Assembly (NCBI GenBank): GCA_963971285.1
Contig: OZ020246.1
Span: 12,817,217-12,881,216, forward strand
Direction: 5' to 3'
DNA length: 64,000 nucleotides
From: Astropecten irregularis
Taxonomy: Eukaryota; Echinodermata; Asteroidea; Paxillosida; Astropectinidae
The notes beneath the pieces were generated by a model, which searched no databases, was not told the DNA's origin, and saw nothing but the letters and a program-made list of their open reading frames with translations. The position numbers and the translations under genes are program-made. Below are positions 1-64,000 of the stretch, piece by piece; position 1 is the stretch's first letter; each line of letters opens with the position of its first letter.

Positions 1-1030
1 CGTGGTAGATGCAAGATTCTTAGCCCAGTGATGAAGAGTTGTTTCTTCCGAGGTCGCATCATTCTTATTTGCTTTCCAAACTCCCAAAAGATCTGCAAGT
101 TCATCATCAACACTGCTGTCTTCTCTCAGCTTTCCGCATCCTTGTTCAGAAAAGGCATTGTCTGGAAGCCTGCATCGGTCTTTTCCCACTGCTACCTCTC
201 TTCTCCTAAGCTGCTTGGTTGAGCTGCATCTTGGTTCTGTTTTGCTGAAACAGGCTTTAGGTGTTGATTTCTTGGAGGCAGTAGAGTTGATACTTGTTTG
301 CTTCATCAACTCAGATAACTCCATACAGACTGTTTTCATATTGGGAGCTTTGTTCTCTTCCACTCTAGGCTGATCCGCATGTTCTACATCTTTGCTTGTG
401 GTTTGCTGTGGAGCAGGAAAGACCATCTGAGATGACGCTTGGCTCGGTTGATTATTCAGGCCATCAAAGTCAATGGGTTGAACAGTTGGTGGTTGCTCAG
501 GCTGGCTGTCTGCAATTGTTTGAGCCTCATGTTTGCCATCAGATGACTGTAGAGCCATGAGTTGATTGGGCTGGCTTTCAGCTGTTCCTTGCATGGTATA
601 TCCAACATTCTTAGCCCAGTGATGAAGAGTTGTTTCTTCCGAGGTCGCATCATTCTTATTTGCTTTCCAAACTCCCAAGAGATCTGCAAGTTCATCATCT
701 ATGCTTGTTTCGTTTCTCAGCTCTCTGCTCCCAGTTACAGAGGAGGTGTTTTCTTGGCATTCCTTGTTTTTGCGTTGACCTCTGCCCACAGTTACCTCTC
801 TGGATTTCCTCCGAACCTGCTTGCTTGAGCTAGACCTTGGTTCTGCTTTGTTCCTACAGACCTTCAGTGCTGATTTCTGGGAGCTAGCGATATGTGTCTG
901 CTTCATCAGTTGAGATAACTCCATGCTGACCTTTTTCATATCAGGTGCTTTGTTCCCTTTCACTTCATCAGGCTGATCCACAGGTTTTGCATCTGTGCTT
1001 GTGCTCTCCTCTGGAAGAGGAAATACTGCC
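1..1030 (-). repeat. ~591-bp (197-residue) diverged coding repeats
   Basis: The segment DELADLLGVWKANKND followed by ATSEETTLHHWAKN is encoded twice, with its Asp codon at 651 and again at 60, a spacing of 591 bp. Flanking matches include EENKAPNMKTVCMELSELMK versus KGNKAPDMKKVSMELSQLMK. A third, more diverged relative (ELRHDIVNEDELANLMS) lies near 1690. The second unit is cut by the window edge, so more may follow. Confidence 0.88.
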
Positions 1031-4000
1031 TGGGATGGTTCTTGAAGTAGTTGAGCTACTAGGCCATCACAGTCACTCAGAGGTTGAGGTGCTGTACCTT
1101 CAGAGGTACCAAGAGGAGCGGCTCTGTGTTGGCATTTTATCCGAAAGGTGCTGGATGAATCTAGAGTCTCCAGATGATTGCAATGCCTTTCAGGTGATTC
1201 TTGCCTGACTGAACCTACATTCCAGTGGGATGGTTCTTGAAGTGGTTGAGCTGCTAGGCCATCACAGTCACTCAGAGGTTGAGGTGCTGTACCTTCAGAG
1301 GTACCAAGAGGAGCGGCTCTGTGTTGGCATTTTATCCGAAAGGTGCTGGATGAATCTAGAGTCTCCAGATGATTGCAATGCCTTTCAGGTGATTCTTGCC
1401 TGACTGAACCTACATTCCAGTGGGATGGTTCTTGAAGTGGTTGAGCTGCTAGGCCATCACAGTCACTCAGAGGTTGAGGTGCTGTACCTTCAGAGGTACC
1501 AAGAGGAGCGGCTCTGTGTTGGCATTTTATCCGAAAGGTGCTGGATGAATCTAGAGTCTCCAGATGATTGCAATGCCTTTCAGGTGATTCTTGCCTGACT
1601 GATCCTACATTCCTCTCCTGAGGAGGAGCTGGTTCTTCCACAGATGCGTCCTGGTCATTTATTGATGAACCGCTCATGAGATTCGCAAGCTCGTCTTCAT
1701 TCACGATGTCATGTCTCAACTCCGTACCCATACACACAGGAATAGCATCCCCTCCTCCGTCAGGATTTCTAGGAGTCTCAGCCTCATCTTCACCATCTGC
1801 TTCGTGGTTGATCAGTTCTCTGACGCTGTCCTGAGGTGCACTTTGTTGGGCCAGGTTTCCTGCAAGCTCACTTTCCAAACCAGCCAGTATGTTGTCACAG
1901 TATGCTGCGCCACCAATGTAAGGTTCAGGTTTCTCCTCACTGAAGGCAGTGTCCTCTTGGTCGGTGGAGCCAGAGCCATCCCGATATGCGACAGCCGATA
2001 CATTGCATCCAGGTAGCACCTCTCCATTTGCATACTGGTTGAAGGTGCTCCATTCTGTTTCCTCTCGAGGTACGCTTCGTTCTCTCTGAGAGATTTCTTC
2101 AAGAATCCGGCTGACATAATCCAAGACAGTGACGTTGTTCTCCCTCACAGGCTCAGCAGAAGCAGTTTGACTGTCGGCTGGATCTTCTGGGTAAGCCGGA
2201 TGTTGTTCTTCCGACAGATCTTGCCTCAGCAGAATCGCCTCATTTGCTTGCTTTGTGTTTCCATGAGTCATGTTTTCCCGTGGCACACATTCAGAGGCTG
2301 TCAATTCACTCGCTGCTGGTCGCAGGTCCACTTTGTCTGATTGACTCACTCTCACCTCTGCAATTTGAGGCTCACTTTGTACCTTCCTGAACATCGTATC
2401 TGTTGCTCCAGACATAATCCTTGCTTCTGTTGAGGATGTCGCTTTTGATCCCAGTACATTGGTCTTGCTGTTCGGTACATGGAATCGTATTTGTATGATA
2501 GGCTGAGAGTCTCTCCTCATTTGTCTCACCCGAGCACGAGTATCCAAGCCGTACCATGAAGCGATGTTCCTTATCAGTGCTCTTCGTCTGTGGCTGTCAT
2601 GACGACAGTGATGACATCGTCCTGCTGCTACTCCACTTGCACCTATCAGTTTCCCTGTTGATGCAGTCTTGGTACGATAACCACATTGGGCATAGGCACA
2701 AATCGTCAGCACCTTCATCCTCATGGAACGAGGTGGGGAGCAATTTGCATCCATTCTTTTGTTCTCCCCGATACTCCAGTCCTCAATCTCCATGTATACG
2801 GTCTCTTCAGCATCAGTCTCCATAGCGATTGCATCTGTCTCCATGGGAACTGTCTCCATACCATCACTATCAGTCTCCATGGTTTCCATGATATCTTGGC
2901 CATACTCTCTGCTGTATCCAATGGCTGGTGCCCAGAGGCGGGATCTCTTTGATTTCTTCCTGTTCTTCTTATTATTGTTGTTGAAGTTGGAATTTGGACA
3001 TTCAAAGTCACCCAGGTCTGTATGCTCGATGCCTGAAAAGAAACAAAGGACATGAAACAAAGTGTTTAAATTGTGGATTGTTAAAGTTATGATGCAGGTC
3101 AGCATTTCAGTCAGTCGCTTCACAAACCAAATTTTAATATGAATGCACCAGAGAATGAGATAATATTGGTGCATGTTTTAATCATCTTTTGGTCGAACAA
3201 AGCATTTTACTCATTGAAAAGTGAAAAATCTGGAAATGCTCAAAACACAATAACATCATACAAAAAGGATATATATTTGTAATACAGATGTCAACAGTTA
3301 TATGCGACTCAAGTACGCAAATTAATCTGGCTATTTTGCCATATTGTGCTGTCTGTTGTTGGGTTTTACTTTCTATCAGCCATGCATTCAACTTTCGGAA
3401 CCTGGTTGGACTACCCTTTCAATTAAAGCATCATAATTTTGCAAGATTAATCAATAAGCAAACGATACAATCATAAATTGACTCAAATTGACTGGAGTTA
3501 AATAATTAACTTGACTCGACTCGACATTCTTGACCTAAATAACTCGACTTGACTCAAGTCACTTTTTTAAAGTGACTCAACTCGACTCAACTTGAGTCAC
3601 ACATAACAGTGACTTGTTACAACTCTACTATGAAGTTTCCCCAGAAAGTTTGACACCCAAGGAGTTGTACAAAAATCACTACACGGAGACTTTCTGAAAT
3701 GGCCAACATTTCTAATTGTTTTGCTACTCACCATTGCAAGAGTTTTGGTCCATGAGTGATCCGTGCTCCTCCCAAGTGCCTTCCTCATTCTCATAGATGG
3801 TGATGTTGACTGATATTATGTATGGACGAACATCTGTAAAAAACAAAATGAGAGAAAACAATTCTTATCTGTGGATTCTGTGCCTCTATGGAGGGACTGA
3901 AGCAAGGGAACTGTTGCCCCCTCCCAAATTACAACAATAACAACAAACAAATGAATGGGAGAGAAGGGAGAGACAATTTTTTGTTAACACAGAATTAGAT

Positions 4001-7000
4001 ACAAAGAGTGTGGTATCCCCTGATGTTTTTTGTTCCCCTCAATTTTTGTGCGTTATTTCATTTTAATTTCTGTATCAATATGATTGAAATTGTTTTTGAT
4101 CTTATTCCCCTAACAGTGCTTTTGAATTGTTTATTATTTCCCCTAGGCTTAAAGACTGGATAGATCGAGCTTCAGGCAGTGATGAACTAGTGATAACAAA
4201 CCATAATTGTGGACCCTTTCGTGGATTGCCCGTACATGTACAGTGTAAGTGTACAGTGAAGGTATATGAGAAATGCATGGTGGAACAGTTTGCGGTAGCA
4301 TTTTGCACATAAAATTCCATAGGCTGTGAAAAGGTCTATGTAAGTGGAAAATGCCTTTCAACTTACCAGTTTCCTTTACATGTCTTGGTGATCTTGTCTT
4401 TCCTCCGAACCCCTTACATTGACAGGTGTAGAAGGCAATGACAAGAAGCCAGGTCGCCACGGTCATGATGGTGGTACCTTGATCATCAGGTGATTCCTCA
4501 GACAGGAACCAGGAGACTGTGAGAGCATGCATGGTGACACTGATGAGATGATGACGCCTTGGTTGTCCGAGTCCTAGCTGGCTGGACCTCAGCAGTATGG
4601 ACGGGTTGAAGCAGCCAAGATGGTTGGTCATGCTGGACTTGATGGCTTGAAGTCGACGGCTGACTGCATCCCAGAGAAGACATGCAATCCAAACCAACAT
4701 GGAGACTCGTACACTGGGCAGGAAGATCACAGAAAGCACCAGGAAGATGGATGCCATTTTGGTCGGCCTCATCAAGCGCCGCAACGCACTCACTAAACGC
4801 CTCAACTGCCAGGACTGATCAACAAGATGAAGCCGATGATCATTAGGATGAAAGCAGTAGCGAGGACGTTTGATCTTCTGGGGTCTCCTGTGGATGTCTC
4901 TGCGAAGAAGCTGAATCAGGAGGATGGCGATCCCCAAGAAGCTGGAGAAGATGGACAACTGACCAATGATGGTGAGGGTCGGTAGTCCTTGCTCTCTGAT
5001 CCAACGTGCGGTAGTGATGAACTCCAGAGCAACCCCAAGGAGTCGGTCATGGAAGAGGCTAGTGATGTATGTCAAATGTGAACCTATCCAGGCTACTCCA
5101 CATAGCTAATGAGAAATTTTCAAGTAAGAAGGAAATTATTATTTTTTTCATATTTATGTCCACTGATTTATTGATTAAATAGATTAATAAATTTGTCTGT
5201 GCAATGCCAAATGTATATCATGCTTGGATATTCAGATGAGATAAGATGAGATGAGATTAGATGAGATGAGAGGAAACTGAATTGAAACAATGAGGTGAGA
5301 CGAGACAAAACGATGAGATGAGATGATACAAGAAGATGAGATAAGACGAGAAGATGAGATCAGATGAGATGAATGTGACAAGAAGATCATATGAAAAGAT
5401 GAGATGAGACAGGAAGATGAAATGAGATAGGATTATTTTGCAGAGCAACTCACCATGGAATTGCCAGACTCCAGTTCTGTCGAAATCACCTCAGGCGGGA
5501 CAGCTGAAGTTATCCCTTTGCTACCGCCAGATGACAGTGCAAATTGCCAAAGAGATGGATGGTATTCGACAGGTACTCCTCCAGAATGAATGGGCTCGTC
5601 AGGAGAAGCGCTGGTCCTCAGGCACAAGGTGCCTGGTGATGGTGTTGTGCCGGTGGTCGGGCAATTGTCACTGGAGCTTGCAAGTTCCATGGGAGTTGGT
5701 GTTTCTTTTGCATGGTCCACATCAGGAGATGGCGGCATTCCCAGGGAAACTTGGCGGTGCTCAACAGGTAGACCATCCGTCTGATCATCAGAAGTGACCG
5801 GGACAGAGGGTGAACTGGCCGCAGATGTCACTAGGTGGTCGGTGAACTGGTCAGCGGTCAGCGATGGTCCAATTGGTGGAACTCCGAAGAGTGCACCATG
5901 GAACCACTTGGAGATGGTAGTCCAAGTTGAACCCATCTGGTCCATTCCACATAGCTAATTGTGGATCAAGCATATACCATTGAACGCTCAGTAATGTCTT
6001 AAAAAGTTGGGATGGGATGGGATGGGATGAGATCAGATCAGATGGGATGGGATGAGACGAGAAGATGAGATGGGACAAGAAGATGAGATGAGACAAGATG
6101 ATGAGATGAGACAAGATGATGAGATGAGACGAGATGAGATGAGAACATGAGACAAGAAGATGAGATGGGAGGATGATATGAGACAAGAATATGCATATGA
6201 GATGGGAGGATGAGACAAGAAGATGAGATGAGACAATTACAAGAAGATGAGGTGATATTAGGTGAGATTATTTTGCAGAAGATTTGATATCCATAACAAT
6301 GTTAAGATGCTACTCACCGTGGAATTGCCTGGTGATGGTGTTGTGCCGGTGGTCGGGCAAGTGTCACTGGAGCTTGCAAGTTCAATGGGAGTTGGTGTTT
6401 CTTTTGCACGGTCCACATCAGGAGATGGCGGCATTCCCAGGGAAACTTGGCGGTGCTCAACAGGTAGACCATCCGTCTGATCAGAGATGACCGGAACGGA
6501 GGCCGAACTGGCCACAGATGTCACTAGGTGGTCGGTGAACTGGTCGGCGGTCAGCGATGGTCCAATTGGTGCAACTCCAAAGAGTGCACCGTGGAACCAC
6601 TTGGAGATGGTAGTCCAAGTGGAACCCATCTGGGCCACTCCACATAGCTAATTTTGAATCAAGCATATACCATTGAACGCTCAGAAATGTCTTAAAAAGT
6701 TATTGAGATGAAATAAGGTGAAATAAGATGAGATAGGATGAGATGGGATGGGATGGGCTGAGATAAGGTGAGATGAGATTAAATAAGATAGGATAAGATG
6801 AGATGAGATAAGATGAGAGGAGAGGAGAAGATGAGATGAGATGAGATGTGATTGGATGGGATGGGAGGAGATGAGATGGGATTAGATAAGATAGGATGAG
6901 ATGAGATGGTGTGAGATGGGATGGGATGGGATGGGATGAGATCAGATCAGATGGGATTGGATGAGACGAAAAGATGAGATGAGACAAGAAGATGAGATGA

Positions 7001-9554
7001 GACAAGAAGATGAGACGAGACGAGATGAGAAGATAAGATGAGACGAGAAGATGAGATGAGATGAGATGAGATGAGATGGGAGGATGATATGAGACAAGAA
7101 GATGCATATGAGATGGGAGGATGATATGAGACAAGAAGATGCATATGAGATGGGAAGGGGAGACAATTACAAGAAGATGAGATGATATGAGGTGAGATTA
7201 TTTTACACTGTTAAGATGCAACTCACCGTGGAATTGCCAGGTGATGGTGTTGTGCCGGTGGTCGGGCAAGTGTCACTGGAGCTTGCTAGTTCCATGGGAG
7301 TTGGTGTTTCTTTAGCTCGGTCCACATCAGGAGATGGCGGCATTCCCAGGGAAACTTGGCGGTGCTCAACAGGTAGACCATCCGTCTGATCATCAGAAGT
7401 GACCGGGACGGAGGGTGAACTGGCCGCAGATGTCACTAGGTGGTCGGTGAACTGGTCAGCGGTCAGCGATGGTCCAATTGGTGGAACTCCAAAGAGTACA
7501 CCATGGAACCACTTGGAGATGGTAGTCCAAGTATAACCCACCTGGGCTACTCCACATAGCTAAGTGTGGATCAAGCATATACCATTGAACCATTATTGAT
7601 GTCTTAATCAGTTTCAATGAGGAAATTTACATTTATTTTACCACACTGCTGGAAGAAATCCGTACGATTACCCAATTCATAAAACACTGCAATGCTTAGG
7701 GTCTCAAAGAGCAAACTTCATTTCCTAGCTATCAGTTTTGGCAATGTCAAGCGTGCAATAAGAAGTAAATTAACTAAGAAAACTAAAATCACATTTAACA
7801 TATTCCCCCCCCCCCATGGTACAAGTGCAAAAACGACAAAGATATAAAAGGAAAAAAAATAACCAAAATCACACGGGCACAGAAATCAAATGACTCAGAA
7901 TAAGTAAGTTATTTTCTTGACTTTTTTTTTTCAATTTATTTATTATTGATGTACTGTATAACTTTTTCTTGGGGGATTATCTTAATTATTTAGTACTGCA
8001 CGATTTTCATATTTTGTTACTTTATGTCCTATGTAGGTATGTAGGTCTAAGTTGGAATATTTATAAACGTTATAAGGTGAATTTATTTTAGATTTGCCTA
8101 GTGCTATTAATCTATCTGTAATAACTACCATTAGCAAAAATTATTATTATGCAAATTAGTATACCGGTACTCTTATTAATCAGAACCTTCACTGTATGAC
8201 TGATGAAAAAAATTGACATTAAGGCTTAATCACGTTTTCTTATTTTTTTTCCTCCATTTTTTGCCGATAACCGTATGTTTTTCGTTGTACATTAGGCAAT
8301 ATTCAATAATGTATTGGGTCGCAAAAATTTTTTTAAAGGTAATATCATACTTTGGTTTTTGTCAAAGAAATGCAGATTCGTGGACAAAAATATGAAGGAA
8401 GATACAGTAACAGTCATTTGTGGAATTACAAGTCCCATACGGTGCCCACTTTTTGAGAAATAAAAAGTGAAAAACGGCCACGGTTTTTCTTAAGTCTTTT
8501 CTCTTTTATTTTTGATCTTTAAATGATCAAAAATAATTTCGGTCACTCTTTTCTTGATAAACACAGCATTTCAGGTAGGAGAATTTTAGCGGTATATTTC
8601 TACCATCACCATCTTTATACCCTGTATTAAAGTTGTAGGTAAATCTGTGAAAATTTCTGTTTGGGTAGGCCTACGTTACCAATCCTGTTCTGTACCTTTA
8701 AGATCTTACTCTTTTTCATTTGTATTATCTCTATTTGTTGTTATCATGTGAGTGGTTTTATGGTTTCATGGCTTCTGACTGGCAAAAGTCAGGTATCCTA
8801 ACAATGCTACCCAAATATGATAGTACCTTTGAAATAGTCTACATAAAAAGATGGTATTTTGGTACAATATCATAGAACTAACAATGAAATGGGAACTCAC
8901 CGTGGAATTGCCAGGTGATGGTGTTGTGCCGGTGGTCGGGCAAGTGTCACTGGAGCTTGCAAGTTCCATGGGAGTTGGTGTTTCTTTTGCACGGTCCACA
9001 TCAGGAGATGGCGGCATTCCCAGGGAAACTTGGCGGTGCTCAACAGGTAGACCATCCGTCTGATCATCAGAAGTGACCTGGACGGAGGGTGAACTGGCCG
9101 CAGATGTCACAAGGTGGTCGGTGAACTGGTCGGCGGTCAGCAGTGGTCCGGTCCGGGGGAAGCATCCCCTCACCGGGATGTCTGTCGGGAGCCTCATCAG
9201 CATCTCAAGCAAGGCGGCGGCGGGTGCTGTTGCATCCCGGGCGTCATCAGTTGACAGCTCTCGCCAGAGGTCTTGAGAAGCGGGGTCGAATCCGACAGAC
9301 AGGCGATCCACTTGGATCGGTGGCCCCCACACAGGGGGCAGGCCAGGAGTGGGCAACAGGTGGCATCCAGGTGACGCCGGCGGAACCGGCATCACATCAG
9401 TCGCAGTCTCCGGCTTAGTACCAACGGCTTGCAGGGTGGGTGTCGACGGTGGAATTGTCGACACCTGGCTTATCATCAGCCCCATCATCCACAAACCGAT
9501 GGTCATCAGGGTCACAACATTCCTGAAGGGAAGTTGCTTCATCAACAATAACAT
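1..9554 (-). CDS. Unrecognised large repetitive multi-pass membrane protein gene (3' end outside window)
   Basis: I do not recognise the family. Exons that join in frame (high to low): 9554-8901, 7559-7227, 6647-6318, 5954-5454, 5105-4367, 3833-3732, 3032 to beyond 1. Phases are 0,0,0,0,1,1, and about 1,900 residues are visible with no stop. The start MLLLMKQL (9554) precedes a hydrophobic signal-like stretch and has A at -3. An in-frame ATG at 9884 would add 110 residues and is less likely. The ectodomain is Pro/Ser/Thr-rich (mucin-like) and built from repeats containing LTADQFTDHLVTS. The 739-bp exon encodes about four hydrophobic segments (exon residues 44-67, 117-145, 187-201 weak, 211-228). 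The tail begins with VRPYIISVNITIYENEEG, then has a basic NNNNKKNRKKSKRS patch, METD repeats, a Cys/His cluster (CAYAQC ... CHHCRHDSH), a triple 65-residue repeat and ~197-residue repeats. Exon joining rests on phase agreement and splice-site consensus only. Confidence 0.72.
1032..1616 (-). repeat. Three 195-bp (65-residue) in-frame tandem repeats in coding exon
   Basis: Units begin at about 1032, 1227 and 1422 with a period of exactly 195 bp, and are nearly identical over their whole length. Each encodes a 65-residue block with VGSVRQESPERHCNHLETL, then TSEGTAPQPLSDCDGL. Because 195 is divisible by three, the frame is kept. The near-identity means the amplification is recent or is being homogenised. 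The block is itself related to part of the larger ~197-residue repeat downstream (compare SDCDGL...PSQAVFPLP with DFDGL...SSQMVFPAP). Confidence 0.92.
5233..5437. repeat. GATGA/GAGAT-type degenerate satellite in intron
   Basis: Short-period purine-rich repeat (variants of GATGAGATGA with AGAAGATGAG) filling the intron between the membrane exon and the third duplicated exon of the unrecognised gene. In the transcript (minus strand) it reads as TCATCTCATCT, a long pyrimidine-rich run. Frequent interruptions mean it is old or composite. Open frames here (Ser/His/Leu/Ile-rich) are by-products of the repeat. Confidence 0.9.
6002..6270. repeat. GATGA-type satellite in intron between duplicated exons
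   Basis: Same repeat type as at 5.2-5.4 kb, with GGGATG variants at its left side and AAGATGAGATG variants to the right. It fills the intron between duplicated exons 5454-5954 and 6318-6647. The repeat was probably part of the duplicated unit and may have promoted unequal crossing-over. Confidence 0.9.
6702..7201. repeat. Longest GATGA-type satellite, between duplicated exons
   Basis: About 500 bp of GATGA, GATGG and AGATGAGAC variants between exons 6318-6647 and 7227-7559. It includes a local duplication of a ~45-bp block (GAGGATGATATGAGACAAG) near 7080-7150. Copy number here is likely to vary between individuals. Confidence 0.9.
8333..8701. mobile_element. Chimeric TTAA-ended short inverted-repeat element
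   Basis: The left end (TTAAAGGTAATATCATACTT) belongs to the commonest small element of the window. The right end (CCAATCCTGTTCTGTACC then TTTAA) belongs to a second, related family seen at 33551 and 61719. The element therefore joins two subfamilies. It lies in the first intron of the unrecognised gene. It is non-coding and of MITE size (369 bp). Confidence 0.7.
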
Positions 9555-9900
9555 CTTCTCGGAGAATAATATTATTGTAGGAGATGGCACAAAAAGCTCG
9601 AAAAAAGTCGCAATCAAATCAAGAAGGTAGTCCTCGCTCGAAGAGATCAAAAAGTGTTCTGAAGGGTTTGTTGGTAAACTCTGCTCGTTAGATACAGCTT
9701 CAGCGCGTTTTGTATTGTGACGTCGAGCAAGATTCGGCGAGCGATGGCAACGGGGAGTAGACGCGCGCGTGAGCGTTCTGCACACGGGTGCGTTTCGGCA
9801 CGCACGTTTGTGACGTTTCGCTGATCTCAGCCAATGATCAACTCGCAAAGTTTGCCAAAGAACGAAACTAGGTTTTTTTTTCACGGCCGCGAAAACGCAA
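9555..9900 (-). promoter_or_regulatory. CpG-rich 5' region of the unrecognised membrane-protein gene
   Basis: The sequence just upstream of the chosen ATG is markedly richer in CpG (for example GACGCGCGCGTGAGCG near 9760) than its surroundings. It contains GTGACGTC and a CCAATGATC box (plus-strand reading, near 9831). This fits a 5'UTR and promoter on the minus strand. No TATA box was identified. The assignment is by position and composition. Confidence 0.4.
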
Positions 9901-11127
9901 CTTCGAACTGCCCAGAAATTATTAACACTTAAATTTCGAAACGAAATTTGAGATGAACATCAGAAATTGGTTTCATTGAGAAAAATAGTGACGTGAAAAA
10001 AGCAAAACATCAATAATCAGATACATTTTTTGCTCTGTTTAAGTTACAAGGAGAAAAGTATCTGATAGTCACTTCGAGAATAGAACTTTTTTTGGTTTTG
10101 TTCCGAGTGCCCGGCTTCGACAAAATCCTCAGAAATGCCGTGTTCACATGATGCGAATGCACAATAATGTTACAGTGCCGGTCTTTTTCATTATTATACT
10201 ACCGGTTTACCAGGCAGGTTTTACATGTAATTATTAGCACATTGTCTCTAGCTTATAAAAACTATGATGATTGTTGGCAAAACTTTTGTGAGAGTTCATT
10301 CAAAGTCTCTGTTCTTTACATGCAAATTGCTCGTGTGCAACTCCTCGCGGCAATCGGAGCGTTTACATTTTGAACGCATGCCAATTTTTTTCTTTTAGAG
10401 TTATCGGCCAACAATTGATAATTATGTTGAAAATCTAAGGAAATGTTTCTTCTCGTCTTTGGTTGCAGCAACGAAATCATAATTGATTCTGCCGAACTTT
10501 GAAATCTAGGCCTACCCTCCGGCATGCACCCACATCCTTGACTACGGTAGGTGAGCTAGACGGGGACATTTCATTCGTTGAGATCGTCCGGGGGTTCGGG
10601 ACGAGCGGTCGTCAATTCTCGGTCCTTTCATCCGTCCGTATGCGGTGCTGTTGTGCTTTCTGTATCATGTTGCGGTCCATAAATGCGACCTGGCCCTCGT
10701 CCACAGGTCGGGTCCATGTCTCGGTATACTACAATCCCCGCCCTGCTGAACAACCATGCCGGTCTGACCGGTGGTCTCGGCAGTGAACACCACGCCCGAC
10801 TTAGCGCCTTTTGGCGGCTGCCGCCTACGATTCTGTCAAGGCTCAAATCGCGACTTCCGAATTCGGCCAACGGCCCACAGCCAAGGAAACCATTCGAAAT
10901 GAGCAGGCCAACCTCCCCTGGCACTAATAAACTGGCCATTGATTTATTTTATTATCATGCATCAATAGTGGCATATCTAGGCAAAACGGCGCCCGGGCAA
11001 GCACCTGAAATTGCGCCCCTAATTCCAACTTCGGATGGTAATGAAACAAAAAATCAGACAATTTGAAATGTTCTTTCTTTGTTCAGTACATGTATACAGG
11101 CATTTGTTTTCTCCTTTTTGGGGGCTT
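9900..11127. other. Gene-free stretch with a CpG-rich block at 10500-10900
   Basis: No exon could be supported. From about 10500 to 10900 base composition shifts to GC-rich with many CpG (TCGTCCGGGGGTTCGGGACG), unlike the AT-rich flanks. It may be an unmethylated island, an upstream 5' exon of the neighbouring gene, or a fragment of a foreign or mobile sequence. The open frames on both strands show no recognisable protein. Confidence 0.4.
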
Positions 11128-11180
11128 TTGTACGGAAGAGTATAAGGGCCACCTGCAAAAAAATTTTTTCGAGTTGCTAT

Positions 11181-11257
11181 CTCGCCGCGGCGAGTTACTA
11201 TCTCGCCGCGGCGAGTTACTATCTCGCCGCGGCGAGTTACTATCTCGCCGCGGCGAG
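11181..11257. repeat. 21-bp subrepeats of a self-complementary motif, left arm of foldback
   Basis: Four copies of the perfect 14-bp palindrome CTCGCCGCGGCGAG start at 11181, 11202, 11223 and 11244, spaced by TTACTAT. The period is exactly 21 bp. The right arm carries two copies of the same motif. Confidence 0.95.
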
Positions 11258-13006
11258 TTACTGTTCTGAGTACCATCTGCATTTATCCGGTATTGCGATT
11301 GACACAGCAATGTTTGTGTGTAAAAAGGAACCGCAAATTCATTGTATAGCCGGCCTGTGGAAAGCAAAAAAAGAGAGAGAAGACCCAATCGTCTGACCAT
11401 AAAACAAACAATTTAATGAATAAAGAAAGAGAGACATCTCAGTTTTTGTTTATTTGCAGCACAGAAAATTAGAATATCCGGGATGCGCTCCAAAAGTCCT
11501 AAGAAGCTTTTATTAGTGTAGTGTATAGCCAGGTCAAAAAAATTGAAGAGGCATAGTGTATAGTTCTAACTGAAAGTGGTTAATCAGGTGGTTGGGGTAG
11601 GGGTAGGGGTGGGATGTGGGTGGGTGGGTTGGGGTGTGGATTTGTTGAGGTGGAAAGGGGCAGATGAATGAAGAAAGGGGGAAAAGAAGAATGGGAGACA
11701 GGGATTGATTAAAGAAAGATGGAAGTAAAGAGGGGAAGATGGATACCCAAGGTTTCGACCAACTTAAATTGACACTTTTCATCTTGCTCAGTCGGGATTC
11801 TGCTCACCCTTAATCTGTATTTGGCAGCGTTATCAAGGGTGAAGTGGCGAGATATAAACGCATTTGCAAACACGAAAGGGATTTTGTGACAGAATTTGCA
11901 AATTTCTTGAACTATTGCAAGAGCAACAGTAAAGTACACCAACCTCGATTCAATATAAAGTTGAACCAAAGGGATCCTGTCATTTCTTTATATTAGAAAA
12001 TAAACCAGGATGACAGTTTTTTCAATTGGTTGTTATGTGGACTAAAACACATAAAACGAACAATCATTATCTCGCATCTATGATTATTCAAAGGACAACA
12101 AAAATGCTAAAAGGTGACTGATGAAGTGCGGCAAAATAACGGTCAGAAAATATGTTTTGAACCCTCCATAAAAAAGGAAAAATCCTAGGGATCAGCATAC
12201 ATGTATTATCAACGGAAAAAATTGTTCTTTGAAAGACTTTCTCCTTCCCTTTTCTTGGTTTCCCTCTTGCATGCATTTCGATTTGCTCAACCGATCTTTG
12301 TGCACGACAGCTAAACAGCCCGCAAGTTGGATTTGTCTCTGTTTTTGCAAAATATATTATACTCTTATATAGACGAGTGGTATGTCAAATTACCCTACTA
12401 TTCCACTCTTCCTATTAACACAAGTTCCGTTTGCTCTTCTCAGTCTGGACCCACCACATGATGGTTTTGTCTGCCCACTGTTCCATCTGCCTACCTTCCA
12501 CCTCTTGACCTCAAACTAACCAATACCTCCATTTTTCTTTCCCCATCCCTGTCTCCCTTTCTTCTTTTCTCCCTTTCTTCTTTTCCCCCTTTCTTCATTC
12601 ATCTGCCCCTTTCCTCCTCAACAAACCCCCACCCCAACCCACCCACCCACACCCCACCCCTACCCCAACCCCAACCACCTGATTAACCACTTTCAGTTAG
12701 AACTATACACTATGCCTCTTCAAGTTTTTTGGCCTCGCTATACACTACACTGATAAAAGCTTCTTAAAACTTGTGGAGCGCATCCCGGTTCTTCTAATTT
12801 TCTGTGCTACAAATAAGCAAAAACTGAGATGTCTCTCTTTCTTTATTCATTGTTTGTTTTATTGTCAGACGATTGGGTCTTCTCTCTCTTTGTTTGCTTT
12901 CCACAGGCCGGCTATACATGTACGAATTTGCTGTTCCTTTTTACACACAAACATTGCTGTGTCAATTGCAATACAGGATGCATGCAGATGGTACTCAGGA
13001 CAGTAA

Positions 13007-13041
13007 CTCGCCGCGGCGAGATACTAACTCGCCGCGGCGAG
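13007..13041. repeat. 21-bp subrepeats, right arm of foldback
   Basis: Two copies of CTCGCCGCGGCGAG (13007 and 13028), spaced 21 bp, in inverted order relative to the left arm. The different copy number (2 against 4) shows that the arms have expanded or contracted independently. Confidence 0.95.
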
Positions 13042-13361
13042 ATAGCAACTCGAATTTTTTTTTTTGCAGGTGGCCCTTATACTCTTCCGTACTTTTGCGT
13101 TTTTTTGCGCCTCTAAAAAGTGGCACCTCGCCCCGGTCCCAAGATAACCACTGTGCATCCATTTATATTTCTAATGGGATATGGGTTTTTATAAGGACAT
13201 CCCCTCCATTTTGTAGAACCTGGTTGAAACTCCATATATAAACTCTTTATATATTAACAACTTGAATAACTTCAAACAGACAATATCTGGATTGCATGGC
13301 ATTTCAAATCATTTAATATGTTATTAGCAGAAAGTTCTTTTCGAAAATATCTCCATAAAGC

Positions 13362-13710
13362 TTTCCTTATTATGTATAATAGTGCATGCATTCGTACTGA
13401 GGACGGAATCTTTACATTTTGTACATAAATATAATAATATGTCTCCCAAATTAATTTATTACTGACTCAATATCACAAATATGTAATAAGGTGTGTTATA
13501 TATTTGCATATGGACTGCCATGGAAACCTTTGTTTATTATGTATAAAACATGCATTCGTACTTATTAACTAGCATTAAGGACGGAGTCTTTAAGGAATAA
13601 CTATATACATCTGTACATACAGATAATATGCCTCCCAAACTTATTACTGATTCAATATCACAAATAGCTGTGATATACATTGTATATTTGTATAGGAACT
13701 CAAGATCTTG
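13362..13710. repeat. Diverged tandem duplication, ~190-bp unit
   Basis: Two adjacent AT-rich units share TTATTATGTATAA, GCATGCATTCGTACT, GGACGGAATCTTTA (second copy GGACGGAGTCTTTA), TATGTCTCCCAAA (second copy TATGCCTCCCAAA) and CAATATCACAAATA in the same order. No coding potential. The rest of 13100-14190 is plain AT-rich sequence in which I see nothing else. Confidence 0.7.
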
Positions 13711-14197
13711 TGGATAATTCTACAGATAGTAGGTTTTCAGTCTAAATTTGGTGACAGCTCTCGAGCCACGTCATGAGTCGGGTTAGTTTCAACATGGGTC
13801 AAGCTCTTTACGGTGTTTAAAGTCATACAGTGTGAAAATGTACAATGCTGAGAATTATCACAGTATGAAAAGGCCTATGTATCTTTTTACTGTACGTTTA
13901 GTGTTGATATCCCCATTGGTCATATAATTTACTATGCAATAAAGTCACATCAACTGATAATTTACAACAGATACTAAGATCAAAATTTATTCAAAAAGGC
14001 ACATTAACATATTGAATATTTACACAAGTTTCAATTGCTTTTTTTTTGCACTAGGACGGTATAATTGTTGGCCTGAAGAGTAATTACCACAGATTTCATG
14101 TGTGCAAGTTCAAGACATTCAGGCAACCATTATCACTGGGACACCACCATCACTACCTCGACCAGCCACAGGTGCGATATTGTGTTAAGAACCAAAA

Positions 14198-14668
14198 AGC
14201 AGCGTTGTAGTCGAGTACTTTTTTCCGAGTACCAAGTACTGCCGAGTACTTTGACTGCCGAATACAAGAACTGGTTTCCGAGTACAAGTACTAACCACAG
14301 TAACCAGTACTAAACCGCATGACCATTGTGAAGTACCATAGCATAATTCACGTACGGTCCTTCGATTAAGTACGCCCACAGACAGCGAATATGACCGATA
14401 CGTTAATGGTCCTACATTTGGCCTTCTTTTTGTCAGAACTGTATCGCTTATCAGTTCTTTAAGGTCAATATTTTTTATCGAGTACTGTAAATTTAGTACG
14501 AGAACTTAGATGCTCAAGTACAATTTATTCGATGTCAAGTTAAGAGTATTTTGTAGCCAGAGTACAAAAATCGTTGTTCGAGTATTACTCGGACTTGGAC
14601 GTTCGAGTACATGTACGGGTGCAAGTTCTCTGAAAACGGTACTCGAGTATGAGTACTACAACACTGCT
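14198..14668. mobile_element. Foldback element rich in GAGTACT motifs
   Basis: The ends are inverted: AGCAGCGTTGTAGTCGAGTA at the left, and AGCAGTGTTGTAGTACTCAT as the reverse complement of the right end. The interior holds many short CGAGTAC/GAGTACT words (themselves near-palindromic) on both strands, so the whole can fold into a branched hairpin. It lies about 300 bp beyond the stop codon of CCDC113 and may overlap its 3'UTR. Confidence 0.7.
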
Positions 14669-14960
14669 TAAAAGGATATTTCTGGATTCAAAGTTCAAAC
14701 CTTGCCTTACCCAGCATCTTTCATTCTGATTCTTACAGAGATTTCCCAGGAGATTCTTCAAAAGGTCCTCCCCAAAAACCAAACCATTTATGTCGAGATG
14801 TCTTGCTCTACAACTTCAAACCGGTAAGCAGACTCTTTAACAATCAACTCGAAAAGTCTTCACAAACTTCAAAAAGGTCAACCCCACAAATTATATTTAA
14901 CAAAAACTTGGGCAACCGTCGGACGGAATGATAAGTCTGGACCTCTGCACCCATGCTCTC

Positions 14961-17900
14961 TTATGCTTCCAGGGCCCAGTTCTGTTGACTGTTCATCTTC
15001 ATGGTGTTCCACGTCTTACGATGTGTCTTCAGGGCCATCTGTGTCAGGAAAAAGACCGATCATTAATGACTAAGTGAGATTTTATTCAACAAGAGGAATT
15101 TCCTCAAACATTTGCCGGAGAAATGTTACAATATCAATCACATATTAGCAGATTCTTGAGCAAAGAGCTGTTTCCAAAAAATCTTAACATCTTTGAAATT
15201 CACGTCGGTGAAGGGCAGGCCTAATTTGCATATCTTTGAAAATTAACAAGGAGAAATGTACAACTGGAAAACAACATTCTACATTTGTGTTTGAGAATTG
15301 TTTGCTGCCCTTGTTTGCCGTCCATGTTCATGAGAAATGTAAAAAACCTAACAAGTTCGAAGACCAAAATGTGTCTCAAGACAAACATCAGTGAAGGACC
15401 GAAACATCTGCGAAGGTTTTATCCACAAACTAAAATGTGTTAAAAGACCAAACTGCCTCAAGACTGAAACATGTTTCACGACTTGAATATGTTGACAGAC
15501 AATGTGTATCTAGACCAAAACATGCAGAAAAACTTCCACAAGTCTAACTCCCAGATATAATTGTTGTTGATCAATCAACTACTGTACAGTGGTAGCTGTC
15601 TGTCTATGGATCTTACCTCTGCTATGTCCACTTTTCTCTCCCAGCTCTTGACTGTCTTGGCCAGCTCGTACAAGTCTGCCTTCTCCTGGACGTACTCCAC
15701 CACATCAGGCACTCTGAAGTCGCCAAGCTGCTGACGCAGGCGCCGATTCAACTCCTCTGCTTTGGCTCTCTCCTAACAACCCAGACAAAAGAGTAAGGTT
15801 AATTTCTACCGCGGGTATTTCTCAAAGAGAAGTCTAGTTTGCGTAGGAAAATTTTACCCACATTACCAACAAAAAGCCCACAAATGCATATTGTTTGCCA
15901 GTGGTTTTCAGCTGATTAGAAAAGATAGCAATCTACCATGTGACTACCATGTGCCTAGCATGTGACCGCCATGTGACCATCACTGAAGATTAAAAGAGAA
16001 TGAGAGTTAGGAGGGCCGGAAGCGTTTCGATCCTATTAGTTTTGATCCTACTAGGATTGAAACACGTAAAGCCTTCCTAACTCCAAGCATTTTATATATT
16101 TCAGCCTTTTCAGGTCATTTTTGGCTGATGAGCAGTTTACAGCAGTTTATTACTTGTATTGAGAATACAATACGATTGGAATAACTGAATACACATGTAA
16201 TTAGAGTATCATCAAACATACACTAATTGTTGTTGTTTTTGTCAAGCCTAGCAGATATTAAAGTAAGATGTCATGTGACTTACCGCCTCTACTGTTTCAG
16301 TCTCCACATCAATTCTTGTAAGCAGTTCGTTCCTGGATGTTATCTCGCTTTTCAGTCTGTCCGACTCCAAAGTTAAAGTGTGAAGTTTTTTCTGAAAGCA
16401 ACAAAATTTGCGATAGAACCCGTTATCCAAAAATACTAACACTTAGAAATCCCAAGTGTACCCGTTTGTTGACAGGATATCGCATTGGGTAGGAGGGACT
16501 ATTAAATCATCATTTAATGCCGAATTTAACATTGTAACCTTTTGCATACAGTGGAATGCCATTATAACGAACATGCCCGGATGCACAGAAATTGTTCGTT
16601 ATAGTGAACAATGTTCAGCAGGCCTATACATAGTACATACAAATTGGGAGCCAAGGATGATGTTCGGTAAAGCCAAATGTTTGGTATAGCGGTGTTCATT
16701 GTACAGCATTAATTATGAAATTGGAAGCTTGTGAAAAACCTGTTTTGTTTGGTATTGTACCTTGTAAGAATTGAGGACCTGTAGAGTGTTACCAGCCATT
16801 AGTTTGAGTCTCAGCAAATCCTGATTACGCTCGTCTATCTTCTCCAGGTACTGACTGTTCTCAATCTTCAGCTGCTGGAAATCAACTTCATGGAGAACCT
16901 CACCCATCTCTTCTTTCTGCATTGCGAGAAAACAGATTTTAGTCACGTTACTTTGCTTGAAATTTAACAGGTTTATCAAGTGTAGCCCTTTTGTCCGTTA
17001 CTTTCACCCATTTGTGTGTGATACATGCTTGTAGTTGTCTGTGTTTCGTCACTGTTGTGATAAAAATGTCAGTAGACGTCGAAGACATTACCATTGCCTT
17101 GCCTTTAGCTACTCAACCTGCCCCAGACGACCCTAGCACTGAATGGTTTTATGTGATTCTATGGGTGTGTTCGTTAGCTTCCACAAGTCGACACCAGTTA
17201 CCCTTGTCACTGGTATGCACCCTCTCGCTCATTTTGTGCAGTATACACAACTATTCCCAGGTCAGGGCTACCCCATGGAATCTAAACGAATGCACCCTTT
17301 ACGAGTACTTCAGGTCTGATATCAGATTTGGTCATTCGGTCTGGATTTCATGGAATCCAATTTGTCAGTTTCTATTTGTCTCTCCCTGCCAAGAACCTCT
17401 CCTTCAAGCTTAGGGCTTTACCTGTTTGAGTTGTAGGTGAAGCTTCTTCTTCTGCACCTTCAGCGTGGAGTTCTTCAATCGGAGTTTCTCAATCAAGGCA
17501 TCCCTGGAGCGTTGCTTGTCTTCAAAGTAGCGTACAACCTTCTCGGCAACCACTTTCCCCGTGCGGTTGTTTACTGACCCCTTTAGGATGTCCCGTTCGT
17601 ACTCATAGGAGGACTTCTTAAGCTCCGACAGGCGCACGTCAGCTTCCTCCATGACGGCCTTTTAGAAAGAGAAGGAGTGGAAAGATTAGGACCAGTCTGA
17701 TCTGGAGAATACCCTGAGTAAATCTCAATGAATAGCTCTCCCTTTTTAAAGTTGTTCGACCCAGAACTTGGGGAACTTTCTGTCTTAATTAAAACAGGGT
17801 TAACAACCAAATTTCGTTGTGTTGTGTAGGCCCCTATCACTTGTGATATTGTTCTTTGGCTATTGTTCACTGATCATGAATATCAAGTGAAATTTTTAAC

Positions 17901-19246
17901 AGTGGTTTGTTTTATTGAGCAAGACATTTTTGTGCTTAGCAGCTCCATGAAATTGGCCCCAGCTAGCTAGAAGTGAATTTTTAAGCTAGAAATGAATAAT
18001 CCAGTCAATTCTAAGAGGACTTGCCAACATTGTGATTGCTGAATACGCTTGGGTAGTTATCTTTTTTTCTGGCTAGCTTGTACACCATCACAAACAAGTG
18101 TGGATTTTGGAGAATAGCAGCCATTGCATGTGGCACTGTTGTACCAACTTCTGTGTAATCATGAATGTAGCTGGTAAAGACAGCCACAAGATGTTCATCA
18201 CGTGTCGATGAACATTTCAGCCAAGGCAAAAATGAAATCCGTTCGGACCTTGTAGGTGTCCAAGATCTTCTCCGCATCCTCCTTCAGCTTGTCAATCTCC
18301 TCCCGAAGTTCCTCAATCTCACGCTGGGCGATGTCGCACTTCTGCTCTGCGCTCAGCTTCAGGTGTTTGTCCACCCCACTCCCTTTGGACTTGGACCTCT
18401 TACGCATGACCCGGGCATCGTGGGTGGACTGGCTTGGGGTCGGGGCGGCGGCCATGGCCGTGGCAGTAGCCGTCAGATTGGGCTCGACACGCTTGAGGTA
18501 TTTTTCAAACATGATGGTCTCATTCTCAATCACCTTGTTTCCCAAACTGCAAGAGATTGTAAATTTCAAAATGAGTGAGTGAACAGTTTTGCTTGTACAT
18601 GTAGGCCTATGTTAATGTTAGAATAAATTTAAGCAAGCAATGATTAAATTCTAACGTCAATTAACGTTAAAGTTAGACTGAATGACAAAATGAAAGATTT
18701 AATGCCATCAAATGCATGTAGGCCTAGAATAGTAAATCCTGGTTTCATTTTTTATGTCAGCAGGCTGAATGTTTTGGAATGTTGGTCGGGTTTGGAGGGA
18801 ATGTGGCCAATAATATTTATTTATTAGGCCTAGGCCCCTACTAGCCATAATCTCGAAAATGGAAATTGAGTGGCACTGACACAATTTCACAAACAAAACT
18901 GCTCATGATTTGCTACGTGAGATTCTTTTTCCCAGACTTAGTGAAAGGCTGGTCCAGTTTCCGTAAACAAAGATAATTTAAAGAAAAGAGGAGTTTCTGA
19001 GTTATAGTCATTAGAAAGTTAAAAGGGGGCCAAAAACAGACAAATTATAAAGAACTAGCCAAGTGGAACGAGTTGCTTTTGTGAACCATTTATCTCCATT
19101 AATTGACACCGCCTTATTTTGAACACGAAATGAACCACTTACTTCAACTCTTCAAGCATTTGAAGCAAATCGCCGTAAGGTAGATATTGAAGAGGATCAT
19201 CCTGGGCATCTTGTGATGAAGTGGTGACACTTTCAACATCCGTCAT
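14961..19246 (-). CDS. CCDC113: CCDC113 (CFAP263), ciliary coiled-coil protein, complete
   Basis: Seven exons: 19246-19143, 18546-18249, 17658-17422, 16916-16761, 16391-16284, 15772-15617, 15038-14961. They join in frame to 378 aa; human CCDC113 is 377. Matching landmarks in order are N-terminal MTDVESV, MFEKYLKRVEP, a KSKGSG basic stretch, ERDILK, IEKLRLKNSTLKVQKKKL, VLHEVDFQQLKIENSQYLEK, GNTLQVLNSYK, KSWERKVDIAE and C-terminal MALKTHRKTWN. Nearly all of it is predicted coiled coil. In other animals it associates with CCDC96 at the base of the nexin-dynein regulatory complex and radial spoke 3 in motile cilia, and it has also been tied to centriolar satellites and ciliogenesis. The donor of exon 2 (AAG then GTCCGA) is weak, but phase and homology support it. 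The gene is head-to-head with the CK2 gene, 2.8 kb apart. Identification is confident. Confidence 0.96.
15994..16165. repeat. Dispersed repeat in CCDC113 intron 5
   Basis: Begins GAGTTAGGAGGGCCGGA and continues through TTTCGATCCTATTAG to CCTAACTCCAAGCATTTTAT. Related copies are at 42665-42810 and, more diverged, about 28203-28320. The first part is self-complementary (GAGTTAGGA against TCCTAACTC), so it is a hairpin element. Confidence 0.6.
16545..16710. repeat. Dispersed ATTATAACGAAC-type repeat in CCDC113 intron 4
   Basis: Starts ACAGTGGAATGCCATTATAA and continues CGAACATGCCCGGATG, GTTCGTTATAGTGAAC and GGGAGCCAAGGATGATGTTC. The same words recur at 36590-36905 and, in the opposite orientation, at 36930-37115. 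Non-coding. Confidence 0.65.
17917..17963. mobile_element. Solo end of the GGGGCCAATTTCAT hairpin element
   Basis: TGCTTAGCAGCTCCATGAAA followed by TTGGCCCC matches one terminal repeat of the full elements at 34779-35009 and 41361-41601. The other end was not seen, so this is a fragment within CCDC113 intron 2. Confidence 0.6.
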
Positions 19247-19369
19247 CGTTGAAATTTCGAAGTTTTAATGCGGTAAAATGGAGAAAAAAACTGCACAATA
19301 TCAAAATATACGTACAGTTACATGCAGTATGTACACACTGGCGCATGGCACAATGTCACCAATGAGGGC

Positions 19370-19383
19370 GTCTCCTTAGTAAC
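19370..19383. promoter_or_regulatory. RFX X-box match upstream of CCDC113
   Basis: GTCTCC-TT-AGTAAC fits the RFX consensus RYYNYY-(N1-3)-RRNRAC on either strand. Its near edge is 124 bp from the CCDC113 start codon, the usual place for ciliary X-boxes. The consensus is loose (about one chance match per 1-2 kb), so position and the second match at CFAP20 carry the argument. Confidence 0.5.
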
Positions 19384-37771
<18,388 letters not shown>

Positions 37772-39016
37772 AAGTCAACCCTTGAACCAGCATGACCAGC
37801 AAAATGCTCAAGGTTTGTGTCTGTGTCTACCATTGGTATATTATCCACACACAACACACACACACAACAACCTGACCTTAATTATCCTCAAGAACACGAT
37901 CCCGATACCACCACCCAGGGGCATCGTAATAAGTTTGGAAGGAATTTGGACAATTTTGGTTTGTTTTATTTATGGATGAATTTTTTTTTTTATTTCCTTC
38001 ATATTATTTTTTTGTGCTTCTTAAATATTTGTACTTTCAAACAAGTGTTAAAAAAAGATTTTTTTCCTGTATTATTGGAAGAATGTTGGATTTTTTTTTT
38101 TTTAGTTCACTGATACCTGTGCACCGATTTGAGTACCTAATACTTGCTTCTTTTCATGAAATGATGTAATATCAATTATAAGCATTGGTTGGGTGACCTT
38201 AAATCTTTTCAAATGACTTTCCCTTCAGAGGTCAAAGGTCAAAGGTTAAAGGTCGAACTGCCAGAATATGTCATCTTTACAAAGAATGATTTACGCAGAT
38301 TGAGTCATTGATAGTGGTCTGAATTACAATCTTTGATATAACCAAATCTCATCAAAACAGATGTTATGGTAAAAACCAGTTGTGTTGTAATGCATTGCTG
38401 ACAATTGTCATAATTATCGTCTTCTTTTTACTGATGAATTGTATAAACAATTATGATTCATTTCCCATTTTGTCCGTACAAAAGTCCATCAATGACATAG
38501 GGTTTTAATGGTTTACTCCATGGAAAGCTAGTTCCTCCTTGCTAGGTTAACAAAGTGGGCCTGTGATACAGTCCTTGATAATATTTTAAGTGGTTTGCTA
38601 ACACGGCAAAACATGGCTTTTGAACTCCAGGAGAACCGGTTGTTATCAAACGTTGATCTCTAAGAATGCATCTGGTACAGAGACGGTGCTTTTTTGTCGT
38701 TCGCTTACACGTTTCATGTTTGGCTTATACAACTTTTCTTGTTGGCATTTCACAGAGTTTGTGGTGTTTCCGAGTAATCAATTCTTGGTGCAAAACTGAT
38801 TATCTGCCTACCCCCCAAAAAAATATTCAAGCTTTCATCTTCTCATAAATCTGATATTGGACGAGGAAGTTTGAGTTTTTAAGAAAAAATGTTTGAATAT
38901 AAGACAAGGAACAGAATTTATGAAATTTAAGTTTGCAGTGCTTGCCTGCCAATAGGAATGGCAGTGGAATGTATGCTATCATAGTTGATAGTGTGTCATT
39001 AATGAGGGGCCGGCTC

Positions 39017-39169
39017 AGGATGGCATATGGGACACTTTGGAGAACCGGTCTTCAAGTCAGCAGCGCACGCGCACGCAATTGTGAGCGTGCGCGCGTTGTT
39101 TTGCGCGTGCGCTGTAGTGCGTGAGCGGTTGACTTGAAGACCGGTTCTCTAAAGTCTCCCATTGGCATG
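39017..39169. mobile_element. Hairpin element with GC-alternating core
   Basis: The arm GAGAACCGGTCTTCAAGTCA is mirrored by TGACTTGAAGACCGGTTCTC, a perfect 20-bp match extended outward by a less perfect CATATGGGACACTTTG against AAAGTCTCCCATTGGCATG. The ~60-bp core is alternating purine/pyrimidine GC (GCGCACGCGCACGC, GCGTGCGCGCG). Confidence 0.85.
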
Positions 39170-39520
39170 TTATCCCCGTGTCTGTGAGTCACTTTTCAAG
39201 TGTATGTCGGGGCGTTTCTTCCCTGATCAGGGAGTAAGGACTGCACAATGGAATGGCATTTTGAAGGAACTGTATCCAAGCTTAAAGATTTGGACTTTGA
39301 ATCCTTTTCCTTTTTAAAGGTATTTAAAAACTGAAAATAATCATTATGGACTAATCTACACATTCACCAAAAAGGTAACCAGCATCGACGACACTTTATC
39401 TTTCGTGATTATTAGCATCACATTTCAAACACAGCGCTGGATGTGTTTCATTCTTAAAGTCCAACACTTGATACTCACAGACATAGGACTAATGAATGCC
39501 TGATATTGTGCCCCGCCCCC

Positions 39521-39887
39521 TTAAAGGTAATATCATACTTTGGTTTTTTATCAAAGAAATACAGATTCATGGGCAGAAATATCAAGACAGATACAGTAAC
39601 AGTTATCTGTGAAAATTTCAGTCCCATACGGTGCCCACTTTTTTTAGAAAACAGTGAAAAACCGTCACAGTATTTCTTAAGTCTTTTCTCTTTTATTTTT
39701 GATCTTTTAAAAGATCAAAAAGATTTTTGGTCGTTGTTTTACAAATTTCTAGATAAATACACCATTTCAAGGGGAAACATTTTAACGGTAGGTTTCTACC
39801 AGCACCATCTTCATACCCTGAAAGTTATACGTAAATCTGTGAACATTTCTGTTTTGGTTTCTTACCAAAGTATGATACTACCTTTAA
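39521..39887. mobile_element. TTAA-ended short inverted-repeat element, best full copy
   Basis: TTAAAGGTAATATCATACTT at the left and AAGTATGATACTACCTTTAA at the right, 367 bp, with central palindrome GATCTTTTAAAAGATC. This is the least damaged member in the window and a good reference for the family. Intergenic. Confidence 0.88.
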
Positions 39888-41360
39888 CCTACAAATATAT
39901 TATATTTACGCACGTTGCCATCTGAAAAGAAGAATTGTGTCCATTCTTGCACTCAGCGTAATTCAGTACCTTGTCATGATCAGTGTACAAAATCTTTCCT
40001 TAAAGGTTAAAACCTTTTGTATCATGATATATTTTTTGGGTTATTTTACCACAATAGGAAACATTGTCAATTTTAGTTATTGCCCATTTCTTATCCTTAG
40101 ACAGTCTCCTTTGTTTTTTAATTTCCTTTATCTCTACCAAATGCAAGCATTGTATAGAAATTAAACAACCGACAACAAAATGTTTTGTTACTTTCTACCT
40201 TATTAAATAATTGTAGATTATTAACAAATTCACCCAAATGATAAAAAGATGATCATGAATTATGTATCTGATATATATAATGCCAAACACGTTTTGATTT
40301 CTTTTGTTCCCTTTTAGTTATTTGCAACGTGTGATGTGCCATTTTTTGTATTTGTCACTCAATGTTTTTAAGTATTCTAACATCACACACTGTGAAGGGG
40401 CATTAGCTAGTTCTCTCACCTCTTTAAATGGGTTGTATAAAACAATAGGGTGACGTATTCATGATTCTTGCTTAATAATAATTTTGTACTAAGGTCACCT
40501 TTTCATTGGAATAACCACATTTATACTTACACGTCTTGCATTGAAACCTTTGAAACCTACATGTAGCTTGTGCCACACATGAAGTCTTTTCTCCTTTTTA
40601 TTATTATCCAATTCCTGCTGCACATCTTCTTATTGAGCCAAGCATGAGACCAGTTCCATTTTAATTTGATTTGTTGAAGCTATCAGGAAACAAAAATATT
40701 AAAAAGAAGGTCAAAAGATCACATCTGGATTTAATTCTGGGTCAAAAAGAGAAGCCATAAAGTAATTAGGTCATATGACAGGACAAATATGTTTGTAATT
40801 AAAGTAAAAGAACAATAACCTGAATAGGTAGAATAGATTAATAGAGTTTCTAACAGTACCATAGTTTTTTCCAGTATTCAGGTGGGGTTGGTTGCAGTTA
40901 AAATTTTAGACGAGGACTTAAGTTCCCCCGGGAAAACAAAAATTTGAGAATGGTCTCCGTTCCGAAGTTCATTGGATCAACAGTGGCCAACTCAGTGCTC
41001 GGAATATTCCTGTCGTCTGATTGGCTCATTTTTGTTTTTGTCTGCGTCCTCACTCTGTTTCGAAATGGTGATGGGTTTTTTCTCTTTTTCGCGATTTTCC
41101 AAGAGGAAGAACCAGCAGAGAAGGCCCTGTGATTGAACACTGTGTACTTGTTGTGGTTTTTTAAATGATTTGATGGTATAAACAGTGTGTGGCTGATAAG
41201 AGTTTGCTTATTATGAGACGGATTGCCGAGCGGAAATTATGACAGAATTTTTTGCATAATTTTGTTGAAGTGAAGGAAAAAAAAGAACAAATTTCCAGCC
41301 ACGTTTCTTTGGTTGTCATCCAAAGTTTACTCTCAAGCAAGAGATACTTGCTTATTAACA

Positions 41361-41601
41361 GGGGCCAATTTCATAAAACTGTTAAGCGAAAAAATGTGCT
41401 TAGCACAATAATGTCTCTCCCAATAAAACAAACTACCATTGAAAATTCCATTTGATATTCATGGTCAGCGAACAACAGCCAAAGAACAATTGCAAGTGAT
41501 ACACAACACATGGAAATTTGGTTGTTAACCCTGTTTTTATAAAGACAGAAATGTCATGCTTAGCAAATTTCTGTGCCTAACAGTTTTATGAAATTGGCCC
41601 C
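41361..41601. mobile_element. GGGGCCAATTTCAT hairpin element
   Basis: 24-bp perfect terminal inverted repeats (GGGGCCAATTTCATAAAACT then GTTA) around 241 bp. Both ends contain further GCTTAGCA-like words. Non-coding. Confidence 0.88.
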
Positions 41602-42185
41602 AGACTTGTAGAATTTACTCATTAAGTTTGTCTGGAGTTCTCACACACATGGTGCATTGTGATTTGCTCATCCTTATAATTTTGTATAGACCATATTAAA
41701 AAGTCTTATGATTAAGAAACAGCAAAACACCATTTACTTAGTACCAAAGGGAGGACCCTTGTTCAAGTGTGATAATTTATATTATAACATTTAAGACGTG
41801 TGTAATAATACTATTACAATTAATTAAAACAAAAACAAAGAAAAAAACAGTATTGGCACTCCCGAAGCCAATCAGTTTGTGTTTAATGTAATGTTAATGT
41901 GGGCTTTATTTAACACTGGGCCTATTTTGCTAATTGAAGAGGAAAATGAATAAAGTGCATCATCAAACCTTTGCGCTTTATATACCTTGTTCTTGTGTGA
42001 TTTTGTGTGTGTTTTAATAGCATTGTTATCCCACATGATATTATGTTTCTGTTATAAGACATGTTCCCTTTCTTCGAATGGGGATTTTCAATATAGTATT
42101 TATTATAAGTCAAAATTTTTGTAACACATTTTGTAAAAATGTTGTCAGTGAATGTGGATTTTTTTTCTTTCCCTATTCTGATATT

Positions 42186-42440
42186 TTTTTAATCAACAAA
42201 TAACCACTAGGGAAACTGGCTGAATTTTTAAATTCATTGAAAAGTGAACAAAGAATAATTGACTGGAGCGGGATTCGAACCGGCGACCTCCTGAATACCG
42301 TACAGGCGCTCTACCAGCTGAGCCATGCATCCAGCCCTATGTTGGTGGTGACCCCAATAGTCAATTTTCTTTGTTCGTTTACTTTTTTGTTGACTATTGA
42401 CACTAAGGTTTTTGTTTGTAATTGTTGATCAATCGGATGA
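42186..42440 (-). repeat. tRNA-derived SINE-like element
   Basis: On the minus strand ATGGCTCAGCTGGTAGAGCG is a perfect A-box and GGTTCGAATCC a perfect B-box. A 5-bp acceptor remnant (CTGGA/TCCAG) and an imperfect T-stem are present. The anticodon loop is not standard (C at position 33), and flanks TTGACTATTG and AACAAAG repeat elsewhere. Read as a mobile tRNA-derived repeat, not a tRNA gene. Confidence 0.7.
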
Positions 42441-42664
42441 TATTCCTGTAATTAGCTGATGTTTAATTCAGCTTACCAATTGTCTTTGGGTACACTATCT
42501 TATCTCCCCGTCTATTCCTTGGAGCAAATTGTTTCCTTTTGCCAATTTTCGGTTCTTAAAGATCTTGTCTTGATCCACTCTTTCTTGGAATCTGTATGGA
42601 TTATCCATTACTAAGACGAAAACAAACACAAGAAAGAACAAACGAACAAATACAACAAAACGCT

Positions 42665-42810
42665 TAGAGTTAGGAGGGCCTGACGTCTCGATCCTTGCAG
42701 GATCTTTATTAAAGGCTCTTCCCTCTAAACACCAAGCATTTTATATAATTTCAGATCAATATTTTGGTTGATGAGCAGTCAGTGCAGCATTCTATTACTT
42801 GCATCAAATA
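42665..42810. repeat. Dispersed GAGTTAGGAGGGCC repeat
   Basis: Second copy of the hairpin repeat at 15994-16165: GAGTTAGGAGGGCCTGA, TCTCGATCC, AAGCATTTTATAT, TGGTTGATGAGCAGT and CTATTACTTGCAT. Non-coding. Confidence 0.65.
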
Positions 42811-44593
42811 AAAACACATACTTGGCACACAGGCCATGGTTATTGATTTCACGAAGCACCAATTGCTAAGCAAAGTATGATGTCACAATACAAATCACTA
42901 TGGTGATACTGACAACTTATCTTAAGATTAATCTTAGTTTTTTTAGTGAAATCCAGTCCAGGATCAATCTCCTAAGCAGAGAAAAATAGATGAATACAAA
43001 ATATTAAATATACATGTGGCCTGCAATCAGTGATGCTCTCATGCATAAAAACAACATTCATATTGTGTTTTTCTACAGACGCCTTTCGTATATTATTACT
43101 GGTTTTTGCACCAGTGTATTTTTTTAGACTGTTGAAGGTCCAAATAATAATTCATAATTTTACGTTCATTGAAATTGTGCGCGATATACCATGGAGTCCA
43201 TGGCCATTTTATTGTTTGACTCTTGAATGGCATTATAAATAGAACCGACTGCACCCAGCTCCTTTGTACTGTTTATCCAAATTTCCTGGCTAAGGCTGAA
43301 ATTACACACGTGTCTATTGGATCGCGGCTACAACCATTATTACCTTACACGCATGTGTGAATCGAATCCGTAGCCATTATTTAACACACGGCTCAGCCCT
43401 TGGTCTTTCATTCATGTCGTCTGCCGCTAATTCCTTTGTCCAATGGCAAGCCGTGAAATCGCATCACCCCGGTAACCTCTTCCATGGCACCCATGGTAAT
43501 CTCAAACACACCAACGCGCATGCTCGCCATGTGGCCGCTGCACGTACGGGCGTTGCACACCTTGCGCACTGCAAACAAAAAGTAGTTCGTGTTAACGACG
43601 GGCAGACAGTCACTGTACATGTACACGCGCGCATTTTAAATACACGAACGATGACTTGGAATAAATAAAGTGTGTGACGAAAATTATGATCATTTTTAAT
43701 AAAATAAGATTAGGAAAGTCTGACCGAATTTAAGCCATCCGTTTTATAGTAGCCTACAAGATATTAAAAACCTTAACCCACAATTAAAATATATATACAC
43801 TCAATGTAAAAGGGTCATAAAAAGACGTTTTTATCAGTTAACTAAAATCATATTTTCACGAATATAAAATAATTTCAAACAGTTCCTTCAAATGTGAATA
43901 CCATTTTAAAGAATCCTTAAATTGACGGAGCACCACACATTTTATTGAAATAAAAATGTTTAAATGGCTTGACGAATGCAATCTATTCAATTTTCTTTGT
44001 TTTTTTAGAAGTAATTTTCTTTTTAAAATCCTATTATCTATCTTGGACCTGTTCAAAGTTATTGAAGCAAATATGTTGTCTACATTAGTCTACATTACTA
44101 GACACTTGCAATTAATCAATTGGTTGATCAAATTTATGGTTAAATTGGTTAATATACGTAGGCCTACTTGTTTTATAATGTTGTAGAATTTTTTTAAAAA
44201 TAAGTATACTTTTCCCCATATTTTGTGGACCATGCAGGACGGGGGAGGGCTCGTTACTCATTTTAGAATTTTTTTTCTTTCGTTTTAGCGTTTAAAATAT
44301 TTTTTCATTATTTATAAAGATAGTAAATAATAATATAATGTACATGTACATATAGGCTGCACAGAACATGTTGTGCACGATAACAGTACAATGTACATGT
44401 ACATGTATATGTACATGTACCGTTACCGCTGAGTTTACATGCAATCAAGTAGTTCAGTCACTTCACTGCGCGTCGCGCGCTGTCAAGCTTCATGACTGGT
44501 ACCCTCGTCGAACCACACAAACTCAATACGAGAGCCGCCGTTACCAGTTTTCTGCCACGTGCGGAGGAATTTGTTTTGGCTGATTGTGATGCG

Positions 44594-44606
44594 GTCACCA
44601 GGCGAC
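44594..44606 (+). promoter_or_regulatory. RFX X-box match upstream of CFAP20
   Basis: GTCACC-A-GGCGAC fits RYYNYY-(N1-3)-RRNRAC fully. It starts 137 bp and ends 125 bp before the CFAP20 ATG, nearly the same distance as the match at CCDC113. RFX factors bind this palindrome in ciliary gene promoters. Confidence 0.55.
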
Positions 44607-44730
44607 GGGTCAAGAATCAACGTACACATTGCAATGCTCACTTAACAACGAGAAACCCAGAGGAGCAAGACCTGCATGTGGCGGTTATCCGAAATAAACA
44701 CACCTGCAATATCAACACATATTATTCAAG

Positions 44731-47700
44731 ATGTTTAAAAACACATTTCAGAGCGGATTTTTATCGATATTGTACAGCATAGGAAGCAAACCCTTACAAT
44801 TATGGGCGAGGACGGTAAGAAATGGTTATGTTTATTATTTTTTGTCGAATTGTATGAGGAAAAGATGGAACCAAAATAGGCCTACGTGGTTGCTGCACGT
44901 TGACGTATTGGGTGGCCATTTTGTGTGTTGTTTCAATGCTGGATGTGTACGATTGGCTGGGCACACGGAGTGCAACGGGAGGTTCGCGCATAGCAACGAG
45001 ATGTCTACCGTTTCATATTGAACATTTCTAAGGATTTTACTACAGTACGAAGTGGTATTAGATTAGAATTTTGAAACTTTGTGACAATATTTGTGGTGTT
45101 ATTGTTGTTAAGTCCATCATGCTTTTTCTGAATTCTGGACTTGTAAATTACTGAACCCAGTCCGGCCTGGCCCTGGGCTGGCCCCAAACTTGGCTAGTCA
45201 CTAGAGTGTGGTCATAATGATGTGGAATATTGTGTCACATGGAATTACGCCTGCTCAGGTTTTCGGTCTGTCCTTCAATCAAATTGTTGAATCCACGGTT
45301 GTCATGGTAAATCATTCCACTGAACAGCCCTTTGTTGAAGTGTTCTGCTTAGGCCTATGTTAATATGGCAACTGCCCAAAATAATTCTTAGCAAGACTTG
45401 GCCAGTCTTGGGCAGGGAACTTGAGGTAGACAACTCTTAAATCTGATCCCATCAAAGCAGGTCAATTCCTACGCCGATCAACTCGTACAGTGTTTGGTCA
45501 ACTTGTACACAGCGAAAAATCCCTTACACAAATTGGTACGAAACGGCTGCAAGAGGGCGTCACAATCATCTCATTACATGTAGGCCTATGTGACGTCATT
45601 GCACTGACCAGAAATGGAATTTTTCATGAATGAAACTGACGCGCATTGGCAAATACTCAGCAACGCCCACTTGAATCATTGACACTTCCACAGGCCTCGC
45701 CACAATCTTTCGAATGGTACCAAAAACGTACAAATTTGTACATTTCTTTGACCTTTTGACGATTTTTTGTGGTGTCACCCAACGTTCGAGAACTCATTGA
45801 CTCCGCGGTCATATTTGAACTTTGGTCAACTCAGCTGTATTTTTGTTGCCTTTTTACGGCGAAACTGCGGCACCTTCCAAGTGTGATTGTTAGGTCGTTG
45901 AATATTCATAGCAACATTTGTTGGGTCTGTTGGTTGTGCATGGTGAGAGCGCCACATGAATATGCATAGAATTGCATGGTCGCCGGAGTTGACGTACGGC
46001 CGACCATTGGTCGTTTCGTAGTCGTACACCGTGTGTGTTTGCATAGGCACATCGCGTGATGCGTGCTCTGTACATTCCTACAACGGCCGTGAGTACATAA
46101 CATGTTGAGCCAGCACATGGTTTCTTTGACATCACGAGCACTGCCTTGCGTGTTGACCAATCAGCGCGGCGCTTGTCACTCACGGCACTGTTTTCATCCG
46201 TGTTACAGTACATATGGGGAATTTTTCGCTGTGTTGTTCGCTGTGTTGTACTCCAGCCAACTTGATGGATTGGCAGTTTTTTATCAGGTTTTTTTTTCGC
46301 GAGATTTCATTTGAGGGATGGGTATTTTTCAGGATTGTAAAATAAAACTGTATTTTGGGATCATGGTTTCTTTTTGTAGGGGTTTAATTTTTAAGGTGTG
46401 GAAAAAACTTGAAAAAAAACCCCAACACTGACATTCCTGTTTATCCTTAAAAAAATTCATTTCATTGGAAGTGGTTAACGAGTTAATCGCCATTGTACGA
46501 GTAAGTCATGGTGTACAAGTTAGTCGGCGTACGCGTTGACCAGCAATGATCTAATGGTTAAATGTTCCTGTAGTTATAGTATTAACCAGAATTACACTTA
46601 AACAGTGTCTATCCCAGGGTCAATTGACATCACACATTTATAAATGTATGTGAGAAACAATGCAAAACACAAAAGAGCGGGGGTACTTTAATAGGTAGTT
46701 TATTTTGACCTGGAGCTGAGGGTATACTTGACCAATTTTATCTTTGTTATTTTTTGCCATACTTAAGTTTGTGTTGGACTTTTTTGTTTCTCTTGATCTT
46801 GTAGGTCCGGAATGGGCATATCAAACGCATCACAGACAACGACATCCAGTCTCTAGTTATCGAAATTGAGGGAACAAATGTCAGCACAACGTTCATCACG
46901 AGTCCAGAAGATCCCAAAAAGGACCTGGGGATCAAGCTGCCTTTCCTAGTCATGATCATCAAGAACCTTAAGAAATACTTCACATTCGAGGTCCAGGTTG
47001 TGGACGACAAGAACGTGAGGCGGCGGTTCCGGGCCAGCAACTACCAGAGCACGACGAGGGTAAAGCCCTTCATCTGCACGATGCCAATGAGATTGGACGA
47101 TGGATGGAATCAGATTCAGGTGGGTGTTCTCATGGAATGCTGGTCCATCTTGTATGTGGATTGGTGTGCGGAGACACCATGTAATAATTGTTTGTACTTT
47201 CGCACTTCTATATCGTTCGCACTTCTCGCAATTAGGTCTCAACGTTTCGACTAGTCTGCTGTAGTCCTCATCAGGAGACCTCATCTCTGCGAACGATATA
47301 GAAGTGCAAAAGTACGAATGATTATTACATGGTGTTCCCGCAAGCCGATCCACATACCAATTGTCACCATGCAAAGCCTAAAATCTTTCTTACCATCTTG
47401 TACTATGTCCAACATGTACGCCGACCAACTCGTACATTGTACAACTCGTACGAGTTGACTAAACTGCGTACGAGTTCATTCTCATGTTGGACATCAGGAG
47501 TCGATTTAAGAAGGCACTCAGACTAATTTTAAATTTGCAAATCAATCTTATCTGCGTAGCAAGTTGAGATGTGACAACGTCACAAAACAAATCACTATGG
47601 TGATACTGACTGGCCAAGATTGGTCTTTTGTGAAATCCATCCCAGACAAATATTGTACATTTTTGGGGCAATTGTAAACTCTTACCTTTTGGGTCCCTTT

Positions 47701-48996
47701 GGCTGAGATTCTTTATCACTCCTCATATTTGTGCACTTGAGTTCCGTAGGGCAATATACACATTCGATATAACATCATGAAAAACATGATGTGAAATTGG
47801 TAAATGAACCAGTACATGTACTGTACACAGTGCTTTGAGTTGCATATAAACATGCATGTAGACTGGGAAAAAAGCTGTTATGGTTGGACTCGAAATTTGT
47901 GTTTGCCAAATATTTTAAGCGCTTTGACCGACCATTGTAAACACAAACAGCGATTTGTAATTTTTATTTTATTTTTCAGTTGGTCCGAGCTTTAATGAAA
48001 TATGTTTTTATCTTCTTTCCTTTGCAGTTTAACTTGTCAGACTTCACAAGACGTGCATATGGTACAAACTACATTGAAACCGTTAAAGTACAGGTAAGCA
48101 TTGTTTTGAATTGATTGATTATGCAAATAATTTATTACCCTTCACCGAAGTAGATAAGCATTTCACTAAATGGTCTTTGATTGATGTCATTGTCAAGTAG
48201 CTTGATCTTAAAGGTATAATACATGATTGGTAAAGGTTACAGAACTTCACACACACTTTGTCCGGTCCAGCATGTACATGAAATAATAAACCATTTGAGC
48301 TCAATCGGACATCTGAGTCACCAGAAAAATAGCAAAAACCTGAATTAAATTTTTCTTATAAAACATGAAGAATGGTTTTGATTCCAGATCAAAAACGATC
48401 TTTGTTTTACTAATTTCTGGATAAATGCACCATTTCAAGTGGGTTCAAAACCACTGCCAAATAAAAAGAATGTATGATGGTGTTTTGATTATAGTTACTA
48501 TGGCAGTGCCTCCAAGTTCTTGTTATTGATTACTTAAAGGTAGTATCATACTTTGGTAAGAAACCAAAACAGAAATGTTCACAGATTTACATATAACTTA
48601 CAGGGTATGAAGATGGTGATGGTAGAAACATACCGTTAAAATTGTTCCGCCTGAAATGGTATATTTTTCCAGATATTAGTAAAACAATGTCCAAAAATCT
48701 TTTTGATCTTTTAAAAGATCTAAAATAAAAGAGAAAAGACTTGTGAAATACTGTGAAATACACTGAAGAGTGGCGTGGACATTATAACAACATTGTAAGA
48801 ATATTGTTGTCTTTAGATTTCAGCCTTCTCCATTGCAGTTGATTGCCTGTACTCACCACACCATTCCTTGTTATATCTCTCAATCCAGATCCATGCCAAC
48901 TGCAGGATTCGCCGCGTCTACTTTTCCGACAGACTGTACTCGGAGGATGAACTTCCCCAAGAGTTCAAGCTCTACTTGCCCGTACAAAAGAAGTAG
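44731..48996 (+). CDS. CFAP20: CFAP20, ciliary doublet-microtubule inner-junction protein, complete
   Basis: Four coding exons: 44731-44814, 46805-47119, 48028-48093, 48889-48996, all phase 0, total 190 aa (human 193). Nearly identical to known orthologues: [119 protein letters not shown] and the end LPVQKK. It is a DUF667-family beta-sandwich protein which, with PACRG, closes the B-tubule at the inner junction of ciliary doublets, and is also found at basal bodies. The stretch LWARTVRNG at the exon 1-2 junction differs from the vertebrate IWDKKVRNG. The ATG context (AAG before it) is acceptable. Identification is certain. Confidence 0.98.
45460..46542. mobile_element. Possible 1.1-kb inverted-repeat element in CFAP20 intron 1
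   Basis: Left: GGTCAATTCCTACGCCGATC, then AACTCGTACAGTG. Reverse complement of right end: GGTCAACGCGTACGCCGACT, then AACTTGTACACCATG. The ends match with gaps over ~50 bp. A related stretch with ACTCGTACGAGTTGA sits at 47410-47462. The interior (45.6-46.3 kb) is relatively CpG-rich and has no supported coding sequence. Confidence 0.5.
47149..47362. mobile_element. Long hairpin element, CFAP20 intron 2
   Basis: TATGTGGATTGGTGTGCGGA is mirrored by a right arm ending CCGATCCACATACCAATTG. The arms of ~95 bp share GAACGATATAGAAGTGC and AAGTACGAA. Same family as 29107-29369, and here without the inner insertion. It begins just 30 bp after the exon 2 donor site. Confidence 0.82.
48208..48442. mobile_element. 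Second-family element fragment, CFAP20 intron 3
   Basis: Begins TTAAAGGTATAATACATGAT and TGGTAAAGG, then GAGCTCAATCGGACATCTG as in 33551-33882. It stops after CACCATTTCAAG, so the right end is lost. Confidence 0.65.
48534..48760. mobile_element. TTAA-ended element, truncated, CFAP20 intron 3
   Basis: Left end TTAAAGGTAGTATCATACTT, then the family sequence through GATCTTTTAAAAGATC to AAAGACTTGTGAAATACTG, where similarity ends. The right third is missing. It ends about 130 bp before the last CFAP20 exon. Confidence 0.75.
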
Positions 48997-50220
48997 CACC
49001 CTGCAAGTATCAGCTGATAGTGTTTAATCTCTCATCTCGGATTATCTGACAAGATTTAGTTGCTGCCCAAACAACCAAATGTTTTCAGATGATTAGGGCC
49101 GAACAAGAAAAAAAAAACGTCTGCTAGCTTGGAATCAATGTGAAAACTCATGGCAAGGCTTGTATGGCAAATAGTACGTCCAGCTTTTTTTTGTGAGACT
49201 GAATGTCGGTGCTTGTGACTACTTCAAAAATCATTCCTTTTTTATCTCTTGTTGTATCTTTTTTCATGTTAAATGAACCGTATAATACCAAGTATTTCTC
49301 AGGCATGATTGTATTTCTTGATGAGAGCCAAAGCCTGTTTGGAGTTTATAGGAAGAATTGTTGATCATTTCTTTTATTGATACTGCTGCAGTCACTCTGT
49401 GAGTTTAAAGATAAGTTCCGAAAATATTTTCTTGTGTACTTGCAGCTTCATTTTAAGCATGATGTATCTTGTACAACATTCGCTAACAAATTTCACTGGT
49501 GGGCCTTTTATCAAAAAACATCTCACTGAAATTAAAACATGGACGTGAATCAAATGAATCTGAAAATTTATTACCGCCGCACAATTTGTGCTGTAAAAGA
49601 AGAAAACCTTAATTTGTTTTAAATGATCATAAATTTTAAAACTGTATCGAAACTGATTGAAATCTGTTTTAAACAAATGATAATTTTTAATCTTTCAAAC
49701 ATGGACTTTCGCACATAAATTCACCATTGCAAGCATAGCTGTGCGAAATTGAAATCAGAAACCTAGATCATAATGGCAAAAGAAGCTTTGTTATGCGCTG
49801 TTCATGTGACAGTGAACATGAGGGATCGGAAGAAAAAAGAACAATCATCCTTTGACGGAAAACAATGCCATAACCCGTGACGTGCCGGCGACGGTACAAT
49901 ATAAACTAAATTGAATGATGCATTTGGCCAGCAATTTTCAAATTTCAATTTTGTTATTATTTCTCTTGCTTCAGTATCAGGCAAACTCCTGGACGCATCG
50001 GTCGGTGTATATATGTTGTTAGCGTATTAAGCTACTCAATTCATTGATTTCAGTCGTTGTTGAATGCCAGATTTCAGTTTTTTGTGCTTGATCTTTCGGC
50101 GCTTAGCCAAACCGGAACCGAAGAACCTTGCAGAAACAAGGTGCAAGAACTGAGTTTATAAGTATAAGTGTATATACATATGTATTAATTACTGTTATTC
50201 AGCAGGTGGCTGGTTATTGT

Positions 50221-50226
50221 AATAAA
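50221..50226 (+). terminator. Poly(A) signal candidate for CFAP20
   Basis: AATAAA, followed 25-55 bp later by T/G-rich TGTTTGTTTGATCTTGTGTG, the usual downstream element. This would give CFAP20 a ~1.25-kb 3'UTR (48997 to about 50250). No other canonical signal with a good downstream element was noticed nearer the stop. Confidence 0.55.
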
Positions 50227-50408
50227 GTTTAGATACCTTTATGTAAAATGTTTGTTTGATCTTGTGTGATAATTGTTTGAGAATTATGTGCCACATCATT
50301 TCCATATTTGCTTAGGTCAGAGGTACGTGTACATTTATAGTACATGTACACTTAATAATTCATCATCAAATAACCACAAGGGAAACGAAAACGGTTTTAA
50401 GTCATTGA

Positions 50409-50495
50409 AAAGTGAACAAAGAAAATTTACTGGAGTGGGATTCGAACCTTGAGGTCGTTGGCTCGAATCCCGTTCCAGTAAATTTTTCTTCGTTC
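50409..50495. repeat. Minimal tRNA-derived hairpin
   Basis: AGTGAACAAAGAAAATTTAC, then GGATTCGAACC, meets its own reverse complement GGCTCGAATCCCG, TAAATTTTTCTTCGTTC. Only the B-box halves remain, head to head, as in 60270-60421. Confidence 0.65.
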
Positions 50496-51685
50496 TCTTC
50501 TTAATACATGTACATGTACATGTGATTAGAAGTTGATTTGGCACAGAAAAAACATCCAGGATTTGCAGACATTATGCTCTTGGAGATGAAATATTCTGCA
50601 GTTTTTACTTGTAACCTAAAAAAAAACAAGGATCCCCCTTGTAACTTGAAATTTATGATATCCATGTTACACGTGTAAACATTTACTGCTCCCTTAAAGA
50701 TGACCATCTCAAATCATCGGATACAACCGACAGTGTTGAAAGTTGTGGGTGCAGACGAGTAAATAGGTCAAAATCTGTTCGCGGAACTCATTAATTTGTT
50801 ATTTACCCTCAAAATCGTTTTGTAAATCATTTGCGGGCCCTACATGGGAAGTCTTGTAAAAGCAAATGGATGGAACCTGGTCACCAGAGTTTGGACTTTC
50901 AAATTGAGCTGTTTGGATAAAATCAGGTCCTAAAGTCGCTCTACTTTTAGTCTGACACCAATCAACATGGCCGTTTTCAAGGTATTTTCCTATGGATGGA
51001 CTTTGCTCAAAAAGTATTTTAGAATTTGTTTTTTTAATTGGTCATTTAGCATGGGAGCCTATGGGAAATTATTAATACTGGTCTGCTCCTCCCAACATAA
51101 ATAAATAAATCAACTCCTCGTAGAGGGCGCATTTTACTCCCAACACTCCCAACAGAGGGCGCTATCCAAAACGACCGACAGGAAATTTGCACATGTAACG
51201 CGGGGTTTACAAATTTGTCATGTTTGTTTGTCAATTTATGCTGTTTTCCCCCGGAAACTCGTGTCGGAAAGGAATAATTCCGGAAGAAAATGATTGCTGG
51301 ATATGTCTTCCCTTCAAGGAAAACCTGAGTCTGCAGAGGATTCTATGTGCGAGCCATACTAAAGACGGGAAGCATTCAAGGTAAAAAATAATGTACACAC
51401 GAGCCTGACCATGCTGACGAGTTCGTTTGTTATATCATTGCATTGTATTTGTAGGTTGACTTGACTGAGTTCAGTATCACCCATTTCACTGTCTTTACCA
51501 TACAAAAAGTATGGTAGTCTGGTAACCGGTCCCTATTCCCAGATATTAAAAGCTGTGGTTCAGTCTTTAAAAATACACCTGCAAGCAACTCTGTTGTTTG
51601 TTATTTTTTACGATTCCAAAATTACTTTCTATGTCTGACTTCTTATACTATAGGCCCTAATTAGGAAATTATATTAAATGGGTAC

Positions 51686-53279
51686 TTAAATGTAATAGGC
51701 CTATCATACTTTGGTTTTTGTCAAAGAAATATAGATTCATGGGAAAAAATATCGAGGAAGATACAGTATAACAGTCATCTGTGAAAATGTCAGTCCCATA
51801 CAGTGCCCATTTTTTTTTTTTTTTTAACAGTGAAAAACGGCCACAGTATTTTTAGCTGTTTCGCATGCAGCGGAACAGCTTTTGTTTTTGTTATTTTTTT
51901 TTTTCTTTCTTTTTTTTTTTTTTTTTTCTTTTTCCACTTTTTTCCCATAGACTTTACACAGGGATTTTCTACAAGTCACTTCTACCATTATGCCAATTCC
52001 GATCAACTTCATACTTGGCACATAGTTAGACCATCACCCCGAATAGTGTCCCGCGTAAGCACGTCATCGTGACGTCATCACGTGCACAATTACGTCATCA
52101 TAAAAGTGCAAATTTTAGGGCTCTTTATCTCCGGAACGGCATGTCCGATGCAACTCAAACTTGGTATGTAAGTATATGGGGACGTGTTATAGACAAAAAT
52201 TGCAGTCACGTGTTGATGACGTCATCATGTGATTTTATACGAATTATTCAATTTTTGGACCTTTTCTGTATATTTCACGAAAGACAAATGGTATTTTCGA
52301 AATTCTTTCTGCAAAATGATTGTTAGGCTAAAGGCACATGCCACAAAATACGAAAAAGTTGTGACGTCATGATGACGTCATCAAAAAGCCGATTTTCAGA
52401 TTAACATATAAGGCAATATCCGATGGTGATGAAACTTGGTGGATAGGTAGGGAATGATACTAGTATTAAAAATGTGAAATGACGTTACGATGACGTCATC
52501 GGCTGATTTTTTATTGATTTTTGAATAATTAATTTTGCCATTTTTTCCCGGAAACACATAGAAGCGAGTATCCGATTGAAATGAAACTTGGTGGGTAGGT
52601 AGGAAATAGTACTAGTATCCATAATGTGAAGTGACGTCACGATGACGTCATCGATTGAATTTTTATTGATTATTTTTAATCATTAATGTTGCCATTTAGA
52701 GTCAAACATAACACAAAACACGGGCCTTGGAAATTCCTGGACTGCTGATATGGCTATCCATAGTATTGGGCCAATTGTGTACATGTAAACGTAGTACGAC
52801 GAGCTAGAAAATCAGTCATTTTGCTGTTTTCACCACCCATGATGCACAACCATACATACTTTACGCGCTGGCCTATAGTAGACTCTGCCATTTCTGTGTC
52901 TCTCATGGCCGTGTGTATGGACGAGTGACGACGCTCCTTAAATAGTTGTTTACGACAATTAAAACACCGCAATTTCTCTGTACTGGGACAATTGCGTTCA
53001 TGTTTGTTTTTCATATTATTTATAAAAACATACGCGAAACAGCTCAGTGTTTGTCAACAAACACATCTAGTTCTCTTTTATTTTAGATCTTTAAAAGATC
53101 AAAAATAGTTTTGGTCACTTGTTTTACTCTTTTCTGGATAAATACAGCATTTCAGGCAGAAAATTATAACTGTATGTTTCTATCATCACCATCTTACCCT
53201 GTAAGTTATTGGTAAATCTGTGAAGATGTCTGTTTCGGTATGCAGTCAAAGCATGATTTGATACATGTACTACCTTTAA
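51686..53279. mobile_element. TTAA-ended element split by a ~1.2-kb insertion
   Basis: The left part runs 51686 to about 51853 (TTAAATG, then ATCATACTTTGGTTTTTG) and stops at CACAGTATTTTTAG. The right part resumes near 53070 with TTCTCTTTTATTTTAGATC and ends TACTACCTTTAA at 53279. The joined halves match uninterrupted copies, so the interior is a later insertion. Confidence 0.75.
51854..53069. mobile_element. Inserted element with repeated TGACGTCATC blocks
   Basis: Left end AGCTGTTTCGCATGC; reverse complement of the right end includes AGCTGTTTCGCGTATG. The interior has at least four diverged ~150-bp blocks, each with TCCGA(T/A)T(G)GAAATGAAACTTGGT-like wording followed by TGACGTCAC/GATGACGTCATC. 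No coding sequence is recognised. A T-rich run (51890-51945) follows the left end. Confidence 0.65.
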
Positions 53280-53286
53280 TACAACA

Positions 53287-54065
53287 AGGCAACTTGGAGT
53301 AGGGAGTACGACGGAATCTCGTAAAAACGCATTTATATCTGCTACCGTGTAAAAACGTAATGAAAGAAACTTGCTTTAAAAACAACATTATTTAATATTT
53401 TACCTTAAATTTGCTATCCTCTTGCAGGTTAGAAGTTGATTTATCTAAATATGTCATTTATTTTCACTGAATTGTAATTTTAAACAGGAAAAAATCCATC
53501 TGAATGCACAAGTAGTCGTAATGCGCGGGCCTACTTTTGCTGCATGTGATCTGCGCTCGTATACACAAATCTGGTTACGCGTCTCCCTCTCGACTGCGAT
53601 CAATTCAAAACCATTTCTTCTCTATAGCACCATGCTCAAATCCATCGATTTGGCATTCATTGCGAGTAAATCTCGTTGGTCTTCGAAGTTTCGCGAAAGT
53701 TTGACAAAATGTTTTCCAAAATACTGCGTTTTGGATGAGGTTGCTTCATTCAAGCTACATTTTCGAAGATTTCTCATACATCAACCTAAAATAAGCAGTA
53801 ATTTCTGGAAATAATGAGACACAAATGCTTAAATAAAGTTGAGTTTGCGATTGGAGTAGAAATCTGATGTTCAAGATCTAAAAACTGGCAGAATGAAAAA
53901 CTCAACCTTCTCCCTTTTCAATGGGAATATCTCTGTCAATTTTGAAGGTACTGAGTTGATTTAAGCACCATTGCATTTCTGACATTACAAGCTATCCATT
54001 GATACCAAACTTGTTGGGTTCCTTCAAAAATTTAAAATTTTATCGTACTCCCTACTTGGAGGCAA
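53287..54065. mobile_element. Inverted-ended ~780-bp element
   Basis: Left CAACTTGGAGTAGGGAGTAC, then GAC; reverse complement of the right end is TGCCTCCAAGTAGGGAGTAC, then GAT. The terminal match is about 20 bp. The interior includes an open frame of ~97 codons (53521-53811) with no recognisable domain. Confidence 0.65.
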
Positions 54066-55114
54066 TGGAGAACACTATAAAAATGTAAGGACAGGTGACA
54101 CAAAGGACATTTCTTTTCTGGAAATGCTGAACACTATCCTCAAGAAGATTATAATTACACACTGTATTTCAATTTATATGAAAGGTGAATGCTATTTCTT
54201 CTTGAAGATTACATGGAACTAGTTGCCTGTAAATTGCCCTAGCCTGTTGTGACATCTGCCTATAACATTTTGATGGTACAGTTGTATGCTACTACACATG
54301 TATACTGGAACGTGACAGTCTTGCTAGTGATAATTTACTGCAATAATTATATCAGCCAAGATTGATTTAACCAAAAAGTTGATCATTGGTAAATTGTTAT
54401 TGGAACCAATATCATAATAATGTATAGGCCTAGGACATGGCTATCCCATATTGTTTTGACAATTTCCCTATTTTTACCCCGATATTATCCAGTGTCCAAA
54501 CGCCCTACCTGTACTTTCTTTTGTTCGCCGAAGCGTTAAATGAGCACGCAGTATGTCGGCATAGGTGCATTTTATGCAAATTCCTGCAAATTCCACAGCA
54601 TTAATGGACAACTTAGTAGCAATTATGATCCTTAGCTCAATCATTGTACGATATCTCAAAGAAAAAGAGTTTAAATCCAGTGCTGAATTTCATATTCATG
54701 AGCAAAACTGTGATGTCATCTGGGGAACTGAAAGCAGTAACCCAATTGATTTGTGCACAAAAAGTTGTGGTTGTTTCATAGGTTTTCTGACAGACCTTTT
54801 CCTCCTTATTGGATTTTATTTCGCCAAATATGTTCCTTTCACTCAGCTTGTGGTGTAATTTTGTTACCAAACCATTTCTGTGGGTCAAATTTGCCTCTTC
54901 ATTTTTTATGTTTTTTCACTATATATTTGCTGTTGGTTCCCTACATGAGTAATTGAGTATTGCTTGAAAATCCTGCGTTTTACAAAGCCATTCAAAGGAA
55001 AACCAAATGCTGGTTTGAAACCAAAATAAGACTTGCCATTCATTATTTGTCAGTATATTCTCTGTATGAGGGCAATAAAATAACCGGACTGAAAAAAGCA
55101 CTGCAGGGACCCTT

Positions 55115-55265
55115 TCAGAAATACTGTGGCTGTTTTTCACTGTTTTTTTTCTCAAAAAGTGGGCACCGTATGGAACTGAAATTTTCACAGATGACTATTA
55201 CTGTATCTGTCTTGATATTTTTGCCCATGAATCTGTATTTCTTTGATAAAAACCAAAGTATGATA
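55115..55265. mobile_element. Right half of a TTAA-ended element
   Basis: From AGAAATACTGTGGCTGTTTT to AAAACCAAAGTATGATA, matching the second half of 31710-32066. The left half is absent. Confidence 0.7.
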
Positions 55266-56240
55266 TGAAACCTAAACGCGAATCATTCTTAATTGCCAAG
55301 CACTGCACAATAATGTGATGTCCCAACTCCCAACCAATCATTGTCTGCCCGCTACGTTGATTTTGAGTTCCCATTTTATGACTTCATGTTTTCATGTACC
55401 AAGTCCAAGTACATGTACCAAGATGACATAGCGCTAGTTTTTATATTACAAACCAGCAGAAAAGCAATAGATAAAATCAAAATGCAGTTTAAATTTTGCT
55501 CAGTTATTTTAATGATACACTGATGGCTCATGGAATAAAATGGACAAAAATCAAAGAATAGAAATAAACGTACACACATAAAAAATAATAATAATGTTGA
55601 TAACACAGACGAACAGTTTAAGACCAGAAATGCCAATAGAAAAATGAATAGGCCTATACCTATAGTTTGATTGCTATAATACTTTAGAAATGATATGGTT
55701 GATGCAATGAAAACAATTCTGAAATATAACATTAAAGGAATAAGGAAAACTATGGCAGACACATACAAAGAAATTGTTTCCGGTCAATAAGTCTAAAATT
55801 TGTACACGTATCGGTCATGAAATAGGGTATACACATAGGCCTTAATATATAGACCCACGTACATAGAAGGCTTTTATGGAGTGCATGTCAGCTGTTTTGA
55901 CAACCACGTTTTATGGGTTTGTGCGAAAAACTGCGAATCATTTAAAATAATCATGTAATCCCCCAACAAAATGATCGAATGCATCACTTGCAGAGCGGTT
56001 AACAATCCAATGAACAATTCCACAATGGCTCATATTTTTTGTACAGTCTATTTAATACTAAATTAATGATGATCGAATTCATCGAATATATTGAAAGAAA
56101 ATATTATTATATTATTATCATTAGAAGAAGAAGATAACGAATGAAGATAATAACTGAATTAAACTACGAATGAAATATCAAACGTTAAAATCCGATTCAC
56201 TTCAAACTATACACTTAGCTGCATAATTGTAATGAATTGG

Positions 56241-59200
56241 TTATTGTTGCACGAAGGTTCTGCATGTGTTGTTCGCCTCCTGTTTAATATCCTTGGAGAT
56301 GGTTTCGTCGAAGGGCAGCACACTCTTCCTCTTCTCATCTCGCACCTGCAGTTCAAAGAAAGATATTTCAAAAAATTGGAAAGATGATTTGAGGAGGACA
56401 CGAAATAAATGCAAATGACTGATGCGTTTGACGGCACGATAAACTGTCCGTCGTTACTGGTGTGTCCCCGTCTGCTCTTTGTCCGGCAACAAAATAATTT
56501 ACACTCCTCCGCACTCTATAATTGTAGCGTGTATACGTCCCATGATTAGGGGACATACACCCTGCAGTAGATAGAGTGCGACGGCCGTTTTTAATTCTTT
56601 TGTTGCCGGACAAAATATGGTCGGGGACACTGCAGTAATGGCGGGTGTTTTCTACCTCCATGGCCGCGCCGTCGGATCGGTGTATACACTTTGCCCAAAT
56701 AAAATATTGTCCATGTCCATCAATTGCCATTTTATAACATTACTCTACATACCTTCTCGACAGCTCTAAACACTCGCAGGAGATTCTCGCCCAGGAGTTT
56801 CTTGATGTCCTCCTCTGACCAGTCTCTGTCGATGAGGGCAGCAATCAGGTCAGGATACTTGGAAACATCCTCCAGGCCGGTGGGTAACCTGGTAAGTCCA
56901 ACCAGTTTGTCAAATTCACAATCAGTAAATTGTAACAATCTAAGAGTCATGCATTTTGTAGGATAGTTTTATTAATGGTTCGATCAATATGGACTACTGA
57001 AACATTTATCTGTTGGAAATAGCTTGAGTGCATAGGGTCGACGTATCGATCTTGTCTTGTACGTGGTGCCTGCATGGGACTATAAACAAAAGGCGCGACA
57101 TTTTTACTATTGCCTGCCGCGCACGTGAGCAACATAATTATGTATTTGCCAAGCTAAACTTTAATATCTTTGGCTTGATTCCGTTTGCTTGACATGCCTG
57201 TAACTTGTAGTTTGTGATGAGTTTGGAGATGGATGAGTTTGACTTTGAAGCCGTGAAAAAATGTCAGACTTTTTTAATAGAAGCATAGGGAACATTTTGT
57301 CTACCACCCTGGTTTCTTTTCGATAAATGCACATGAATGGTTATCAGCAACCATGATACTCTCATTCATGATATTGGCGACGGTCCGTGGATGTTTCTGA
57401 TGGAACATCATAGCACTGACAGTAGAGCCTTGTGTTTTGATATCAGAATGCAGTGACGCAACTTTTACATACTGGGAAGATAGTCTGCCTGGATTTGATG
57501 ATGAAGTGTTATAATAGCAAATGACATACATGGGGTCGATTTCACGAAGCCCTACGATTGATCGTATCTCTAGTTACGAACGATAACCCATCGTATCCTG
57601 CATTTGCCTGCAATGCATCATAAGTCTTACGACTTGATAGTACGTTGCGATGAGTTTCAATGGTGATATCGACCCCTACAGCGGATTTCACGAAACTCAT
57701 GTTGCGTATTTTTACGCAACATTGTCTTGCGTAACTTACGCAACATTTTCCTGCCTTTGGTTGCAAACTTGTAAGTTACGCAACATTTCGTGAAATCGAC
57801 CACTGGACTTCAAATCGTTGAACAACCTGATATCTGTATGAATTGTACGGTTATTCTTAGTTGCTTACGTTCCAACGCCATCGTAATCACCCCCAATGCC
57901 AACGATGTCAATACCAGCTCCGCCATCGATGTCCCTAATATGCTCGATATGTTCTGCAGTCAATTTAGAGAAGAATGTTCAACAAAATGATTATGATCAT
58001 GAATGACTATTGACTCAATCTGAACTATCTGTATCAAAAAGTGCCTGGTTGTTTGGTAAAAACAAAATGAGTCCATAATACCCATGTTTAGGATAAGGAG
58101 ATGTTCTTAAAATGTCGCCTCGTTCACTATAGACATTTCTTTTGCAACGTTACAGCCAGAATTTTTGGTTTGCCAACCAAGATGGCAGAGCCTATGGCGA
58201 GCCATGCATCAAGCTGGCCGGGCATAAAAAATAACCACAATTGGAAAACAATTTGTACACAACGATTCATACACATTGAAAGATATTGCTGAATGTACAG
58301 AAAACAACACAAGCAATGATTGTATGTATTTTGTACAGCTATGGAAAGTTTGTAAAAAAAATGTTGACTTTGGTCACGCCGTCTTTCGAGAAGACAGAAT
58401 GATTTGCAACATTTGGCCGCCCATGCCAACTTCACCCAAGGTTTATGAGACAGCAGGCGTGGTTCTAGGGCCAATGTTTTGAGGGGCTAGAAGAGCCATT
58501 ATTTTTTGGGGGGCTAGAAGACGCAATAGTTTGGGTTCTCTAACACTCGCTTCTGCTATGGGGTCGAAAAACATGCACCTGTATACACTACGCGTTTTTT
58601 TTTTATGTAATTGGCGCCTAATAACGGAAAAGATCCAGTATTTTCAAGAATTTTATTTTTCAATTGCATTTGTTTGGGGGGCTAGACAAAACAGTTTTTT
58701 CGGGGGGGGGGGGGGGGGGGCTACAGCCCCCTAGCCCCCCGTAGAACCGCGCCTGTGAGACAGTACGTTGTGCCAATTGTGTGCTCTGTAATAACACTAA
58801 CAGTACATGTAGTTATATACAATGGTATTCATCAGGAAACATTTATAATCATCTTACGTATAACTTGCATCATGGTAGCTTCCCCGAGGTTATCGCTGAT
58901 GTTCATGGGAGGACAGTTGATGTAAGTCGTGTAGAAATTCACCATGACCACGCCCTTATTTTCCACCTGGGATAAGAGATATACGAGAAATACTAATAAT
59001 TGTCAAATCGGGGAATCCCAAATTAGAAAATCCTTTTGCCAGTCGAGTCCGCATCAAACCAGACATTGCTGGTCAGTTTTGTCGTAGGGACGGTCAGGTT
59101 GTTTGGTTGATATTGGAAGAGTAAGATCTCGTACTTGTCATATTTTCTACGGTGGGGAGTCCCCGATGCACCGAGTCCTTATCGATGGTGTGGTCCGGGA

Positions 59201-62200
59201 TAACGATGGGGCCTCGCCGGCCTTAAGTCATAATCTTCCCCCTCTCACCCTCCTTGTAATACTCACCACTCGCCGGAGAACCTCATCGGGCACGTTACGG
59301 TAGGACCCACACACGGAGAAGGCAGACGAGTGACTGTATATGACGGGGGCATCGGTCAGGTCCAGTACGTCATTCATGGTTGCCACAGAGACATGAGACA
59401 AATCAATCAGCATCCCCAGGCGGTTCATCTCCTTAATGACTGTCTGTGGGTCAAAGTTCAAAGGTTATAACTGCCTGCGTGGATTTGACACGGTCAAATG
59501 TCAATTGAAGTGGTGGACCGGTTGACGTCTTTTCTTTTTTTGTCTTTCTCACTTTTGTGATTTGAAATGTTGATATTTTGAAGTATGTTACTTTGTTTGA
59601 TAAATATCAGCTTTAACATGCTTGTAGAGAGTGTGGTCCGTTGACTTAACGTGTGGTGGAAGGGGCGTGGCTATTAGTTCAATAGCTCCATGTGTTCCAG
59701 CTAGATTTACTTCCTTTAAACGTTTCTATAGAAAACTGCCCGAGTGGTGATCAGTGCCCAATTCAGAATACGTTGCATGTGCAAGTTGTTAAGACGACTA
59801 TATGGGATTCAAATCAGATTATTATTTGGGTCCTACCTTTCCGAACTCAGACAGACCGTCTAGCTGATCGGGCGAGGGATCGGCATCTTCCAGCCAGTTA
59901 TCGGCCCTAGAAACGTAATGCACATGACAAGATTATATGTCATTTGAATGAAGTCTGTATACATTTTAAGTTCCGTATCATATGTTGTAACTTAAGAGCC
60001 ATGCAACAATACACTCATGTAGAAATAATTATGAGACCAAAAATTAATAGTCGGTGATCATGTTAGGGCTGCTATACGATATACAGGCGGTAACCTTATA
60101 CAGTATAGTTTGTAGTATGTAAGCAAACATACAGCTTTGCCAGGTCTGTTTTTTCCATATTGGTCGCGGCGTATATAAGCACGCTCTATAGCGTTTGCTA
60201 CTTGCTAGTATGAGTTCAAGTTTCTTAAACTTTCCTGCTGGATGAATAGGAAGTTGTATAACATTATTGAAAAGTGAACAAAGAAAAATTGACTGGATCG
60301 GGATTCGAACCGGCGACCTCCTGAATACCGTACAGGCGCTCTACCAACTGAGCTATACGGTCACATCCAGGAGGTCGCCGGCTCGAATCCCGCTCCAGTC
60401 AAATTTTCTTTGTTCACTTTTATTTCAGTCAGTTTCCCTTGTGGTTTTTTGATGATTGTATTATATTAATATTATGAGACTTCATTACCAGGGTGTGTTA
60501 CAGCTGTGTGTGACAGTCATGTAACGCACGCCGAGCTCATAGAGCATGCGCAGTACGCCAAGATGGCTGTCCATGTTGTGTCCTCCCTCTACACCAATCA
60601 GAGATGCAATCTTGCCGTTGCCATGGGCCTCAACAATGCCTGAAAATAGACAACCGTTTCAAAACTATTCAAATGAAATTTAAAACGGTTAGAACATTTT
60701 GCATGGATTATAAACTCATTGTTAGGCTTTACCGTCTTATTCCAAACTTACGAATTGAAACTTCTAAGTTCTCTTTGAATCCTTCACGGTTACACCACGC
60801 TTTCGAAATGCTACTAAATCGTTCGGACAAACGATCTTTTGAATGACACTAAATCTTGATTTCCTTGGAAAAACCCAGCATCTGATGAACCAAGATTTCC
60901 CATGGTGACTATTTTGCAAACTCAATAATGTTTTTTGTAGGCCTTGCAAATCCCGTACGCTGCCTTTAAAAGAAACGTAAGAGAAGGATTACATTGTTCA
61001 AACATTGTATCGTTCTTAACTTCTGATGAGTTTGAACACCCATCACAATTGTATCTATATTTAAATTAAGTGAGTAGTATTTCGAAAGTATTTTGTGTGA
61101 TAAATCATCATTACCGTCGGCTGTAGTGACGAACTGGAAGTATTCTGGATACATATCGCACATACGCTTGATGACGTCAATTTGATCCAATATGTGATTA
61201 ATGGCGTCCTTGTACTGCGATCCACATGATGTGTATGCCGCCCAAAACTGAACAAAAAAACAGAGGACAAAATATTGAAAATCTATCAAGACGCCTTCGA
61301 TGAAATCTGTAAAGAAGATCCCTCTAAGGAGATCAAATGAGGTTTCATTCCTATCTCCCTCTGTCAGTGGATTATGTTGGCTTTGTTAAATTAACCCTAA
61401 CCCCCTAGACATTTGTACTCGATACCTTTCTCAGCCTAACACAATCCAACAGCCTGGAGTGTCAGATAATGTCCACTGTACTCAACCTGTTATACTCCAA
61501 CAGATTACTCTATAACAACGGTACACAGCTCATCAAGTTCCAACAGTTGCTTACTGTTGGAATTTGGCAGACTGTGTACATAAGGCCCTATGCAAAAATA
61601 AACATCATTTTCACATGGTATCAATCTTAGCAAATTCCAACAACTGTACCCTCCTCAGCCTAACAGATCCCAACAAAACATAATGTTGGAGTTTAAAGGG
61701 CCTGGGGGCGTTAGGGAAGGTACAGTACAGGATTGGTAACATACCCAAACAGAAATGTTCACAGATTTACATATAACTTTCAGGATATGAAGATAGTGCT
61801 GGTAGAAACATATACCTTTAAAATATTTCCTCCTAAAATGGTGTATTTATCCAGAAATAAAAAACAAAGACCGAAAACAGTTTTGATCTCGGGTTAAGAT
61901 CAAAACCATTCTTTATGTTTTATATTAAGAAAAATTGAGTCGGGTTTTTGCTATTTTCTCGTGACTCAGATGTCCGATTGAGCTCACATTTTCACAGGTT
62001 TATCATTCCACATGCTGGATCAAACAAAGTTTGAGTGCTGCTCTGTGACCTCGACCAATCATGTATTATACATGTACCTTTAAGATAGATATTGTAAAAC
62101 GGCCCGTTGTTTGGAAGGGACGATAAATGTTACTATGTTTTCACAGCATTCACACCTTAGCCCGTTCATAAATCAACTTGAATTCAAGGCGATGGCAAAA

Positions 62201-63536
62201 GTGTGAAATGGACCACAAATCCATTTCTTATTTCAAAGACAATATTGTAGGTATACGTGTATATAGCATGGAGGCAAGAAAAGAGTACACAAACTTCGCA
62301 AAGGGCAAACGTTTTGCCTACTGCTAAATTGTACATGGCACAGAAATAATAATTAGATAAAAAATAACAGTGCAATGCAATCGACAACAGATGGGAAAAT
62401 GGGTTAAAAAAAAAGCCCCATATTCCCGGCATTTCCATCTGCACTGCAGCTGGATGATGTTGAGCATAGGCAACTGGCAATTGACTTATAATAAGTCACG
62501 TATAGCTTAGGACCTAGAGTTGTGCAATCGCAGGTGGATAGGGTATCAAATTATAGGAGCAGTGGATACTGGGCTCGAGTCATTGGTCTGCATGTTAGGC
62601 CGTTTCCCGTGAAAGAAGTACATGCAACCACACCATGCCGTCGAATCGTTGTATAGGCCATATATAGCCATGATGTTTGATATCGCTTTGACCTTAGTCC
62701 TTTGGAGCTGTCACACACAGTTATATAATCCTGATTGACATTGTGATATTCGTTCATGTCGGTGATATGGCCAGTCAAAATATACCTGCCTCATACTTAT
62801 AAACATGAAAGTTTGTTTTTGAATTGTGTTCCGGTTTCGTCTTCAGTTACGGAAAACAAAACCCTTGAAAAGATTTCAGGAAACTAGAATAGTGGAAGCC
62901 CTTTGATATTTAGTTTAGGCTTCAGCTGGGTCTGAATCCGTGGTGTGAATAGACCAATCAGAGGTGAGTAAATATCTTCCTAGCTAGTGGTCTTGGGAAT
63001 TTGTATCGACCTTTCTTTTGCAACGTCACAGCCTGAGTTTTTGCCAACCAAGATGGCGGAAACTATGGAGAGCTATCAAAGCCAGGCATAACAAATAACC
63101 ACAATTTGTATACACAATGTTTCATAAACATTGAAAGATATTGCTGAATGTAATGGATTATGGAAACAACACATTATATAAATGATGGTATGTGTTTTGC
63201 ACAGCCATGGAAAGTTTGCAAAAATGTTGAATTGTCACGCCGTCTTTCGAGAAGACGGAAACATTTGCAATATTTGGCCGCCCATGCCAAGTATTGCCAA
63301 CCACCGGCCAATGTTTGTAAACAAAAGAAAGGTCTATTGGGACTTGGTATAAATCAAAATGGCCGCATTCAGACTATAGGTCTAGTACCCAACCTACCTG
63401 TCCACCTAGACCACCTTCAAGCAGACGTGGTATATCGGTATGTAGTGTGGTGGTGCTGCTCAGATCGTCGGTCAAGTCAACATCCTGTAGCCGGTTATCA
63501 TACAGCTTTTTCAGTTGCCACGGTAAATCATTATGC
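56241..63536 (-). CDS. Membrane dipeptidase (DPEP) family, 5' exons outside window
   Basis: Nine exons (5' to 3'): 63536-63398, 61247-61115, 60639-60489, 59906-59837, 59443-59267, 58966-58858, 57953-57869, 56888-56753, 56345-56241. All phases agree; 367 residues plus the stop are visible. Family M19 zinc dipeptidases split dipeptides such as Cys-Gly and, in DPEP1, leukotriene D4. Metal ligands are visible in order: HND in GHNDLPWQL, Glu in IGVEGGHN, His in DLSHVSVAT and YSHSSAFS, and Asp in GGDYDGVG. Family cysteines are kept ([32 protein letters not shown]). The start, with the signal peptide, should lie beyond 64000, since the first visible exon needs two bases from an earlier exon. Odd point: the protein stops at CRTFVQQ, so the hydrophobic tail needed for a GPI anchor is absent in this splice form. 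Confidence 0.96.
56460..56630. mobile_element. 171-bp inverted-repeat element in last dipeptidase intron
   Basis: GTGTCCCCGTCTGCTCTTTG, then TCCGGCAACAAAA; mirrored at the right (reverse complement GTGTCCCCGACCATATTTTG, then TCCGGCAACAAAA). ~33-bp ends with a few mismatches. Non-coding. Confidence 0.82.
57535..57801. mobile_element. Composite hairpin element with GGTCGATTTCACGAA ends
   Basis: GGTCGATTTCACGAA at 57535 and its reverse complement at 57801, with further internal copies near 57667-57700. The right half repeats GCGTAA/TTACGCAAC words. Two related hairpins appear joined back to back. Confidence 0.65.
58131..58440. repeat. Dispersed repeat, dipeptidase intron
   Basis: Shares TTTCTTTTGCAACGTTACAG, GCCAACCAAGATGGC, CATTGAAAGATATTGCTGAA and GTCTTTCGAGAAGAC with the copy at 63008-63335, same orientation. 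The pair lies in two introns of the same gene. Confidence 0.75.
58455..58760. repeat. GGGGGGCTAGAAG repeat with poly-G run
   Basis: Contains several GGGGGGCTAGAAGACGC or GGGGCTAGAAGAGCC words, a poly-G run at about 58704-58720 and GTAGAACCGCGCC. A reversed relative is at 20505-20640. Poly-G length is likely unreliable in assemblies. Confidence 0.6.
60270..60421. mobile_element. tRNA-derived hairpin element, dipeptidase intron
   Basis: Left arm AAAGTGAACAAAGAAAAATT, then GACTGGATCGGGATTCG; right arm is its reverse complement ending TTTTCTTTGTTCACTTT. Each ~52-bp arm carries a B-box (GGTTCGAATCC type), and the loop holds the A-box half. It stands 68 bp from the exon at 60489-60639. Confidence 0.8.
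61719..62082. mobile_element. Second-family short inverted-repeat element
   Basis: GGTACAGTACAGGATTGGTA at the left and CCAATCATGTATTATACATG, then TACCTTTAA at the right. Internal wording is as at 33551-33882 but reversed. In the first visible long intron of the dipeptidase gene. Confidence 0.72.
63008..63335. mobile_element. Repeat with AGACCTTTC-type ends, dipeptidase intron
   Basis: GACCTTTCTTTTGCAACG at the left and ACAAAAGAAAGGTCT at the right form a short inverted pair. The interior matches 58131-58440. Ends are inferred from this copy; the other lacks a clear right end. Confidence 0.6.
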
Positions 63537-64000
63537 CTGTATAAATCACAGAACGTGGGGTTTATTGGTAAATGCATATCAGGTTACAGTGAAAGTTTGA
63601 CAATTTGTAGAGCAATGGCAGTCAATACGGCGCATGCGCCGTATTACGAGTCGAAGTAGAGATGGAAATCAAATTCCACCTTCCACCAGCTCTCAAGAGG
63701 CAAATTAACCTGAAGTATTTATAGTTTGACCCTCTATATCCCTCTGCACGTGCCATAGCATTTGACTACGTGAAATACATGCTTTCAAAAAACTTGGGAT
63801 TAACATTTTGTATAGTGCAAACTGCAATGAATTGAGGCTATATATTAGGCCTAATGCCTTTTCTTCAAGGTTACACACTTCCCTGGCAGTTGTTAGGGGT
63901 ATTTCTTCGGAATGGAATTTTCACCTCCAAGTCATCGGTTATAGTACCTTCTGATGAGACAATAATGAAAGTGGAAGAACACAGCTTTATTTTGCCAAGT
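63537..64000. other. Intron of the dipeptidase gene, no exon seen
   Basis: No signal-peptide exon or other coding segment could be found on the minus strand. The only notable word is the palindrome ATACGGCGCATGCGCCGTAT near 63626-63645. The 5' exon(s) of the dipeptidase gene should lie further right. Confidence 0.5.

Follow-up and report, generated by a model that had tools for sequence, protein, structure and literature searches.

Three neighbouring exons of one gene in Astropecten irregularis raise the question whether an exon can be assembled from the start of one exon and the end of another in the same gene and, if so, how it was assembled and multiplied. A preliminary description of the window, by which we mean the whole 64,000-nucleotide stretch of DNA analysed, bases 12817217-12881216 of contig C9, had each of these exons (R1, R2 and R3) begin like the membrane exon of the gene (TM) and continue like the end of its exon 1 (E1), and had proposed one fusion followed by multiplication to three copies together with a satellite-bearing intron.

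The gene lies on the minus strand, and its seven exons join to 1897 codons without a stop before it leaves the window at base 1 (Table 1). The internal exon borders carry AG and GT, and with the open joined frame the exon positions and anatomy proposed at first inspection proved correct. E1 is composed of a hydrophobic N-terminal segment (signal-peptide-like, by hydropathy only), a Pro-rich part and a "stalk" tail that it has in common with the R exons and whose edges are a GGACCA on the left and the donor on the right. Hydropathy marks four hydrophobic stretches in the product, residues 13-31 in E1 and residues 652-670, 726-744 and 818-836 in TM, and the 80 residues of the R1 stalk consist of 15% Ser, 16% Thr and 14% Pro. 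Going by its sequence, we interpret the predicted product as a membrane protein that has a long tail and a repeated stalk, the stalk probably lying outside the cell. Pfam gave no family above its cut-off for E1, R3, TM or the exon 7 frame, and two weak matches below it (E 0.033 and 0.014); the structure predicted for TM from its single sequence (mean pLDDT 51.7) was too poor for a fold search.

Table 1. Exons, introns and repeated parts of the gene, in order of transcription
Feature	Position	Strand	Description
Exon 1 (E1)	8901..9554	-	Open frame from ATG 9554; donor GTGAGT from 8900
E1 stalk tail in common with R exons	8901..9149	-	94-97% identity to R1-R3
Intron 1	7560..8900	-	No satellite row (Tandem Repeats Finder); repeat element that recurs in the window (blastn self-comparison)
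Chimeric exon R1	7227..7559	-	333 nt, phase 0-0
Intron 2, satellite-bearing	6648..7226	-	Tandem Repeats Finder rows within 6704-7185
Chimeric exon R2	6318..6647	-	330 nt, phase 0-0, one codon short
Intron 3, satellite-bearing	5955..6317	-	Tandem Repeats Finder rows within 6011-6236
Chimeric exon R3, long form	5454..5954	-	501 nt, phase 0-0
In-frame stretch only in R3	5466..5629	-	164 nt before donor end; flanked by GGCA direct repeats
Intron 4	5106..5453	-	Satellite on 5' side; 3' end not recognisably like R acceptor flanks
Membrane exon (TM)	4367..5105	-	Bases 1 to about 75 (5105-5031) like the R 5' part, then three hydrophobic segments
Exon 6	3732..3833	-	Frame and splice sites
Exon 7, long tail	1..3032	-	Continues past window end

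Exon 7 holds repeats of its own. A 195-bp unit stands there three times in frame at 1031-1613 with about 99% identity, and this triplet is a recent internal expansion in the tail of the gene that carries the R exons. An internal duplication of about 480 nt in the same exon (3-472 versus 594-1075, 74.5% identity) is older than the triplet.

We searched the species' own genome (475.7 Mb in 168 contigs), scoring the best candidates and omitting very common words from the DNA search. The R protein was found at four places, namely R1-R3 and the tail of E1, and E1 as a query recovered the same four exons, while TM and a 469-residue part of exon 7 each gave a single place. A second copy of the gene, as an alternative donor or internal outgroup, was not found among the best candidates in this genome, which is not proof of absence. 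One scan of a viral collection with R2 and one scan of prokaryote genomes with TM yielded no relative.

Two partner exons and one switch

Each R exon combines the acceptor side of TM with the donor side of E1, and the borders involved in E1, R and TM all have phase 0. In R1, bases 1-84 (7559-7476) are TM-like and bases 85-333 E1-like. Over the first 84 bases, in the same register, R1, R2 and R3 share 52, 53 and 51 bases with TM, while dinucleotide shuffles of this part averaged 22 and never rose above 39, 38 and 37, respectively, in 5000 shuffles each; the gapped score was reached by none of 2000 shuffles. With 51-53 identical bases against a shuffle maximum of 39, the proposed likeness to the start of the membrane exon stands clear of chance level. 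Outside the gene's own exons, the best window sites for the R1, R2 and R3 5' parts reached 39, 42 and 40 of 84 bases. The site with 42 matches to R2, at 57091 on the minus strand, contains an in-frame stop and was taken as chance.

From base 85 onward the R exons follow the last 249 nt of E1, with 241 of 249 bases identical in R1, 234 of 246 plus a 3-nt gap in R2, and 96.3% identity over the 241 nt that precede the extra stretch of R3. The preliminary description had them continue "exactly like" the end of E1; the match to the E1 tail holds, at 94-97% identity rather than exactly. The 84 bases of E1 ahead of the switch do not detectably resemble the R 5' part (p 0.90, 1.0 and 1.0), and homology between stalk and TM was not supported past the switch (p 0.08-0.13) or at the junction (p 0.13-0.17).

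The breakpoint test suggested for these exons gave a sharp switch between two partners. In a three-sequence scan with each R exon as child and TM and E1 as parents, the observed descent was reached in 0 of 20000 permutations for every R exon, and the switch was located at approximately R bases 75-85, apart from a few stray sites to either side; the scan of R2 was ungapped and runs out of register past its 3-nt deletion. Bases 77-84 match either parent poorly. Over their common length R1-R3 are 93.4-95.4% alike, and each forms a phase-symmetric unit with the frame open across its joins.

Divergence, intron flanks and satellite

The two halves of the R exons differ in apparent age. Over 75 columns of the 5' part, mean differences amount to 8.4% among R exons and 33.8% between TM and R; over 240 columns of the stalk they amount to 4.2% (4.21%) among R exons and 4.05% between E1 and R. 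After scaling to the divergence among R exons, the membrane half exceeds the stalk half 4.2-fold (bootstrap 95% 1.7-14.2, with 4 of 2000 replicates no higher than 1). TM and R are separated by silent distances of 0.44-0.60, E1 and R by 0.074-0.093, and Fisher tests on hand-rounded synonymous counts separate the halves (p 0.014, 0.001 and 0.012). A rate-scaled simulation of one joint event leads to about 6.5 TM differences in 75 nt (97.5% bound 17), whereas about 25 are seen (P = 0.0029). Four-fold sites are few, with differences at 2/9, 4/10 and 2/8 sites for TM-R versus 5/54, 4/50 and 4/52 for E1-R. The TM-R differences mostly change the amino acid (dN 0.40-0.46, dN/dS about 0.7-1.0), and rapid protein evolution at the membrane exon could make this half seem older than it is, although the synonymous counts by themselves still differ.

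Constraint acts on the stalk (dN/dS about 0.2-0.4) and may be part of the cause of its likeness among copies. In 80 aligned codons E1 differs from R1, R2 and R3 at 8, 12 and 9, respectively. Since the E1 tail is as near to the R exons as these are to each other, its distances are not those of a donor outgroup. Four stalk sites are private to E1. Two-against-two splits of the four copies occur at just two columns, which conflict, so that the stalk copies yield no usable tree. Variability among R exons is lower in the stalk (15/237) than in the upstream intron flank (11/54, p = 0.003); the difference from the R 5' part (10/84) falls short of significance (p = 0.15), and constraint may contribute.

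The intron sequences beside R1-R3 are alike as well, as in tandem exon duplication. About 54 nt before the exon are common to the R copies (43/56, 46/56 and 51/56 identical), while TM against R gives 26/56, 22/56 and 22/56. The starts of introns 2-4 resemble each other, with indels, in local alignments reached by 0-2 of 1000 shuffles; global alignment hardly separates the downstream flanks among R exons (31/60, 36/52 and 23/52) from those between E1 and R (29/60, 21/60 and 20/52). Introns 2-4 run into an AGATG-type satellite, of which Tandem Repeats Finder returned no row in intron 1. The satellite meets the upstream flank at a similar point in R2 and R3, as would be expected from one tandem duplication followed by exchange within the satellite. 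With arrays in introns 2-4 and R flanks in common, multiplication together with a satellite-bearing intron is supported.

Neither the downstream flank of E1 (p 0.29-0.89) nor the upstream flank of TM (p 0.29-1.0) shows detectable likeness to the R flanks, and thus the recognisable duplicated flanks of an intron-spanning duplication were not found. Masking of the E1 flank by a many-copy mobile element is unlikely, because the segment beside the E1 donor, 8780-8900, was found once in the DNA search of the own genome. Further into intron 1, at 8329-8666, lies a repeat element that recurs in the window, complete or in part, among other places near 21.0, 25.6, 31.9, 39.7, 48.6, 53.1 and 55.2 kb; the longer matches have 76-86% identity.

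The 164-nt stretch of R3 has one place in the own genome, and its reading as an old stalk copy was not supported at the DNA (p 0.26) or protein level (p 0.09). It is possible that the long form of R3 is ancestral and that the others were shortened by deletion between the GGCA repeats. A single insertion of the stretch would require fewer events should R2 and R3 be sister copies, which their flanks suggest.

Candidate origins of the chimeric exon

An origin has to be fitted to two partners, one switch, the phases, the common R flanks and the unequal apparent ages. With a little less than even confidence, we favour an old tandem duplication from inside E1 to inside the membrane exon, multiplication with the satellite intron and later homogenisation of E1. 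Starting from the order E1, intron, membrane exon, the duplication would have one breakpoint in E1, close to GGACCA, and a second some 75-84 nt from the beginning of the membrane exon, and it would have copied the tail of E1, the intron and the first part of the membrane exon. At the junction a new exon would form, taking its acceptor from the membrane exon and its donor from E1. Phase symmetry is inherent in such an exon, whose ends derive from the two sides of a single intron; all it needs is an in-frame junction. Satellite would subsequently have arisen in the intron downstream of the chimeric exon, and unequal exchange within it would have multiplied exon and satellite together, giving R1-R3. 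Exchange (concerted evolution) would have held the stalk alike in its four copies, E1 among them, and the R 5' part, which is absent from E1, would have drifted away from the membrane exon.

We prefer this duplication because one structural event would cover both halves and the symmetry. It predicts copies of the intron, and as these are undetectable the event must be old. It would also leave both halves equally diverged from their sources, which they are not; the unequal halves fit it only if E1 was homogenised later, so that it is a fitting origin rather than a proven case. Homogenisation of E1 is plausible, being what the low stalk variability and the equality of E1-R and R-R distances would predict. 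That a single duplication gave a symmetric, multipliable exon, with the satellite driving both its multiplication and the exchange that drew the end of E1 into the homogenised family, is in its entirety rather unlikely. If true, the first exon and internal exons of one gene would evolve in concert along part of their length only.

The opposite direction fits the same distances and stands nearly as well as the duplication, and we regard it as possible, if on the unlikely side. Here E1 would be the young chimera: an R exon with its own stalk, and with a start copied long ago from that of the membrane exon, would have preceded it, and the 3' end of E1 would later have been replaced by the R stalk through template switch or conversion. 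The E1 tail is indeed as close to each R exon as the R copies are mutually, the common tract ends at the donor, the start of intron 1 is unlike those of introns 2-4, and its segment 8780-8900 has a single place in the genome. The origins of the R stalk and of the start common to R and TM would, however, need a separate event, and the four private E1 sites are equally compatible with E1 as an outgroup. Had E1 been fused to an R exon by deletion, a satellite intron would follow E1, which is not seen. GC3 is 0.51 in the E1 stalk and 0.67 in the upstream part of E1, but this argument from composition is weak because the two parts hardly differ in overall GC (0.60 versus 0.57) and CpG ratio (0.69 versus 0.62).

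Taken literally, the preliminary description implies one recent recombination between the start of TM and the end of E1, then multiplication to three copies without later exchange. The two partners, the sharp switch between them, the symmetric phase and the multiplication all stand. A single recent fusion does not sit with the 4.2-fold gap in scaled divergence (4 of 2000 bootstraps at or below 1), the simulation (P = 0.003) or the synonymous counts (p 0.001-0.014), nor with E1 and TM intron flanks that have no detectable likeness to those of the R exons, and we consider it improbable.

Likeness of R and TM without common descent, by a constrained membrane-near motif and chance at the splice border, might be read from the mere 75 nt or so and 12-14 of 25 residues in common (hand count) and from the preponderance of amino-acid-changing differences (dN 0.40-0.46), but it is very improbable given base identity well above shuffles, in register from exon base 1, and first 15 bases that agree at 15/15, 14/15 and 12/15.

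Harmless exon duplication needs equal phase at both exon ends, and an exon from two sources, with ends that are one intron's two sides, offers a route to a symmetric exon from exons that are not necessarily symmetric. The locus is also a reminder that near-identity of exon ends can mean later exchange and not the date of a fusion.

Known parallels and further observations

Parts of the report on Senegalese sole dmrt1 describe an intragenic tandem duplication with a breakpoint within an exon, which left a partial exon copy mid-gene (PMC7605655). The duplication inside one gene and the position of the breakpoint resemble our favoured reading. In those parts the partial exon is said to lack the correct reading frame and is called non-functional (PMC7605655), whereas here the partial copies are joined to the start of another exon, in frame, and multiplied. 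A chimeric FGFR2 IIIb/IIIc exon in one patient with Apert syndrome is reported to have arisen from a 1372-bp deletion via 13 bp identical in both exons (PMC3192734). Like the R exons, it joins the start of one exon to the end of another in the same gene; unlike there, E1 and TM have no detectable likeness at the switch, and both partner exons survive. For the major ampullate silk genes of Argiope, passages of the report describe near-identical alternating introns, and its authors propose that these aid homogenisation by unequal crossing over (PMC9779670). Common to both cases are repeated coding units, repetitive introns between them and coding repeats kept alike, but the Argiope introns are near-identical, those here carry a short-unit satellite, and those passages contain no two-partner chimeric exon. 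A multiplied exon from two unrelated exons of one gene was not found described among the titles and abstract openings examined, which took in part of the two longest result lists; most subscription journals lay outside the search. The negative result supports novelty only weakly; the individual parts are already known, and what appears new is the combination.

Ten other open frames of the window were scanned. A CFA20-domain (CFAP20) frame lies at 46805-47251 on the plus strand (E 5.6e-49) and matches solved CFAP20 chains, best 11yj; a Peptidase_M19 frame lies at 60969-61385 on the minus strand (E 2e-6).

On contig C168 of the genome, COX1 requires TGA to be read as Trp and is therefore mitochondrial. 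In this gene AAA occupies a site that is presumably Asn in animals, and AGA occurs; both fit the echinoderm code. AGG is unused in it, a disuse known from lancelets too. Before COX1, ARAGORN placed Leu(taa), Tyr, Ala, Leu(tag), Asn and Gln in this order, in agreement with the order known from starfish. The introns of the R-exon gene mark the host as an animal, and on these mitochondrial features a starfish is probable. COX1 on contig C131 (L013) is open over 552 codons without TGA and looks bacterial in our judgement; this is perhaps a symbiont or contaminant contig. A partial COX1 match at C25:9951047-9952018 contains seven TGA codons and is perhaps a mitochondrial piece in the nuclear genome.
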